Origin: Neptuniibacter halophilus
GTDB taxonomy: Bacteria > Pseudomonadota > Gammaproteobacteria > Pseudomonadales > Balneatricaceae
Assembly (NCBI RefSeq): GCF_030295765.1
Contig: NZ_AP027292.1
Location: forward strand, 2,604,001 to 2,668,000
Reading direction: 5' to 3'
DNA length: 64,000 nucleotides
Positions 1 to 64,000 of this stretch are shown piece after piece. Numbering within the stretch: the first letter of the stretch is position 1; each line of letters begins with the position of its first letter. A model generated the notes under the pieces. That model worked only from the letters and a program-made list of their open reading frames with translations, was not told where the DNA came from and ran no database searches. The position numbers and the translations under genes are program-made.

Positions 1-508
1 TCATCTCCGGAATCTCATTATGACGGCGGATATAACGCAGTGTTGTCTCAACGGTGATGTCAGGACGGATGGTGGTGGTATCCGTGTTCATCAGACCGCC
101 GGCGGTATCTTCCGGGTAGGACAGCAGTTTCTCGACCCGACGCCGGTTCTGCTTGTCCATGATCCGCAGGGTTTCTTTCATCACCCGGTTAGGCAATTGC
201 TGCAGAACGTCGACCATATCATCCGAATCGAGGGATTCGGTCAGGGCGAGTACCTCTTCTGAGTTCATCCGGCTGAGGATGTCAGCCTGAATGTCATCGG
301 CCAGGTGTTGCAGTACCTCCGCTTCCAGATCGTGCGAGATAAGGTTCCACAGAATCTGACGCTCTTTTGGCGGTGACTTCTCTATCAGCCGGGCCACTTC
401 TGTTGGACGCAGGGTATGGTTGAGGGTGAAGCGGATCTGGCGGAACTCACCGCTGTCCAGTGCTTCACTCAGCTTATCCAGATGTGATTTGGTCTCTGTC
501 TGCGCCAT
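1..508 (-). CDS. mgtE: Magnesium transporter MgtE, N-terminal part (runs off the window)
   Basis: Reading the minus strand from ATG at 508 gives about 169 residues starting MAQTETKSHL, and the frame stays open to base 1, so the C-terminal part lies outside. The visible part looks like the cytoplasmic MgtE N domain (superhelical repeats rich in Leu, with VLALTESLDSDDMVDVLQQL-like repeats), followed by the EDTAGGLMNTD segment that opens the paired CBS domains. In the family these domains sense cytosolic Mg2+ and gate a five-helix membrane channel, which is not visible here. It lies 117 bp downstream of ptsO on the same strand, the usual Pseudomonas-type position at the end of the rpoN cluster. 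The family call is firm; substrate preference cannot be judged from this fragment. Confidence 0.9.
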   Translation of the reverse strand, partial: MAQTETKSHLDKLSEALDSGEFRQIRFTLNHTLRPTEVARLIEKSPPKERQILWNLISHDLEAEVLQHLADDIQADILSRMNSEEVLALTESLDSDDMVDVLQQLPNRVMKETLRIMDKQNRRRVEKLLSYPEDTAGGLMNTDTTTIRPDITVETTLRYIRRHNEIPEM

Positions 509-625
509 AGCGTGCGTCACATGTACGATTGGAGGGGTGGAGTGCCGGAAATGCGCCGGCGGGTCGACAGGTCAATTATAGCGAATTGTCAGGTCTGGGA
601 TAACCCGATGATAAGTAATAATTAT

Positions 626-895
626 TTACTCATCTTCGTCGAAGCGGTTGTTGATAAGCTGTTCGATCGCGTCCAGAGCGGCCTGTTCATCGCTACCGTC
701 GGCGCGAATGGTCAGGCTGGTACCTTTGCTGGCGGCCAGCATCATCACCGACATAATGCTTTTACCGTCCACCTCGCGACCATCTTTACCCAGCGTGATG
801 GCTGAGGAGAAACGGGAGGTAACACCAATGAGTTTGGCGGCTGCGCGAGCGTGCAGACCCAGTTTGTTGATGATGAGTAGTTCTTTTTCCTGCAT
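626..895 (-). CDS. ptsO: Nitrogen-PTS phosphocarrier protein NPr
   Basis: This is an 89-residue HPr-fold protein. The phosphorylatable histidine is His15 in GLHARAA, and the conserved regulatory-site serine is Ser46 in GKSIMSV. In the nitrogen PTS, NPr receives phosphate from EI-Ntr (PtsP, not in this window) and passes it to PtsN. It lies 5 bp downstream of rapZ and close to ptsN, in the rpoN operon, which favours NPr over the sugar-PTS HPr. The length matches the family. The C-terminus is acidic (NNRFDEDE). Confidence 0.93.
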   Translation of the reverse strand: MQEKELLIINKLGLHARAAAKLIGVTSRFSSAITLGKDGREVDGKSIMSVMMLAASKGTSLTIRADGSDEQAALDAIEQLINNRFDEDE

Positions 896-900
896 CCTGA

Positions 901-1758
901 TTAACTCAGCTCCCGGTGACGTACCTGAACATTATCCATATGTTTGGAGAAATGAGAAGCTAACTGTTCACAGATAAAGACTGAGCGGTGCTGACCACCA
1001 GTGCAGCCGATGCCGATGGTGATATAGCTGCGGTTATTTTCGCCGAAGCGGGGCAGCCAGCGCTCCAGAAAGGTGGTGATATCTGCGATCATTTCGCCAA
1101 CCTCAGGCGAGTTGCCCAGGAACTCCTGAATCGGCTTTTCGCGACCGGTGAACCGGCGCAGTTCCGGGATCCAGTGCGGATTGGGCAGCGCACGGACATC
1201 GTAGACAAAATCCACATCCAGCGGCACGCCGTGCTTAAAACCGAAAGATTCAAACTGCACCGAAAGGGTCTGTTCTTTGCGTTGAGCGACCCTGAGTTTA
1301 ACCGTATCCCGCAGTTCGTAGAGTGACAGCCGTGTAGTGTCAATGCGGATGTCGGCCATACTGGCGATCGGTTCCAGCAGCTCCGATTCGGACTGAATCG
1401 ATTGCTGCAGGTTTTTATTCTCATCTGAAAGGGGGTGTTTGCGCCGGGTCGAACTGTAGCGTTTAATCAGGGTGGCTTCAGAGGAATCCAGATAGATCAC
1501 CTCATAATCCGCCCAGTGTTCAGCTCTGAGTTGTTGCAGTATCTCAGGAAATCGCGACAGGTTACTCAGCAGATTGCGGGCATCAATACTGACCGCAATC
1601 TGATTCGGATGGCTGGGGTCGCTGCTCATCTGCTGCACCAGATCGGGCAGCAGCATTGCTGGCAGGTTATCAATACAGTAGAAGCCGATATCTTCTAAAG
1701 CTTGCAGTGCGGTACTTTTACCCGAGCCCGATCGGCCACTTATCACAACCAGCTTCAT
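901..1758 (-). CDS. rapZ: RNase adapter protein / P-loop nucleotide-binding protein RapZ
   Basis: This 285-residue protein has an N-terminal Walker A motif, GRSGSGKS, at residues 8-15. Its C-terminal domain carries the conserved CTGGQHRSV segment at about 252-260. In enterobacteria RapZ binds the sRNAs GlmY and GlmZ, directs RNase E to GlmZ and so tunes GlcN6P synthesis; outside enterobacteria the role is less defined. It sits between ptsN (11 bp upstream) and ptsO (5 bp downstream), the standard order. The glrKR system that controls glmY in E. coli also lies in this window (53851-57039), but no GlmY or GlmZ homologue was recognised here. Confidence 0.95.
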   Translation of the reverse strand: MKLVVISGRSGSGKSTALQALEDIGFYCIDNLPAMLLPDLVQQMSSDPSHPNQIAVSIDARNLLSNLSRFPEILQQLRAEHWADYEVIYLDSSEATLIKRYSSTRRKHPLSDENKNLQQSIQSESELLEPIASMADIRIDTTRLSLYELRDTVKLRVAQRKEQTLSVQFESFGFKHGVPLDVDFVYDVRALPNPHWIPELRRFTGREKPIQEFLGNSPEVGEMIADITTFLERWLPRFGENNRSYITIGIGCTGGQHRSVFICEQLASHFSKHMDNVQVRHRELS

Positions 1759-1769
1759 GACATCTGCCC

Positions 1770-2225
1770 CTAACTGCTGAGTCGGTTAACGGTCTCAAAC
1801 AGGTCCTTGTCGTTCTGAACCTCGCGCAATGCTGCGCGAACCTCTTCCTGACTGAACAGCTCGGCGATGGAGGCCAGTGTCTGCAGGTGTTCGGAGGTGG
1901 CATCCTCCGGCACAACCAGTGCAAACAACAGGTCAACCGGCTTGCTGTCGATCGCATCAAAATCAACCGCTGCATCCAGCTTAATCAGGAAGCCGATGGC
2001 ATCCTGACAGTCAGCAAGGCGACAGTGGGGGATAGCAACGCCATCACCAATACCGGTACTGCCCAGCTTTTCACGGCCGTGCAATCCATTGAATATACTG
2101 CTGCTATCCAGCTCCGGATGCTGCTCAGCGATCTGCTCAGCGATGACTTCCAGAATACGTTTTTTACTGCCGCCCTCAAGACCGCAAAGGGTGCTTGAGG
2201 GGGTCAGGAGTTCATTGACCTGCAT
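1770..2225 (-). CDS. ptsN: Nitrogen-PTS EIIA protein PtsN
   Basis: This is a 151-residue EIIA domain of the mannitol/fructose type. The active-site histidine is His67 in GVAIPHCR. In this pathway PtsN takes phosphate from NPr (ptsO, 626-895). In its unphosphorylated form it regulates potassium transport, sensor kinases and other targets in the studied bacteria. The gene is 19 bp downstream of hpf and 11 bp upstream of rapZ. Length and motifs match full-length family members. Confidence 0.95.
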   Translation of the reverse strand: MQVNELLTPSSTLCGLEGGSKKRILEVIAEQIAEQHPELDSSSIFNGLHGREKLGSTGIGDGVAIPHCRLADCQDAIGFLIKLDAAVDFDAIDSKPVDLLFALVVPEDATSEHLQTLASIAELFSQEEVRAALREVQNDKDLFETVNRLSS

Positions 2226-2244
2226 AGTGTGTTAAAGCGTGGGC

Positions 2245-2535
2245 CTATTTGTGGGTTTTCATTTTTTCTTTATGCTTGATCACCTGACGGTCGAGCTTAT
2301 CAGTCAGGCCGTCGATCGCCGCATACATATCTTCGTGCTCGTGAGTGGCAAACAGCTGTGCGCCGGAGACGTGCATCTCAGCTTCAGCTTTCTGACGCTG
2401 CTTTTCTACGCTGAGAGTTACCTGAACGTTGGTGATGTTGTCAAAATGGCGTTCGATCTTCTGCAGCTTTTCAAGCACATAGTTCTGCATGGAATCGGTC
2501 AGTTCAACATGGTGTCCGGTGATATTGATCTGCAT
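2245..2535 (-). CDS. hpf: Ribosome hibernation promoting factor, short form
   Basis: This 96-residue protein starts MQINITGHHVELTDSMQNYV, the start typical of the HPF/YfiA family, and ends in a basic stretch (VIKHKEKMKTHK). Family members bind the 30S decoding region. The short form, without the C-terminal dimerisation domain, works with RMF to form 100S ribosomes in stationary phase. Its place directly downstream of rpoN (57 bp) is conserved in gammaproteobacteria. Confidence 0.95.
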   Translation of the reverse strand: MQINITGHHVELTDSMQNYVLEKLQKIERHFDNITNVQVTLSVEKQRQKAEAEMHVSGAQLFATHEHEDMYAAIDGLTDKLDRQVIKHKEKMKTHK

Positions 2536-2591
2536 AGGTCTCTCCTACTGAATGCTGACGAGACTTAGTCAGCGTGCATGTGTTGTTATTA

Positions 2592-4094
2592 TTAAACCAG
2601 ACGCTTTCGCTCATTAGAAGGTGGTATGCCCATCGCTTCTCGATATTTTGCGATCGTACGTCTGGCGACTTTAAAGCCCTGTTCATCCAGGAACTGGGCG
2701 ATCTTGTTATCACTCAACGGCTTGGCGGCATTTTCAGAGGCCACCATTTTCTTAATCAGCGCACGGATGGCGGTCGAAGAGGCCGCTCCACCGGTGGCTG
2801 TACTGATATGGCTGGAGAAGAAGTACTTCAGCTCAAAGATACCCCGGGGGGTGTGCATAAATTTCTGCGTGGTAACGCGGGAGATGGTGGATTCATGCAT
2901 CTCGACCGCTTCGGCAATATCGTGCAACACCATGGGTTTCATACCCTCTTCACCGTGATCCAGAAAGCCGGACTGACGTCGGACAATCTCATTGGAAACC
3001 TTGAGCAGGGTTTCATTCCGGCTCTGCAGGCTTTTGATGAACCAGCGGGCTTCCTGCAAGTGATTTTTCAGATAGGTGTTGTCGGAGCTGTTATCTGCGC
3101 GTTTTACCAGACCGGCGTAACCGGCGTTGATCCGCAGTTTAGGAGATACTTCCGGATTCAGGTTGACTGTCCAGACGCCCCGTTCCTTAGTGACGATAAC
3201 ATCAGGAATGACATATTCTGCAGTGCTCTGGCTGATACTGGCGCCGGGTTTCGGATTCAGCCCCTGAATCAGTTGAATAACCTGCTGCAACTGGGGTTCA
3301 CGCAAACGGGTTTTGCGCATCAACTGGCGGTAGTCGTGGGTGCCCAGCAGTTTGATATATTGCTGGGCGACTTTGATCGCTTCATTGCGCCACGGGGTTT
3401 CAGCCGGTAGCTGGCTCAGTTGAATGCTGAGGCATTCGCTGAGATCGCGACAGGCAACACCGGCGGGATCGAATTGCTGGATACGGTGCAGTACCGCTTC
3501 CACTTCATCCAGTTCCAGCTCGGCGAACTGCTCATCCTCTTCGGTCTGGAAGTGTTCGAGAATCTCTTCAAGACTGATGGTCAGGTAACCGTCGGGATCG
3601 ATGCCATCGATGATGCTGGTGGCGATCAGACGATCCATGTCACTCATGGGCGTGAGGTTGAGCTGCCAGTGCAGATGATCCTGCAGGGTCTCTTCGGCGG
3701 TGTCATTGGATTCGAAACTGTCGAGATCCTCTTTGCTCAGGCTGGGCGTGGAGGACTGGAAGGTGTCTTCCCAACTGCTGTCTGTAGAGAGTTCATCCGG
3801 GATGCTCTCGTTCCAGTTATCTTCGGCAGCCGGACTGTCGTCATAGTCATTATCGCTGTTACTGCTTTCCCCGGCACTGATCTCAGTGGTCTCAGTCTGG
3901 TTGTCGGATTCGTTGTTGCTTGTATCCTGTCCATGATCTTCATCGGATACATCCAGCATGGGGTTGCTTTCAAGCGCTTCCTGAATCTCCTGCTGAAGGT
4001 CCAGCGTGGATAGCTGCAACAGACGGATTGCCTGCTGAAGCTGAGGGGTCATGGTGAGCTGTTGCCCAATTTTTAGATGGAGCGCTTGTTTCAT
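2592..4094 (-). CDS. rpoN: RNA polymerase sigma-54 factor RpoN
   Basis: This is a 500-residue sigma-54. Region I at the N-terminus is Gln/Leu-rich ([20 protein letters not shown]). An acidic linker follows at about residues 50-125, then the core-binding and helix-turn-helix regions. The RpoN box [10 protein letters not shown], which reads the -24 promoter element, is at 477-486. The protein directs transcription from -24/-12 promoters with an AAA+ activator; one such activator, GlrR, is encoded at 53851-55173. The gene lies 46 bp downstream of lptB and upstream of hpf-ptsN, the usual arrangement. Confidence 0.98.
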
Positions 4095-4140
4095 AATACG
4101 ACGGTCTTAACTCCTGATAGCCAGATAGATTATGGCCGGG

Positions 4141-4866
4141 TTACAGGGAAAACTGTTCGCCAAGATAGGCGTTCTTAACAGCCTGATTGGCCAAAATCTC
4201 GTTCGGCTTGCCTGTGGCAAGTATAGTGCCTTCACTGACGATATAGGCTCTTTCGCAAATATCCAAGGTCTCGCGCACATTATGATCGGTAATCAGAATG
4301 CCGATGCCACGGGATTGCAGGTGGCGAATGGTCTGCTTGATGTCGTTAACCGAAATCGGGTCGACCCCGGCAAACGGCTCATCCAGCAAAATAAAGTCAG
4401 GCTCGGTGGCCAGTGCGCGGGCGATCTCTACCCGGCGTCGTTCACCGCCGGAGAGGCTCATACCCAGACTGTCACGGATGTGGGTGATATGAAACTCTTC
4501 CAGCAATTCCTGCATCTTTTCAGTTGCACCGGCCTTGTCGAGATCCGCTCGGGTTTCGAGAATAGCCAGCAGATTATCTTTGACCGACATCTTGCGGAAG
4601 ATGGAGGCCTCCTGAGGCAGGTAGCCGATTCCCTGGCGCGCGCGGCCATGCATCGGCAGTGATGTAATATCCTGATCGCCAATGCTGACGCGCCCGCGAT
4701 CGGCCTGTACCAGCCCGACAATCATGTAAAAACAGGTCGTTTTGCCGGCACCGTTGGGCCCCAGCAGGCCTACGATTTCGCCATTGTTGATCTGCAGGGA
4801 AACATCTTTAACAACCTCGCGCCCTTTATAGCGCTTAGCCAGGTTATGGGCTTCTAGTAAGCTCAT
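4141..4866 (-). CDS. lptB: LPS export ABC transporter ATP-binding protein LptB
   Basis: This is a 241-residue ABC ATPase. Walker A is GPNGAGKTT at about 36-44, the signature is LSGGERRR, Walker B is [12 protein letters not shown], and the switch histidine is in [10 protein letters not shown]. LptB dimers power LptFG in extracting LPS from the inner membrane. It follows lptA by 3 bp and lptC further upstream, forming the lptCAB set on the minus strand. lptFG are not in this window. Confidence 0.97.
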
Positions 4867-4869
4867 CTA

Positions 4870-5391
4870 TCAGTTGGCCTTATTCTTTTTCTTTGGCTGG
4901 ATCACCATGTTAACCCGGCCGGAACTCTGTTCGTTACTGTCCTGACTGCCGAAAGCGTTAACGATAGAGCGGGTCAGGTCGTAGATGATCTTTTCGCCGG
5001 TAAAGGTATCCTGCTCCTGAATCACTTTAGCCTGCTGGGTGATGGTCAGTTTTTCAATATCGACTTCGTAAACCATGTGCAGGCCCCAGGCGTCACTGTA
5101 AGGGTCTTCGGCGGTAGGTTTCTGGCGGAAGTGCGCAGGGGCGCCTTTGGCGATCAGTTTGTCGATGCCCTCGTCACCGCGGTACATATCAACATGGTCG
5201 GCTTCGATCAGCATCGTGCCCTGAGTGATGACCACATCGCCGATATAGGTCGTAATACCGGTTTTGTCATCAATCCGTGCTTTGTTGGCTGTGATGTGAA
5301 TAGGCTGGTCACGGTCTTCCGGCAGCGCGGAGGCCTGGAACGCAGTCAGGGTCAGCAGAGCGGTCAGCGCGGTGGCGAATTTAGTTAGCAT
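4870..5391 (-). CDS. lptA: LPS transport periplasmic bridge protein LptA
   Basis: This 173-residue protein has a signal peptide (about residues 1-22, cleavage near ASALPED). An OstA/LptA beta-jellyroll repeat domain follows (PIHITANKARIDDKTGITTY, and a GDVVITQGTMLIEADHV-type strand pair). It forms the periplasmic filament carrying LPS from LptC to LptDE. The start overlaps the lptC stop by 11 bp, which suggests translational coupling. A lysine-rich tail (PKKKNKAN) closes the protein. Confidence 0.93.
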   Translation of the reverse strand: MLTKFATALTALLTLTAFQASALPEDRDQPIHITANKARIDDKTGITTYIGDVVITQGTMLIEADHVDMYRGDEGIDKLIAKGAPAHFRQKPTAEDPYSDAWGLHMVYEVDIEKLTITQQAKVIQEQDTFTGEKIIYDLTRSIVNAFGSQDSNEQSSGRVNMVIQPKKKNKAN

Positions 5392-5950
5392 TGTTGTGAG
5401 TTCCTTCTACCTGAGAGTGCAGATTCATGACGCGGCTGTTGAACTCCACGTCCATGCCTACACCCTGGAGAATACTGTTTGCCGATTCTATGGTCACGGG
5501 GAGATCGGTTTCGGCCCGGTCCAACTGGTGGAAAATAGCCAGTTGCTCGGTTTTCAGGATCGTTGCCGTGGGCGTATCCGGATTATCATGAACTCTGACA
5601 TCGCCTGCAAGGTCTGTGCGGCTGTTATCATCCAGGCTGACCCCTTTGTTGGCAGTGACGCGTACCCGGCTGCCATCCTCTCGGTAACTGAGGGTTTTCG
5701 GTTGTTGCAGATGGCTGGCCTGTTCCGCAGGGTAGTGCTCCAGACGGATGGTGCTGAGCTGGCGTTGCAGTTGCCCTTCGCTCTGCCATTCGCGCAGTTT
5801 GCCCTGATCGATGAAGTAGTCCATCTGGTCGGTCAGGGGAGCGCGGCTGACGCTTTCCTGAGGGCTGTCCGAAATCCCCCAGTAAAGCAGTACCGGCACC
5901 AGTATCAGCGCGGCGAGAATCAGTCGGAGGCGGTTGGCTAAATCAAACAT
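5381..5950 (-). CDS. lptC: LPS export system protein LptC
   Basis: This 189-residue protein has one N-terminal membrane segment (about residues 6-24, LRLILAALILVPVLLYWGI) and a periplasmic LptC/OstA-like domain. LptC sits in the inner-membrane LptB2FG complex and hands LPS to LptA. It lies between kdsC (1-base overlap) and lptA (11-base overlap). Length matches the family. Sequence conservation in LptC is low, so the call rests partly on position in the kds-lpt operon. Confidence 0.9.
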   Translation of the reverse strand: MFDLANRLRLILAALILVPVLLYWGISDSPQESVSRAPLTDQMDYFIDQGKLREWQSEGQLQRQLSTIRLEHYPAEQASHLQQPKTLSYREDGSRVRVTANKGVSLDDNSRTDLAGDVRVHDNPDTPTATILKTEQLAIFHQLDRAETDLPVTIESANSILQGVGMDVEFNSRVMNLHSQVEGTHNNAN

Positions 5951-6486
5951 CAGAGGTACTGACTATGCAGTGCTTCGAGTTTGTTCTGCGCTGCCAGAAT
6001 GGCTTCGCAGAATTCACGGCCCGCACCTTCACCGCCACGGCGCTCAGTGCACCAGTCTGCGTGCTCTTTTACCAGCGGGTGGCCATTGGGTACGCAGGCG
6101 CCAAAGGCGCAGTGGCGGATTGCTGCCAGATCGGGCAGGTCATCGCCGATATAAGCGGTCGTTTCAGCGTGGTGGGAGGTTTGCTCCCACAGCTCCTGCA
6201 GGGCTGTGAGTTTGTCTTCACGGCCCTGATAGAGGTAAGTAATGCCGAGGGATTTGGCCCGCAGCGCAACCTGGTTAGAACTGCGTCCGGTAATGATAGC
6301 GGTTTCGATACCGGCTTCATGCAGAAGTTTGATGCCCAGCCCGTCGAGGGTGTTGAATTGTTTCACCTCCTGCCCGTTGGGCAGGAACAGCAGTTGTCCG
6401 CTGGTGAGGATGCCATCAACATCGAACACCGCCAGGCTGATTTTTTGCATGCGTCGCGCCAGTGACGCGGTTACAGGGATATTCAT
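5950..6486 (-). CDS. kdsC: 3-deoxy-D-manno-octulosonate 8-phosphate phosphatase KdsC
   Basis: This is a 178-residue HAD phosphatase of the small, cap-less type. The catalytic DxD pair is Asp22 and Asp24 in FDVDGILT. The GDDLPDL segment provides the metal-binding acidic residues. The enzyme removes phosphate from Kdo8P to give Kdo for the LPS inner core. The start codon overlaps the kdsD stop by one base and the stop overlaps the lptC start, so the kds and lpt genes form one tight transcriptional unit. Confidence 0.95.
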   Translation of the reverse strand: MNIPVTASLARRMQKISLAVFDVDGILTSGQLLFLPNGQEVKQFNTLDGLGIKLLHEAGIETAIITGRSSNQVALRAKSLGITYLYQGREDKLTALQELWEQTSHHAETTAYIGDDLPDLAAIRHCAFGACVPNGHPLVKEHADWCTERRGGEGAGREFCEAILAAQNKLEALHSQYL

Positions 6487-7457
6487 CAGATGACTCCGGC
6501 TTTCAGCAGGTCATGCATATTCAGTGCGCCGACCGGACGATTATCGGCGTCTGTCACGATCAGGGCGTTAATTTTCCGGCTTTCCATGATCTGCAGGCAT
6601 TCTGCTGCCAGCATATCGCCGGTTACGGTGGTCCCGTTTGGCGTCATAACGCTGTCGATCACGGTGTTCTGCAGATCCAGATTCTGATCCAGTGAACGAC
6701 GCAGGTCACCGTCGGTAAAGATCCCCAGCAGGCAACCCCGGTTATCAACGATGGTGGTCATGCCGAGCCGCTTGCGTGTTACTTCCAGCAGGGCATCTTT
6801 CAGCAGGGTGCCACTTTCGACCCGGGGTACTTCGCTGTCTGCATGCATGATATCGCTGACTTTGAGCAGCAGACGGCGACCCAGACTGCCGCCGGGATGT
6901 GAAAAAGCGAAATCTTCGGCGCTGAAGCCGCGGGCTTCCAGCAGGGCAATGGCCAGCGCATCGCCCAGTACCAGTTGTGCGGTGGTGCTGGAGGTGGGCG
7001 CCAGACCCAGTGGGCAGGCTTCCCGTTCGATGGCGATATGCAGGTCGGCATCAGCGGCCTGAGACAGGGTCGAGCCGGCATTTGCGGTGATGCTGATCAG
7101 TGGTGTTTTCATCCGCTTCAGCAGCGGAATAATGGTCACCACCTCTGAGGTTTCGCCGGAGTTGGAGAGGGCGATCACCACATCTTGTGGGGTGATCATG
7201 CCCAGATCGCCATGGCTGGCTTCCCCCGGATGAACAAAAAACGAAGGGGTGCCGGTGCTGGCCAGTGTGGCGGCGATTTTCTTGCCGATATGACCTGATT
7301 TACCCATGCCGGTAACGATGACGCGGCCACTGCAGTTAAGCATCAGTTGGCAGGCGTCGGTAAAACTCTGGTTCAGATGTTGCAGAAGTTCTGCAACCGC
7401 CTCCGCTTCCAGTTGAATGGTGCGTCGGGCTGAGCTGAGGAAATCCGGGTTTGTCAT
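6486..7457 (-). CDS. kdsD: Arabinose-5-phosphate isomerase KdsD
   Basis: This 323-residue protein has an N-terminal SIS sugar-isomerase domain (GMGKSGHIGKKIAATLASTG and the SNSGET motif) and two C-terminal CBS domains (about 205-323). It converts ribulose-5-phosphate to arabinose-5-phosphate, the first step of Kdo synthesis. It is 16 bp downstream of yrbG and one base overlaps kdsC. Domain order and length match the E. coli enzyme. Confidence 0.96.
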   Translation of the reverse strand: MTNPDFLSSARRTIQLEAEAVAELLQHLNQSFTDACQLMLNCSGRVIVTGMGKSGHIGKKIAATLASTGTPSFFVHPGEASHGDLGMITPQDVVIALSNSGETSEVVTIIPLLKRMKTPLISITANAGSTLSQAADADLHIAIEREACPLGLAPTSSTTAQLVLGDALAIALLEARGFSAEDFAFSHPGGSLGRRLLLKVSDIMHADSEVPRVESGTLLKDALLEVTRKRLGMTTIVDNRGCLLGIFTDGDLRRSLDQNLDLQNTVIDSVMTPNGTTVTGDMLAAECLQIMESRKINALIVTDADNRPVGALNMHDLLKAGVI

Positions 7458-7473
7458 AAGAGAATCGGTGCCT

Positions 7474-8433
7474 TCAGTTTGACAGAGTCATAGTGTATAG
7501 CAGGAACAGATAGGCTGCATAGGCAAGGGCCAGCAGCGATCCTTCAAAGCGGTCAATGGCCGGGGGCTTGCGCCACAGGGCAAAGCCGAGCAGTGCCAGA
7601 GTCAGACCGAGCATCACCATGTAGTCACGCTGCAGTACGATTGCTTCCATACCGATCGGTGAGATCAGACCGGGCAGGGCCATCACGGCAACCAGGTTGA
7701 ATATGTTTGAGCCAACCACGTTACCAATAGCGATGTCGTGGTGGTTTTTCATAGCGCTGGCAACCGAAGCGGCCAGTTCCGGCAGGCTGGTGCCAATGGC
7801 GACGATGGTCAGGCCGATGACCAGTTTGCTGACACCCATTGCCAGAGCAATCTCGGTTGCGCCCCAGACCAGCATCCGGGAGCTGATGGCGAGGATGACC
7901 AGACCGGCAAGCAGCCAGAAGATCGCCTTGCGGGTTGCGAGATTGGGAAGCTCCTCTTCCTCTTCGGCCAGTTCATCCTGCGGCGCGTTCTTCTGGAAAC
8001 GGTTAAACAGGTAAAGGCAGACGATGAGAGCGCAGAGCAGGATTACGCCATCAACCCGGCTCAGCTCCAGATTAAACAGCAGCAGGCCGGCCAGCAGGGT
8101 CACCCCCAACAGCAAAGGCAGCTCTTTTTTGAGTACGCCGGATTTAACCGGCAGTGGTGCGATCAGGGCAGTAATGCCCAGTACCAGAGCGATATTGGCA
8201 ATATTGGAGCCCAGCGCATTGCCGATGGCGAGATCACCGGCTCCGGAGGTGGCAGCCATAATGGAAACAAGGATTTCAGGTGCAGAGGTGCCAAATGAAA
8301 CGATGGTCAGGCCAATCAGCATAGGTGACATGCCGAAATTTTTGGCGGTGGCAGCGGCACCGATAACAAAGCGGTCGGCGCTCCAGACTAATAAAATCAA
8401 GCCTGCAACGAGTGCCAGAATCGGATAAAGCAT
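7474..8433 (-). CDS. yrbG: Sodium/calcium exchanger family protein YrbG
   Basis: This is a 319-residue polytopic membrane protein with two inverted halves. Each half carries the alpha-repeat signature of the CaCA family: GLTIVSFGTSAPE in the first and GLTIVAIGTSLPE in the second. A cytoplasmic acidic loop (about residues 150-165, rich in Glu) separates the halves. Exchange of Ca2+ for Na+ or H+ is expected from the family; the actual ion is not shown by sequence. It is the first gene of the minus-strand kds-lpt-rpoN block and is divergent from mlaF. Confidence 0.92.
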   Translation of the reverse strand: MLYPILALVAGLILLVWSADRFVIGAAATAKNFGMSPMLIGLTIVSFGTSAPEILVSIMAATSGAGDLAIGNALGSNIANIALVLGITALIAPLPVKSGVLKKELPLLLGVTLLAGLLLFNLELSRVDGVILLCALIVCLYLFNRFQKNAPQDELAEEEEELPNLATRKAIFWLLAGLVILAISSRMLVWGATEIALAMGVSKLVIGLTIVAIGTSLPELAASVASAMKNHHDIAIGNVVGSNIFNLVAVMALPGLISPIGMEAIVLQRDYMVMLGLTLALLGFALWRKPPAIDRFEGSLLALAYAAYLFLLYTMTLSN

Positions 8434-8524
8434 AGAGTTAATATGTTCCTGTTTATGAGAAGCCCGCTATTAAAGCAGAATGCGGGTTGTGTTTGAATCA
8501 GGGAGTGCTGTGAAGAGGGAAATA

Positions 8525-8553
8525 TTCCTGTTTTTAGATCGAAATGGTATAGT
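8525..8553 (+). promoter_or_regulatory. Candidate extended -10 promoter of the mla operon
   Basis: An extended -10 element, TGGTATAGT (hexamer TATAGT at 8548-8553), is preceded at a 17-base spacing by TTCCTG (8525-8530), a weak -35. It lies 75 bases upstream of the chosen mlaF start, in the 195-bp gap divergent from yrbG. The assignment is by motif only. Confidence 0.45.
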
Positions 8554-8628
8554 TGCCCCCCCTGAATCGGGCTGACCCTGTTTAGGGGTATGGATTGGGC
8601 CTGTTTACTCTTCGAGAAATGGAATCTT

Positions 8629-9441
8629 ATGAATCATTTTGATGATGTTGTCATCGATATTCAGCAACTGAGCTTTTATCGTGGTGATCGTCCTATCTAT
8701 AAGGACGTCGACATCAAGATCCCACGCGGAAAAATTACCGCCATTATGGGGCCTTCGGGTACCGGTAAGACCACGCTGCTGAAGCTGATTGGTGGTCAGT
8801 TGCGCCCTGAGGCGGGTTCCATTCTGGTGGATGGCAGTGATATTCCGACCCTGGGCCGGAGTGAACTGTTCAGTATTCGCGAACGTATGGGCATGTTGTT
8901 CCAGAGTGGTGCGCTGTTTACTGACATGAGCGTGTTTGAAAATGTTGCGTTTCCGATCCGGGTTCACACCGAACTGCCGGAAGATATGATCCGCGATATT
9001 GTCCTGATGAAGCTTCACGCAGTGGGTCTGCGTGGTGCGCATAAGCTGATGCCAAGTGAGCTGTCCGGTGGTATGGCGCGACGTGTGGCGCTGGCCAGAG
9101 CGATCGCGCTGGATCCTGATATTGTGATGTATGATGAGCCGTTTACCGGTCAGGATCCTATCGCCATGGGCGTCCTGGTTAATCTGATTAAACTTCTCAA
9201 TACCTCGCTGGGTCATACCAGTATTATCGTCTCCCATGATATTCAGGAAACACTGGGTATCGCGGATTACATCTATCTGATCGCCGACTCAAAAGTGATT
9301 GCCCATGGTACACCGCAGGAGTTGCGCGAGGTGGAGTCAGCGCAGGTGAAACAGTTTATGCACGGTCTGCCGGATGGTCCGGTGCCGTTCCATTTTCCTG
9401 CCGGAAACTATGTAGATGACCTGCTTCAGGGGGGTGTTTAG
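8629..9441 (+). CDS. mlaF: Phospholipid transport ABC ATPase MlaF
   Basis: This is a 270-residue ABC ATPase with Walker [10 protein letters not shown], signature LSGGMARR and Walker [14 protein letters not shown], very close to E. coli MlaF including the C-terminal [11 protein letters not shown] segment. With MlaE, MlaD and MlaB it moves phospholipids between the inner membrane and periplasmic MlaC, keeping outer-membrane asymmetry. An in-frame ATG at 8590 would add 13 residues; 8629 (MNHFDDVV) is preferred because it fits the family length, although neither site has a strong ribosome binding site. The stop overlaps the GTG start of mlaE by one base. Confidence 0.95.
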
Positions 9442-10220
9442 TGGATAAGCTTGCCTTACTGGGGCGTCTGGGTCTGGATAAGCTGGGGGCGTTTGGTCGC
9501 TCCGGTATGATTTTGTTCCAGTCGCTGGTGGCGAAGCCGCAGCCGCTGGTGATGCTGCCGCTACTGGTTCAGCAGATCTATTTCGTCGGTGTCCTGTCAC
9601 TGATTATTATTGTGGTTTCGGGCCTGTTTATCGGCATGGTGCTGGGATTGCAGGGTTATACCATTCTGGTGGACTATGGTTCTGAGCAGGCGGTGGGCCA
9701 GATGGTGGCTTTGAGTCTGGTCAGGGAGCTGGCGCCGGTGGTCACGGCGCTGCTGTTTGCCGGGCGGGCCGGTTCTGCCTTGACCGCAGAGATTGGATTG
9801 ATGAAGGCAACTGAGCAGTTGTCGAGTCTGGAGATGATCGGTGTCGATCCGTTGCGACGGATTATTGCGCCACGATTCTGGGCTGGCTTTATCTGTTTGC
9901 CGGTGCTTTCGGCCGTTTTTGCCATGGTGGGTATATACGGCGGTGCGCTGGTCAGTATCGACTGGCTGGGAATCTATGAGGGTTCCTTCTGGGCGAATAT
10001 GCAGAATTCAGTAGACTTTGCTGATGATGTGATGAACGGCCTGATAAAAGCCGTGGTGTTTGGTTTTGTCGTGACCTGGATTGCCGTATTCCAGGGCTAT
10101 GACTGTATTCCGACCTCAGAGGGGATCAGCCAGGCAACGACCAAAACCGTGGTCTACTCGTCTCTGGCGGTGTTAGGTCTGGATTTCATTCTTACAGCTG
10201 TAATGTTTGGAGAGCTTTAA
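9441..10220 (+). CDS. mlaE: Phospholipid transport permease MlaE
   Basis: This 259-residue membrane permease of the MlaE/YrbE family starts at GTG 9441. It carries the typical segments [18 protein letters not shown] and [20 protein letters not shown], with five or so hydrophobic spans. It forms the transmembrane core of the MlaFEDB complex. It is translationally coupled to mlaF (TAGTG junction) and is followed one base later by mlaD. Confidence 0.96.
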
Positions 10221-10221
10221 T

Positions 10222-10680
10222 ATGCGTATGCGGGTCTTGGAGATCAGCGTAGGTGCCTTTATTCTGGCAGGGATTCTGGCGTTGATCGGTCTGGCACTGA
10301 ATGTCAGTGGCTTGAGTATGTCCTCAGGAGGCAATACCTATACGGTATACGCACGTTTTGAGAATATCGGTGGTCTGACACCGCGAGCGAAAGTGACGAT
10401 GTCCGGCGTGACCATCGGTCAGGTGACCAGTATTGAGCTGGACCATAACCAGTTGGTCGCCCGGGTGGCGATGGATATTAACAGTGATGTTGATTTTCTC
10501 TCCACTGACAGCTCTGCTGCTATTCTGACCGCGGGTCTGCTGGGTGAGCAGTATATCGGTGTGACGGTAGGTGCTGAGGAAGAGTACCTGCAGAACGGCG
10601 ATTACATTGAGGATACGCAGTCAGCGCTGGTACTGGAGGAGCTGATTGGCAAATTCCTGTTTAATGAGGTGAGCGAATGA
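10222..10680 (+). CDS. mlaD: MCE-domain lipid-binding protein MlaD
   Basis: This 152-residue protein has one N-terminal membrane anchor (about residues 7-28) and a single MCE domain (about 40-115; YARFENIGGLTPRAKVTMSG). It forms the hexameric periplasmic ring on MlaE. The start at 10222 follows the mlaE stop by one base and is preceded by GGAGAG. An in-frame ATG at 10207 inside mlaE is less likely. The stop overlaps the mlaC start. Confidence 0.95.
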   Translation: MRMRVLEISVGAFILAGILALIGLALNVSGLSMSSGGNTYTVYARFENIGGLTPRAKVTMSGVTIGQVTSIELDHNQLVARVAMDINSDVDFLSTDSSAAILTAGLLGEQYIGVTVGAEEEYLQNGDYIEDTQSALVLEELIGKFLFNEVSE

Positions 10681-11333
10681 TGATGGCGACAATAGCAAAG
10701 CGCAGTGGTCACTGGTTGCTGGCGCTGACGATGTTGCTGGTACCGGTTGCGCAGGCTGATGAGTCTAAGGGCTGGAATGAAGCCAGTGCTGTAATCGAGG
10801 GGGCAACCCGCGATGTTATTCAGTTAATGGAAGATAAAACCCTGCTGGAAGAGTCGGCTGAAGACCTGCTGATTGCTGAGGTTGATAAAGTGCTGTCACC
10901 GGTAGTGGACTTCAGCTACATCGCCAAGGGTGTGATGGGCAAATACTACCGTAAGGCAAATGATGCCGAGCGTGAGCGCTTTGCTGAAGTATTTAAAACC
11001 ACGCTGCTGAAAACCTACGCCAAGGCGCTGGTCGGCTTTAAGATTGAAAAGTACGCGCTGGTGCCGCCACGGGGTGAGAGCCCGCACGAAGACAAGCAGA
11101 TCGTCAGTGTTGATGTGTTTGCTGCGGATGGCTCCAAATACACGCTGATCTACTACATGCGTAAGCAGGAACAGAGCTGGATGCTGGTGAATGCGGTACT
11201 GGATGGCAGTATCAATATCCGTCTCAGCTTCAAGAACCAGTTTGCGGAGATGATGCAGGAGCATCGCGGTGATGTTTCTAAAGTGATTGCCAGTTGGAAA
11301 GATAAGGTCGATCCGGGTAAGGAGAGTGCCTGA
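10677..11333 (+). CDS. mlaC: Periplasmic phospholipid shuttle MlaC
   Basis: This 218-residue protein has a signal peptide (cleavage near VAQADES, about residue 30) and a Tol-Tol-Ttg2D/MlaC fold (VDFSYIAKGVMGKYYRKA is the family-typical segment). It ferries phospholipid between the outer-membrane MlaA complex (mlaA is not here) and MlaFEDB. Three consecutive ATG codons (10677, 10680, 10683) make the exact start uncertain. It overlaps mlaD by four bases and mlaB by one. Confidence 0.95.
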   Translation: MMMATIAKRSGHWLLALTMLLVPVAQADESKGWNEASAVIEGATRDVIQLMEDKTLLEESAEDLLIAEVDKVLSPVVDFSYIAKGVMGKYYRKANDAERERFAEVFKTTLLKTYAKALVGFKIEKYALVPPRGESPHEDKQIVSVDVFAADGSKYTLIYYMRKQEQSWMLVNAVLDGSINIRLSFKNQFAEMMQEHRGDVSKVIASWKDKVDPGKESA

Positions 11334-11623
11334 TGGCCAGCGTCCGGCTTGAAGCAGAGCAGACGATCCGTCTTGATGGTGAGCTTAAATTCCCGGTGAT
11401 CGTCGCTGTGCGTAAACAGGTAGAGCAGATGCTGTCAGGCCTTGATGGCGATGTGAATCTGGACTTTGCTGGAGTGACCGCGGCGGATAGTTCCGCGCTC
11501 TCTTTCTGGCTCTGTTGCCTGCGTTTTGCTAACGGTAATGGCACCCGCCTGCATGCACTGAACTTGTCTGAAGAATTGCGCGGCATTGTCCGTCTGGTCG
11601 GGCTTGAGAAACAGATTGCGTAA
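11333..11623 (+). CDS. mlaB: STAS-domain protein MlaB
   Basis: This is a 96-residue STAS protein. The conserved segment AADSSALSFWLCCLRFA contains the Ser/Thr pair aligned with the key Thr of E. coli MlaB. MlaB binds MlaF and is needed for assembly and activity of the transporter. It is the last gene of mlaFEDCB and is followed at once by an intrinsic terminator (11645-11670). Confidence 0.92.
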   Translation: MASVRLEAEQTIRLDGELKFPVIVAVRKQVEQMLSGLDGDVNLDFAGVTAADSSALSFWLCCLRFANGNGTRLHALNLSEELRGIVRLVGLEKQIA

Positions 11624-11644
11624 ATTAACGCGGATCTGCTAATA

Positions 11645-11670
11645 AGGCGATGCTTGGCATCGCCTTTTTT
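11645..11670 (+). terminator. Intrinsic terminator after mlaB
   Basis: AAGGCGATGC and GCATCGCCTT form a 10-bp stem with a TTG loop, followed by a T run to 11670. It starts 22 bases after the mlaB stop and separates the mla operon from ibaG-murA. Confidence 0.9.
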
Positions 11671-11733
11671 GTCTCGATCCGTTATTATTTCCGCCTTATT
11701 TTTTATCTTGAAGTGTTCGATCAGGAGCTTTGA

Positions 11734-11976
11734 ATGCAGGCTGAACAGGTTAAGCAGATTCTGGAGTCGCAACTGGAAAATTGTACAGTGACTACCGCTG
11801 GGGAAGGTTGTGATTTTCAGGTCACCGTTGTCGGTGAACTTTTTGAAGGGCTGCGCCCGGTTAAGTGCCAGCAACTGGTTTACTCTTGCCTGAATGAGTA
11901 TATCGCCGACGGAAGTATTCACGCCCTGACCATCAAGACATACACGCCCGCGCAGTGGCAAGCCGCGCAGAACTGA
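11734..11976 (+). CDS. ibaG: BolA-family protein IbaG
   Basis: This 80-residue protein is of the BolA/IbaG type, with the class-II-KH-like core ending GSIHALTIKTYTPAQW, where the conserved His can serve as an iron-sulfur ligand with a monothiol glutaredoxin. It lies between the mla terminator and murA, as in E. coli (yrbA). A SD-like AGGAG precedes the ATG. Confidence 0.92.
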   Translation: MQAEQVKQILESQLENCTVTTAGEGCDFQVTVVGELFEGLRPVKCQQLVYSCLNEYIADGSIHALTIKTYTPAQWQAAQN

Positions 11977-13263
<1,287 letters not shown>

Positions 13264-13283
13264 ACAACGGGTGTAAAAACGCT

Positions 13284-13937
13284 ATGAAGCAGCAACTTAC
13301 GATTGCACTGTCTAAAGGACGTATCCTCAAAGAAACTCTGCCACTGCTGGCTGAGGCGGACATTGTTCCGGCTGAGGATATTCATAGCAGCCGTAAACTG
13401 ATCTTCGATACCAACCATGACAACATCAAACTGGTAGTGATTCGTGCTACCGATGTGCCGACCTACGTTGAGTACGGTGGTGCGGATATGGGTATCGCAG
13501 GTAAGGATGTTCTGCTTGAGCATGGTTCAGCGGGTCTGTATGAACCGCTGGATCTGAAAATCTCCAAGTGCCGGCTGATGGTGGCCGGGCCGAAAGATGC
13601 ACAGCCGGTTGAAGGGCGAATGAAAGTCGCGAGTAAATTCGTCAATGTGACCCGCGACTACTTTGCCAAGCAGGGCTGTCAGGTCGATATCATTAAACTC
13701 TACGGCGCAATGGAGCTGGCACCGCTGATGGGGCTGGCTGACCGGATTGTGGATATCGTTGATACCGGTAATACCCTGCGCGCCAACGGTCTTGAGCCGA
13801 TGGAAGAGATTGCAGATATCAGCTCCCGTCTGGTGGTGGGTCAACCATCCATGAAAATGAAGTATCGTCAGATCCAGCCGATTCTGGACAAGCTGGCGGC
13901 AGCAGTAGCGCGCCGTGAAGCGGAGGTGTCAGCATGA
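13284..13937 (+). CDS. hisG: ATP phosphoribosyltransferase, short form HisG
   Basis: This 217-residue protein starts [10 protein letters not shown] and contains the PRPP-binding segment [14 protein letters not shown]. It lacks the C-terminal ACT-like regulatory domain of the roughly 300-residue long form. Short HisG enzymes need the HisRS-like partner HisZ for activity and feedback control; hisZ is not in this window. The enzyme catalyses the first step of histidine synthesis. It overlaps hisD by four bases. Confidence 0.96.
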
Positions 13938-15241
13938 GTGAAGTAACCATTACCCGTCTGGATAAAGCGCAGGCGGATTTCAGTGAGAAGCTGGATAAGC
14001 TGCTGGCATGGGAATCGGTATCCGACGATAAGGTTAACCAGATCGTCAATGAGATCCTGCAGCGGGTACGCAGCGAAGGTGATGCGGCGCTGATCGAATA
14101 CACCAACCGTTTTGATCACACTCAGGTTGAGTCGATGGCTCAGCTTGAGATGAGCCGTGAGCGTTTGCAACAGGCGCTGGATAATCTGCCTCAGGCACAG
14201 CGTGATGCGCTGGAAGTAGCGGCACAGCGTGTTCGTAGCTACCACGAGCGGCAGAAGGGTGAATCCTGGCAGTACACTGAAGCCGATGGCACGATGCTGG
14301 GCCAGAAGGTAACGCCAATGGACCGTGTTGGTCTGTATGTACCGGGCGGTAAGGCTGCTTACCCTTCATCTGTACTGATGAATGCGATGCCGGCCAAAGT
14401 GGCGGGTGTAGGTGAAATCATTATGGTTGTGCCAACGCCGGGTGGTGAGGTCAACGAGCTGGTACTGGCGGCAGCCTGTCTGGCGGGTGTTGACCGGGTC
14501 TTCTGCGTAGGTGGTGCTCAGGCGGTTGCCGCGCTGGCTTACGGGACAGAAACCGTACCTCAGGTGGATAAGATTGTCGGCCCGGGTAATATCTTTGTTG
14601 CCACGGCGAAGCGTGCCGTATTTGGTGCAGTTGGCATCGATATGATCGCTGGCCCTTCCGAGATTCTGGTTGTCTGTGATGGCGATACTGACCCGGACTG
14701 GGTGGCGATGGACCTGTTCTCTCAGGCAGAGCATGACGAAGATGCGCAGTCGATTCTGGTCTCTCCGGATGCGGAGTTCATCGACGCGGTGGATGCCAGT
14801 ATTCAGAAGTTGCTGCCAACCATGGAGCGTAAAGAGATTATTGAGACGTCGCTGCGTCTGCGTGCTGCACTGATCAAGGTAGCGGATATGGATGAGGCGG
14901 CTGAAGTTGCTAACCGGATTGCACCTGAGCACCTTGAATTGTCGGTTGCTGATCCGGAAGCGATGTTGCCGAAGATCCGTCATGCCGGTGCGATCTTTAT
15001 GGGCCGCTACACGGCTGAAGCGCTGGGTGATTACTGTGCCGGGCCTAACCACGTGCTGCCGACTTCCGGCACTGCACGTTTCTCATCACCGCTGGGTGTG
15101 TATGATTTCCAGAAGCGCTCATCCCTGATTATGTTCTCGGCTGACGGCGCTTCAGAGATGGGTAAAGTCGCATCTGTGCTGGCACGGGGTGAGAGTCTCA
15201 CGGCCCACGCCCGCTCTGCTGAGTACCGGATTAAAGACTAA
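13934..15241 (+). CDS. hisD: Histidinol dehydrogenase HisD
   Basis: This 435-residue enzyme has the family segments [29 protein letters not shown], the Zn-site region [10 protein letters not shown], and [10 protein letters not shown] with the catalytic Glu-His pair. It oxidises L-histidinol to L-histidine in two NAD-dependent steps. The ATG overlaps the hisG stop (ATGA), so hisG and hisD are translationally coupled. The remaining his genes are elsewhere, as in Pseudomonas. Confidence 0.98.
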
Positions 15242-15269
15242 GCGGGCCACCGGCCTGCCGCAGGGCCTG

Positions 15270-16622
15270 TTACCTCTGGGTGGCAGGCCCCATACCTTCC
15301 TCATAAAAGACGCAACCGCCTTTACCTTTCTGCTTCGCCTGATACATTGCAATATCTGCGTGGCGTACCATTTCATCCGCATCCAGACTACTGCTGACGG
15401 CAACACCGATACTGGCGCTCGGGATCACCTCTTCGCTGTTGATCAGCATCGGCTGGCGGATCTGCTCGAGCAGGCGCTGTGTAATACGGTGCATATCAGG
15501 CAGTGAGTGTTCGGTGGATTCAGAGATAATGATGGTAAACTCATCGCCGCCGATCCGGGCGACCAGATCAGTATCGCGCAGGGATAGCTGAAGCCGTTGA
15601 GCGACCTCACGTAACAGCAGGTCACCACCACGGTGGCCGAAGCGGTCATTGACCGGTTTCAGGTTATCCAGATCGATAAAGATCAGAGCAACTTCAAGGT
15701 CATAACGCTGCGCTTTCTTCAGGGTGTAGTCGAGCCGGTCATTAAAGGTGGAGCGGTTAGCCAGCCCAGTCAGGGAATCGAAATGGGCCAGTTGTGTCAG
15801 TCGCTTCTCGGTGGCTTTGCTCTCAGAGATATCCCGGCAGATGACGCTGAAAGATGAGTTGCCGCCCTGACGGGTTTTCAGCACACTGATCTTAACCGGG
15901 AAACTGCGTCCGCTGAGTGATACCCCGGTCAGATACAGGTTGTCAGCAACATGGTCTTTCGTGCCGGCGAAAAACTGATCTTCAAACAGCTTGTTGCTGT
16001 CCATCTCTTCAATTAACTGAAGGAAGTTATACAGATCCGGGTAGTCATAGATCTCAAACATCCGCTCCGCTGCGGCGTTGAGTTTTTGTAGCTGACCGTG
16101 GCTGTCGAGGATCATGATCCCTTCAGGTGACAGCTCAAAGATTGACAGTATCTGTTCTTCGGCCTGGCTCAGTTCGCGGACGGTGCGTTGTAGTTTACGT
16201 GCCTGACGTTTCAGTGAATTCTCCCGGCGCAGGATCTCCGAAACATCGTAGACATGAATCAGACAGTAATGTTTGCCCTCTGCGCTGAGGCGCGAAAGGA
16301 TCAGTTTCTGTTCGATATATTCATGTTTCCGTTCCAGCGAAAACAGCGGCAGGGGATGACGATGAATGGTGTTTGAGAGAATCGAGGAGAGGCCCATCTC
16401 CACGGTTTGCCGTGCACGGCTGATCAGATAACTTTCCGGTTTCAGATTGAGTGCGTCGAACAGGGTTTGTCCGCTGATCTGCTGAAACGGAATGCCGCTG
16501 TGCTGGGCCATCCAGTCATTCCAGAAACAGACATTCAACTGATCATCCAGCAAGATCACACCGGCTTGCAGCTTATCCAGTACCTGATCCAGAATCGGGA
16601 GGGGTGGGGCTTGTGTACTCAT
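15270..16622 (-). CDS. PAS-domain diguanylate cyclase
   Basis: This is a 450-residue soluble protein. Two PAS-like regions (about 10-120 and 155-275) are joined by a short helical linker (about 130-160), and a GGDEF domain occupies about 280-440. The active-site motif GGDEF is at about 358-362. An intact product-inhibition I-site (RDTD, five residues before GGDEF) is present, so c-di-GMP synthesis with feedback inhibition is expected. It is the third gene of a minus-strand unit with a receiver protein and a CheC-like protein (16627-17610), four bases after the CheC-like stop. The PAS ligand is unknown. Confidence 0.9.
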   Translation of the reverse strand: MSTQAPPLPILDQVLDKLQAGVILLDDQLNVCFWNDWMAQHSGIPFQQISGQTLFDALNLKPESYLISRARQTVEMGLSSILSNTIHRHPLPLFSLERKHEYIEQKLILSRLSAEGKHYCLIHVYDVSEILRRENSLKRQARKLQRTVRELSQAEEQILSIFELSPEGIMILDSHGQLQKLNAAAERMFEIYDYPDLYNFLQLIEEMDSNKLFEDQFFAGTKDHVADNLYLTGVSLSGRSFPVKISVLKTRQGGNSSFSVICRDISESKATEKRLTQLAHFDSLTGLANRSTFNDRLDYTLKKAQRYDLEVALIFIDLDNLKPVNDRFGHRGGDLLLREVAQRLQLSLRDTDLVARIGGDEFTIIISESTEHSLPDMHRITQRLLEQIRQPMLINSEEVIPSASIGVAVSSSLDADEMVRHADIAMYQAKQKGKGGCVFYEEGMGPATQR

Positions 16623-16626
16623 CCGC

Positions 16627-17247
16627 TTACACCATCTGGTTGTAAAAATTATCCAGCTCGGCGGCGAGCATGCGTGCCGAGTCAGCGGTCATAACATAGG
16701 TGATACTGCCGTTTACCTGACCTGCGGGCAGGGAGAAGGTAACCTGCATAATCAGGGCGACCGGATCATCCTCAGAACTGACCCGGGCCAGATCCAGTAC
16801 TTGCTCGCAGGTGCCGGTGACCATCTTCGGGATACCGCTTTCCAGTGTGGAGCCCAGCATGTCAGAGATAGAACCAAAGCAGGCGTTGAGGATGATATTA
16901 GCCACCTCTTTCAGCGCATCCTGTTCCATCTCGGTGAGTTCATCGAGCGGTATATTGCTGCCCAGCAGGCGCTGAACCAGCTCGAAACTGCTGCGCTCAC
17001 TGAAAACCAGAAAGGAGACGCCGGAGAAGCGCCCGGTGAAGACCTGTTCAACCGCCTCAACCTTTTCTGCGGTAAAACGCTGCAGGCTGGCTGCAGCCTC
17101 GTCAAACTTGCTGCAGCTAATTTTGGGAACGCACAGGTCGACCTCTTCGTTGACCATTTCGCTGAGTACCGAAGCGGCTTTACCGACGCCGATATTGAAC
17201 AGTTCGGTCAGGGTATCGAGCTGAGTTGGGGTCAGTTGCTGGCTCAT
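16627..17247 (-). CDS. CheC-like chemotaxis phosphatase
   Basis: This is a 206-residue CheC/CheX-family protein. Both CheC active-site signatures (ExxN) are present: ELFNIGVGKAAS near residue 15 and EVANIILNACF near 96. That predicts a two-site aspartyl-phosphate phosphatase acting on CheY-like receivers. The gene starts three bases after the stop of a stand-alone receiver gene (17251-17610), its probable substrate, and is followed by a diguanylate cyclase. No chemotaxis or flagellar genes are nearby, so the unit may work apart from classical chemotaxis. Confidence 0.85.
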   Translation of the reverse strand: MSQQLTPTQLDTLTELFNIGVGKAASVLSEMVNEEVDLCVPKISCSKFDEAAASLQRFTAEKVEAVEQVFTGRFSGVSFLVFSERSSFELVQRLLGSNIPLDELTEMEQDALKEVANIILNACFGSISDMLGSTLESGIPKMVTGTCEQVLDLARVSSEDDPVALIMQVTFSLPAGQVNGSITYVMTADSARMLAAELDNFYNQMV

Positions 17248-17250
17248 CCT

Positions 17251-17610
17251 TTACTCCTGGAAAAAGGCCATCACCTTCTCTTCGTTAAGCGGTTTCGCGA
17301 TAAATTGCAGGCCAATACTTTCGGATTTTTCCTGAGTGCTTTTCTGCACGTTGGCGGTGAACAGGCCGATCTGCGCGTCGGGCTGGATTTCACGAATCTG
17401 AGGGTAAGCTTCAATGCCAGTCATGCCGGGCATATTGTGATCGAGAGTGATGTAGTCGAATAGTTGCTCTGTGCACAGCTCCAGAGCCTGATCCGCGTTT
17501 TCGGCTTCACTGATCAGCCAGTTGCTGTGATGGGTAGAGATAATCTTGGAGATCATCATTCTGGAAAGACGACTGTCGTCGACAACAAGGACGCTGCGTA
17601 CTGGGTCCAT
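17251..17610 (-). CDS. Stand-alone response regulator receiver (CheY-like)
   Basis: This 119-residue protein is a single receiver domain. The acidic pair is in VVDDSRLS, the phosphoacceptor Asp is in TLDHNMPGMTG, the switch Thr is in LFTANV, and the conserved Lys is in IAKPL. There is no output domain. It heads a three-gene unit with a CheC-like phosphatase and a PAS-GGDEF cyclase, which suggests a phosphorylation circuit feeding c-di-GMP control. No histidine kinase is adjacent. Confidence 0.9.
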   Translation of the reverse strand: MDPVRSVLVVDDSRLSRMMISKIISTHHSNWLISEAENADQALELCTEQLFDYITLDHNMPGMTGIEAYPQIREIQPDAQIGLFTANVQKSTQEKSESIGLQFIAKPLNEEKVMAFFQE

Positions 17611-17770
17611 ACAAGTACCTGTCTCTGAACTTCGGCCACACCGTGAGGCCGTGCTACAAATAATAGCAGTGTTGGCGGGTTAGTGTGAGAAAATGTGCTA
17701 AAGCCCACCTTACTGTGGGGTTAATGGCGAAGATTATAACCGACAGCCGGCGTGCCGCTAAGTTTAATTT

Positions 17771-18916
17771 TTAACCACCGCTTTTCGGTCTTTCACCGAT
17801 CTGAGTGGGGAATGTCAGCTCGCGTCCGTCACGTAATACACTCACCTGTACCGTTTCACCGGGGCGGTAACGGGCAATCTGAGACATCGATTTGCGGCCG
17901 TCCATAATGGCCTGATCATTAATGGCCAGCATGATATCACCGGGCTGCAGTCCGGCGCGGTGGGCCGGGCCATCGCGAAATACGCCGGCAATAATCAGCC
18001 CCTGCATTTTGTTCAGTCCGAAGGATTCCGCCAGCCGGGGAGTAAGTTCCTGAATCTCTATCCCCAGCCAGCCGCGAATAACACGGCCGTGTCTGATCAG
18101 ATCCTCCATTACCTGACGGGTCAGGTCTGACGGGATGGCAAAGCCAATACCCTGAGAACCACCAGATTTGGAGAAGATGGCGGTATTAATACCGATCAGG
18201 TTGCCGTAGGCATCGACCAGAGCGCCGCCGGAGTTGCCCGGATTAATCGCAGCATCGGTCTGAATGAAGTCTTCATAGGTATTCAGGCCGACGCTGTTCC
18301 GCCCGGTGGCACTGATAATCCCCATGGTGACGGTCTGCCCGACGCCGAACGGATTGCCGATGGCCAGTACAACGTCGCCGACCTGATGGCCTTCTGACTG
18401 ACTCAGCGTGATGCTGGGCAGATCATTGAGGTCGACTTTAAGCACCGCCAGATCGGTGTCAGGATCGCTGCCGATGACTTCGGCCATTGCTTCGCGGCCA
18501 TCTTTCAGAGCGACGACGATGCTGTCAGCGCCGCTGATGACGTGATTATTGGTAACGATGTATCCCTGAGCGCTGAGAATAACACCGGAACCGAGGCTGG
18601 ACTGAATCCGTTCCCGCTGCGGAATACTTTCTGAATCGAAAAAGTTGCGAAAGAACGGGTCGTTGAAAAGCGGATGGACCTGCTGTCTGACCACGGTGCG
18701 GGTATAGATATTGACGACAGCCGGAGCTGCGATCTCAACGGCCCGGGCGTAAGAAACCGGGCCTTCTCCCAGACCGCGGTTCAGAGGGCGGCTGGATTCA
18801 CGGAACTCAATGGTCGGGTTCTGTGAATTGAGCAGATCGGGGAACAACTGCAGTAGCAGAATGGCGACCAGAACACCGGACAGTACCGGCCAGAAAAGAA
18901 AACTTAATTTACGCAT
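17771..18916 (-). CDS. Periplasmic serine protease of the DegS/AlgW type
   Basis: This 381-residue HtrA-family protein has one N-terminal membrane anchor (about 8-26), a trypsin-like domain with triad His125, Asp155 and Ser229 (NPGNSGGAL), and a single C-terminal PDZ domain (about 275-370). One PDZ plus an uncleaved anchor fits DegS/AlgW, which cuts the anti-sigma factor RseA/MucA when misfolded porins bind the PDZ domain, rather than two-PDZ DegP. mucA and rpoE are not in this window. It is divergent from the Nif3-family gene. Confidence 0.92.
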
Positions 18917-18977
18917 CGATGTGTAGTCGCTCCGCTTGATCCAGCATAGAATTATACGATGTATGCAGCCTTTGTGA

Positions 18978-19754
18978 ATGGATAAGAAAACAATGTCGGT
19001 AAAACTTTCAGACCTTATGAGCTATCTCGATCAGCGACTGACGCCGGAGCGGTTTCGTGACTACTGCCCGAATGGTTTGCAGATCGAAGGTAAAGCGGAA
19101 GTCAGCCGCCTGATCAGTGGTGTTACCGCCTCACAGGACCTGCTGGATGCTGCGGTGGAGCAGGGCGCCGATGCGATTCTGGTGCACCATGGTTTTTTCT
19201 GGAAGGGTGAGAATAGCTGTATCAGCGGGATTAAAAAGAAGCGGATAAAAACCCTGCTTGAGCACGATATCAGCCTGATTGCCTATCACCTTCCGCTGGA
19301 TGCGCATCCGGAAGTGGGCAATAACGCGCAGTTGGCTAAGCTGCTTGGTATTACTGTTCAGGGTGGGCTGGAGCCGGACAACCCGCTGAGTGTCGGGAAT
19401 GTGGGTGAGCTGGCGGAGGCGGTCAGTGCAGCAGAGCTGGCACAGCGGATCGCTTCGGCTCTGCAGCGCGAGCCGTTGCATATCAGCGGGGGCGAACATC
19501 TGATTAAGCGGCTGGCCTGGTGTACCGGCGGGGCGCAGGGGTACATTGAAAAAGCGGTGGAGCTGGGTGTGGATGCTTACCTGTCTGGTGAGATATCGGA
19601 GCCGACCTATCACAGCGCCCGTGAGAACGGGATTCACTATTTTGCAGCGGGTCATCATGCGACTGAGCGCTATGGGGCTAAAGCGTTGGGTGAAGAGCTG
19701 GCGCAGACGTTTAATCTGCAGCACCAGTTTATTGATATCGACAATCCGGTTTGA
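18978..19754 (+). CDS. Nif3-like dinuclear metal-centre protein
   Basis: This 258-residue protein of the Nif3/YbgI family has metal-binding segments [26 protein letters not shown] and a late HHATERYG motif. Homologues are toroidal hexamers with two metals; the family is linked to GTP cyclohydrolase type I-like activity in some members, but the role is not settled. An in-frame ATG at 18993 (MSVKLSD) is an equally good start. It is divergent from the degS/algW-type gene, a pairing seen in pseudomonads. Confidence 0.88.
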
Positions 19755-19824
19755 TTTGCATAATCCTCAGGCCGTGTGAATACACAGCCTGATGGTCGCG
19801 AGTGCTGCGATGTGCGTTTGCCGC

Positions 19825-20358
19825 TCAGGAGGCCGCAGCGCTCTCTTTCTTTTCGGTTGCTGTACTGTCGGCCGGAGTGTCTGACGCGGTGTCTGCATCG
19901 GCGTCTTCAGCCTTCTCTTTGAGACCAAAGGTTTCAGACAGTGTGCCTTCCTCCTCCGGTGCCTTAGGTGCGTAGTCCCGCGGCGGTTCTGCGCCGCTCT
20001 CTTCCGTTTTCTCGGTTTCGGCAGGGGCAGGTTCAGTTGCACCTTCTTCCAGTTTCGGAGTCATGGCCGGCTCCAGTGCCATATCGATTGCGCCCGGCTG
20101 GCAAAGGCCCTGAGCGCCGCTTGCCAGGTGTTCATGCACCTCTTTGTAGCTCTGAGTCAGACCGTTAACCAGTTGCGCTGTTTTTTCAAAATGTCCGGTC
20201 ACTTCAGACCGGTAGCTTTCCAGTTCCCGCTTCGCGTCTTCCAACTGCTCGGCCAGTTCCGCCTGACGGCCGCTGCCGCCTCCCGAGCGCCCTAACAGGT
20301 AGCCGATTACAGCACCTACTACCAACGCCACAATGCTGATAAGCCAGATATTTTCCAC
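19825..20358 (-). CDS. ZapG/YhcB-like (DUF1043) inner-membrane protein
   Basis: This 177-residue protein has one N-terminal membrane span (about 5-24, with the GAVIGYLLGR end typical of the family), a short coiled coil (about 32-60), and a segment SYKEVHEHLASGAQGLC conserved in YhcB. The remaining 80 residues are low-complexity and rich in Glu, Ala and Thr, making it longer than the roughly 130-residue E. coli protein. In E. coli the protein affects cell shape, division and envelope synthesis. Confidence 0.8.
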   Translation of the reverse strand: MENIWLISIVALVVGAVIGYLLGRSGGGSGRQAELAEQLEDAKRELESYRSEVTGHFEKTAQLVNGLTQSYKEVHEHLASGAQGLCQPGAIDMALEPAMTPKLEEGATEPAPAETEKTEESGAEPPRDYAPKAPEEEGTLSETFGLKEKAEDADADTASDTPADSTATEKKESAAAS

Positions 20359-20486
20359 AGAGACTCCTTAATCGTTATAGCCAGGGAGGATTACCGGGCT
20401 ACAAGCATAAAACAAATAGGATTATCTGCCTATGCCTTATCGACAGGGCAGCATTTTATCAGGCGCTGGATCAGGAAACGGGCTGA

Positions 20487-21227
20487 TTAGCTGGTGCTGG
20501 TGTTGCGGTTATTCTGCACGGCGAGTTGGAGCTGATTAAGGTAATCAATCTGTTCCTTAAGGATGGCGCGGGCTGTCTGACTGTCGCGCTGCTCGATGGC
20601 CTGCAGCAGACGCTGGTGCTGATCGATAATCACTTCTCGCTGGCGAAACCGGTAAGTGATCATATTGGCGACCGGCTGCAGGGCTTCGATCTGGGTATAC
20701 ATAATGAAACTCAGCATCGGATTGTGACTGGCATCGGCCAGAGCCCGGTGAAGTTCGACATCGGCAGCACAGAACTGCTCCGGACTGATACCGGAGTCCA
20801 GTTGGGTGGCAAGTGCCTGCTGCATTTTCTGCAGATCTTCATCCGTGCGTTGTGCACAGGCGAGGTCGGCGCAAATCGCTTCCAGTTCATACCGGGCGCG
20901 GCTCAGATCGTCCATCTCAATCTGATTCATGCTGACAAACAGTGTGGCCGCGGTGGTGAGCTGATCGCTCAGTTCATCGGCCCCGAGGTGGTTTACAAAG
21001 GTGCCGCCGCTGGGGCCACGGCGTGAACGGATAAGATTTTTAGCCGCGAGCCTTTTTAGTGCCTCACGTATGGTGGGTCTGGAAACCTGAAACCTTTTGG
21101 CCAGCTCATCTTCGGTCGGCAGGCGGTCGTCCGCTTTCAGGCTGCCTTCAAGTATGGCTTCCTGTAACTGGTCTGCTACCTGTTTCGACAGGCTGGAACG
21201 GTTGATCGGTTCTAGTTCGAGGCTCAC
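20487..21227 (-). CDS. GntR-family (FadR/FCD-type) transcriptional regulator
   Basis: This is a 246-residue regulator. A winged helix-turn-helix (about 8-75; RLPTEDELAKRFQVSRPTIR) is followed by an FCD ligand-binding domain (about 90-235) with metal-ligand His/Asp positions (AADVELHRALADASHNPM). It is divergent from the acrylyl-CoA reductase-like gene, whose promoter carries a TNGTNNNACNA operator (21325-21339) of the kind read by FadR-subfamily regulators. Autoregulation and control of that neighbour are likely; the effector is not known. Confidence 0.88.
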   Translation of the reverse strand: MSLELEPINRSSLSKQVADQLQEAILEGSLKADDRLPTEDELAKRFQVSRPTIREALKRLAAKNLIRSRRGPSGGTFVNHLGADELSDQLTTAATLFVSMNQIEMDDLSRARYELEAICADLACAQRTDEDLQKMQQALATQLDSGISPEQFCAADVELHRALADASHNPMLSFIMYTQIEALQPVANMITYRFRQREVIIDQHQRLLQAIEQRDSQTARAILKEQIDYLNQLQLAVQNNRNTSTS

Positions 21228-21298
21228 TGCGGCTCCTGAATAAGATGGGTCTGAAATACTGGTCTATTCTACTCTAAACCCTAATTCAGCATAAGAGA

Positions 21299-21327
21299 TT
21301 GCACTGTTATTTAGAGTATCATATATT
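21299..21327 (+). promoter_or_regulatory. Sigma-70 promoter of the acrylyl-CoA reductase-like gene
   Basis: TTGCAC (21299-21304) and TATATT (21322-21327) are separated by 17 bases, a good sigma-70 match. The -10 is overlapped by the palindrome at 21325-21339, consistent with repression. Confidence 0.65.
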
Positions 21328-21339
21328 TGTATGACAAAT
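21325..21339. promoter_or_regulatory. FadR/GntR-type operator
   Basis: ATTTGT-ATG-ACAAAT is a perfect 6-bp inverted repeat with a 3-base spacer. Its core TTGTATGACAA fits the TNGTNNNACNA consensus of FadR-subfamily GntR regulators. It overlaps the 3' end of the -10 hexamer and lies between a divergent FCD-type regulator and its probable target. Confidence 0.7.
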
Positions 21340-21366
21340 TAACAAATAAGTCGAGTGGTTACGCAG

Positions 21367-22356
21367 ATGGGTACGTTCAAAGCACTGGTACTGAATCAGG
21401 AAGAGGGTCAAACAAGCGCAGAGGTGAAGGAGCTTACGCTGAATGAGCTGCCTGCCGAGGAAGTTCTGATTAAGGTTGATTACTCCTCTCTGAACTATAA
21501 AGATGGCCTGGCGGTAACAGGCAAGGGCAAGATCATCCGCAATTTTCCGATGGTGCCGGGGATCGATCTGGTGGGCACTGTCGAAGAGAGTGCCGATCAG
21601 CGTTACAGCGCAGGCGACCGAGTGATCCTGACCGGCTGGGGAGTCGGTGAAAACTACTGGGGCGGCTATGCTCAGTATGCGCGCCTGAAGGCGGACTGGC
21701 TGGTGCCACTTCCAGCTGAAATGGATGCGCTGCGCAGCATGCAGATCGGCACCGCTGGTCTGACAGCGATGCTCTGTGTGATGGGGCTGGAAGAGGGGGG
21801 CGTAACCCCGGATAAAGGACCTGTGATTGTCAGCGGCGCGGCAGGCGGTGTCGGCAGTGTTGCGGTATCAATTCTGGCGGGGCTTGGGTATCAGGTGACT
21901 GCGATTACCGGCCGCCCGGAAACTGAAGCTTATTTACGTGAGCTCGGTGCCAGTGAGGTAATCAGCCGGGCAGAGATGGCGGAACCGGCCAGACCTCTTG
22001 AGAAACAGCGTTGGGCCGGTGCGGTTGATACGGTGGGTGATACCATTCTGGCGCGAATTCTGGCAGAAACGGATTACAACGGTGTCGTCACCGCGTGCGG
22101 TCTGGCCGCTGGTTTCAAGCTGCCAACCACGGTTATGCCGTTTATTCTGCGTAATGTGCGTCTGCAGGGTATCGATTCAGTTATGTGCCCTTATGAGCGC
22201 AGGCAGCAGGCCTGGCAGCGTTTGCTGACCCAACTGCCGGAAAACGCGCTGGGCGAGATCGCCCAGCTGATCAGCCTGGATCAGGTTCCTGATTACGCTG
22301 AGCGGATCACCAACGGTCAGGTGAAAGGCCGTGTGGTGGTTGATCTGAACCGCTGA
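21367..22356 (+). CDS. acuI: Acrylyl-CoA reductase / YhdH-type quinone oxidoreductase
   Basis: This 329-residue protein is a zinc-independent medium-chain dehydrogenase. It is close to E. coli YhdH along its length (SSLNYKDGLAVTGKGKIIRN, LTGWGVGENYWGG, GTAGLTAMLCVM, GVGSVAVSIL nucleotide-binding loop, WAGAVDTVGD). AcuI/YhdH enzymes reduce acryloyl-CoA to propionyl-CoA with NADPH. In marine bacteria this detoxifies acrylate from DMSP, but no DMSP lyase is nearby. ATG 21367 (MGTFKAL) fits the family; GTG at 21355 is an in-frame alternative. It is probably controlled by the divergent GntR regulator. Confidence 0.88.
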   Translation: MGTFKALVLNQEEGQTSAEVKELTLNELPAEEVLIKVDYSSLNYKDGLAVTGKGKIIRNFPMVPGIDLVGTVEESADQRYSAGDRVILTGWGVGENYWGGYAQYARLKADWLVPLPAEMDALRSMQIGTAGLTAMLCVMGLEEGGVTPDKGPVIVSGAAGGVGSVAVSILAGLGYQVTAITGRPETEAYLRELGASEVISRAEMAEPARPLEKQRWAGAVDTVGDTILARILAETDYNGVVTACGLAAGFKLPTTVMPFILRNVRLQGIDSVMCPYERRQQAWQRLLTQLPENALGEIAQLISLDQVPDYAERITNGQVKGRVVVDLNR

Positions 22357-22395
22357 CAGTCCCGGGCTAAAGGTTCCTGCCCGGTGCAGGGGCCT

Positions 22396-23574
22396 TTAGC
22401 CATAGACTCCGTCAGTGCGTGGCCGAATCAGAATCGGCGTGTAGTGCAGCAGAAACAGTAGCCAGGCGAGAATCCACAGGCTGCCTGAGAGGTGCAGTGT
22501 GGCCAGATAGGGTAGTGGCAACAGGCTGATACTGATTCGCAGCAGGGCGGAAAGCAACAGCAGGATAAAAGCACTGACCACCATGGGCCCGATAACCAGA
22601 GAGCGGCCGGTGTGCCCCAGTGAGACCCGCGCCATCATTCCCAGTGTCAGGCAGCCTATGCCTCCGGCGGCAAACGCATGAAAACCGATGGAGCGCGATA
22701 CCAGCGCCCACTCACTGAGTCCGTACAGGGCAAAGCCCACTCCGATAAACAGATACCCCAGTTGCAGAATCCAGACCAGTGGGGTGGAAAATATCCGCAG
22801 GTCGAACCAGCCCGCCAGGCGCAGAAGATGGACGGCGGCGAGCAACAGGCTCAGCGCAGCGATCAGGTCCTTGTAGGGGCTCAGGCTGATCAGGGCCCAG
22901 CTCAGTGTCAGAGGGATAATGGCCTTTTCCAGAAGACTGAACTTTCGACAGCGGACGCCTGTTACGCCGCGTTCAGTAAAAAACGGGATGACCCGGCCGC
23001 CAAGAATACTGATTACCACCACAACCAGAAACAGTGCCAGTTGAATACCGCTGTCGGCACTCTGCCCGGTAATCCCCAGGAGCTGCAGATGGATCATCAG
23101 GTTGGCGGCAAAGAACCCGAGCATAATCACCACAAACACCAGATTCCGGTAGTTACGGCTGCGCAGGATCGGCCAGGCCAGGCTGAGTGTCAGCAGGGGC
23201 AGGAAACTCAGATCGATCAGTGCAACCCATTCTATGCTGACAGCGGGGAAAAATGGCAGCAACCGGGCGCTCAGCCAGAGCAGAAACAGAGCGCCAAGGG
23301 GCCAGCCATGCAGAGTCTGAACCTGTGTCCAGTTGCGTACAGCGGTCAGAAGAAAACCGGCGATCACCGCCAGCGTATAGCCGAACAGCATTTCATGGGC
23401 GTGCCAGTAGACTGCGTAGCGGTAGTAGTGGGGCTGATACCCGCTGCTGTAGAACACTAACCAGCAGCCGATCAGCACTGCTGCGGCAATGGCTGAGCCC
23501 AGAAAGAACGGGCGAAACCCAAGATTAAACAACGAGAAGGGAGGTGGGGATTTACGCTCCTGAAGCTGGATCAT
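22396..23574 (-). CDS. nnrS: NnrS-family haem/copper membrane protein
   Basis: This 392-residue polytopic protein has about twelve membrane spans. The conserved N-terminal segment FNLGFRPFFLGSA and the histidine pair in YWHAHEMLFGY, together with FFTERGV, are typical of NnrS. The family is linked to protection against nitric oxide stress and lies in NsrR or NnrR regulons. Here its promoter carries a strong NsrR-like box (23626-23648). No nitrate or nitrite reductase genes are adjacent. Confidence 0.92.
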   Translation of the reverse strand: MIQLQERKSPPPFSLFNLGFRPFFLGSAIAAAVLIGCWLVFYSSGYQPHYYRYAVYWHAHEMLFGYTLAVIAGFLLTAVRNWTQVQTLHGWPLGALFLLWLSARLLPFFPAVSIEWVALIDLSFLPLLTLSLAWPILRSRNYRNLVFVVIMLGFFAANLMIHLQLLGITGQSADSGIQLALFLVVVVISILGGRVIPFFTERGVTGVRCRKFSLLEKAIIPLTLSWALISLSPYKDLIAALSLLLAAVHLLRLAGWFDLRIFSTPLVWILQLGYLFIGVGFALYGLSEWALVSRSIGFHAFAAGGIGCLTLGMMARVSLGHTGRSLVIGPMVVSAFILLLLSALLRISISLLPLPYLATLHLSGSLWILAWLLFLLHYTPILIRPRTDGVYG

Positions 23575-23620
23575 CGGATTCTCCTCTGCTGGTTCAGCGA
23601 TGATATACTGTGTGCCGGAA

Positions 23621-23650
23621 ATTATATTATGTATAAAAAATACATCTTAA
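23621..23650 (-). promoter_or_regulatory. nnrS promoter with NsrR-like box
   Basis: On the minus strand, TTAAGA (23650-23645) and TATAAT (23626-23621) are spaced by 18 bases. Bases 23626-23648 form a 23-bp dyad with core ATGTAT-AAAAA-ATACAT. One half, AAGATGTATTT, matches the published NsrR half-site AAGATGYATTT exactly, and the other half is partly conserved. The box fills the promoter spacer, a position suited to repression relieved by nitric oxide. Confidence 0.75.
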
Positions 23651-23703
23651 TAAATGGGGTTGGCCGATTTTTCTGTCCGAACCCCCTTTAACTGGAGATA
23701 TCA

Positions 23704-24219
23704 GTGCGACAACTTATCCTTGGTGGGGCGCGTTCCGGTAAGAGCCGGATAGCTCAGGAACGGGCGGCTGCAACCACCAGTCCGGTGATTTATATTGCTA
23801 CCGCCCGGGTCGGAGATACTGAGATGGAACAACGTATTGAGTTGCACCGTCAGAACCGTCCTGCTGAGTGGCAGGTGCTCGAAGTACCTGAGGCGCTGCC
23901 TGCTGAGTTGAAGCGTCTCAGTGGGCAGGGCTGCACCGTGCTGGTGGACTGTCTGACCCTCTGGTTGACCAATCTGCTGTTACAGAGCGAACAGACCATG
24001 CAACAGGGCATGGCTGAACTGACCGGGGCGGTTGCGCAGTTTCAGGGGGATTTGATTCTGGTGTCTAACGAAGTGGGCTGGGGGATCGTGCCGATGGGCG
24101 AGCTGAGTCGTCAGTTTCAGGATAATACCGGGCGTTTGCATCAGGATCTGGCTGCGCTGGTTGAACGGGTGACGCTGAGTGTTGCCGGTATAGCGTTAGA
24201 GGTTAAAGGGGGAGAGTGA
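23704..24219 (+). CDS. cobU: Adenosylcobinamide kinase / guanylyltransferase CobU
   Basis: This 171-residue enzyme starts at GTG. Its P-loop is GGARSGKS at residues 7-14, and the guanylylated histidine is about His48 in RIELHRQNRPAEW. It phosphorylates adenosylcobinamide and transfers GMP to form AdoCbi-GDP in the late lower-ligand assembly of cobalamin. Its TGA overlaps the cobT ATG by one base. No cobalamin riboswitch was recognised in the roughly 55 bp between the nnrS promoter and this gene. Confidence 0.93.
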   Translation: MRQLILGGARSGKSRIAQERAAATTSPVIYIATARVGDTEMEQRIELHRQNRPAEWQVLEVPEALPAELKRLSGQGCTVLVDCLTLWLTNLLLQSEQTMQQGMAELTGAVAQFQGDLILVSNEVGWGIVPMGELSRQFQDNTGRLHQDLAALVERVTLSVAGIALEVKGGE

Positions 24220-25280
24220 TGCCAGCCACAAACTGGAGCGGGATTAAGGCTAAGCCATTGAATGCAGAAATCAGGGCTGCTGCGCTGCAGCGTCAGCAGA
24301 ATCTGACCAAGCCGCCGGGCTCTCTGGGTCAGCTTGAATCGCTGGCTGTTTCTCTGGCAGCCATGCAGGGGCGGGAGTGTCCGCGCTGTGATCGTATCGC
24401 GATTCGCATTTTTGCCGCAGATCATGGCGTTGCCGCCAGTGGAGTGTCTGCGTTTCCTCAGGAAGTCACCGCACAGATGGTATTGAATTTTGCGGCAGGT
24501 GGCGCTGCGGTGGCGGTTCTGGCCCGGTCATTACAGGCCGATTTTGCGGTGATTAATCTCGGAACCGTGGTGCCGGTGCAGGCGTCGGGTGTGGTGGATC
24601 GGGTTATTGCACCACAAACCGCCAATATGACAGAAAGCCCTGCGATGAGCCCGGAACAGCTCGAACAGGCTCTGGCTGTGGGCCGGGAAGCGCTGCTGGA
24701 TGTTGCATCAGGCGGAGCAGAGTTATTTATCGCCGGGGAGATGGGGATTGCCAATACCACCGCCGCCTCAGCCTTAACGGCGCATGCGCTGAAGCTTCGC
24801 GGCAGTGATGTTGCGGGCCCGGGTACCGGCGTGGCCGGTGAAACCCTGCAACATAAAGCCAGCGTGATTGATCAGGCACTGCAACTGCATGCAGCGGAGA
24901 TCGATTCACCTCTGCAGCGCTTACGCTGTCTGGGGGGATTTGAGATTGCCGCCATGGTCGGGGCCTATCTGAGTGCTGCTGAACAGGGCATCGCTGTGCT
25001 GGTGGATGGTTTTATCAGTACCGTTGCCGCTTATATCGCCTGTGAAGTTTGTCCACAGGCGCGGAACTGGATGATATTTGGTCACTGTTCTGCAGAGCCT
25101 TTCCATCAACAGTTGCTGCAACAGTTACAGGCTGAGCCGTTGCTGGATCTGCAGATGCGTCTGGGAGAAGGCAGCGGCGCTGCAGTAGCAGCAGGGCTCC
25201 TGAGAACGGCCTGTGAGCTGCACGGCGGCATGGCGACCTTCGCCGATGCGGGTGTCAGTGAGGGCGGATCGGGTGCATAA
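24219..25280 (+). CDS. cobT: Nicotinate-nucleotide--dimethylbenzimidazole phosphoribosyltransferase CobT
   Basis: This 353-residue enzyme has LTKPPGSLGQLE near the N-terminus, IFAADHGVAASGVSAFPQEV in the substrate site, and the catalytic Glu in LGEGSGAA near the C-terminus. It activates dimethylbenzimidazole to alpha-ribazole phosphate for the cobalamin lower ligand. ATG 24219 is chosen; an in-frame GTG immediately upstream (24216) is possible. The end overlaps the start of the phosphatase gene by eight bases. Confidence 0.95.
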   Translation: MPATNWSGIKAKPLNAEIRAAALQRQQNLTKPPGSLGQLESLAVSLAAMQGRECPRCDRIAIRIFAADHGVAASGVSAFPQEVTAQMVLNFAAGGAAVAVLARSLQADFAVINLGTVVPVQASGVVDRVIAPQTANMTESPAMSPEQLEQALAVGREALLDVASGGAELFIAGEMGIANTTAASALTAHALKLRGSDVAGPGTGVAGETLQHKASVIDQALQLHAAEIDSPLQRLRCLGGFEIAAMVGAYLSAAEQGIAVLVDGFISTVAAYIACEVCPQARNWMIFGHCSAEPFHQQLLQQLQAEPLLDLQMRLGEGSGAAVAAGLLRTACELHGGMATFADAGVSEGGSGA

Positions 25281-25884
25281 AATTGTTGATCTTCTGCGTC
25301 ACGGCGAGCCTGAGCTGCAAGGGGTTTATCTGGGGCGCACGGATTCACCACTGAGCGAGCATGGACGACAAACGAGTGCTGAAGCGATGCAGAGCGGTGA
25401 CTGGGATCTGGTGATCAGCTCTCCGCTGCAACGTTGCCGGGAGAGCGCTTCGTGCTGGGCAGAGTGTCACGACAGGCCGTTGCTGTTGCTGGAATCGTTA
25501 CAGGAATATGATTTCGGTGAATGGGATGGAGAGCCCTGTGACCGGGTCTACGCGCAGTACCCCGAAGCAGTGGAACATTTCTGGCGTGATCCGCTAAACT
25601 ATCCGCCCCCTGCGGCTGAGCCGCTGGCTGACTTTTGCGCCCGGCTGGACGCGGTTCAACGCTTTATCCACAGCCGGGAGGAACAACGTATTCTGGTTGT
25701 GACCCACGGCGGGGTCATTCGCGGGCTGATTGCAGCAGTGCTGGGGGTGGCTCCGGCAAACTGGAGCAGGATAAAAGTGGACTATTCTCGCCTGACTCGT
25801 CTAAGGTTTGATTATGACTCAGAGCAGGTTTGGCCTCAGTTACTCCACTGCAACGTGAAAGCGCTCTCTGACGACACGCCATAA
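25273..25884 (+). CDS. cobC: Histidine phosphatase, probable alpha-ribazole phosphatase CobC
   Basis: This is a 203-residue histidine-phosphatase (phosphoglycerate mutase-like) protein. The catalytic RHG is in DLLRHGEP near residue 10, and the second histidine is in VVTHGGVIRG. The GTG start at 25273 (VHKIVDLL) is inferred, because an upstream ATG at 25213 would add 20 residues lying inside cobT with no family match. Position after cobU-cobT supports removal of the alpha-ribazole phosphate. The usual companion cobS (cobalamin synthase) is absent from this operon. Confidence 0.82.
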   Translation: MHKIVDLLRHGEPELQGVYLGRTDSPLSEHGRQTSAEAMQSGDWDLVISSPLQRCRESASCWAECHDRPLLLLESLQEYDFGEWDGEPCDRVYAQYPEAVEHFWRDPLNYPPPAAEPLADFCARLDAVQRFIHSREEQRILVVTHGGVIRGLIAAVLGVAPANWSRIKVDYSRLTRLRFDYDSEQVWPQLLHCNVKALSDDTP

Positions 25885-25897
25885 TTAAGGGCATTGA

Positions 25898-27445
25898 ATG
25901 AAGTACACCGAAACGCTGAAGAACATCCACCGTAGCCTTGATCGGCTGGGCGATCTGCCCGTGTTCAGTGCCACCGTTAACCGCATCCAGCAGATCAGCG
26001 CTTCAGAAGAGAGCGACGCCATGGCGCTGGCCATGGCGATTATGAAGGACGCCAGTCTTTCTGCCCGGTTATTGAAACTCGCTAACTCACCGGTTTACAA
26101 AAGGGGGCAGGGCAATATCTCTGTCGTCTCCCGCGCGGTGGTGCTGATGGGGTTCAATCAGATCAAGAATATCTGTCTCACCCTGAAACTGATCGAGAGC
26201 TTCCATGACGAACATCCTGATCTGGATGTGCCGGGCATGATGATGCGTCAATTTCTCAGTGCCAACATCGCCAAAGAGCTGGCGATGCGCGGGCGGCAGA
26301 ATGTTGATCCTGAGGAAGCCTACATCGGAGCGCTATTGTTTGGTCTGGGTGAAATCATGGTGGCCTGCACGTTGCCGGATCAGTACCGCAAGATGCTGCG
26401 CCTGAAACAACAGGGAGAAAAAAAGTGGCCGCTGATTCAGGCAGAGGTGCTGGGCATCAGTTTCTGCGAACTGGGCCGGGAGATGGCTGCTGGCTGGGGC
26501 TATCCTAAGCAGGTGCTGAGCATCATGTCGCCGGTGGATATACAGCATCTGGATGAACGCAGTGATATGCTCTCCTGCCTACCGTTTCTGAGTAATGGTC
26601 TGGTCCAGCAGATCTACGGACAGGATCCGCAGAATGAGCAGCCATTCGATCAACTGGTGGATGCTATCTCCAATGTAGGCAATATCCCCCATGATGATGT
26701 GGCCGAAGTCACCCTGCAGTGTTTCCGTCAGGTGGCTAAGGTCAGTCGTACTTATGGCCTGAAAACCAAAGCGCTGATCCCTGAGTTTTCAGAGAGTGGT
26801 AACGTAGCCAAGGACGATATCGTCCGTCAGTTGGCGTTTCTTGCCCGCAGTGAAGCCGAAGAGATTGAGGCGGAGTCTGAGCCGGAGCCGGTGATGGAAG
26901 ATCACAGTGCGGGCCAGCGCAGTGCGGAGCAACTGGATTACCTTAACCGTCTGACCGCGCTGATAGCTTCTGAGGGCAAGATCCATGAAGTGTTTAAACT
27001 GGTGGTGGAGGCGATTCGTCATTGCAGCCAGTTCGATCGCAGTATGCTCTGCCTGCTGGATAAATCACGCATGAAACTGTCGGTTAAAATGCTTGAGGGA
27101 GAGTCTACCGAGCCGTTGCAAACTTACTTTGAGCGAAGCAAAAACGGCAGGGCTGATGATCTGTTCTTCCGGGTTCTGGATAAGCAGGTCACGCTGCTGG
27201 TAAATGATCTGGACGAGGAGGGCTGGCGCAAACGTCTGCCTGAGCAGTTTGTTAAATCCGTGGGCTGTCAGGGTTTTGTACTGATTCCCCTGACCATGGG
27301 CAAGCGGGTTATCGGTATGTTGTATGCGGATCGTCTGGCCACTCATGGGCCGATCTCCGAAGAGGACTTTAACACTTTCAGTCACTTTGCCACCCAGACC
27401 CGACTGGCGTTGATGTACGCCGACAGCAAAACCCGTCAGGTCTGA
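25898..27445 (+). CDS. HDOD-GAF signalling protein
   Basis: This 515-residue protein has an HDOD domain (about 15-215; LPVFSATVNRIQQIS, ARLLKLANSPVY, GLGEIMVACTLP) and a C-terminal GAF domain (about 345-510). HDOD proteins are catalytically dead HD-like scaffolds often tied to c-di-GMP, cell cycle or stress signalling. The linker (about 300-340) is acidic. It starts 13 bases after cobC and may be cotranscribed by proximity only. Confidence 0.87.
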   Translation: MKYTETLKNIHRSLDRLGDLPVFSATVNRIQQISASEESDAMALAMAIMKDASLSARLLKLANSPVYKRGQGNISVVSRAVVLMGFNQIKNICLTLKLIESFHDEHPDLDVPGMMMRQFLSANIAKELAMRGRQNVDPEEAYIGALLFGLGEIMVACTLPDQYRKMLRLKQQGEKKWPLIQAEVLGISFCELGREMAAGWGYPKQVLSIMSPVDIQHLDERSDMLSCLPFLSNGLVQQIYGQDPQNEQPFDQLVDAISNVGNIPHDDVAEVTLQCFRQVAKVSRTYGLKTKALIPEFSESGNVAKDDIVRQLAFLARSEAEEIEAESEPEPVMEDHSAGQRSAEQLDYLNRLTALIASEGKIHEVFKLVVEAIRHCSQFDRSMLCLLDKSRMKLSVKMLEGESTEPLQTYFERSKNGRADDLFFRVLDKQVTLLVNDLDEEGWRKRLPEQFVKSVGCQGFVLIPLTMGKRVIGMLYADRLATHGPISEEDFNTFSHFATQTRLALMYADSKTRQV

Positions 27446-27455
27446 GTTAACGAAA

Positions 27456-27749
27456 TTACTCTGTCATACCCCGGACGAAGGATTTGGTGTCTTCCCAGGC
27501 CTCTTTACTGACTTCGACACCTGAATCGATCACTTCACCCCCGGTTTCGACCACGGTTTTTGCACCGGATTCGGTGGAGCAGACTGCGCGCTGCGCCATG
27601 CATTTTGATTTACAGCCCATTGCGGCTGCGTCGTCGTTAAAGTGCAGTACAGAGCATTTGGCCTCGCACAGGCTTTGCTCCGAAGCGCAGTCGGCCAGGG
27701 CGACAGGTGATAGCAGCAGGACCAGAACGGCGAACAAAGGTCTTAACAT
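27456..27749 (-). CDS. Small exported protein with twin CX3C motif
   Basis: This 97-residue protein has a clear signal peptide (residues 1-19, ending VALA before DC). The mature part has six cysteines in a symmetric order: Cys21-x6-Cys28-x3-Cys32-x13-Cys46-x3-Cys50-x6-Cys57. Twin CX3C spacing is typical of disulfide-stapled helical hairpins such as mitochondrial small Tim proteins, though no homology is claimed. A charged tail (about 60-97) may be helical. It is convergent with the HDOD-GAF gene (10-bp gap). Function is unknown; oxidative folding in the periplasm is inferred. Confidence 0.75.
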   Translation of the reverse strand: MLRPLFAVLVLLLSPVALADCASEQSLCEAKCSVLHFNDDAAAMGCKSKCMAQRAVCSTESGAKTVVETGGEVIDSGVEVSKEAWEDTKSFVRGMTE

Positions 27750-27800
27750 CGGGTTCTCCAGCGTTGTGCTGCCTCCGAGCAGGACAACGGTTTACTTTGG

Positions 27801-28367
27801 TTAACGTTTGTCTTTCGGCCGCCAGAGAATCTCCTGGCAGCCCTGTTGTTTAACAATCAGCCGGCTGGCTACGAACAGCAGATCGGACAGCCGGTTGAGG
27901 TAAGCCAGAATCAGCGGGCTGAGGTCCGTATCGCGCTGTTGTGCCAGAGCCAGACAGTGGCGCTCTGCCCGTCGGCAGATACAGCGGGCCATATGGCAAT
28001 GACTGGCTGCTATGCAGCCCCCGGGAAGAATAAACTCCTGTAAGGGCTCAAGCGATGCGTTCCACTGATCCAGGCGGGATTCCAGAAAGTCGATCTCTGA
28101 TTGCTCAATTACCCGATAGCCGGGATCAGCGATGGCCACCTCGCCACCCAGATCAAAAAGCTGATGCTGAATGCCGGCAAGTGTTTCCGCGACCGGTCCG
28201 CTCGATTCAAGACTGCTGATGACCAGACCAATGGCACTGTTCAGTTCATCGACCTCGCCAATCAGATGAATTCGGGGCTCGGTTTTAGCGATTCTCTGAC
28301 CATTACCGAGAGAGGTAGTTCCCTGATCCCCGCGGCGGGTATAGATTTTACTCAGACGATTACTCAT
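27801..28367 (-). CDS. PduO-type corrinoid adenosyltransferase
   Basis: This 188-residue protein starts MSNRLSKIYTRRGDQGTTSL, the ATP-binding N-terminus of PduO-type ATP:cob(I)alamin adenosyltransferases, and has the RCICRRAERH segment of the active site. It makes adenosylcobalamin or adenosylcobinamide, the latter being the CobU substrate encoded 3.6 kb away. Some substitutions in the loop (TSLGNGQRI instead of the usual TGLGDG) are seen, but the protein is full length. Confidence 0.9.
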   Translation of the reverse strand: MSNRLSKIYTRRGDQGTTSLGNGQRIAKTEPRIHLIGEVDELNSAIGLVISSLESSGPVAETLAGIQHQLFDLGGEVAIADPGYRVIEQSEIDFLESRLDQWNASLEPLQEFILPGGCIAASHCHMARCICRRAERHCLALAQQRDTDLSPLILAYLNRLSDLLFVASRLIVKQQGCQEILWRPKDKR

Positions 28368-28413
28368 AACTGGATCCGTTGATCATAGTGGCTGGCTCAG
28401 GCTTTATACCAGC

Positions 28414-29328
28414 TTAAGTTTGAGCAGTAGAGCTGTTTTTCGCTTGCTGCAACCGGTGTATCCGGTTCAGATAGCGGCGGCTGACGGGTACGTTGATCTG
28501 CTGTTGCTCGGCCAGATCACAGATGTAGCCGGTGATGTAATCGATCTCGGTAGTGCGGCCGTGGCGAATATCCTGATGCATGGAGGAGTAATTGTTGGCC
28601 GTCATCTCAGCAACCTGACAAGCCTGCTCTACCAGCGGGGCTTCGAACAGCTCGATGTTCAGGGCTTCTGCCACGGCCTCAACCTCATGGCAGATGGCTA
28701 TCATCTCACTGAGGTAGTCCGGGTTAGTGATCAGCTCACCATTACTGCACTGGAATACTGCGGTCAGAGGGTTGATTGCGCAGTTGATGGCCAGTTTACG
28801 CCACAGGGTGTTGCGAATCTCCGGGTCAATCTCCAGTTGAAGAAAGCCACCCTGCAGTTCTGTTAACCAGGGCATCAGTTGCTGCGCTGAACCGATCCGG
28901 GTGATACCCCGACCGGCATGGACCACCTCGAACGGTGTTTGTAGCCAGGCACCTTCGGTCGTGGATGCCCAGGCGACCTCGGCGTTAGGAAGCTGATCAG
29001 AGACCCATTGATGGCTGCCCATACCATTTTGCAGAACGATGATTTTTGGCCGGGCAGTCAGTCGATGAAGTATGCTGTTGAAGGCAAGTTCAGTGTCCGG
29101 TGCTTTGGTACAGATCAGTAGCTGACTGACAGGTGTCTCTGCTGTGGCCAGCTCCGCGCTCGCAGGAAAGCACTGCTGATCGAGCCGGATCCCCGCGCCT
29201 TCAGAAAATTGCCCGAGACGTTGCGGCGTGCGCAGGATCAACCGGGCCTGAAAACCCAGATCGATCAGGTTGCAGGCCCAGAGGTTGCCAATCGCCCCTG
29301 CACCCAGGATGTGCCACATTTTTTCCAT
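28414..29328 (-). CDS. panE: 2-dehydropantoate 2-reductase PanE
   Basis: This 304-residue enzyme has the NADP-binding GAGAIGNLWA loop at the N-terminus. The catalytic lysine is in LWRKLAINCAINPLTAVF. The C-terminal domain has the SSMHQDIRHGRTTEIDYI motif. It reduces ketopantoate to pantoate for coenzyme A. It is divergent from yajQ (82 bp), the order found in pseudomonads. Confidence 0.94.
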   Translation of the reverse strand: MEKMWHILGAGAIGNLWACNLIDLGFQARLILRTPQRLGQFSEGAGIRLDQQCFPASAELATAETPVSQLLICTKAPDTELAFNSILHRLTARPKIIVLQNGMGSHQWVSDQLPNAEVAWASTTEGAWLQTPFEVVHAGRGITRIGSAQQLMPWLTELQGGFLQLEIDPEIRNTLWRKLAINCAINPLTAVFQCSNGELITNPDYLSEMIAICHEVEAVAEALNIELFEAPLVEQACQVAEMTANNYSSMHQDIRHGRTTEIDYITGYICDLAEQQQINVPVSRRYLNRIHRLQQAKNSSTAQT

Positions 29329-29410
29329 CAGATCCTCCGGTCAGCATATTCTGACGTGAAAAGGGGTGAGCGGTCAGCTAAAATCGGCAAAAATTATCAG
29401 GAGAGAAAGA

Positions 29411-29893
29411 ATGCCATCGTTCGATATTGTATCCGAATTGGATATGCATGAGGTGACAAATGCGGTCGATCAGGCCCGGCGTGAGCTGGATATGCGCTAT
29501 GACTTCAAAGGTGTTGAAGCCAGTTTTGAACTGAATGACAGTGCGGTGGTAATGCAGGCCGAGGTGGACTTTCAGTTACAGCAGATGCTTGAAGTGCTGC
29601 GTACCAAGATGACCGGACGCAAGATCGATGTCCGTTGTCTGGAAATAAAACCGGCAGAAAAGGCGAATATGCGTGCGCGTCAGGAAGTGATTCTGCGCCA
29701 GGGACTGGACCAGCCGCTGGCGAAGAAAATAGTTAAACTGATCAAAGATAAGAAACTGAAAGTTCAGTCGCAGATTCAGGGCGAGCAGGTCCGGGTGACC
29801 GGCAAAAAGCGTGATGATCTGCAGAGCGTCATGGCGATGCTGCGCGAAGCTGAACTGGAACTGCCGTTACAGTTCAACAACTTCCGCGACTAA
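29411..29893 (+). CDS. yajQ: YajQ-family nucleotide-binding protein
   Basis: This 160-residue protein starts [20 protein letters not shown]. It has the family core [14 protein letters not shown] and the C-terminal [15 protein letters not shown] segment. Homologues bind nucleic acids or nucleotides, and some bind c-di-GMP in Xanthomonas and Pseudomonas. The ATG at 29411, with GAGAGAAAG upstream, is chosen over a longer frame from 29366. Confidence 0.95.
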
Positions 29894-29923
29894 ACATGCC
29901 CTGGCCTGATGTGGGTCTTCGCA

Positions 29924-30139
29924 TCAGGCTTCCCGTTCCAGACAATCCAGCAGGAACAGCTCCCTGACCAGCTCCTGAGAGGGTGGCTGCGCCAGATCCT
30001 CCACACAGATTGCGCCGTTTTGCAGTTTCTTATGCAGGGTTTCGCCCTGCCAGTTAACGACCGGAACGCCGGTGGGGCGGTGAATAATGCGCAGGTAAGG
30101 GTTCTGGCGTTCGAGCCAGGCATCAATCAAATAAGTCAT
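29924..30139 (-). CDS. Small protein of unknown function behind a Fur-like promoter
   Basis: This 71-residue protein starts MTYLIDAWLERQNPYLRI. It is preceded by a strong ribosome binding site (CAGGGAG, 7 bases before ATG), so it is likely real. The middle looks beta-rich (YLRIIHRPTGVPVVNWQG) and the C-terminus helical. Two cysteines are present (GAICVEDL and LLDCLERE). No signal peptide or membrane span is seen, and I do not recognise a family. Its promoter (30169-30197) abuts a Fur-like box, so induction under iron limitation is inferred. Confidence 0.7.
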   Translation of the reverse strand: MTYLIDAWLERQNPYLRIIHRPTGVPVVNWQGETLHKKLQNGAICVEDLAQPPSQELVRELFLLDCLEREA

Positions 30140-30168
30140 TTTGTGCTCCCTGACGATTAGATGATCAG

Positions 30169-30197
30169 AGAATACCGGCTATTTTGATAAATGTAAA
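30169..30197 (-). promoter_or_regulatory. Sigma-70 promoter of the 71-residue gene
   Basis: On the minus strand, TTTACA (30197-30192) and TATTCT (30174-30169) lie 17 bases apart. It is 30 bases upstream of the start codon at 30139, and its -35 end abuts the Fur-like box. Confidence 0.65.
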
Positions 30198-30198
30198 T

Positions 30199-30217
30199 GA
30201 TAATGATTATTATTTAA
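30199..30217. promoter_or_regulatory. Fur-like box
   Basis: GATAATGATTATTATTTAA matches the 19-bp Fur consensus GATAATGATAATCATTATC at 14 positions, including the first nine. It lies directly upstream of the minus-strand promoter of the 71-residue gene and overlaps the ampG-like stop codon. Confidence 0.65.
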
Positions 30218-31716
30218 TTCGTGGTGCGTTTGGTTTGTAGCTGATGGGTTGTTGTATCTGTATCGTTGCCGGCCGCCCGGTTTGCCCCGGCTGCCAGCCA
30301 GACCAGTATCAGTACCGGTAGCCCCAGCAGGGCAACGCCGGTAAAGAACACCGGGTAGTCATACTGATCGACAAAACCGCCTGAGAACCCGCCGAGAAAC
30401 TTCGGAAAGAGCAGCATCACTGAGCTGAACAGGGCGTACTGGGTAGCGGAGTACTGTATGTTGGTCAGGCTCGACAGGTAGGCAACAAAGGCCGCCGTGG
30501 CAATTCCGCCGCTGAGGTTATCCAGCGAGATAACCAGCGTCAGGGCCGCAGTGTTATTCCCCAGCGTCGCTAACCAGGCAAACAGCAGATTGGTCAGGGC
30601 GACCAGCAGCGCACCGATAAACATAATCCGCATCACCCCGAAGCGGTTAACCAGAATACCGCCCAGTCCGGCGCCAACAATGGTCATGATTACGCCGTAG
30701 ATCTTGATGATCTGTGCAATCTCCTCTTTGCTGAACCCCATATCCACATAAAAAACGTTAGCGATGATTCCGAGCATGACATCAGAGATGCGGTAAGTAC
30801 CGATCAGGGCGAGAATAATCAGGGCATGGGAGCCATAACGGCGGATGAAATCGATAAAGGGGCAGAGAATAGCTACGTAGCCCCAGCCGATGAAACGTGC
30901 CAGCAGGTCGGGCAGATGTGCGTAGCGTTCACTGAAACCGATGATCCGCGCCTGCTGCTCACGGGTTTCCTCATCCATCTCCACGCTGTCCGGTTCGTTC
31001 ACGATCAGGGTGGTGATCAGACCGACCAGCATCAGGCCTGCCATCACCAGATAAGCAACCCGCCAGGCCTGCAGATTGTAAACGGCGGAATCGGTTGAAG
31101 CCCAGGCTGCCAGCGCCAGCGCTCCGGCGCCGGCGACAATCATCGCCAGCCGGTAGCCTGCCATATACGTGGCCGCCATCGCGGCCTGCAGGCGCTCTGC
31201 GGCGGATTCGATCCGGTAGGCATCAATAACGATATCCTGTGTCGCGGAGCAGAATGCAACTACCAGAGCGAGAATCGCCATGAGCCGGAGATTAGCGTGT
31301 GGGTCGGAGAACGCCAGCCCGGCCAGGCCTGCAGCCAGCCCCAGTTGCGACAGCAGCAACCAGCTACGCCGTCTGCCCAGTGTTTTGCTCAGCAGTGGCA
31401 GGGGCAGCCGGTCAACCAGTGGCGCCCATAGCCATTTAAAGCCGTAGGCGAGACCGACCCAGGAAAAATAGGTGATCAGGCTGCGCTCAACCCCGGCTTC
31501 GCGAAGCCAGAACGAGAGCGTGCCGAAGACCAGCAGCAGGGGTAGCCCGGAGGAGAAACCAAAAAACAGCAGGGTGAGCGCGCGTGGATGGGTATAAACC
31601 TTGATGGCGTTAAGCCATGATTCCTGCTTGGGATCTACCGGGGACATATCAACAAAAACGCCTTCCATGAAGTAAGGGGTCATTGTCCCCTGATGCAGGA
31701 AAATAGGCAATGGCAC
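30214..31716 (-). CDS. ampG: MFS permease of the AmpG type
   Basis: This is a polytopic MFS protein of up to 500 residues (about 12-14 spans). AmpG-like segments include FGFSSGLPLLLVFGTLSFWL, KWLWAPLVDRLPLP and the conserved RRRSWLLLSQ loop. AmpG imports GlcNAc-anhydromuropeptides for peptidoglycan recycling and for AmpC induction. The true start is uncertain: ATG at 31716, 31683, 31668 or 31647 are all in frame, and the family-like part begins at the last (MSPVDPKQ). Confidence 0.88.
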   Translation of the reverse strand: MPLPIFLHQGTMTPYFMEGVFVDMSPVDPKQESWLNAIKVYTHPRALTLLFFGFSSGLPLLLVFGTLSFWLREAGVERSLITYFSWVGLAYGFKWLWAPLVDRLPLPLLSKTLGRRRSWLLLSQLGLAAGLAGLAFSDPHANLRLMAILALVVAFCSATQDIVIDAYRIESAAERLQAAMAATYMAGYRLAMIVAGAGALALAAWASTDSAVYNLQAWRVAYLVMAGLMLVGLITTLIVNEPDSVEMDEETREQQARIIGFSERYAHLPDLLARFIGWGYVAILCPFIDFIRRYGSHALIILALIGTYRISDVMLGIIANVFYVDMGFSKEEIAQIIKIYGVIMTIVGAGLGGILVNRFGVMRIMFIGALLVALTNLLFAWLATLGNNTAALTLVISLDNLSGGIATAAFVAYLSSLTNIQYSATQYALFSSVMLLFPKFLGGFSGGFVDQYDYPVFFTGVALLGLPVLILVWLAAGANRAAGNDTDTTTHQLQTKRTTN

Positions 31717-31760
31717 GGGACCTGTGGCTGTCTCGAAGATGTCGCTGATTGATCATTTTT

Positions 31761-31778
31761 CTGTCATACGGATGTCAC
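31761..31778 (+). promoter_or_regulatory. Pho box upstream of phoX
   Basis: CTGTCAT-ACGG-ATGTCAC is a direct repeat with 11-base period and is an almost perfect PhoB box. It lies 95 bases upstream of the phoX start codon, in the gap divergent from ampG. Confidence 0.85.
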
Positions 31779-31872
31779 AACAGAGCTCTAGTTTTTGCAC
31801 ACTACAATTATTTATTGCGGCAAGCATGCCGGGTCATCGGAGATGGCCTTTACACATCTGGGTGAGGAAAAC

Positions 31873-33795
31873 ATGAGCTACAACAATTCACATGATCTGT
31901 GCAGTAATCTGAATCAGGAGCAGGATTCAGACTTTACCCGTATGACCGATAAAGCGGTGAGCCGCCGTGGTTTTCTGGCCGGCGCCGGGGCTTTAAGTAT
32001 CGGGGCTTTTCTGGGGCTTTCACCACTGGCAAAATCGGTTCAGGCTGCGATGGGGACCGAGGTAAAAAGCCGTCTGATGGGTTTTAAACCGATTGCTGCC
32101 AGCACTGCGGATACGGTGATTGTTCCAGAGGGTTATCAGGTTACTAACCTGATCTCATGGGGCGATCCACTGTTTGCCAATGCACCTGAATTTGACCCGT
32201 CCGGCAAAGCTCCGGCGTCTTCTCAGGCTTTGCAGTTTGGTGATAATACCGATGGGATGAGTCTGTTCCCGCTGACCGAAGATCGTGCGGTTATGGCGAT
32301 CAACAACGAGTACACCAACTATGATCTGCTGTTTGATCACAAAGGCGAGCAGATGACCGCTGATGATGTGAAGAAAGCGCAGAACGCTCATGGTGTATCC
32401 GTTTTTGAGATCCGCAAAACCGGCAACGGCTGGCAGGTAGACCGTAATGGTAAGCTGAACCGCCGGATTACTGCGAATACGCCGATGCAACTGACCGGGC
32501 CGGCTGCCGGTCATGATCTGCTGAAAACAGCCGCTGATCCGAGCGGTACTGAAGTGCTGGGCACCTTTAATAACTGTGCCAACGGTGAAACCCCCTGGGG
32601 AACTTACCTGACCTGTGAAGAGAACTTCCACGGTTACTTTGGCAGCACCGATGATGCGTATGAGGTACCGGCTTCCCAGAAACGCTACGGCATTAAAAAC
32701 GAAGACAAGCGTTATCAGTGGAGCAAATTTGACTCACGCTTTGATTTGTCGAAAAACCCGAACGAACCGCACCGCCACGGCTGGGTGGTGGAGATTGATC
32801 CGCTGAACCCGAACGCCAAACCGCTCAAGCGCACGGCGCTTGGCCGCTTCAAACATGAAAATGCGGCGCTGATGATCGACAACAGCGGTCATGTGGTGGT
32901 GTATCTGGGCGATGATGAGCGCGGCGAGCACCTGTATAAGTTTGTCTCCAAAGGTAAATTTGATCCGGCCAATCCAACGGCTAACCGTGACCTGCTGGTG
33001 GAAGGGACGCTTTTCGTTGCACGTTTCGATGCGGCTGAAGGTGAACTGAAGGGGCAGGGTGAGTGGATCGAACTGACCTTTGGTAAGCACGGGCTGACAC
33101 CTGAAAACGGCTTTAACAGTCAGGCAGAAGTGCTGATCCATACCCGTCAGGCAGCAACGCAGGTGGGCGGTACGACGATGGATCGTCCGGAGTGGGTTGC
33201 GGTGCACCCGAATAAACAGAGTGCGTTCTGTACCCTGACCAACAACAAAAACCGCGGCAAGAAAGACAATCAGCCGGTAGGGGGACCGAATCCACGTGAA
33301 GCGAACCCTTATGGCCAGATCGTGCGCTGGATGCCGCATCAGGCTGACCATACTGCCGCGAAATTTGACTGGGATCTGTACGTGATTGCCGGCAATCCGA
33401 GCGTGCATACTGAAGGTCTGATGGCAGGCAGCAGCAATGTCAGTGCCGAAAATATGTTCAACAGCCCCGATGGTCTGGGATTTGATCAGGCCGGACGTCT
33501 CTGGATCATGACCGACGGTAAATACTCCAACAAGGATAACTTTGCCGGTATGGGGAATAACCAGATGCTGTGTGGTGATCCGGAAACCGGTGAAATTCAC
33601 CGCTTCCTGACAGGGCCAATTGCCTGTGAAGTAACCGGCCTGACCTTCAGCCCGGATTACAAAACCATGTTTGTGGGTATCCAGCATCCGGGTGAAAAAG
33701 GCAAACCTTCACACTTCCCGGCGGGCGGCGACAGCAAGCCGCGTTCCACGGTAGTGGCGATCACCCGAACCGATGGTGGCGTGATTGGCGCGTGA
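31873..33795 (+). CDS. phoX: PhoX-type alkaline phosphatase, Tat-exported
   Basis: This 640-residue protein has a twin-arginine signal (SRRGFLAGAGALSIGAFLGL, about 34-60) and the DUF839/PhoX beta-propeller (EGYQVTNLISWGDPLF, CEENFHGYFG, and a C-terminal DGLGFDQAGRLWIMTD blade). PhoX is a Ca/Fe-dependent phosphomonoesterase common in marine bacteria, active in the periplasm under phosphate starvation. The start at 31873 follows GGTGAGGAAAAC; a frame from 31795 extends upstream but would displace the Tat signal. A Pho box at 31761-31778 supports PhoB control. Confidence 0.92.
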   Translation: MSYNNSHDLCSNLNQEQDSDFTRMTDKAVSRRGFLAGAGALSIGAFLGLSPLAKSVQAAMGTEVKSRLMGFKPIAASTADTVIVPEGYQVTNLISWGDPLFANAPEFDPSGKAPASSQALQFGDNTDGMSLFPLTEDRAVMAINNEYTNYDLLFDHKGEQMTADDVKKAQNAHGVSVFEIRKTGNGWQVDRNGKLNRRITANTPMQLTGPAAGHDLLKTAADPSGTEVLGTFNNCANGETPWGTYLTCEENFHGYFGSTDDAYEVPASQKRYGIKNEDKRYQWSKFDSRFDLSKNPNEPHRHGWVVEIDPLNPNAKPLKRTALGRFKHENAALMIDNSGHVVVYLGDDERGEHLYKFVSKGKFDPANPTANRDLLVEGTLFVARFDAAEGELKGQGEWIELTFGKHGLTPENGFNSQAEVLIHTRQAATQVGGTTMDRPEWVAVHPNKQSAFCTLTNNKNRGKKDNQPVGGPNPREANPYGQIVRWMPHQADHTAAKFDWDLYVIAGNPSVHTEGLMAGSSNVSAENMFNSPDGLGFDQAGRLWIMTDGKYSNKDNFAGMGNNQMLCGDPETGEIHRFLTGPIACEVTGLTFSPDYKTMFVGIQHPGEKGKPSHFPAGGDSKPRSTVVAITRTDGGVIGA

Positions 33796-33848
33796 CTGAT
33801 TCCGCAACCGGGCTGCTTCTGCGGCCCGGCCTGCGGCTTTCAGGCAAT

Positions 33849-33876
33849 AAAAAACCGGCCTAGGGCCGGTTTTTTT
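33849..33876. terminator. Bidirectional terminator between phoX and the FabG-like gene
   Basis: AAAAAACCGGCC and GGCCGGTTTTTT flank a 3-base loop, giving a stem with A tract upstream and T tract downstream, usable by both convergent genes. Confidence 0.9.
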
Positions 33877-33893
33877 AATGGATGGGGGTCGCT

Positions 33894-34661
33894 TTAGATA
33901 CGCAGGCCGCCATCGATCTCGAAGCAACGACCGCTTACATAGTCGTTTTCGAGGATAAACGTCACGGTTTTCGCGATCTCTTCAGGTTTACCCAGACGCT
34001 TGGCCGGGATGCCTGCAGCGATTTTGTCCAGTGCTTCAGGTTTCATGCTCATCACCATCTCGGTGCCGATGTAACCCGGAGCGATGGACGCTGCACGTAT
34101 ACCGTAGCGAGCCAGCTCTTTCGCCCAGGTAACAGCCATCGCTTCAACACCTGCTTTGGTCGCAGTGTAGTTGGTCTGGCCCATGTTGCCGGAGCGGGAG
34201 ATAGAAGAGATATTGATGATACAACCCTGAGTGCCCAGATCGATCATCTGTGCAGCCGCTTCACGCGCACAGAGGAACGTACCTGTCAGGTTAACATCCA
34301 TCACCAGATTCCACTGGTCCATGGACATTTTCTTGGCAACTTTGCCGGTTTCGCGGTCAACTTTCAGGAACAGGCCATCACGGGTGATGCCTGCATTGTT
34401 TACCAGACCGTGCAGAGCGCCGAAATCGGAGACTACATCGGAAAACAGTTTTTCTACATCTTCTTCTTTGGCGACGTTACAAAGGTAAGCGCGGGCAACA
34501 ATGCCCTTTTCCATGCAAAGACCAACTGTTGTGTCCAGATCTTCCTGGCTGAGATCAGCCAGTGCCAGTTGAGCACCCTGTTCAGCAAGTTCCAGTGCCA
34601 TAGCACGGCCAAGGCCACGGCCACCGCCGGTAATAACAATTACTTTATCTTTAAGTTCCAT
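33894..34661 (-). CDS. Short-chain dehydrogenase, FabG / acetoacetyl-CoA reductase-like
   Basis: This is a 255-residue classical SDR. The cofactor loop is TGGGRGLGRAMA near residue 11, followed by NNAG, the catalytic Ser in INISSISRSG, and the YxxxK motif in NYTATKAG. Sequence resembles 3-oxoacyl-reductases including PHA-type acetoacetyl-CoA reductases; substrate cannot be decided. It stands alone, with a 393-bp upstream gap and a bidirectional terminator downstream. Confidence 0.88.
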   Translation of the reverse strand: MELKDKVIVITGGGRGLGRAMALELAEQGAQLALADLSQEDLDTTVGLCMEKGIVARAYLCNVAKEEDVEKLFSDVVSDFGALHGLVNNAGITRDGLFLKVDRETGKVAKKMSMDQWNLVMDVNLTGTFLCAREAAAQMIDLGTQGCIINISSISRSGNMGQTNYTATKAGVEAMAVTWAKELARYGIRAASIAPGYIGTEMVMSMKPEALDKIAAGIPAKRLGKPEEIAKTVTFILENDYVSGRCFEIDGGLRI

Positions 34662-35054
34662 TGAGGATTACCTTACTTCGGTTTTCTCGTTTTTATTGTG
34701 CGTTGCGTCATTGTGCGTGAAATAAACTTATCCCGCTTTTGCAAAAATGTCTACTTCTCACTCAATGCAATCATTTACCAAAAAGTTCTATAGACCTTTG
34801 CAGGAGATAACGGATGTTCTGCTGCGCCTGCTAACTCGCTGTTTTTGAGTGTTAATTTTGCAGTGCGCAAAAATGGTGCGAAGCAGTATTAATTTTTTTC
34901 TACAGCTAAAAGAGGAGGGCAGCAGGACCATAGTCGGATGAAAAGTTAGCGCCTGAGGTTGAAAAGACCCTGCCGTGCCCATAGGAATAGAGGGATAAGC
35001 AGCCAGCTCAGGTATCCGGGTGGCTGTACGGAATGAATCAACCCGAGGCGCTGC
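34662..35054. other. Intergenic region between the FabG-like gene and fxsA
   Basis: No convincing gene is seen. The end near the FabG-like start holds two copies of ATTGTGCGT (34695-34703 and 34710-34718; 15-base period). A near-match to the NtrC box, TGCGCAAAAATGGTGCG, is at 34864-34880, without a recognisable -24/-12 promoter. The rest is AT-rich leader. Confidence 0.5.
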
Positions 35055-35555
35055 ATGAAATTCCTTTTTCTGCTTTTCATTATTGTTCCCATTATAGAAA
35101 TTACGGTGCTGATCAATGTTGGTGAAGCGATCGGGGCCTGGAATACCGTAGGTCTGGTTCTGCTTTCAGCATTCATTGGTGTCAACATGCTGCGTTATCA
35201 GGGGCTCTCCACTCTGGCCCGGGCGCAGCAGAGAGCCAGTCAGGGTGAGATCCCCGGTCAGGAGATGGTCGAAGGCATTGTGCTGGCGGTAGGTGGAGCG
35301 TTGCTGGTTACGCCCGGTTTTGTTACGGATGTGATCGGTTTTAGCTGTCTGCTGCCTTATACCCGCAAAGCCTTTGCGAAAGGCCTGATGTCCCGTTTTA
35401 CAGTGATTGCATCCCAGCAGCAGGGGCAGGGCGCTCAGTTTTACAGCCACGAAGAGTTTCACAATTCCGGATTTGAACGTCGTCCTCCCCATCAGCGCGA
35501 CCCGCGCGTGCAGGGTGGAGATGTGATCGACGGCGAGTATGAGCGAAAGGACTGA
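35055..35555 (+). CDS. fxsA: FxsA-family membrane protein
   Basis: This 166-residue protein starts MKFLFLLFIIVPIIEITVLI and has two to three membrane spans typical of FxsA, including GGALLVTPGFVTDVIGFSCL. The hydrophilic C-terminal tail (about 130-166) is rich in Arg, Asp and Pro. In E. coli FxsA overproduction relieves F-plasmid exclusion of phage T7; its normal role is unknown. Position upstream of groESL is conserved in many gammaproteobacteria. Confidence 0.92.
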   Translation: MKFLFLLFIIVPIIEITVLINVGEAIGAWNTVGLVLLSAFIGVNMLRYQGLSTLARAQQRASQGEIPGQEMVEGIVLAVGGALLVTPGFVTDVIGFSCLLPYTRKAFAKGLMSRFTVIASQQQGQGAQFYSHEEFHNSGFERRPPHQRDPRVQGGDVIDGEYERKD

Positions 35556-35640
35556 AGATCCCGGGAGTCAGTCGTGCAGAGCACGACCAGAACTTATTTC
35601 GCAGATTTTCTGAATAAAGAAAAAAATTTTAGGTTGCGGT

Positions 35641-35668
35641 GTTGAATTCATTTTTAATGCCCCAACCT
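35641..35668 (+). promoter_or_regulatory. Sigma-32-like heat-shock promoter of groESL
   Basis: GTTGAAT (35641-35647) and CCCCAACCT (35660-35668) are separated by 12 bases, matching CTTGAA-N11-16-CCCCAT-type sigma-32 promoters. It lies about 93 bases upstream of groES. No CIRCE element (the HrcA site) was seen. Confidence 0.7.
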
Positions 35669-35760
35669 AGCAATTCAAAGGGCAAGATGGTCACTTGCGG
35701 GCCTGCCCTCAAACAAAAACATGTTGATTTTGGTCAGACAAAGATCAGGAGAAAATACAG

Positions 35761-36048
35761 ATGAAAATTCGTCCACTTCACGACCGTGTAGTTGTTCGTC
35801 GTAACGAAGAAGAAGCTACTACTGCTAGTGGTATCGTGCTGCCTGGTTCTGCTCAGGAAAAGCCAAACCAGGGTAAAGTTATCGCAGTAGGCGAAGGTCG
35901 TATTCTGAACAACGGTGAGCGTCAGGCGCTGACTGTTCAGGTTGGGGATACTGTTCTGTTCGGTGGTTACGCGAACACAGTTAAAGTCGGCGGTGAAGAG
36001 CTGCTGATTCTGAGCGAAAACGAAATTTACGGTGTGCTGGAAGACTAA
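35761..36048 (+). CDS. groES: Co-chaperonin GroES
   Basis: This 95-residue protein starts [14 protein letters not shown]. The mobile-loop segment is [18 protein letters not shown] and the C-terminus includes [10 protein letters not shown]. It caps GroEL. groEL begins 63 bases downstream. The CAGGAGAAA ribosome binding site is strong and codon use is biased, as expected for a highly expressed gene. Confidence 0.98.
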
Positions 36049-37755
<1,707 letters not shown>

Positions 37756-37782
37756 TCGCCTGCTAACCCCGCTTGATAAATG

Positions 37783-37811
37783 AGCCCCGCATTTTGCGGG
37801 GCTTTTTTTTT
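37783..37811 (+). terminator. Intrinsic terminator after groEL
   Basis: AGCCCCGC-ATTTT-GCGGGGCT is an 8-bp GC-rich stem followed by nine T residues. Confidence 0.92.
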
Positions 37812-37858
37812 CTGCGTAGAATAGTCCGATCTAATTTCTGAAGAGTGAATGACCAGCG

Positions 37859-38749
37859 ATGAACCGTGACGACGATATTGATGTGCCAAACCTGGGCCCG
37901 GCAGAACCTGCGGGAGAGGCGAGGCAGACGGTGGTTGCATCTGGCGGGCAAACCCGTGCCCGTGCCGAAGAAGAAGTATCGACAAGCGGTGGCGGGATCA
38001 GCCTGATTCAGTCGCTGGTGATCATTATTCTGATTACAGCGGTGTGCGCGCTGGGTTATTTCGGTTTTGATATGTATCAGGCCCAGCAACAGCGGGCGGT
38101 TACCTTCCAGCAGGCGCAGGATCAGATTGAACAGTTGAAAGAGCTGCTGAAACAGGCAGAGCAGGGCGCCGCAGCTTCGGGTGAAGCGCTGCAGGGCAAT
38201 GTCTCTACACTGGAGAGCTCGCTTAAAGAGAAAGATAAACAGCTCGATTCTGAAATTGCCAAGCTTTGGGTTATTGCTCATCAGCGCAATAAACCGGCGC
38301 TGGAAAAGCAGGCGAGCCAACTGGCGAGTCTGGAGAAGTCTCTGGCGGCTCAGGAGAAACAGATCAAAGCGCTGAGTGCTGACCTGCAGAAGCAGGAGAA
38401 GCAGTTGAAAGCTGCGGCGGCACGGGAAAAAGAGATCGCTCAGCTTAAGAAATCGATCACTGCGGAAGTTGCCCAGCTCAGCAAGCAGGTCAGCCGGGTT
38501 GAGACTGATGTTCGCACCGCAGCAGAACTGACTCAGGAACAGCTTGATGAGTTGCTGCAGTCGCAACGTAGTCTGACCGACCGCGTGGTTAAGCTCGAAG
38601 GTCGCAGCACCGGTGATCTGGAGCGTCGGGTAAAACTGAATGAGCAGGCGGTTCGTGCCTTCGACAGTACCCGTCGTCAGTTAAATCAGGAACTGCTCAG
38701 TGTGAAGCAGAGGCTGAATAATATGCAGCTTCAGTTGGAACAGCGCTAG
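37859..38749 (+). CDS. Single-pass coiled-coil membrane protein
   Basis: This is a 296-residue protein of unknown function. An acidic/polar cytoplasmic head (1-46) is followed by one membrane span (about 47-69, ISLIQSLVIIILITAVCALG) and a long Gln/Lys/Glu-rich coiled coil (about 78-296). A scaffold or spacing role in the periplasm is inferred from shape alone. It lies 104 bp after groEL with a terminator between them, so it probably has its own promoter. I do not recognise a named family. Confidence 0.75.
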   Translation: MNRDDDIDVPNLGPAEPAGEARQTVVASGGQTRARAEEEVSTSGGGISLIQSLVIIILITAVCALGYFGFDMYQAQQQRAVTFQQAQDQIEQLKELLKQAEQGAAASGEALQGNVSTLESSLKEKDKQLDSEIAKLWVIAHQRNKPALEKQASQLASLEKSLAAQEKQIKALSADLQKQEKQLKAAAAREKEIAQLKKSITAEVAQLSKQVSRVETDVRTAAELTQEQLDELLQSQRSLTDRVVKLEGRSTGDLERRVKLNEQAVRAFDSTRRQLNQELLSVKQRLNNMQLQLEQR

Positions 38750-38852
38750 TCTGTATAAAAAATAGCCAGAATGGTGCCTTCCGGGTTTGCTATGTCAGCG
38801 CCGTGAAGGCACAATACACGATTCTTCAGAGACCGGGATTTTTTTACCCTTT

Positions 38853-39413
38853 ATGGACATCCGTGCTTTCTTTGCACTAACGCTACCAGATTCAGTCGTT
38901 CGTTGGTTAGCGGATCATGCTGACACCCTGTGTGAGTATGACCGAAAGACGGAGGTTAACTGGGTTGATTCCGATCGGTATCACTTAACTCTATGTTTTT
39001 TAGGCGATATTCAGCTTGATCAGGTGGATGATCTGGAGCGGTGCGCGCGCGAACGACTGGCGAACTTCAGCTCTTTTCAGGTCCACATTAATAAAGCGGA
39101 ATACTATCGGGTCAGTAAAAAACTGGCTCTGATCGCGGCGCTGCCTGATCTGCAGGAGGAGCTTCTTGCTCTGCATCAGATCATGCTGACCGTAGCCGGG
39201 GACGCCGGTGTTGAGTACGAAGAGGATGATTTTAAGCCCCATATCACCCTGGGGCGCCTTCCGGGTAAAAACAAGTTCAAAAAGCCAGAGAGCTGGCCGG
39301 GTATTGATATCTACAGCCTGGCCGACTCGGTGGTGCTCTTCCAGAGCAAACCCGGAGAAGACGGATCTATCTATACGCCGCTATTTGAGATCCCGCTTGA
39401 GGATCTGTCCTGA
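38853..39413 (+). CDS. thpR: RNA 2',3'-cyclic phosphodiesterase ThpR
   Basis: This 186-residue 2H phosphoesterase starts MDIRAFFALTLPDSV and has both HxT motifs, HLTLCFLG (about residue 47) and HITLGRLP (about 130). Family members hydrolyse RNA 2',3'-cyclic phosphates and can ligate tRNA halves in vitro. The ATG at 38853 is chosen over an upstream in-frame ATG at 38787 because the family start aligns there. It is 52 bp upstream of trhP. Confidence 0.92.
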   Translation: MDIRAFFALTLPDSVVRWLADHADTLCEYDRKTEVNWVDSDRYHLTLCFLGDIQLDQVDDLERCARERLANFSSFQVHINKAEYYRVSKKLALIAALPDLQEELLALHQIMLTVAGDAGVEYEEDDFKPHITLGRLPGKNKFKKPESWPGIDIYSLADSVVLFQSKPGEDGSIYTPLFEIPLEDLS

Positions 39414-39465
39414 TCTGAAATCAGCAGATAGCAAATTTAGACTCTTAAGTAGCCATCTCACTATT

Positions 39466-40836
39466 ATGCTTAATCCAGAACTTTTGTCCCCAGCCGGGAC
39501 ACTGAAGAACATGAAGTACGCGTTTGCCTATGGTGCGGACGCTGTATATGCCGGTCAGCCACGTTACAGCCTGCGGGTGCGTAACAATGACTTCAATATG
39601 GACAATCTGGCGGAAGGGATCGACCTGGCTCATCAACTGGGCAAGAAGTTCTTCCTGGCCAGTAACATTCTGCCGCACAACAGCAAGCTGAAAACCTACA
39701 TCGATGACCTGCGTCCGGTGATCGCGATGGGGCCGGATGCGCTGATTATGTCGGATCCCGGCCTGATCTATCTGGTTAAAGAGCATTTCCCGGATATGCC
39801 AATCCATCTGTCCGTACAGGCAAACACCATGAACTGGGCGTCAGTTAAATTCTGGCACCAGATGGGGGTTGAGCGTGTCATCCTGTCCCGCGAGCTGTCG
39901 CTGGATGAGGTGGCAGAGATCCGTCAGTTGTGCCCTGAGATGGAAATTGAAGTATTCGTTCATGGTGCACTCTGTATTGCCTACTCCGGTCGCTGTCTGC
40001 TGTCCGGTTATATCAACAAGCGTGACCCGAATCAGGGGACCTGCACTAACACCTGTCGCTGGAAGTATGATGCCCATGAAGCGGAGCAGAATGAATCCGG
40101 TGATGTGGTCGCTGTTGAGCAGTTTGATCCTGCTACTGAGCAGGCTGCAGAAGCGCCGCAGCCTGATCTGGGCGTAGGTAAACCGACCGACCGTATCTTC
40201 CTGCTGCAGGAAGAGACCCGTCCGGGCGAATATATGCCGGCGTTTGAAGATGAGCATGGCACCTACATCATGAACTCCAAAGACCTGCGTGCCATCCAGC
40301 ATGTGCATCGTCTGGCGGAGATCGGTGTGGATTCCCTGAAGATCGAAGGCCGCACCAAGTCCCACTACTACGTGGCACGTACCGCTCAGGCGTACCGCAA
40401 GGCGATCGATGATGCGGTCGCTGGTAAGCCGTTTGATATGAGTCTGATGGATGAGCTGGAAAATCTGGCGAGCCGTGGTTATACCGAAGGTTTCTACCGT
40501 CGTCATGTCCACGATGAGTATCAGAACTACGAAACCGGTAACTCCGTTGGCGTTCACCAGCAGTTTGTCGGTGAAGTGCTGGGTTACGAAAATGGGATGC
40601 TCGAAGTTGATGTGCGTAACCGCTTCCTCAAGGGCGATACCCTGGAGCTGATGACGCCGCAGGGCAACCATAAATTTAAACTCGATGAGATGATCGATAA
40701 AAAGGGCAAGCCGGCCGACGTAGCGCCGGGTTCCGGTCATGTGATGAAGATTCCGATGAATCTGGATGCTGATCCCGAATACGCTCTGATTATGCGTGAT
40801 CTGCCAAACGCTCCCGGGTACAGCAGTCAGCAGTAA
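39466..40836 (+). CDS. trhP: tRNA 5-hydroxyuridine-forming U32 peptidase-family protein TrhP
   Basis: This 456-residue protein starts MLNPELLSPAGTLKNMKYAF. The cysteine-rich region (GRCLLSGYINKRDPNQGTC, CRWKYD) suits an iron-sulfur or zinc site, and VDSLKIEGRTKSHYYVARTA is the typical U32 signature. In E. coli TrhP (YegQ) supports prephenate-dependent 5-hydroxylation of tRNA U34. Its first frame could be read further upstream, but the family begins here. Confidence 0.92.
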   Translation: MLNPELLSPAGTLKNMKYAFAYGADAVYAGQPRYSLRVRNNDFNMDNLAEGIDLAHQLGKKFFLASNILPHNSKLKTYIDDLRPVIAMGPDALIMSDPGLIYLVKEHFPDMPIHLSVQANTMNWASVKFWHQMGVERVILSRELSLDEVAEIRQLCPEMEIEVFVHGALCIAYSGRCLLSGYINKRDPNQGTCTNTCRWKYDAHEAEQNESGDVVAVEQFDPATEQAAEAPQPDLGVGKPTDRIFLLQEETRPGEYMPAFEDEHGTYIMNSKDLRAIQHVHRLAEIGVDSLKIEGRTKSHYYVARTAQAYRKAIDDAVAGKPFDMSLMDELENLASRGYTEGFYRRHVHDEYQNYETGNSVGVHQQFVGEVLGYENGMLEVDVRNRFLKGDTLELMTPQGNHKFKLDEMIDKKGKPADVAPGSGHVMKIPMNLDADPEYALIMRDLPNAPGYSSQQ

Positions 40837-40845
40837 AGGCCCTTT

Positions 40846-41691
40846 ATGGTTGTAGGTAAGTACCAGTTCTGGCGCGCACTGCGACCTTTCTCTTTCAGTG
40901 TCGCCCTGGTGGTCTGTCTGACCGGGGTGCTGGCCGCCTTTCAGGATGGCTTTGCTGATTATGTTCTGGCGGCACTGGTACTCAGCGCTGGCCTGCTGTT
41001 GCAGGCTGGCGTTAATCTCATCAATGATTACTCCGATCTTGACCTTCCGGGTCTGGATGCCTGTCAACACAAACTGATCCGGCGAAATTTTTCGCTGGGG
41101 TTGGTCTGCTTTCTGCTGGCGGCCGGTATCGGGCTGTATCTGATCAGTGCCTCTGGTCTTGTGTTGCTCTGGCTCTCTCTGACAGGCCTGATTGGCGCGC
41201 TTGGCTACACTTTGGAGCCGATCAACTATAAGCGACGAGGGTTGGCTGTTGCGCTGGTATTCTGGTTGATGGGGGTACTGATGGTGCTGGGGTCATATTA
41301 CGCACTCAGTGCTCAGCTCAGTTGGCGGGCATTTTATCTCTCGCTGCCGGTGAGCCTGTTTACCTCCCTGCTGTTGCTCAGCAATGAGCTGCGGGATTAT
41401 GAGTCCGACCGGGATCATGGCATTGCAACCCTGAGCGTAAGGCTTGGGTTCGTTCGTGCGGCCTGGCTCTACCGTTCGGGGCTGGTCATGCTGGTTGTGC
41501 TGGTTCTCTGGTTAACAGCATCTGATATTCTGCCGACGGCCTACTGGACTCTGCTCAGTCTGCCGGTGGTGGTATTGCCTCTGCGTCATCTGCAAAAAGC
41601 AGCACCTGAGCGGGTCGCGCTGACACCCGAAACCGGTCGTGCTTTTCTCTGTTTCGGGCTCTGTTACTGTTCGGCACTGATCCTCGGCTAG
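40846..41691 (+). CDS. UbiA-family prenyltransferase, MenA-like
   Basis: This 281-residue membrane protein has about eight spans. The two prenyl-diphosphate motifs are NDYSDLDLPGLD near residue 65 and NELRDYESDRDHG near 182. UbiA-family enzymes attach polyprenyl chains to aromatic acceptors; the second motif and length resemble MenA (dihydroxynaphthoate) members. The acceptor cannot be decided, and no menaquinone genes are adjacent. It starts 9 bp after trhP. Confidence 0.85.
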   Translation: MVVGKYQFWRALRPFSFSVALVVCLTGVLAAFQDGFADYVLAALVLSAGLLLQAGVNLINDYSDLDLPGLDACQHKLIRRNFSLGLVCFLLAAGIGLYLISASGLVLLWLSLTGLIGALGYTLEPINYKRRGLAVALVFWLMGVLMVLGSYYALSAQLSWRAFYLSLPVSLFTSLLLLSNELRDYESDRDHGIATLSVRLGFVRAAWLYRSGLVMLVVLVLWLTASDILPTAYWTLLSLPVVVLPLRHLQKAAPERVALTPETGRAFLCFGLCYCSALILG

Positions 41692-41747
41692 GGTTTTTAT
41701 ACAAGACTCCGGTCGCAGAAACCGGGCTGAATAATACCAATGCCCGA

Positions 41748-41777
41748 CACCGACATCGGTGGCTTTTGGTGTATACT
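41748..41777 (+). promoter_or_regulatory. Candidate fumarase promoter with palindrome
   Basis: CACCGA-CA-TCGGTG (41748-41761) is a perfect 6-bp inverted repeat. TATACT (41772-41777), a good -10, follows ten bases later. No clear -35 is seen. The palindrome would cover the -35 area, as an activator or repressor site might. Confidence 0.4.
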
Positions 41778-41899
41778 CTTGCTCCTGTTGAAGCTCTCCG
41801 GCAGAGAGAGTGGATAAAAGGTGTGCCTTGCCCCTCGTCCGTGGGCCACTGACAGGCCGCCTCAGACCTTTGACAAGAAGCTTTACTGGGAGTTACCGA

Positions 41900-43405
41900 A
41901 TGAGCGTTATCCGTCAAGACGACTTAATCAGCAGCGTTGCTGATGCGTTGCAGTTCATCTCTTATTACCACCCGCTGGATTTTGTCCAGGGCGTTCACGA
42001 AGCCTATCTGAAGGAAGAAAACCCTGCGGCTAAAGATGCGATGGCGCAGATCCTGATTAACTCCCGTATGTGTGCTGAAGGCCACCGCCCGATCTGTCAG
42101 GATACCGGTATTGTGACCGTGTTCCTGAAAGTGGGTATGAACGTACAGTGGGACGCAACCATGAGCGTGACCGATATGGTTAACGAAGGCGTGCGTCGTG
42201 CTTACCTGCATCCGGATAACGTTCTGCGTGCTTCTATTCTGGCGGATCCTGCGGGCAAGCGTCAGAACACTAAAGACAACACACCGGCAGTGATTCATTA
42301 CGAAATCGTTGAAGGTGACGAAGTGGAAGTTCACGTTGCTGCAAAAGGCGGCGGTTCTGAAAACAAATCCAAGATGGTCATGCTGAACCCGTCTGACAGC
42401 ATCGTCGACTGGGTTGTAAAAACCGTACCGACCATGGGTGCTGGCTGGTGTCCGCCGGGCATGCTGGGTATTGGTATCGGTGGTACGGCTGAAAAAGCAG
42501 CGGTTATGGCGAAAGAGTCCCTGATGGACCCGATCGACATTCACGAGCTGCGTGAGCGCGGGCCACAGAACCGGGTTGAGGAGCTGCGTCTGGAGATTAT
42601 GGATGCGGTTAACAATCTGGGTATCGGTGCGCAGGGCCTGGGCGGTCTGACCACCGTACTCGACGTTAAGATTATGGATTGCCCGACCCACGCGGCTTCT
42701 CTGCCGGTATGCATGATCCCTAACTGTGCTGCGACCCGTCACACGCACTTTAAACTGAACGGTTCCGGCCCGGCAGTACTGACGCCGCCAAGTCTGGATG
42801 ACTGGCCAGAAGTGACTTTCGAAGTGGGTGCTAATACCCGTCGGGTTAATCTGGATGAGATCACTCCGGAAGCGGTTAAAGAGTGGAAAGTCGGTGAAAC
42901 CGTTCTCCTGAACGGCAAAATGCTGACCGGCCGTGATGCAGCTCACAAGAAAATGGTTGAGATGCTGAACAACGGTGAAGAGCTGCCGGTAGACCTGAAA
43001 GGTCGTTTCATCTACTACGTAGGTCCGGTTGATCCGGTACGGGACGAAGTGGTGGGGCCTGCAGGCCCAACAACCTCTACCCGTATGGATAAGTTCACCC
43101 GCCAGATTCTGGAAACCACCGGTCTTTTGGGCATGATCGGTAAATCCGAGCGTGGCCCGATTGCGATTGATGCGATCAAGGACAATCAGGCGGTTTATCT
43201 GATGGCTGTAGGTGGTGCGGCGTATCTGGTATCCAAAGCGATTACCAATGCCGACGTGCTGGCCTTCCCTGAGCTGGGAATGGAAGCGATCTATGAGTTT
43301 GAAGTGAAGGATATGCCGGTTACTGTTGCGGTAGATACCTCCGGTGAGTCGGTTCACACCACCGGCCCTGCGAAGTGGAAAGATATTATTGCTCACCAGG
43401 CATAA
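41900..43405 (+). CDS. Class I (iron-sulfur) fumarate hydratase
   Basis: This 501-residue protein starts MSVIRQDDLI and has RPICQDTGIVTVFLKVG, GGGSENKSKM and DCPTHAASLPVCMIPNCAATRH, where cysteines can ligate the [4Fe-4S] cluster. Alpha and beta domains are fused as in E. coli FumA. It hydrates fumarate to malate in the TCA cycle. The start at 41900 fits the family better than 41810, and TGGGAG precedes it. A terminator follows. Confidence 0.95.
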   Translation: MSVIRQDDLISSVADALQFISYYHPLDFVQGVHEAYLKEENPAAKDAMAQILINSRMCAEGHRPICQDTGIVTVFLKVGMNVQWDATMSVTDMVNEGVRRAYLHPDNVLRASILADPAGKRQNTKDNTPAVIHYEIVEGDEVEVHVAAKGGGSENKSKMVMLNPSDSIVDWVVKTVPTMGAGWCPPGMLGIGIGGTAEKAAVMAKESLMDPIDIHELRERGPQNRVEELRLEIMDAVNNLGIGAQGLGGLTTVLDVKIMDCPTHAASLPVCMIPNCAATRHTHFKLNGSGPAVLTPPSLDDWPEVTFEVGANTRRVNLDEITPEAVKEWKVGETVLLNGKMLTGRDAAHKKMVEMLNNGEELPVDLKGRFIYYVGPVDPVRDEVVGPAGPTTSTRMDKFTRQILETTGLLGMIGKSERGPIAIDAIKDNQAVYLMAVGGAAYLVSKAITNADVLAFPELGMEAIYEFEVKDMPVTVAVDTSGESVHTTGPAKWKDIIAHQA

Positions 43406-43422
43406 CCACTTCCCGATAGAAC

Positions 43423-43452
43423 AAGGCGTGACTCCGGTCGCGCCTTTTTTTT
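43423..43452 (+). terminator. Intrinsic terminator after the fumarase gene
   Basis: AAGGCG-T-GAC-TCCG-GTC-G-CGCCTT forms a near-perfect stem, followed by a T run to 43452. Confidence 0.88.
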
Positions 43453-43604
43453 GTACACTCATCTGCAAAAAATCTCATTGGCCTAAAGTTGCATAACCTA
43501 GTTCTTTAGGTCTGTTTCCCGCGAAACCTGCGCAAGATCAACGCCTTGTCATGCCCGGGGTATAGACTCAGAGAAAATACTGTTCATCTGAGAGGGGAAG
43601 AACA

Positions 43605-43982
43605 ATGAGAACTAAAATCATAAGTGCTGTTGTGTTGGGTCTGGGTATCTCTTCTGCGGCGGTTGCCGATACGGAAGCGATGATGCAGGCGGCGGGTGCT
43701 GAGCTGTTTAATAAATGTACTGCCTGCCACACCACGGATACCAGTAAAAATGCTTTCGGCCCAAGTCTGGTAGGGGTGGTTGGTCGTGAAGCGGCTTCGC
43801 TGCCACGTTTCGCTTATTCTGATGCGCTGAAAAATTCCGGCATCACCTGGACTGAAGAAAATCTGCGTAAGTGGATTGCGGGTAATGACCAGTTTGTACC
43901 GGGCACCCGGATGCGTCACGTAGAGATTACCGATAAGGCAGAGCAGGATTACCTGCTGGCTTACCTGAAATCTCTGAAGTAA
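43605..43982 (+). CDS. Small class I cytochrome c
   Basis: This 125-residue protein has a signal peptide (1-21, ending AAVADTE), the haem motif CTACH near residue 43, and an axial Met in GTRMRHV near residue 105. It resembles mitochondrial-type cytochrome c (KNAFGPSLVGVVGREA). It should carry electrons in the periplasm. GAGGGGAAG precedes the ATG. No oxidase or reductase partner is adjacent. Confidence 0.92.
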   Translation: MRTKIISAVVLGLGISSAAVADTEAMMQAAGAELFNKCTACHTTDTSKNAFGPSLVGVVGREAASLPRFAYSDALKNSGITWTEENLRKWIAGNDQFVPGTRMRHVEITDKAEQDYLLAYLKSLK

Positions 43983-44000
43983 TGACGCTGTTGATCAGAC

Positions 44001-44032
44001 AAAAAACCGCTGCCTGAGTCAGCGGTTTTTTT
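44001..44032. terminator. Bidirectional terminator
   Basis: AAAAAACCGCTG and CAGCGGTTTTTTT flank a 7-base loop between the cytochrome c gene and the convergent gene at 44047. Confidence 0.9.
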
Positions 44033-44046
44033 ATCCTTTAACGGCG

Positions 44047-44367
44047 TTATGAGGCTTCAAGCAGTTTTTTCTGCTCCGCCAGATAGCGGGGCATCGGGCC
44101 GGCATCCTCGTAGATCTCTTCCCCGTCTTCGATGCGGATCACCTTATTCCCCTGAACATAGGGCATTTTCGCTTCCAGCTCGTTGATCGCTTCATGAATC
44201 AGCGTCGCAATCACATCCTCTTTCGGTAGTTTGTACATCCGTGCCAGGGCTTCCAGTTTGATGGAATCATCCTTGTAGATCGACAGGGTCTCCTCCTGTC
44301 GGGTTCTCACTTTACGCGCCCGGCCTTCCCATTCGTTCAAGAGTTTGGAAAGACTTTCATTACCCAT
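44047..44367 (-). CDS. Small RHH-like protein of unknown function
   Basis: This 106-residue protein has no signal or membrane span. Residues about 33-68 (DDSIKLEALARMYKLPKEDV then an amphipathic helix) resemble a ribbon-helix-helix fold, so DNA binding is possible. Proteins of this shape occur in Pseudomonas relatives under misleading pilus labels, from memory. The ribosome binding site (GGGGAAC) is moderate. Function unassigned. Confidence 0.65.
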   Translation of the reverse strand: MGNESLSKLLNEWEGRARKVRTRQEETLSIYKDDSIKLEALARMYKLPKEDVIATLIHEAINELEAKMPYVQGNKVIRIEDGEEIYEDAGPMPRYLAEQKKLLEAS

Positions 44368-44512
44368 GGTATTTAGTTCCCCTTCTGCAGCTTACCTATT
44401 TAGTGTAGGTGGTGGCTGAGGTAATGCCAGCACGGCAGAAAAAAACGCGCCGATGGCTCAGTAAGGCTGTTTTCGGGTTAAAATATCGCGCTGATAACGG
44501 TGAAGGATAGGG

Positions 44513-44974
44513 ATGCTGATGGCACATATTAAAATTTTGCTTGGAACGGTGTACGGCAATGCGCAGGAGGTTGCTGAATCTGCACAGACGTTGCTGCAAG
44601 CGCTGGGGCATCAGGTTCAGGTGCTGCGTCAGCCTGCTTATGCCGAAGTGGTCACGGAGGATGCAGACGTGTTGCTGGTGTGCACATCAACCACCGGGCA
44701 GGGCGAGTTACCGGATAGTCTGCTGCCTCTCTATGTGGAGCTGCGGGATCGATTCCCGCTGTTACCTGACGTACGTTTTGGTCTGATCGGGCTGGGAGAC
44801 TCTTCCTATGATGAGTTTGCCGGCGGTGGCCGACTGATGCTGGAACTGCTTCAGGAGTTGCAGCTAAAACAGGTTGGTGAGCCGTTGTGGATCGATGCCT
44901 GTGAAACCATGAACCCCTGGGAAGAGGCTGAGCCCTGGTTGCAGGGCTGGTCTGAACAGCTTCGCAGCGCTTAG
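44513..44974 (+). CDS. Short-chain flavodoxin (MioC/YqcA-like)
   Basis: This protein of about 153 residues has a FMN phosphate loop (GTVYGNAQEVA near residue 11), an STTGQGELPDS loop, and GLGDSSYDEFAGG, all typical of flavodoxins. Short MioC/YqcA proteins transfer electrons from ferredoxin-NADP reductase. ATG 44513 and 44519 are both possible starts. It overlaps the end of the convergent GGDEF-EAL gene by four bases. Confidence 0.88.
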   Translation: MLMAHIKILLGTVYGNAQEVAESAQTLLQALGHQVQVLRQPAYAEVVTEDADVLLVCTSTTGQGELPDSLLPLYVELRDRFPLLPDVRFGLIGLGDSSYDEFAGGGRLMLELLQELQLKQVGEPLWIDACETMNPWEEAEPWLQGWSEQLRSA

Positions 44975-47067
44975 CAGGCTAAGGGCGGAAGCTGTTCTTT
45001 CAGCAGGAGCGCCCGGAAACTCCGGGCATCAAGTGGCTTGCTGAACAGATACCCCTGTAACTGATCACAACCCTGTTCTGTCAGGAACGCCTGCTGCTCA
45101 GGGTTTTCAACCCCTTCTGCACAGGTGGTCAGGCCCAGCGTATGGCTGAGTAGAATGACGGCTCTGGCGATCGCCTCATCATCTGAATCCAGCGGGATAT
45201 CCCGCACCAGCGAGCGGTCCATCTTGACCTTGGTCAGCGGCAGCTTTTTCAGGTAGCTGAGTGCGGAGTAGCCGGTTCCGAAATCATCCAGTGCGAGTTC
45301 CACACCCAACTGACGTAAGCGGCTGAAAGTCAGGGTGGCTGCCTGTTCATGCTCCATCAGAAAGGTTTCGAGGATTTCCAGCTCCAGTTGTTGCGGCGGT
45401 ATCTGGTAGGTTTTCAACAGGCCAGCAACCCGGTCGGGAAGTTCCGGGCCGGTGATTTGTGCACTGGCCAGATTCACCGACACTTTTAAGTCGCTATACC
45501 CCTGAGCTCTCCATTCAGCCAGTTGCTTAAGGGCTTCCTCTAAAACCCAGTCGCCGAGCCTCTGCATCAGGCCAATCTCTTCAGCAATCGGCAGGAACTG
45601 GTCGGGCATGATCAGCCCCTGTTCCGGGTGCTGCCAGCGGACCAGCGCTTCGGCACCGGTAATCCGTCCGGTTCTGCTTTCGATCTGCGGCTGGTAGTGG
45701 AGTCTGAGCTGACCTTCATCCAGTGCTCTGCGCAGCGCCGGTTCCAGTTCGACCCAGGCTTCCAGGCGGGCACACTGTTCCGGCTGGAAAAAGGCGTAGT
45801 GATTGCGTCCGCTGGCTTTCACCTGATTCAGCGCGATATCGGCATGTTTGCTCAGGGTTTCCAGATCTTCTCCATGTTCCGGTGCGGTGGCAATACCGAT
45901 ACTGGCGCTGGAGAAAAACTCCTTTTCACCCAGACGGAAAGGCTGCTCAAGTGCGCTGCCTATTTCGCGGGCTATGCGGGCGGCTTCGGGGTTATTGCTG
46001 AGCAAGATGGCAAATTCATCACCGCCGAGACGGGCCAGCGTATCCTGAGGCCGCAGAATCCGGTTGAGGCGTTCACTGACCTGCAGCAGCAGGTCATCGC
46101 CATAACGATGACCGAGACTGTCGTTAATGTGATTAAACCGATCCAGATCCAGATGCAGGATCTGAATCTGCTCATCAGGCTGGCGTTGCTCCAGAGCGTG
46201 TTCCAGGCGGATGGCAAATAGCAGCCGGTTAGGCAGGCCGGTCAGGGGGTCATGGTGAGCCAGATGGGAGAGCCGGGCTTCTGAGGCTTTAATGTTGCTC
46301 AGGTCAGCGATCACATTGACGAAGTGGGTGAGCTCGGTGCTGACCGGATCAAAGACCGCGTTGATGTTGACCCAGTGCGGTACCACCTCGCCATTTTTTC
46401 GCCGGTTCCAGATCTCACCCTGCCAGTGGCCATGTTGCTCCAGCGCCTGCCAGATTGACTGGAAGAACGCTTCATCGTGCCGATCAGAACGCAGCAGCGC
46501 AGGGGTCTGGCCAATCAGCTCTTCCCGGCTATAGCCGCTAATCCGGCTGTAGGCCCGGTTGATATCAATAATCTGGTTATGGCGGTCTGCAATCAGAATA
46601 CCCTCACTGGTACTGGAGAAGGCGATCCCCGCCAGTCGCAGTTGCTCTATGGTCGCTTTTTCGGGGGTGATATCCAGCAGAACGCCATTCCATATCGGGT
46701 TCTGTTGTAAGGGTTGTTCCGGCATAGATGAGCCGCGAATCCAGCGAAGTTCGCCATTTCGATGAAACAGACGAAATTCATAGTGCCAGGCTACGCTGTG
46801 CTGGCTGGCGTGGATAATACTGGCCCAGAAACCGGCCTGATCCTCCGGGTGTATCTGTTTCAGAAACAGGCCAAAGTCGCGGGTAGCATCTTTTGCGTGA
46901 ATACCGGAAATCTGTTCGATACCGGGACTAATGTAGGTAAAGTGCTGGCTCAGATCGGGTTGAAGGCGGTACTGGTAGACAGCGCCGGGCATACCCTGAG
47001 TGATACTTTGCAGCAGGTGCTCGGCAGGCAGTGTGTCTGGCAGCCGGGGTTCTGGGTTACTCAGCAT
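44971..47067 (-). CDS. PAS-PAS-GGDEF-EAL c-di-GMP protein
   Basis: This is a 698-residue soluble protein. Two PAS/PAC regions (about 20-135 and 145-270) precede a GGDEF domain (about 275-430, RLGGDEFAILLS with an RPQD I-site five residues before it) and an EAL domain (about 440-690). EAL residues are present: EALVRW, SVNLAS, ELEILET, DDFGTGYS and KMDRSLVRDI. Both cyclase and phosphodiesterase activity are therefore possible; which one dominates cannot be predicted. The PAS sensor input is unknown. Confidence 0.92.
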   Translation of the reverse strand: MLSNPEPRLPDTLPAEHLLQSITQGMPGAVYQYRLQPDLSQHFTYISPGIEQISGIHAKDATRDFGLFLKQIHPEDQAGFWASIIHASQHSVAWHYEFRLFHRNGELRWIRGSSMPEQPLQQNPIWNGVLLDITPEKATIEQLRLAGIAFSSTSEGILIADRHNQIIDINRAYSRISGYSREELIGQTPALLRSDRHDEAFFQSIWQALEQHGHWQGEIWNRRKNGEVVPHWVNINAVFDPVSTELTHFVNVIADLSNIKASEARLSHLAHHDPLTGLPNRLLFAIRLEHALEQRQPDEQIQILHLDLDRFNHINDSLGHRYGDDLLLQVSERLNRILRPQDTLARLGGDEFAILLSNNPEAARIAREIGSALEQPFRLGEKEFFSSASIGIATAPEHGEDLETLSKHADIALNQVKASGRNHYAFFQPEQCARLEAWVELEPALRRALDEGQLRLHYQPQIESRTGRITGAEALVRWQHPEQGLIMPDQFLPIAEEIGLMQRLGDWVLEEALKQLAEWRAQGYSDLKVSVNLASAQITGPELPDRVAGLLKTYQIPPQQLELEILETFLMEHEQAATLTFSRLRQLGVELALDDFGTGYSALSYLKKLPLTKVKMDRSLVRDIPLDSDDEAIARAVILLSHTLGLTTCAEGVENPEQQAFLTEQGCDQLQGYLFSKPLDARSFRALLLKEQLPPLAC

Positions 47068-47193
47068 GGATCTTATTTTTTATTTTATTTTATTGTTGTT
47101 TTGATTAGTGCTCAGGGCACCGAGTATAGCGTTGTGGGCCAGCCACTGACCATTCGAACTTAGTTGAAGAATCACCCCTCTTTGGTAGGGCTA

Positions 47194-47781
47194 TTAACTG
47201 TTTACAACCTGACGGAAGGTCAGGTTAATCCGGGGCATATTACAGCGCCGGGTTTTCGGTATGCTGTGTTGCCACTGCTGCTGGATACCCCGGCCCATCC
47301 ACAGCAGTGAGCCACCGGTCAGCGTCAACTCCAGACGGCGCTGATCACCCTGATGGCGCAGCAGAAAACGTCTGCTGGCACCCAGAGAGAGGCTGGCGAT
47401 CACAGGGTCTTTGCCAAGCTCGGGTTCATTGTCCCGGTGCCAGCCCATACTGTCCTGACCATCCCGGTAGAGATTGAGGAGCACTGCGTTGAATTCAGTG
47501 CCCGTGGCCTGAAGTAAACGCTGGCGGTAATGTTCGACTACCGGGTGCCAGCCGCTGGCCTCAAGGGTAAGCCCGGAGTAGCGGTAATGGATACCGGGGG
47601 CGCCCATGAAGGCCTGCAGTCTCGGGATTAGCTGTTCCCGGCCGAACAGGCGGATTTTGTCCTGATGCCAGTTGATCTCCTGACTGAGCCGCGCTAGCTG
47701 TGCTTCCTGATCGGAGGCTGGCAGAAAGTCCGGTTCAAGCCAGCAGTCGATATCTGCAGCCGGATAGATACGCGGATTCAT
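47194..47781 (-). CDS. AlkB-family 2-oxoglutarate/Fe(II) dioxygenase
   Basis: This 195-residue protein is of the AlkB fold. The iron-binding HxD is in GWHRDNEPELG, and the 2-oxoglutarate-binding Arg residues are in MPRINLTFR near the C-terminus. NLYRDGQDSMGWHRDNE is close to ALKBH2-like DNA repair enzymes, which remove methyl groups from 1-methyladenine and 3-methylcytosine. The start overlaps the PRPP-synthetase-like gene stop by four bases, so it is coupled to nucleotide metabolism genes. Confidence 0.88.
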   Translation of the reverse strand: MNPRIYPAADIDCWLEPDFLPASDQEAQLARLSQEINWHQDKIRLFGREQLIPRLQAFMGAPGIHYRYSGLTLEASGWHPVVEHYRQRLLQATGTEFNAVLLNLYRDGQDSMGWHRDNEPELGKDPVIASLSLGASRRFLLRHQGDQRRLELTLTGGSLLWMGRGIQQQWQHSIPKTRRCNMPRINLTFRQVVNS

Positions 47782-48656
47782 ACCAGCTTCAACGCCGCTT
47801 CGCTCAGAGGCGTGCAGATATCTATACGGTTGCTGCGGTGAGGTACGCTGTTACAGGTGACGACTTCAGCCACATCGCTGAGCTGCTGGTAAGCGGAATC
47901 GGAGAACAGGCCATGAACACCAATGCAGCAGGGTTTCGGTAACCCGGCCCGCTGCAGGTGAGCGACCGTTTCGAGCATGGTTTTGCCGCTGGAGATGATG
48001 TCATCCACCAGTACCGGGGTGTGCTCACGCCAGCGCTCCACCTCCGGCAGAGAGACCTCTACATCGTAATCACCGTGGCGTATTTTGCTGAGTACCTGAA
48101 ACGGGGCCGAGGCGAGTTCTGCAACCTGTGATACCCACTGTTCACTCTCGCTGTCCGGTCCGATCAGCAGGGGCTGGTGGATATTTTCCCGGATCCAGCG
48201 GGCGATCATGGCGGCGGCATGCACCACTTCGCCACGCAGACTGTAGATCTGATCCAGCGAGTGGTAGCGATGCAGGTGGGGATCGAGTGTCACCATCCAG
48301 TCCAGCCGTTGCGAAAGGAGCCGGGCAAAGGGGCGTGACGAAACGCACTCACCCGGCTGAAAGCGCTTGTCCTGCCGCATATAAGCGAGGTACGGCGTGA
48401 TCAGACCAACCCGGCTGGCACCGAGTTCGAGCAATGTATCTGCCAGAAAATAGAGATCGAGAAACTTTTGGTTGGGCTGGTAGAGGTTGCAGAAAATGAT
48501 AGTTGAACGGTCTTTACAATCGCTCAGCACCCGCAGGTAACTTTCACCATCAGGGAAGCGGCGCAGACTCAGTTCGCCTGCTTCTGCTGCGATCTGTTCA
48601 GTCAGCTCTGCCGCGAGAGGGTTGTCGTTTTCCAGATTAAACAGCAGCGGTTTCAT
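47778..48656 (-). CDS. PRPP-synthetase-like phosphoribosyl protein
   Basis: This is a 292-residue homologue of ribose-phosphate pyrophosphokinase. It has RRFPDGESYLRV near the N-terminus, LITPYLAYMRQDKRFQPGE, DPHLHR, and the PRPP loop PVLVDDIISSGKTM. The catalytic flexible loop reads LSKIRHGDYDVEV, more like archaeal class III enzymes than the housekeeping KRR loop. It overlaps by four bases both the upstream AMP-phosphorylase-like gene and the downstream alkB-like gene. It may be a second, specialised enzyme rather than the housekeeping prs. Confidence 0.85.
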   Translation of the reverse strand: MKPLLFNLENDNPLAAELTEQIAAEAGELSLRRFPDGESYLRVLSDCKDRSTIIFCNLYQPNQKFLDLYFLADTLLELGASRVGLITPYLAYMRQDKRFQPGECVSSRPFARLLSQRLDWMVTLDPHLHRYHSLDQIYSLRGEVVHAAAMIARWIRENIHQPLLIGPDSESEQWVSQVAELASAPFQVLSKIRHGDYDVEVSLPEVERWREHTPVLVDDIISSGKTMLETVAHLQRAGLPKPCCIGVHGLFSDSAYQQLSDVAEVVTCNSVPHRSNRIDICTPLSEAALKLV

Positions 48657-50182
48657 GCGGATTTCTGCTCCTTAGTCAGCACGATAATGTCCTGATGATC
48701 TTCGAGAAATTCCACGGCGTAGCTCAGCTCGCCGGAGCTTTCGGCGTGAATGGTCAGTAATATCTGATTCGGCTCGACCAGACTGCCCAACTGGCAGTGC
48801 ATATCGACACCCGCCGCCAGATCCGCCGGAGCCCCCGCCAGTTTGGCAACTTTGGCCAGTTTGCGGTTATCAATGCTGCTGACCCGACCGCTGCCGTGGG
48901 CGATCAGTTCGTAGCGATAGGGCGCGATAGGGGGCTTTTTCAGGCCTCCCTGAGCCGCACAGATCGCCTGAAATTTTCCCCAGGCAGCCCCCGAATCAAG
49001 CAGCTCAAGCGCCTGATTACAGCCTTCGCCGGAGGGCAGGTCATTGACCATTTCCAGCATGGCTCCGGCTACTTCGGCGGCGCGCTTACGCAGATCCATG
49101 GGTTGTTGCGGATCATTCTGCAATACCTGAAGAATGTCCCGGGCTTCCAGCGCGGGGCCGATCCCCCGGCCGACCGGCTGGCTACCATCGGTAAACAGGG
49201 TCGTAATCTGCAGGTTAAGGGTTTCGGCAACCGCCTTGAAATTAGCGGCCAGCTTTTCGGCGGCTTCCTGACTGCGCACTTTGGCGGTCGGGCCAACCGG
49301 AATATCGATAACCACATGGGTCGCGCCGGCGGCGATCTTTTTCGACAGTACTGAGGCGATCAACTGACCTTCACTGTCAATATCCAGCGCCCGTTCGACC
49401 TGAATCAGCAGATCGTCGGACGGGGAGAGGCGAACCGAGCCGCCCCAGGCCAGACATCCCCCTTCCTGTTCAACCACGGCCCGCATCTGTTCCAGACTGA
49501 GGCTGACTTCTGTGAGGCTCTCCATTGTATCGGCAGTACCCGCCGGTGAGGTGATCGCCCGTGATGAGGTCTTCGGCATGGTCAGCCCGGCTGCGGTCAG
49601 GATAGAGACGATGATCGGCGTGGTCCGGTTTCCGGGTAAGCCGCCGACACAGTGCTTATCTACTACCACGGGCAAGCCCCATTCAATCCGGCTGCCGGAA
49701 TCGACCATCGCCCGGGTCAGGTCGGTGATCTCCCGGGTATTCAGCTTGTCATCACCACAGGCGGTAATAAACGCAGCCAGATGGACATCGGCATAACGTC
49801 CGGCGACGATGTCGTCGATGATTTCGCGTAGCTGTGCGGCGCTGAGTTCATTGCCATAGACTTTGGCCCGGATGTAGGCGTGGGAGTGAACCGGTTTCGG
49901 GTGGGAAAGCCAGATGGAATCGCCCTCTTCCAGTTGCAGACGGTTCCAGGCCGATTCGGAAAAACCGACATGGCCGGTCTGCAGAAGGTCGCCTGTCACC
50001 ATATTCAGGGTGGCAATAAGGTGATCTTTTTCGGTCCTGATCAGCACCCGGGAGAGCGCGGAAAACCCCTCCGAGCGGCAGACTGGACTATCCTGACGTA
50101 GGTAAACGGTAGGCTCCTGATGGGTATCCAGACCAAGACGGCAGGCGCTCAGCGGGGTCATGCGTTCAGGTACATAATTCAT
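48653..50182 (-). CDS. Thymidine/AMP phosphorylase-family protein
   Basis: This 509-residue protein has an N-terminal domain of about 90 residues resembling archaeal AMP phosphorylase, then the glycosyl-transferase core (DKHCVGGLPGNRTTPIIVSI, KTSSRAITSPAGTADTMES) and a C-terminal pyrimidine-phosphorylase domain. Archaeal homologues split AMP with phosphate to give ribose 1,5-bisphosphate and adenine. Adjacent to a PRPP-synthetase-like gene, this suggests a salvage route between nucleotides and PRPP. Length (about 500) fits AMP phosphorylase better than the 440-residue DeoA. Substrate is not known. Confidence 0.85.
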   Translation of the reverse strand: MNYVPERMTPLSACRLGLDTHQEPTVYLRQDSPVCRSEGFSALSRVLIRTEKDHLIATLNMVTGDLLQTGHVGFSESAWNRLQLEEGDSIWLSHPKPVHSHAYIRAKVYGNELSAAQLREIIDDIVAGRYADVHLAAFITACGDDKLNTREITDLTRAMVDSGSRIEWGLPVVVDKHCVGGLPGNRTTPIIVSILTAAGLTMPKTSSRAITSPAGTADTMESLTEVSLSLEQMRAVVEQEGGCLAWGGSVRLSPSDDLLIQVERALDIDSEGQLIASVLSKKIAAGATHVVIDIPVGPTAKVRSQEAAEKLAANFKAVAETLNLQITTLFTDGSQPVGRGIGPALEARDILQVLQNDPQQPMDLRKRAAEVAGAMLEMVNDLPSGEGCNQALELLDSGAAWGKFQAICAAQGGLKKPPIAPYRYELIAHGSGRVSSIDNRKLAKVAKLAGAPADLAAGVDMHCQLGSLVEPNQILLTIHAESSGELSYAVEFLEDHQDIIVLTKEQKSA

Positions 50183-50274
50183 CTGTATCTCTCCCTAATC
50201 TCATCAGTATAAGAGCCTTTGAGATTTGGGAAAACCGGAGTGAGCAACTCAGTACAGAGTTTTGCGGAGGGCCT

Positions 50275-50634
50275 ATGAGTCAGAAAGAATCACTACTGCA
50301 GGAAAACTGCGAAGCATGCCGCGCGGGTGTTCCTGCGCTGAGCCCGGAGGAAGCCAGTCAGCTCTTACAGCAACTGCCCGACTGGGAGATTAAACAGCAG
50401 GGGGCGGTGATGCAGTTATATCGGGCCTATACCTTTAAGGACTTTGCCGGGGCGCTGGCGTTTACCAACCGGGTGGGAGCGATGGCGGAAGCGTTGCAGC
50501 ATCACCCGGATATTCTGACAGCCTGGGGGCGGGTCGAGCTGATCTGGTATACCCATAAGATCGGCGGACTGCATCGCAATGATTTCCGCTGTGCGGCACG
50601 CAGCGATCAGCTTTATGTTGCTGATTCCAAATAG
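50275..50634 (+). CDS. phhB: Pterin-4a-carbinolamine dehydratase
   Basis: This 119-residue protein has the family motifs ALQHHPDILTAWGRVEL and THKIGGLHRNDF, with the active-site histidines. It dehydrates 4a-hydroxy-tetrahydropterin, usually for phenylalanine hydroxylase (phhA is not here). The cysteine pair ENCEACRAGVPALSPEE at the N-terminus is typical of the Pseudomonas protein. It is divergent from the AMP-phosphorylase-like gene and upstream of purU. Confidence 0.92.
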   Translation: MSQKESLLQENCEACRAGVPALSPEEASQLLQQLPDWEIKQQGAVMQLYRAYTFKDFAGALAFTNRVGAMAEALQHHPDILTAWGRVELIWYTHKIGGLHRNDFRCAARSDQLYVADSK

Positions 50635-50691
50635 CGGATCGCTGCTGCTAGAATAGGCCCTCGATATTTTTTGCTGCGGAGTGTTAGCTAG

Positions 50692-51546
50692 ATGGAACGT
50701 AGATTCAGGTTGGTTCTGGCCTGCCCGGACCGGGTAGGGATTGTGGCGATGGTGAGTAATTTTATCTCCAGCCACGGCGGCTCAATTTCAGATGCTAACC
50801 AGCACACCGACGGTACCACCGGCTGGTTCTTTATGCGGGTGGAGATCAGCGCCAAAACCCTGCCATTCTCATTAGAGGAACTGAAAGAGGCGTTTTCGCC
50901 GATCGCCCAGTCGTTCAATATGGATTGGGATATGACCGATTCTGCGCAGCCGAAAAAGGTGATTCTGATGGCCAGCCGTCAGTCTCACTGTCTGGCGGAT
51001 CTGCTGTACCGCTACCATGAAGGTGAGCTGGACTGCGAGATCCCCTGTGTGATCTCCAACCACGATGACCTGCGCAGTATGGTGGAGTGGCATAATATTC
51101 CTTACCACCACGTACCGGTAGATAAGGAAAATAAAGAGCCACACTTTGCTGAAGTCAGCCGGCTGATTCGTGAGCACAAAGCGGATACCGTGGTACTGGC
51201 GCGTTATATGCAAATTCTGCCGACCGATATCTGTGCGGAATACGCCCACCGGATTATCAATATTCATCACAGTTTCCTGCCATCCTTCGCCGGAGCCAAA
51301 CCCTATCATCAGGCACATGAGCGCGGCGTAAAGCTGATCGGTGCGACCTGCCACTATGTGACGGAAGAGCTGGATGCCGGCCCGATTATCGATCAGGATG
51401 TGATCCGTATCAGCCACCGCGATATGCCGGATGAGATGGTACGTCTGGGCCGGGATGTGGAAAAAACCGTACTCTCCCGTGGTCTGCGCTGGCATCTGGA
51501 AGACCGGATTCTGGTACAGGGAAACAAAACAGTCGTATTTAACTGA
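50692..51546 (+). CDS. purU: Formyltetrahydrofolate deformylase PurU
   Basis: This 284-residue enzyme has an N-terminal ACT domain (about 5-80, LVLACPDRVGIVAMVSNFI) and a formyltransferase-like domain. Catalytic Asn-His-Asp residues lie in NIHHSFLPSFAGA and LDAGPIIDQD. It hydrolyses 10-formyl-THF to formate and THF. Length and domain order match E. coli PurU. It starts 57 bp after phhB. Confidence 0.95.
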   Translation: MERRFRLVLACPDRVGIVAMVSNFISSHGGSISDANQHTDGTTGWFFMRVEISAKTLPFSLEELKEAFSPIAQSFNMDWDMTDSAQPKKVILMASRQSHCLADLLYRYHEGELDCEIPCVISNHDDLRSMVEWHNIPYHHVPVDKENKEPHFAEVSRLIREHKADTVVLARYMQILPTDICAEYAHRIINIHHSFLPSFAGAKPYHQAHERGVKLIGATCHYVTEELDAGPIIDQDVIRISHRDMPDEMVRLGRDVEKTVLSRGLRWHLEDRILVQGNKTVVFN

Positions 51547-51688
51547 TCCGCGTCAGGCTCCTTATATTGCGGTCAGCGTGGAAGGGTGCAACTATAGGCT
51601 ATCACCGGGTGAATGACCGTTCTGGTCGGAACAGATTCCCGGCAGAGCAGATGCCAGCAGACGCGCTGCATGGTATGGAGGAGCGGTA

Positions 51689-52096
51689 ATGTTACGATCT
51701 GTTAAAGCTCAGGACTACATGTGTAAGGACCTGATTACCTTTACCCCGGAAACTGATCTGTTTGAAGCGATCAACAAATTGGTAAACCATCAGATTACCG
51801 GAGCCCCGGTTGTGGACAGCAGTGGTAATCTGGTCGGCCTGATGTCTGAGGTGGACTGCCTGAAGGCGATTCTGACGCTGACCTATCACGAAGAGGAGAT
51901 GGGCGGAATAGTCGGCACCTATATGTCTGAAGAGGTTCATACGATCAACTATGATGCGGACATCATCAAGGTGGCCGAGGAGTTTATCCACAACCGCCGG
52001 CGTCGTCTTCCGGTAGTAAAAGATGGTAGACTGATCGGCCAGATAAGCCGTCGCGATGTGCTGCGTGCGGTAGCCCGTTTTGCGGAAGACGGTTGA
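51689..52096 (+). CDS. Tandem CBS-domain protein
   Basis: This 135-residue protein consists of two CBS domains: residues about 6-60 (AQDYMCKDLITFTPETDLFE, ITGAPVVDSSGNLVGLMSE) and 75-130 (RRRLPVVKDGRLIGQISRRD). CBS pairs bind adenine nucleotides such as AMP or ATP. No effector domain is attached. It lies 142 bp after purU and is followed by an intrinsic terminator at 52114. Confidence 0.9.
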   Translation: MLRSVKAQDYMCKDLITFTPETDLFEAINKLVNHQITGAPVVDSSGNLVGLMSEVDCLKAILTLTYHEEEMGGIVGTYMSEEVHTINYDADIIKVAEEFIHNRRRRLPVVKDGRLIGQISRRDVLRAVARFAEDG

Positions 52097-52113
52097 TCGT
52101 TCCGGATACTGAG

Positions 52114-52141
52114 AAGCCGCAGTTCTGACTGCGGCTTTTTT
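52114..52141 (+). terminator. Intrinsic terminator after the CBS protein gene
   Basis: AAGCCGCAG-TTCTGA-CTGCGGCTT is a 9-bp stem followed by T residues. Confidence 0.92.
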
Positions 52142-52193
52142 ATTTCTGGGGTATGATTAGTCAGTCCCTGCTTTTTACTGCTGAATCGAGTTG

Positions 52194-53129
52194 ATGAGTT
52201 ATACCTTTCCCGAAACACCTGTTTTGCTTTATCCCTCCATGGCCAGAGAACTGGGGGTAGAAGCGGCTGTACTGCTCAGTCTCTATCATCAGCAGGCTGA
52301 ACGGCTGCCGGGCTTCCCGGCCGAAGAGCCCGAACTGATCTTTTCCCACGCTCAGTGGCTGACGCTGGGGCAGTTCTGGGAGGAAGAGCAACTGGCGCAA
52401 CTGACAAATGTTCTGGTTGAAGCCGGAATTATTGAAGCCGCCTTTATGCACGATGGCCGGGTCCAGATCCGTTTTGTTGCTGATGGTGCAGTCACTGAAG
52501 CAGAACCGGAAACAGAGCTGGAGATGGTGAGCCGGTTACCGGTTGTTGAAGCGGTTCCGTCAGCGCCACCACCACCGCCTCCCGTGGCTGAGCCTGCGAC
52601 CTATACTCAGGAGGCTTATCCCGAACTGCAGGATACGCCCTATTACCCGGATACAGCACCGGTTCAGCCGGCGCAGTCTGCACCCCGTCCGGGCCCTGCG
52701 CCTACCTTTGGTGGCAGCATCGGCTGGGCGCGCAGAACCCGTCAGGGGGATGAGCTGCAGGCCTTGTTCCGTCAGCATGAGCAGCGCAACAAACAGATGC
52801 ATCCGATGGAGCTGGGCTGGCAACCATCAGAGAACTTTTATGCATTGCTACCGCGGCATAATATCTCGCCACAGTTTGCGCAGACCTGCCTCGATGAGTT
52901 TGTGCTTTACTGGTTAGATAAGGACCGTAAAGAAACCAACTGGGATCAGAAATTCCTTGGTTGGGTTAAGAGAGAGTGGGTGAAGAAGCAGACCCAGGAG
53001 GGGCGTCAGCAACGCCTCAGTCAAGAACAGCAAGCAGGTTTCAGTCATGAAAACCCCCGCAGAGATACTCGCGAAAAACGCCAACGGGTTACCGCAGCCA
53101 TCATGGACATCAAGGACACCGACTGGTGA
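52194..53129 (+). CDS. DnaT-like DNA-binding protein
   Basis: This 311-residue protein has an N-terminal helical domain (about 1-95; ARELGVEAAVLLSLYHQQ), a Pro-rich linker (about 115-175) and a C-terminal segment with the DnaT-type pattern ETNWDQKFLGWVKREWVKK near 262-280. DnaT-like domains bind single-stranded DNA and help load the replicative helicase at restart. It overlaps the next gene, a phage P-like protein, by 83 bp, which suggests a coupled loader pair. Function is inferred. Confidence 0.72.
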   Translation: MSYTFPETPVLLYPSMARELGVEAAVLLSLYHQQAERLPGFPAEEPELIFSHAQWLTLGQFWEEEQLAQLTNVLVEAGIIEAAFMHDGRVQIRFVADGAVTEAEPETELEMVSRLPVVEAVPSAPPPPPPVAEPATYTQEAYPELQDTPYYPDTAPVQPAQSAPRPGPAPTFGGSIGWARRTRQGDELQALFRQHEQRNKQMHPMELGWQPSENFYALLPRHNISPQFAQTCLDEFVLYWLDKDRKETNWDQKFLGWVKREWVKKQTQEGRQQRLSQEQQAGFSHENPRRDTREKRQRVTAAIMDIKDTDW

Positions 53130-53847
53130 AGACGCTGCGCACTCGGAAGCCTCGCCCAACGAGCTGAGTGTGCAGACCAAAACGCTGGTGAACATGATTT
53201 TTGCCCGGTTTATGGCGATCTACGGGCATAAGTTCAAAAGCTGCTTTGAAACTCAGGATGAGATTCGTATTGCCAAGCGTGAGTGGGCGCTGAGTCTGGG
53301 TGACTACAGTGAACCGGAGCTGGTGGCGGCGATCGATTACTGTAAAGAACACAGTGCCTGGATGCCGACCATCTCTGAATTTCTCAAGGTGCTGCGTAAC
53401 CTGACCGGTGATTACGGTTTGCCCCCGGCGAAAGCCGCGTATGAGGAAGCAGCCCTGCATGCTGAGCACGCCTCAACCCATCACTGGACTCATCCGGCTA
53501 TCTATCACGCGGCTAAAGCGACCGGCTGGTTTCGGATACGCTCTGAGGATCAGGTCGATGTGTTTCCTGATTTTCGCTACAACTATGAGGTGATCTGCCG
53601 TCGGGTGCGGGCGGGTGAATCACTCGATCTGCCGGTGCCGGTAGCCCTGCCGGATAAAAGCGACAGCGGTCTGTTCGAATTTATCCAGCGCTGGGGCGAA
53701 GAGCATCAGCTCAGGCCGGAAGTGGCCAGCAAGTGGCTCTACTATCTGACCAAGCCGAAGGGTACTCAGATTCGGCAGCGGTTCCGTCAGCAGGCGCAGG
53801 TTGAAGCCAGCGCCATGGGCATTCAGCTCCCTGACGACTACCAGTAA
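53047..53847 (+). CDS. Replication protein P-like helicase loader
   Basis: This 266-residue protein resembles phage lambda replication protein P and chromosomal relatives in pseudomonads. Recognisable segments are VNMIFARFMAIYGHKFKSCF and IRIAKREWALSLGDYSEPEL, followed by AWMPTISEFLKV. P-type proteins load DnaB. The start at 53047 lies inside the DnaT-like gene (83-bp overlap); a later start is possible. No other phage genes surround it, so this looks domesticated rather than prophage. Confidence 0.72.
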   Translation: MKTPAEILAKNANGLPQPSWTSRTPTGEDAAHSEASPNELSVQTKTLVNMIFARFMAIYGHKFKSCFETQDEIRIAKREWALSLGDYSEPELVAAIDYCKEHSAWMPTISEFLKVLRNLTGDYGLPPAKAAYEEAALHAEHASTHHWTHPAIYHAAKATGWFRIRSEDQVDVFPDFRYNYEVICRRVRAGESLDLPVPVALPDKSDSGLFEFIQRWGEEHQLRPEVASKWLYYLTKPKGTQIRQRFRQQAQVEASAMGIQLPDDYQ

Positions 53848-53850
53848 GTT

Positions 53851-55173
53851 TTATTCCTGTTTATACAGCGCTGCGGCGATGTCGTGGCGCTTAAGCAGTT
53901 TGTAGAAGTCGGTGCGGTTACGGCCGGCAATCTTCGCCGCCTGACTCACATTGCCCTCGGTTATCTGCAACACCTTACGCAGATAGCGCGCTTCGAACTC
54001 CGCACGGGCATCGTTAAAGTTGGGTATCACCTGCTCCTGATTGGCCAGTGCACGGCTGACTGCGCTGTCGGAGATCACCGGGGTGGTGCTCAGGGCGATG
54101 ACCCGTTCAATCACATTTTCCAGTTGTCGTACATTGCCCGGCCAGGCCGACTGGGCCAGCAGTTGCAGGGCAGCACTGGAGATGCTTTTAACTTTCGGAT
54201 TGTGACGTTTAGCCGCCTGTTCCACAAAGTAACGCGCCAGTGGGGGGATATCTTCCGGCCGTTCCGACAAGGGGGGCAGGTGCAGATTCACTACATTCAG
54301 ACGGTAAAACAGGTCTTCACGGAACTGATTTTCCTGCATAGCCTGCTCCAGATTGCGATGGGTTGCCGAGATCAGGCGGACATCTACCGGAATGGTTTCG
54401 GTACTGCCCACCGGCCTGATCTGGCGCTCCTGCAACACCCGTAACAGTTTTACCTGCAGCGGTTGTGGCATATCACCAATCTCATCGAGAAACAGGCTGC
54501 CACCGTCAGCCGCCTGAAACAATCCTTCATGTTTATTCACTGCGCCGGTGAACGCCCCTTTAGCATGACCAAACAGTTCGGATTCGAGCAGTTGTTCCGG
54601 CAGGGCACCGCAGTTAATGGCGATAAAGGGTTGGTCCCGGCGTGGGCTGGCGCGGTGGATCGCATTGGCCATCAGTTCCTTACCACTGCCGCTGGGGCCG
54701 GTAATCAGCACGCTGACATCGGAGGCCGCAATCTGTTCCGCTTCCAGCAGGAGACTCTCCATCACCGGGCTGCGGCTGATAATCCGGCTGCGCCAGTCTT
54801 CCGGAGTACGGCTGGTGCTCGCCAGCGCGGCTTCGATGGTTTTCAGTAACTGATCGCGGTCGATCGGTTTGGTGAGAAAGCCAAATACCCCCTGTTGGGT
54901 GGCGGTAACTGCCTCCGGTATCGAACCGTGGGCGGTGATGATGACCACCGGTAACTGAGGGTAAAGGCGCTGCACCTGAGCAAACAGGCCCATGCCGTCC
55001 ATGCCCTCCATACGCAGGTCGGTAATCAGCAGATCGACCTGTTCATCAAGCATGGTCAGTGCCTGTTCAGCACTTTCAGCGCAACTGACCCGGTACCCGC
55101 TGGCTTCAAGTCGCAGTGACAGCAGTTTCAGCAGCGAGGGGTCATCGTCAACCAGTAACAGATGCGGGGTCAT
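53851..55173 (-). CDS. glrR: Sigma-54-dependent response regulator, GlrR-like
   Basis: This 440-residue NtrC-family protein has a receiver domain (Asp52 in LLITDLRMEG), an AAA+ domain with Walker A GPSGSGKE (159-166) and the sigma-54 contact motif GAFTGA (206-211), and a C-terminal Fis-type helix-turn-helix (KIAGRNRTDFYKLLKRHDI). It activates sigma-54 promoters; the sigma factor RpoN is encoded at 2592-4094. It overlaps the upstream lipoprotein gene by four bases in the glrK-qseG-glrR operon. Confidence 0.92.
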   Translation of the reverse strand: MTPHLLLVDDDPSLLKLLSLRLEASGYRVSCAESAEQALTMLDEQVDLLITDLRMEGMDGMGLFAQVQRLYPQLPVVIITAHGSIPEAVTATQQGVFGFLTKPIDRDQLLKTIEAALASTSRTPEDWRSRIISRSPVMESLLLEAEQIAASDVSVLITGPSGSGKELMANAIHRASPRRDQPFIAINCGALPEQLLESELFGHAKGAFTGAVNKHEGLFQAADGGSLFLDEIGDMPQPLQVKLLRVLQERQIRPVGSTETIPVDVRLISATHRNLEQAMQENQFREDLFYRLNVVNLHLPPLSERPEDIPPLARYFVEQAAKRHNPKVKSISSAALQLLAQSAWPGNVRQLENVIERVIALSTTPVISDSAVSRALANQEQVIPNFNDARAEFEARYLRKVLQITEGNVSQAAKIAGRNRTDFYKLLKRHDIAAALYKQE

Positions 55174-55637
55174 TCCTGCGCCTCCCGCTGTCTGCTGAGG
55201 TCGGATTCGATCTGGGTCAGGGCATCAATCTTCAGTTTCAGTGCCTGATTGGCGGCTTCCAGATTGTCCTGTTCGGCACGCATCCACATCAGGCTGGAAG
55301 TGAGCTGGTTGCGCATATCCAGATAGCGATCGCCGGGGCAGGTCGGCGCCTGACTGAGGTCGAGCCGGGCAAAATGCCGTCGGGCCTGCTGTAGCTGGTC
55401 GGTCGAAGAGAGCGGCGTTGCGAGTATCAGTGCAAGCAGCTCGTTGTCCTTGTCGCGAATGGCGCGCTGCATAATCCCGCTGCGCGCTTCCGGCTGGCTG
55501 AGGAAACGCTTTTCAGTCTCCTGCAGGCTGGCCAGCCGCTGTGGACTGATCTTGCAGCTCTGTTCCTGCGTTTGCAGTGCCTGAGGCTGCAACTGACAGC
55601 CCTGCAGGAATAGAATCAGCAGCCAGTACTTAGGCAT
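55170..55637 (-). CDS. qseG: QseG-like lipoprotein
   Basis: This 155-residue protein starts MPKYWLLILFLQGC, with a lipobox (FLQGC) placing Cys14 as the lipidated residue. It is helical and Arg/Gln-rich with a C-terminal coiled coil (about 115-150). It sits between the kinase and the response regulator, the position of QseG (YfhG) in E. coli. The ATG at 55637 overlaps the kinase stop by eight bases; an upstream start at 55694 is less likely. QseG helps activate the kinase in enterobacteria. Confidence 0.8.
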   Translation of the reverse strand: MPKYWLLILFLQGCQLQPQALQTQEQSCKISPQRLASLQETEKRFLSQPEARSGIMQRAIRDKDNELLALILATPLSSTDQLQQARRHFARLDLSQAPTCPGDRYLDMRNQLTSSLMWMRAEQDNLEAANQALKLKIDALTQIESDLSRQREAQE

Positions 55638-57039
55638 CAGAGCCAGTTGCCGGAGTCGGCAGACAGACGCGGAAACAGACATAGTTATCCTCATTGGTTA
55701 TCAGTGTGACATGGGCGCCGAGTGAATCGGCGGCGTCACGTACAATACTCAGGCCAATCCCTGACCCTTTGACCGGGCCTGAACGCCGGTTCTGACCCTG
55801 ATAGAAGGGCTCGAACAGGTGGGGAAGATCCTCTTCAGGTATCACCGGACCTGCGTTGCCCACTTCGACAAGTAACTCTCCCTCTTCGACAGCGAGGCTG
55901 ATACTCAACAGGCCCTGCTGGGTGCCATACAGGGCAGCGTTGGAGATCAGGTTGCCGAGAATTCTCAGCAGCATCGCCCGGTCGGTGTACCAGTCGATAT
56001 TCTGCTCCGGCAGGTGAACTGTGATCTGCTTCTGTTCCAGCAGTAGTTTATAGGGTTCAACCGCTTCTTCAATCAACGGCAGCAACGCGGCCTGCTGCAG
56101 ACTGAGTGGTTCATTCTGACTGAGGCGGCTGTAATCCAGCAGTTGCTCAATCAGGGACTGTAACTGCCTTGAGTTACTCTGCAGGAGGTTGGCGATCTCC
56201 ATCTGGTTGGGGTTCAGGCTGCCGGTAATCTGGTCGGCCAGCAGGTCAGACCCTTCGCGCAGGGTGGTCAGAGGGGTTTTCAGTTCATGGGACATATGCC
56301 GCAGGAACCGTTGTTTCTCATGCTCAACTTCCGCCAGCCGGCGGCTCAGCCAGTCCAGTTGCTGATCCAGTTCAACCAGTTCATCCGGTCCGCCTACCTG
56401 TTCAACCTGATATTCCTGACCGGTGCCCATTGCCTGTATCCGCGCGGCAATCCGACGTACCGGGCGGATAATATTCAGGCTTAAGAACAGAATCAGCAGC
56501 GCTTCTATGCCTAGCAGAATAAAGGTCTGGGTGCTGAGCCGGGCCTGGGTTTGTTGTGCGGTCTGGTTTAATGCCTGCAATCGCTGATCCAGTACCCTGT
56601 CGATCTGCCGGTTTATCTCGCCGGTCAGTGGAAGCAGCGAAGGGGCTTCGCTGGCATGATCGCTTTCAATACGATCCAGAAGCTGGTTGATCTGCTGCAA
56701 TGTATCCGGCTGTTGCAGCGTTAAGCTGTGGATATTCAGTTGTTGCCGGTATTCCGTCAGGAACTGGTCAAGCCGTTGTCTGATTTCCGGTTTGGCAAGA
56801 ATCTGATATTGCCGGGCGGAACGGGTTATGTCTTCGGCCAGTCGTTCCAGTTGTTGCCCGCGTCGGGTGACTTCCAGCGCCTGCTGTGCCAGCACACGCC
56901 CTTCGGTGGATTGTTCTACCAGTGCGTCTGTCGCCAGATAGATGAGGATGCCAAATGGAGTGACGACCACCAGAAAGGAGAGCAGAACCAGTTGTTTGAG
57001 TGAACTTAAGCGCCAGGCGGGGCGACTGTGCTTGGTCAT
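55630..57039 (-). CDS. glrK: Sensor histidine kinase, GlrK (QseE)-like
   Basis: This 469-residue kinase starts MTKHSRPAWRLSSLKQLVLL. It has two membrane spans (about 14-36 and 175-195) around a helical periplasmic domain, a HAMP region, the phosphoacceptor His in FLRHMSHELKTPLTTL, and an ATPase domain with a GSGIGLSIV G-box. A longer in-frame start at 57171 lacks family support. It heads the glrK-qseG-glrR unit. Confidence 0.9.
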   Translation of the reverse strand: MTKHSRPAWRLSSLKQLVLLSFLVVVTPFGILIYLATDALVEQSTEGRVLAQQALEVTRRGQQLERLAEDITRSARQYQILAKPEIRQRLDQFLTEYRQQLNIHSLTLQQPDTLQQINQLLDRIESDHASEAPSLLPLTGEINRQIDRVLDQRLQALNQTAQQTQARLSTQTFILLGIEALLILFLSLNIIRPVRRIAARIQAMGTGQEYQVEQVGGPDELVELDQQLDWLSRRLAEVEHEKQRFLRHMSHELKTPLTTLREGSDLLADQITGSLNPNQMEIANLLQSNSRQLQSLIEQLLDYSRLSQNEPLSLQQAALLPLIEEAVEPYKLLLEQKQITVHLPEQNIDWYTDRAMLLRILGNLISNAALYGTQQGLLSISLAVEEGELLVEVGNAGPVIPEEDLPHLFEPFYQGQNRRSGPVKGSGIGLSIVRDAADSLGAHVTLITNEDNYVCFRVCLPTPATGSDA

Positions 57040-57298
57040 GGAGTGTTTTACCAGAACCGGAAGGGTTGTTAACGGTGAATTTAGCTTATGATACCGCACT
57101 CCGTGGGACTCTGCTTGTCTGTGTAGATAAAAAGGGGAAAAGCCGGATACCTGAGTACCCGGCCCCGTCAAATCAGAGCGGGCGGCTAGTGTGGACTAAG
57201 GATGCTCTGAATTAACTGTTACCGGAAAAGGGCGGACGTCTGAGGCTGTCTCGGAATCAGAACTGACTCCCTTAACCGGTGAACCTGTGCCTGCGTAA

Positions 57299-57625
57299 TT
57301 AAACGATCAGGGCGATTGCATTGCCGGCAGGTACGGCTTTGACCTGAAGCTGGGCGAATTCATCCTGACTCAGGAAGCCGTCTTTGTTGCTGTCGATCTT
57401 TTCAAAACTTTTAACCAGAGCAGGAGAAACCTGTGCTTCCTGCGGGCTGATTTTACCGTCGGCGTTCTGGTCCAGTTTGGAAAAGATGTTTTCAGACTGT
57501 GGCTGCTCTTTAACGACTTCAGACTGTACGGCAGGTTTAACTTCTTCAGTGCTGGTTTCAGCGGCAGTTACAGATACAGAGGCCAGTGCCAGAGCAGAAC
57601 TGAGAGCGATTGCGGTAAATTTCAT
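57299..57625 (-). CDS. Exported EF-hand protein
   Basis: This 108-residue protein has a signal peptide (1-21, cleavage near VTAAET). Two canonical EF-hand loops are DQNADGKISPQE (52-63) and DSNKDGFLSQDE (78-89). All calcium-coordinating positions carry Asp, Asn, Ser or Glu. A periplasmic calcium-binding or signalling role is inferred. The upstream gap (57626-58093) contains no gene. Confidence 0.85.
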   Translation of the reverse strand: MKFTAIALSSALALASVSVTAAETSTEEVKPAVQSEVVKEQPQSENIFSKLDQNADGKISPQEAQVSPALVKSFEKIDSNKDGFLSQDEFAQLQVKAVPAGNAIALIV

Positions 57626-58093
57626 GTTTATCTCCTAAAACATCATTAAAACAAAACGGTTATGAAGTAAGTTTCGCAGGAGATATATCAAGTGCTGTGC
57701 CAGTTTTTAAAAATTCATTTAAATCAATTGGTTGCAGGTTGTTTTGGGTTTTTGGAAAGAGGGCCCGTGATTTTGGCCTGATTTTTAGGTGGAAACTGTC
57801 GCCATTAAGAGACAGGTAGTTGTTTAAAAAGCATACTTGTTTATTAAAATCAGTAAGTTATGTGAGTTGCAAATGGCGACACGTCATTCTGCCGGGTGAC
57901 GGTTATGCGGAGTGAAACCCCGGTCTGGGTTGGTTTCAGTAACGGTTTAAGAAAAAAACAGAACGAAAACGCCGGGGTTTGCTGAGCGCTGTTAGCAGCG
58001 TGTTTAGGGAAGTAAGTGTTTAATTCGGGGTATTCAACTGCCGGCGCGATCGCTACAGAGTGATGCTTTCGCGCGTTGCAATAAGGTAGATAA
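57626..58093. other. Intergenic region with a long inverted repeat
   Basis: No credible gene is seen in this 468-bp AT-rich gap. It contains a 10-bp perfect inverted repeat, TGTCGCCATT (57797-57806) and AATGGCGACA (57872-57881), with a 65-base spacer. Promoters for the EF-hand gene presumably lie at its left end. An sRNA cannot be excluded. Confidence 0.45.
57797..57881. repeat. 10-bp inverted repeat with 65-bp spacer
   Basis: TGTCGCCATT and its exact reverse complement AATGGCGACA bound an 85-bp AT-rich segment. It could be paired operators or a small structured RNA. Confidence 0.5.
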
Positions 58094-58678
58094 TCAGGCG
58101 TTCAGAGAACGTAATGTGTTGGTGATGATTGCGTTGTACTTATCCCGCGACGGGCGTTTACTGCTGAGTACGCGAAGCCCCCAGATGGTGGTCATCAGTG
58201 ATGTTGCCAGATCTTCTGCCGATAATGTCCGGGTGATCTCGCCCTGTTGCTGTCCTTCGCTGATAGCTTGCAGGAAGTGCTGTTCAACCTGATTCAGGTA
58301 ATCACTCACCTGCAACCGGATATCATCGTCTTCTGTTGCCAGTTCCAGCATGGTGTTGACCATCAGGCATCCTTTGCCGATCTCGTCATTTGCCAGGTCG
58401 TTACAGAAACGGTTAAAGAACAGTTCGATCCCATTAACCGGGGATGTTGCTTCCTCAAATGCGCTTGTTACCCGATGCAGGCTTTTGGCTGCGTAGGTAT
58501 CAATCACCTCAACAAACAGTTCGCGTTTGCTTTTGAATGCACCATACAGTGAACCGGGTTTCAGACTGGTTGCATCCACCAGATCCGTAACGGATGTTGC
58601 GTTATAGCCGGTTCTCCAGAACACGTGCATAGCCTTTTCGAGTACCTCAGTACGATCAAATTCCGCTGGCCTTGCCAT
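58094..58678 (-). CDS. TetR-family transcriptional regulator
   Basis: This 194-residue protein starts MARPAEFDRTEVLEKAM. A helix-turn-helix (about 25-45, TSVTDLVDATSLKPGSLYGA) is followed by a C-terminal ligand domain. An extra in-frame ATG at 58699 lies over the promoter region and is less likely. It is divergent from a lipoprotein gene (65-bp gap) that may be under its control. Its ligand is unknown. Confidence 0.9.
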   Translation of the reverse strand: MARPAEFDRTEVLEKAMHVFWRTGYNATSVTDLVDATSLKPGSLYGAFKSKRELFVEVIDTYAAKSLHRVTSAFEEATSPVNGIELFFNRFCNDLANDEIGKGCLMVNTMLELATEDDDIRLQVSDYLNQVEQHFLQAISEGQQQGEITRTLSAEDLATSLMTTIWGLRVLSSKRPSRDKYNAIITNTLRSLNA

Positions 58679-58706
58679 AATTTTGCCCTCCATGATCAAT
58701 TGACAT

Positions 58707-58735
58707 ATTATCGATTTTCATTTCTTTCCTAGCAA
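58707..58735 (-). promoter_or_regulatory. Sigma-70 promoter of the TetR-family gene
   Basis: On the minus strand, TTGCTA (58735-58730) and GATAAT (58712-58707) are spaced by 17 bases. TCAATTGA, an 8-bp palindrome at 58696-58703, follows just downstream and could be an operator. Confidence 0.6.
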
Positions 58736-58743
58736 TACTTAAT

Positions 58744-59754
58744 ATGAAAATCCTTGGTCGCAGGTTGCTCAGATGGACCGCAGGCAGCGTAGCTGGCCTC
58801 TCCGTACTGACCGGATGTCAGTCTATACCCGACGGGCTGGGCGGCGATGCCGGGCCTCTTTTCCGCCGCGGTATAGTTACTCAGACCGCGCAGGGGCTGA
58901 GTTTTTCACCCTGTTATGTGAGTAATACCGAGCAAATCAGCGATCACACCGGGCGTTTGTCTGACCGCTTGCAGGATTCGGTGGAGCCTGCGGTATATGC
59001 TGAGCTCAGTGGCGATCATTTTGCACCGGGGGAGACCTGGCAGGTGTATCAGGTGCATCTGATCGGCGGCGGTCAGTCGACCTGTAATTACGAACTTTCC
59101 GGTAATGAGTTCCGGGCGGCCGGTGATCGCCCCCTGTGGATCGCAGATCTGCGTGATGATGGTATCTATGTCCATAACTACGACCGTATGGCTCAGTTGA
59201 TCTTTCCCCGTAATGAACCGATTAATCTGGGCAATGGCTGGGAGTGGAACAGCCGTGTTTCCGGGCTGGGTGATCACCGGCTTGCTTTGCGCATACAGAA
59301 GCTTTCCTGCCGTGACCGGCATGGTATTGAGTATGAGTACCAGGCAGAGATGGTGCTGGATGGTAAACCCTATGTCGGCTGTGCCCGGGAAGGTCAGCTC
59401 GATATCCGCACCCTGCCGGGTTTATACACTGCAGAGATAAAGGGCCTGCGTGGTGTGGGGCGTTTTATCACACTGGACATGGCGGGAGATGGCACGGTGG
59501 TGCTGTCTCAGGATTACCGGAACCGTCAGCCGTTGATCGTGCAGAAGGGTAACTGGCAGTGGCTGGGTAATGGCAGGCTGGTGGTGCATCTGACCGAACT
59601 GGATGGTCGCGAAGAAAATGAGGTGCTGGTGTTTCAGCGTGACCGCTATGGTGCGTTAGTGCTCAAAGGTTACAGTGCGACCTACGGTAAGGCCGGCTTG
59701 CGCCTGGAGCGTGCCGGCCCGGAGAGAATCTTCCGTAAATTTAATCGTCAGTGA
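58744..59754 (+). CDS. Putative lipoprotein, function unknown
   Basis: This 336-residue protein has a lipobox (SVLTGC) at about residues 20-25, so it should be lipidated. Three Cys residues lie in the mature chain (SFSPCY, STCNYEL, KLSCRD, and VGCAREG). The C-terminal third (about 225-335; [37 protein letters not shown]) resembles an NlpE-type beta domain; this is a loose likeness only. It is divergent from the TetR-family gene and overlaps the convergent DnaJ-domain gene by 14 bases. Confidence 0.7.
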
Positions 59755-60469
59755 GCAGGTCTTTCGCCTGATTGATTTTCGCTGCCAGATAATCACTGCC
59801 GCCCCGGTCCGGGTGATATTTCTGCATCAGCCGGCGATGGGCTGTGATTATTTCTTCCCGGCTGCAGCCCGGTTGTAAACCCAGAATTTCATAGGCTTCC
59901 GCCTTGCTCATATCACCGCTGGACTCTGCGTTGTGGTGCGTCTGCTGCTGATCATCGGCCCGCCAGCTATCGCCAAAGCGTTTATCCAGATAGGTTTCCA
60001 GTAATCGGGTTGAATCGGCGTCCTGCTGGCGACAGTAGTTCAGCAGTTGCAGGAACTCCTGTTCGCTGAGCTCGCCCAGCACCCGGCCCTGTAACGGACC
60101 TTCGTTGACACTGCCATACATGACACCGGAGTCGTGATCCAGCGTCATGCTGAGAATACGGGTGGTGACTTCTGATCGATTACCAGAAGCTTGCTGACTC
60201 CCCTGGCGGCGTTTGTACCAGTGATTAATAAACGGCAGCATCCGGATCAGCAGCGGCAGCAGTTGTCGGGCAAAGGGCAGCAGGCCTGCAAACAGAGCGG
60301 CAATCCAGTGTAACCGGCCGGTGAGTGCCATCAATAGCACAAACAGAGCAACCACGGTGAGCAGGATCAGAGCGATCGCTCTGCGGCGTTTTTTCGGTGA
60401 CATCGATTTTAGCCAGAAAAATACGCCAAAACCGATGGCGGCGAGAAGCACAAGGCTGACGGGATTCAA
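59741..60469 (-). CDS. Membrane-anchored DnaJ-domain protein
   Basis: This 242-residue protein has two N-terminal membrane spans (about 4-20 and 32-65), a middle domain, and a C-terminal J-domain (about 188-242) with the HPD tripeptide in [10 protein letters not shown]-domains stimulate Hsp70 (DnaK) ATPase. The layout is like Tim14-style or TerB-like J proteins anchored at membranes. It is 37 bases downstream of the VWA-like gene on the same strand. Confidence 0.87.
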
Positions 60470-60506
60470 ACACTACCCTCTATTCAAGACGAAAAACAAC
60501 ATTCAG

Positions 60507-61214
60507 TTATTTCAACTGTTCCAGTAACCGGTTTACGGAGGGGCCCTGCCCGGCGGCAAAGTGCTGTAACGCTTTTCTCCCTCCGCTGGCATAGACAGCA
60601 ACGGCCAGCAGAAGTTGCTTCAGCAGACCTGAACTGTGCCCGTCGAAGCTATGGTAAGCCCCGCCGGAGAGTCTGGCAATCTCCCGCATGCCGCGTTTGG
60701 CGACAGGGTCAGCGCCCTCCTGAAACAGGAAAACCGGCGTGTTCAGAAGCCCCAGTTCTCCGGCTTTCTTGCACAGCGGGTCAAGCTTTTCCTCCAGACA
60801 GTCGCCAATGTAGATCACCGCCTGTACCGGTTGCTGGCGGGTTTCGCTGAGTGCCAGGTGCAATACGTTACCGATCTGGGTATGGCCGGCTGCACAGTGA
60901 ACCTGATTCATGGTGCGGGTCAGTGCGTCAGCATTATCCAGCCAGCGACTTTGCTGAAACTCGTTATAGCCCCGAAAATAACAGAGTTTCAGCTCCAGCC
61001 CTCCCAGCGAAGCGGCCTGATGAAACATCTCATTCTGCAGATGGGAGGCGTGATCCCAGGTTGGCTGGCGACTGGCGGTGGCGTCCAGCGCAAACAGAAT
61101 ACGTCCCCGCCGGCCATGATCAACCACGGCCGGGGCGCGGTTTAACTGCTCGATAAACGCATCAATCTCCTGACGGCTGGACTGACTGACAACGGGTTGC
61201 CGGGATTTAGCCAT
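60507..61214 (-). CDS. VWA-like domain protein
   Basis: This 235-residue cytoplasmic protein resembles a von Willebrand A domain. A MIDAS-like motif DATAS (in LFALDATASR) is near residue 44, a Thr is in GHTQIGNVL, and an Asp is in YIGDCLEE. Metal-dependent protein binding is inferred. It is in a two-gene unit with the DnaJ-domain protein, as in pseudomonads, which suggests a shared chaperone-type task. Confidence 0.75.
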   Translation of the reverse strand: MAKSRQPVVSQSSRQEIDAFIEQLNRAPAVVDHGRRGRILFALDATASRQPTWDHASHLQNEMFHQAASLGGLELKLCYFRGYNEFQQSRWLDNADALTRTMNQVHCAAGHTQIGNVLHLALSETRQQPVQAVIYIGDCLEEKLDPLCKKAGELGLLNTPVFLFQEGADPVAKRGMREIARLSGGAYHSFDGHSSGLLKQLLLAVAVYASGGRKALQHFAAGQGPSVNRLLEQLK

Positions 61215-61376
61215 AATCGCTCTGTTTCCTGAGTTTACTCTGAGTATAGCGTTTGATCGGGAGCGGCTGAATGACAGAGGCGCCGGTGGCGCATCAATAA
61301 AGCGCCGGAATATCTTCTGAATTCAGAGAACCTTAACGACACTGCCGCTGAGTTTAGTTAGTATCAGTCAAAACAA

Positions 61377-63146
61377 GTGAAAATGGAGTTTGCTACGTTG
61401 CGTAATCTACTCATTGCCGGTGCTGTTGCGGTTGCCGGAGCCGCAGGCTATATGCTGATACAACCGCAATCCCAGGATGGAGCCGGAGTCTCCCCGCTGG
61501 CTTATGTTCCCGCTGATACGGTGTTTTATTCCGGGCAGTTGGAGCCTTTCCCGCTGAAGGATTATCTGCGTGCGACCACTTTCGCATCGCCGCAGATGTC
61601 GCAGGATCTGCTTGAAGAGTTTGACGATCAGAGTTCAGCTCAGCATCGTTTTCTTGGCAGTCTGGTCAAAGCTTATTTTATCGCAGCCGAGTCGGAGGAG
61701 CGCTTTCAGCAGACTTTCGCGCTGCCGGATCAGGTTAAGGGGCTCTCTTATGCGGTGGGTCTGATGCCGGTCATTCGCTATCAGGTGACGGATGAAGCGG
61801 CATTCTGGGCATTGTTTAATCAGGCTGAACAGGAGAGCGGTTTCCAGCACCGTGCGGGCACCGCAGGCGAGCAGGCTTACCGCGCTTATCGCTTCAGTGA
61901 TGAGAAAAGCGGCCGCAGTATTGAGCTGATTCTGGCCTATGCCGATGGCTGGGCGACCTGGACACTGAACTCTGCATTGAACGAGCCGGCCGATCTTGAG
62001 GTTGCGCTGTTGCAGAGTGCGCCCGCTGATTCGCTGGAGTCTGCTGGTGTCTTGGCCGGTATCGCAAAACAGCATGGTTTCCAGTCGCAGGCGCTTTCCT
62101 ATCTTGATCACCGCCAGATTGTGACGGGTTTGACCAGCACGGATGGCAACCGCCTGGCGAAAATGCTCTCCCGTGCACAGGACCAGAACAACGCGGGCCG
62201 TGGTTTAGAGCAACTGAGAACACCGGAGTGTCAGTCTGAGTTCGGTGCGATGGCCGCAAACTGGCCGAGAACCGTCGCCGGAATTCGCAATAAAGACGAT
62301 ATGCAGATTACCCCAGAGCGTAGTTTCATGCGGATGTCGATGGTCGTCGAGAGCAACAATAAGGTTGTGATGGATGCCCTGACTTCAATGCAGGGTTATA
62401 TCCCCGAATATTTACAGAAAGCCCAGTTGTTCGGTATAGGACTGGGGATTGATATGAATAATTTCAGTCCGGCACTCGGCGCTATCTGGAACGATATGCT
62501 GGAACCGGCTTATCAGTGTCAGCCATTGCGTCAGATGCAAACAGCGGTGCGACAGTCCAATCCGGCGGCTTTGGCGATGTTTACCGGTATGGCTCAGGGA
62601 TTGAAGGGCATAGGTCTGGGTGTGCAGGACTTTACGCTGGATATGTCGGGGCCGGCACCTGTGATGACTGCACTGCAGGGTGTCGTATCAGTGAGCGCGG
62701 ATAATCCGATGGTACTGTTTAATATTGCTCAGGGTTTTGTGCCTCAACTGGCCCAACTTCAGTTACCTGCGGACGGTTCGGCGCTGGATCTGAGCGATAT
62801 GCTCCCGCTGCCGCCGGAACTGGATGTTCAGCCCATGCTGGCCCTGAAAGGTAAGCATCTGGTGCTTTATGCCGGAGAACAGGGTGAACAGGCTGCGAAC
62901 CAGTTAGCAACGGTGGAACCGGTCAGTAACGGTATCCTCAATTTCTCGGTGGATTATAAAAAGATGCTGACCCCGCTGCTGCCGGTTATTGAAATGGCTG
63001 CAGAGCCTGAGGTAGCTGCGGAGCTGGCAGTGCTGAAACAGCTCGATATGCAGGTTCAGGTCGATCTGGGTACCAATCCTCAGGGCATTGAGATTCGCAG
63101 CGAAGCGAACATCCGTCCCCCCGCGCAGCAAACCGCCGCTCAGTGA
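61377..63146 (+). CDS. DUF3352-like exported protein
   Basis: This protein of about 589 residues (GTG start at 61377, or ATG at 61383) has a hydrophobic N-terminal segment (about 8-27, TLRNLLIAGAVAVAGAAGYM) that may be an anchor or signal. The rest is an extracytoplasmic helical/beta domain beginning PLAYVPADTVFYSGQLEP, typical of DUF3352 members. Function is unknown. The gene is isolated on the plus strand. Confidence 0.72.
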   Translation: MKMEFATLRNLLIAGAVAVAGAAGYMLIQPQSQDGAGVSPLAYVPADTVFYSGQLEPFPLKDYLRATTFASPQMSQDLLEEFDDQSSAQHRFLGSLVKAYFIAAESEERFQQTFALPDQVKGLSYAVGLMPVIRYQVTDEAAFWALFNQAEQESGFQHRAGTAGEQAYRAYRFSDEKSGRSIELILAYADGWATWTLNSALNEPADLEVALLQSAPADSLESAGVLAGIAKQHGFQSQALSYLDHRQIVTGLTSTDGNRLAKMLSRAQDQNNAGRGLEQLRTPECQSEFGAMAANWPRTVAGIRNKDDMQITPERSFMRMSMVVESNNKVVMDALTSMQGYIPEYLQKAQLFGIGLGIDMNNFSPALGAIWNDMLEPAYQCQPLRQMQTAVRQSNPAALAMFTGMAQGLKGIGLGVQDFTLDMSGPAPVMTALQGVVSVSADNPMVLFNIAQGFVPQLAQLQLPADGSALDLSDMLPLPPELDVQPMLALKGKHLVLYAGEQGEQAANQLATVEPVSNGILNFSVDYKKMLTPLLPVIEMAAEPEVAAELAVLKQLDMQVQVDLGTNPQGIEIRSEANIRPPAQQTAAQ

Positions 63147-63154
63147 TACCAGAC

Positions 63155-63190
63155 CATGACTCTTCTGTGTTTAAGCACGGGAGAGTCATG
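63155..63190. repeat. 9-bp inverted repeat after the DUF3352-like gene
   Basis: CATGACTCT (63155-63163) and AGAGTCATG (63182-63190) are perfect inverted copies around an 18-base spacer. No T run follows, so a rho-independent terminator is not supported; an RNA hairpin or operator for the gene at 63256 is possible. Confidence 0.5.
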
Positions 63191-63255
63191 CTGCTTACTC
63201 TGTTTGAGATATTGTCTAGACTTAGGGTTTAAGACACTCTTTCGGTGTGGTTGTA

Positions 63256-64000
63256 ATGCGCATACTTCTCTCCCTGCTGCTGTTTATATTCCCTGCCATG
63301 CTTTCGGCGCAGGGTGTGATTCGAACAATCCCGCCGCAATCTGAAGATGATGTCAGTCACAGCTATTTTACGACGCTGCTGACGATGGCGCTGCGTCAAA
63401 CCGAAGCTGAATATGGGGTGAGCCGGGTAGCGTATACAACTCAGATGGAACAGGGACGCGCGGTAGAGGAGTTAGCCCGTGGCCGAACGCTGGATGTATA
63501 TTGGGCCGGAACTTCCATCTCCCGGGAGAAAAAGCTGAAACCGGTTCGGTTGCCTCTGCTTAAAGGTCTGCTGGGGTTTCGGGTCAGCCTGATCCGGCGG
63601 GACCGGCAAACTGAGTTTGACCGGGTTGAAACCCTGCAGAAGTTACAGACACTGGTCGCCTGTCAGGGAAAGCACTGGCCGGATTCTGACGTACTGGAAG
63701 CCGCCGGTATTCAGGTTCAGCGGGGGGCTATCTATGAGCTGATGTTTCGGCAGCTTAATGCCGGACGTTGTGATTTTTTTCCTCGGGGTGTGCATGAGGG
63801 GGTTGCTGAAATGGCGGCCCGGCAGGGTAAATACCCAGAGATGATGCTTTACCCTGAGCTGATCATCTATTACCCGTTTCCCATGTATTTTTTTGTCGCG
63901 CCGGGAAATCTGAAACTGGCTCAGCGTCTGGAGCTGGGGCTGAACCGTATGATCGACAGTGGTGAGTTCAGTCGCCACCTGAGGGAGCATCCGGCGACGG
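63256..64000 (+). CDS. Periplasmic solute-binding-like protein, truncated by the window end
   Basis: An ATG at 63256 opens a frame with no stop to 64000 (248 residues visible). It starts MRILLSLLLFIFPAMLSA, a signal peptide, then has a type-II periplasmic-binding fold (FTTLLTMALRQTEAEYG, VEELARGRTLDVYWAG, CQGKHWPDSDVLEAAG). It resembles the transporter-like sensor or solute-binding proteins of family 3. The C-terminus and any partner permease are outside the window. Confidence 0.72.
   Translation, partial: MRILLSLLLFIFPAMLSAQGVIRTIPPQSEDDVSHSYFTTLLTMALRQTEAEYGVSRVAYTTQMEQGRAVEELARGRTLDVYWAGTSISREKKLKPVRLPLLKGLLGFRVSLIRRDRQTEFDRVETLQKLQTLVACQGKHWPDSDVLEAAGIQVQRGAIYELMFRQLNAGRCDFFPRGVHEGVAEMAARQGKYPEMMLYPELIIYYPFPMYFFVAPGNLKLAQRLELGLNRMIDSGEFSRHLREHPAT

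Follow-up and report, generated by a model that had tools for sequence, protein, structure and literature searches.

A conserved bacterial gene pair for an AMP-phosphorylase-like and a divergent PRPP-synthetase-like protein, with a possible role in salvage of nucleotide ribose

Two adjacent genes of Neptuniibacter halophilus, here called A and B, belong to a pair that is conserved beyond chance. The full-length fold of protein A is nearest to that of archaeal AMP/NMP phosphorylase, and protein B is a PRPP-synthetase homologue with a remodelled pyrophosphate loop. A and B are tentatively taken as the central genes of a module, widespread in bacteria, that recovers the ribose of nucleotides by phosphorolysis, a reading that is plausible but falls somewhat short of probable.

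The gene pair and its distribution

The genes lie in a window of 64,000 nucleotides, the whole stretch of DNA analysed, from contig NZ_AP027292.1. The three genes A, B and C are all on the minus strand, and the open reading frames of the window confirmed both the genes and the two 4-base overlaps given in the preliminary description. The features are as follows.

50191..50196, minus strand: AGGGAG, a ribosome-binding-site-like run 8 bases ahead of the start of gene A (sequence)
48653..50182, minus strand: gene A, type-2 thymidine phosphorylase / AMP-phosphorylase-like, 509 amino acids (ORF, profiles, fold)
49619..49660, minus strand: residues 175-188 of gene A, the DKHCVGGLPGNRTT core (sequence)
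48653..48656, minus strand: A/B overlap, 4 bases (ORFs)
47778..48656, minus strand: gene B, divergent PRPP-synthetase homologue (NF005537), 292 amino acids (ORF, profiles, fold)
48267..48278, minus strand: residues 127-130 of gene B, HLHR, found in 97 of 97 B sequences (alignment)
48135..48161, minus strand: residues 166-174 of gene B, GPDSESEQW, the remodelled pyrophosphate loop (canonical PD-x-G-G/A) (alignment)
47778..47781, minus strand: B/C overlap, 4 bases (ORFs)
47194..47781, minus strand: gene C, AlkB-family dioxygenase, 195 amino acids (ORF, PF13532, solved relatives)

Neither promoters nor terminators were clearly more frequent in scans of the sequence than in its shuffles (1 versus 2.3 and 3 versus 2.8, respectively).

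Among 274 gammaproteobacterial genomes, 59 contained A, 53 contained B and 51 contained both, with B directly downstream of A on the same strand at 57 of the 61 places where A was found. The pair was also present in 29 of 30 class loci and in 69 of the best 80 related loci, which span Proteobacteria, Bacteroidetes and one Acidobacteria-type MAG, and at which neighbouring genes were grouped by clustering all ORFs by similarity. The exact 4-base A/B overlap recurred in 32 of these 69 B-holding loci when longest-ORF starts were used; the large negative B distances at L068, L077 and L091 probably reflect over-long ORF starts. Distances among A and among B sequences were correlated (70 sequences; Pearson 0.81, Spearman 0.46; 0 of 2000 permutations reached the Pearson value), a result of little weight because shared ancestry is uncontrolled.

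Other next genes do occur, so A does not always adjoin B: the following gene is unrelated to ribose phosphates at L059, L060, L062, L078 and L083, GAPDH-like at L082, a methyltransferase at L109 and acetate kinase at L056. No second candidate for the step assigned to B was found among the tested next genes of such loci. In G145 and G232, the two genomes that hold B but lack an A scoring over the cut-off, none of the other query genes was seen within about 8-9 kb (L167, L168).

Gene C is of the AlkB type, as had been described. It is the only PF13532 (AlkB-family) match found in the genome (E 1.4e-32; 114 bits against a gathering score of 31.2), its nearest solved relatives are ALKBH2/3, and H115, D117 and H172 match the HxD...H iron-site motif of these dioxygenases. 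It differs from E. coli AlkB in scoring far below the cut-off of the corresponding equivalog (NF011930; 21.4 bits, cut-off 267). AlkB followed B in 4 of 4 members of the genus and in 18 of 29 relatives of the window's own family, with one further partial match, but in only 4 of the best 80 related loci. AlkB thus seems to have joined the pair locally, as a third gene within a single bacterial family, and, having been seen only in that family and its near relatives, does not bear out a general coupling to alkylation repair. Of the three-gene co-occurrence suggested in the preliminary description, the A-B part stood and the AlkB part did not.

Proposed reactions and the altered loop of protein B

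From the observed gene order, conservation, neighbours, folds and residue pattern we infer two reactions, their direction and a physiological role. A would convert a 5'-NMP and phosphate to the free base and ribose 1,5-bisphosphate (R15bP), and B would catalyse R15bP + AMP <-> ribose 5-phosphate (R5P) + ADP. The chemistry of B would be that of a PRPP synthetase, a transfer between the C1 hydroxyl and the beta phosphorus of an adenine nucleotide with AMP as leaving group or acceptor, using ADP/AMP where PRPP synthetase uses ATP. The two steps would sum to NMP + Pi + AMP -> base + R5P + ADP, and the bond energy would be kept. Overall this conversion is endergonic under standard conditions and could proceed only if its products were strongly drawn off, which counts against the proposal. 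In many relatives the NMPs would be supplied by a neighbouring beta-CASP RNase-type protein, and R5P, by way of xylulose 5-phosphate, would feed phosphoketolase and acetate kinase.

The description of B as a PRPP-synthetase homologue was borne out by profile, structure and alignment. B exceeded the thresholds of two curated subfamily models named "ribose-phosphate diphosphokinase", NF005537 (392.9 bits, cut-off 322) and TIGR01251; the solved structures closest to it in sequence are those of archaeal PRPP synthetases, and it has the PRPP synthetase fold, with all of the 50 PDB matches listed being PRPP synthetases. In the alignment of B sequences F34, D36, R94, D96, H127, D168, K191, R193 and D219 are kept, as is T226 except for one Ser. 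Compared with PRPP synthetases (EC 2.7.6.1) of classes I-XII, B is alike in fold, nucleotide site, catalytic Lys/Arg (F34, D36, R94, D96, H127, K191 and R193 for these two sites) and R5P-binding residues, but differs in the loop after D168, in Trp174, in LHR after His127 and in having A as a partner gene. This loop reads x-E-S/A rather than the canonical x-G-G/A: all 97 B sequences have Glu in place of Gly, whereas Gly is present in the PD-x-G loop in 23 of 23 canonical PRPS rows (24 rows less HK155, which was left out because of a wrong reading frame). The altered stretch is the pyrophosphate loop, where PRPP's second phosphate would be expected to sit. A basic residue at position 225 was considered as a further signature and dropped because it is not conserved in a more divergent B set. 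In favour of the proposal, the E. coli PRPS residues that align with those kept in B bind R5P and ADP together (PMC9232217). Against it, a preprint holds that the PRPS classes share their catalytic residues (PMC13252144), and one canonical PRPS was nearly inactive with ADP as donor (PMC5395218).

The main rival to the proposed transfer between R15bP and AMP is that B, though divergent, still works as a genuine PRPP synthetase. A would then free bases, along with R15bP or ribose 1-phosphate, and the PRPP made by B would let phosphoribosyltransferases re-use them, making the pair a salvage operon. The kept fold and checked catalytic residues and the passed family cut-offs make this a real possibility, if an unlikely one, and G016 and G105, the 2 of 53 B genomes in which no canonical PRPS was seen, would also fit. 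However, the PRPS model matched at least twice in 51 of the 53 B genomes, and the 2 of 53 with one match do not exceed the 13 of 221 other genomes with no PRPS match or only matches weaker than 1e-10. PRPS absence is therefore at least as frequent elsewhere, and G016 and G105 say nothing either way on B as a stand-in for housekeeping prs. In the window's genome a canonical prs sits elsewhere, which rules out B as the sole prs, a case raised in the preliminary description. Also against a PRPP synthetase are the invariant loop change and the neighbouring phosphoketolase and acetate kinase, which would compete for R5P. With the remodelled loop and the phosphoketolase, acetate kinase and RNase-type neighbours, ribose catabolism fits better than a PRPP route, and the route to PRPP through B proposed earlier becomes doubtful.

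Neighbouring genes and low-oxygen regulation

A beta-CASP RNase-type gene was near in 51 of the best 80 related loci and phosphoketolase in 20, the latter sometimes in one run with acetate kinase; after near-identical loci had been removed the counts were 40 of 66 and 12 of 66, respectively. At L056, L086 and L092 the acetate kinase gene shares 4 bases with the end of A, the family being confirmed for L056. Nearby genes also included a heavy-metal ATPase (33 of the best 80 loci) and a 2-hydroxyacid dehydrogenase (15 of the 80), and six records share a near-identical stretch. Two observations count against the proposed pathway. Among the 30 class loci, only 2 had a beta-CASP match within flanks of about 1.5 kb. 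In the window's genome beta-CASP gave no match (control matched in 6 of 14; a second search had no control) and phosphoketolase was not found (control matched in 4 of 14), so R5P would there enter the ordinary pentose phosphate route.

In the available parts of two papers, bll3117-bll3116-bll3115 of Bradyrhizobium diazoefficiens is a predicted FixK2-dependent, low-oxygen operon, and phosphoketolase-acetate kinase stands in the same FixK2 table (PMC9104804; PMC6515984). Its genes correspond to A, B and an MBL-fold gene, a likeness based on printed names only; the window differs in having AlkB in place of the MBL protein and no FNR/FixK-like site seen. The stretch separating the start of A (50182) from the divergent gene next to it holds no FNR/Anr/FixK-like site, a further point against the proposal. 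Across the whole window 43 palindromes with up to 2 mismatches were counted, against a shuffle mean of 25.35 (0 of 100 shuffles had as many), none of them at this operon. Strict palindromes were not enriched upstream of A (1 of 80 loci) or of the beta-CASP gene (1 of 51), the random rate being 1.6%. Low-oxygen control is therefore stated for Bradyrhizobium only.

These neighbourhoods also admit the reading, on balance improbable though still a serious one, that the genes are mere companions in low-oxygen or stress islands, with phosphoketolase, metal ATPase and 2-hydroxyacid dehydrogenase reflecting co-regulation or co-transfer rather than one pathway. The frequencies of the ATPase and dehydrogenase, the stretch common to six records and the FixK2 regulon as excerpted from PMC9104804 all agree with it, and it is compatible with other readings of A and B. 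It leaves unexplained the near-obligate, often overlapping A-B pair and the overlaps of A with acetate kinase.

Protein A and the fate of ribose 1,5-bisphosphate

In profile searches A passed NF003338 (680.1 bits, cut-off 434) and TIGR02645, the type-2 thymidine phosphorylase family (578.4 bits, cut-off 434.6). With the AMP phosphorylase model TIGR03327 it scored 483.9 bits, under the curated cut-off of 535, and with two thymidine phosphorylase models only 143.5 and 199 bits. It has the extra N-terminal domain of AMP phosphorylase and its full-length fold (4ga5; TMq 0.88, 500 columns). The likeness to AMP phosphorylase noted earlier is thus upheld by sequence, N-terminal domain and fold. All natural 5'-NMPs are substrates of the Thermococcus kodakarensis enzyme, according to excerpts of PMC8376864. 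That A is instead an ordinary thymidine/pyrimidine nucleoside phosphorylase, with B handling ribose phosphates without specific coupling, is unlikely given these scores and the full-length architecture, although NCBI models give A that name. The window's genome has one further match to the A model, which is outside those listed in the deoA-like range of other genomes, so A might fill the deoA role.

In the archaeal NMP shunt or pentose bisphosphate pathway (T. kodakarensis TK0352, R15P isomerase and Rubisco; PMC9700705, as excerpted) the NMP phosphorylase resembles A in sequence and full-length fold, and R15bP would likewise be the node. The systems differ in what follows. The window's genome gave 0 matches to the R15P-isomerase type (PF01008; control matched in 9 of 14), which leaves R15bP without its archaeal exit; a PRPP-synthetase-like partner is present instead, and the likely exit in relatives is phosphoketolase and acetate kinase. 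A PhnN-family protein is encoded elsewhere in the genome (202.7 bits, cut-off 156) and would be a better candidate than B if R15bP is converted to PRPP in this cell. For B itself to be an R15bP kinase like PhnN (R15bP + ATP -> PRPP), completing the NMP -> R15bP -> PRPP route of the preliminary description, is very unlikely: it would link A's product to PRPP in two steps and suit a pair nearly always found together, but gamma-phosphoryl transfer to the C1 phosphate lies outside known PRPP-synthetase-fold chemistry, the altered loop is the one expected to hold PRPP's second phosphate, and the PhnN-family protein is already there.

With the proposed phosphorolytic salvage by A and B as the starting point, a bolder possibility, held with clear reserve, is that B has branched off from PRPP synthetase as a new, ADP-using enzyme, a ribose-1,5-bisphosphate:AMP phosphotransferase. 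Together with the beta-CASP ribonuclease, phosphoketolase and acetate kinase, A and B would then form a bacterial pathway, undescribed in open-access literature, in which ribose from RNA nucleotides is fermented and a phosphate bond is spared when the nucleotide is cleaved, a counterpart of the archaeal Rubisco-linked NMP shunt.

The names "thymidine phosphorylase" and "ribose-phosphate diphosphokinase" given to this pair in many bacterial genomes are probably misnomers. Until now R15bP has been familiar chiefly from archaea and phosphonate breakdown. If the proposal is true, nucleotide turnover in bacteria would commonly pass through R15bP, a small loop change would have given one member of a universal enzyme family a different reaction, and low-oxygen bacteria would have a testable way to gain energy from their own RNA.

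Gene order and conservation across genomes

The three overlapping genes of the preliminary description were recovered as open reading frames encoding 509 (A), 292 (B) and 195 (C) amino acids, with 4-base overlaps at both the A/B and B/C junctions, and AGGGAG was read from the sequence 8 bases before the A start. These genes and their neighbours, the latter named from family models, are as follows.

44971–47067, PAS-GGDEF-EAL protein, downstream of C
47194–47781, minus strand, gene C, AlkB family (PF13532)
47778–48656, minus strand, gene B, PRPP-synthetase homologue
48653–50182, minus strand, gene A, type-2 thymidine phosphorylase/AMP-phosphorylase-like
50275–50634, divergent from A, pterin-4a-carbinolamine dehydratase gene
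50692–51546, next after the dehydratase gene and divergent from A, purU-type gene (formyltetrahydrofolate deformylase)

The purU-type gene is close upstream of A in 6 of the 7 related loci that hold one and is likewise found at A in all four genus relatives.

Across 274 gammaproteobacterial genomes, A scored above cut-off in 59, B in 53, and both in 51, with a partial or below-cut-off B in four more A genomes and B without A in two (Fisher's test, 3e-44, uncorrected for kinship). At 57 of the 61 A places in this set, B (whole or partial) follows A directly downstream in the same orientation; of the remaining four, one is 243 bases from its contig end. In the two small genomes G016 and G105, no PRPP-synthetase homologue other than B was detected, which assembly gaps may explain. 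A wider set, the best 80 of 581 genome-contig matches to A, is biased towards the query's close relatives and carries titles from Alpha-, Beta-, and Gammaproteobacteria, Bacteroidetes, and one MAG of the Pyrinomonadaceae, an Acidobacteria family. B was found in 69 of these 80 loci, in 60 of them at −60 to +100 bases from the end of A.

Of the three families, A and B keep their adjacency; this does not extend generally to AlkB, which follows B in 4 of the best 80 of 581 loci (Neptuniibacter, Amphritea (two), and Marinobacterium). AlkB also follows B in 18 of 29 relatives from the window organism's family (plus one partial match) and in all four genus relatives; the 29 are the best-scoring of the 40 relatives, out of 59 searched, that have a B-like gene, and these sets may overlap in species. 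It was not seen after B in the remaining loci, with the 30 class loci (further A loci taken with short flanks) extending past B by no more than roughly half a kilobase. The most fitting view of AlkB is that of an addition to the pair at family level; as it was seen beside B only in the organism's own family and near relatives, coupling to alkylation repair does not hold as a general feature. PF13532 has a single match in the genome, gene C, which ends the A-B-C operon; therefore, operon control would also control AlkB.

Sequence and structure of the A and B products

The closest named relative of A among the matches listed is from Neptuniibacter marinus (81% identity), which suggests that the organism probably belongs with Neptuniibacter. 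A passes the cut-offs of NF003338 and TIGR02645 and falls short of the AMP phosphorylase equivalog TIGR03327 (483.9 versus 535 bits needed). Its best solved relative is 4ga5 (Thermococcus kodakarensis, titled AMP phosphorylase; E 9.5e-97), to which the AlphaFold model of A (pLDDT 92.4) aligns with a TMq of 0.88 over 500 columns, compared with about 0.72 and 0.70 for the human and E. coli thymidine phosphorylases, whose matches start only near A residue 94–103. The T. kodakarensis enzyme is described as phosphorolysing all natural 5′-mononucleotides (PMC8376864). This activity and the likeness to 4ga5 suggest that nucleoside 5′-monophosphates are likely phosphorolysed by A.

B was assigned by profile score to subfamily NF005537, and its model (pLDDT 93.3) has the PRPP synthetase (PRPS) fold, all 50 PDB matches listed being PRPP synthetases. 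B is not the sole PRPP-synthetase homologue, a canonical PRPP synthetase being encoded elsewhere in the genome at C1:1103659. A first set of 66 B sequences (the window and 65 loci; 54 at <90% identity) and a second of 31 more divergent ones gave 97, which are not independent because some are close to each other; these were compared with 23 canonical PRPP synthetases (3 partial; one wrong-frame row left out). Residues F34, D36, R94, D96, H127, D168, K191, R193, and D219 are conserved in every sequence whose alignment reaches them; T226 is conserved with a single exception. By motif-to-motif alignment, the kept residues match F35, D37, H131, D170, D221, and T228 of E. coli PRPS, which are described as binding ADP and ribose 5-phosphate (R5P) together in the active site (PMC9232217). 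After PD-x, canonical enzymes have Gly and then Gly or Ala (23/23), whereas B has Glu (97/97) and then Ser (94) or Ala (3); W174 and L128-H129-R130 are found in 97/97 B sequences. The altered stretch corresponds to the "PP loop", a name taken from the B. subtilis structure. With its active-site residues kept and Glu after PD-x, B therefore looks like an intact enzyme that is changed at the site expected, in a PRPP synthetase, to bind the pyrophosphate being transferred.

Other neighbours and regulation

Neighbour clusters were named by family models from one member each, the rest by similarity to that member. Among the best 80 of 581 loci, a heavy-metal ATPase was found in 33, phosphoketolase in 20, 2-hydroxyacid dehydrogenase in 15, type-II GAPDH in 10, and acetate kinase in 6. 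A beta-CASP/RMMBL metallo-beta-lactamase-type protein of RNase-type architecture (one member scanned) was found in 51 of these loci, against just two of the 30 class loci (about 1.5 kb flanks); the strength of the association therefore differs within the A family, one part showing it strongly and another weakly. Thinning the 80 to one locus per 85% A identity left 66 (B 55, beta-CASP 40, phosphoketolase 12), 49 of them with >5 kb on both sides (41, 29, and 12, respectively).

Gene orders in related A loci
L086, L092: beta-CASP-A-acetate kinase-phosphoketolase-B
L056: A-acetate kinase-phosphoketolase
L099, L102 (same stretch twice): B-phosphoketolase-beta-CASP-A
L106: acetate kinase-phosphoketolase-A-B

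A stretch of 18–21 kb, 98.6–99.5% identical in L080, L081, L084, L087, L088, and L094, holds beta-CASP-A-B, phosphoketolase, type-II GAPDH, a PPK2-type polyphosphate kinase, and a heavy-metal ATPase. Carried by two Burkholderiales MAGs and records named Hydrogenophaga, Achromobacter ruhlandii, Pseudomonas rhodesiae, and Pigmentiphaga, it is apparently a mobile island. In 11 loci, mostly Bacteroidetes (L058, L070–L074, L090, L095, L100, L109, and L112), a protein lies upstream of A that, in the one member scanned, has an Mrr-type nuclease domain and an ATP-cone match below threshold. Another conserved protein, of ~215 amino acids, was found in 8 loci, mostly Bacteroidetes, and in most of them it comes right behind B; the member scanned (L071:12383–13027) had no Pfam or NCBIfam match.

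In Bradyrhizobium diazoefficiens, bll3117-bll3116-bll3115 (thymidine phosphorylase family, ribose-phosphate pyrophosphokinase, and MBL fold) are reported as a predicted operon carrying a FixK2 box; the same table lists bll2518-bll2517 (phosphoketolase and acetate/propionate kinase) (PMC9104804, PMC6515984). No FixK2-type box was seen at the A-B-C operon in a palindrome scan of the window, nor was there enrichment in the best 80 of 581 A loci. Imperfect TTGATNNNNATCAA palindromes (≤2 mismatches) number 43 in the whole window, compared with a mean of 25.35 in shuffles, 0 of 100 of which reach 43.

A candidate reaction for B

The archaeal exit for ribose 1,5-bisphosphate (R15bP), outlined as an isomerase and then Rubisco (PMC9700705), is not available here because no PF01008 gene (R15bP isomerase step) was found in the genome. 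A PhnN-family protein is present in the genome, and the route to PRPP through B proposed in the preliminary description is probably not followed. In PRPP-synthetase chemistry, the C1 hydroxyl attacks the beta phosphorus of ATP, and AMP is released. If ADP took the place of ATP, this mechanism would yield R15bP and AMP, and its reverse in B would convert R15bP and AMP to R5P and ADP. We tentatively prefer this last reaction, acting on the product of A, at somewhat under an even chance. It would join the product of A to the line feeding phosphoketolase, a recurrent neighbour of both genes, and would not require a site for a second phosphate, which agrees with the altered loop. Against it, canonical PRPP synthetase is described as hardly using ADP (PMC5395218), B has PRPP-synthetase catalytic residues, and neither the beta-CASP RNase nor phosphoketolase was found in the window's own genome. 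A 2026 preprint on PRPS diversity names new bacterial classes, and "thymidine phosphorylase" is absent from its main text (PMC13252144). The earlier interpretation is half right: a real conserved nucleotide-to-ribose-phosphate pair stands, whereas general coupling to alkylation repair does not and a route to PRPP through B probably does not.
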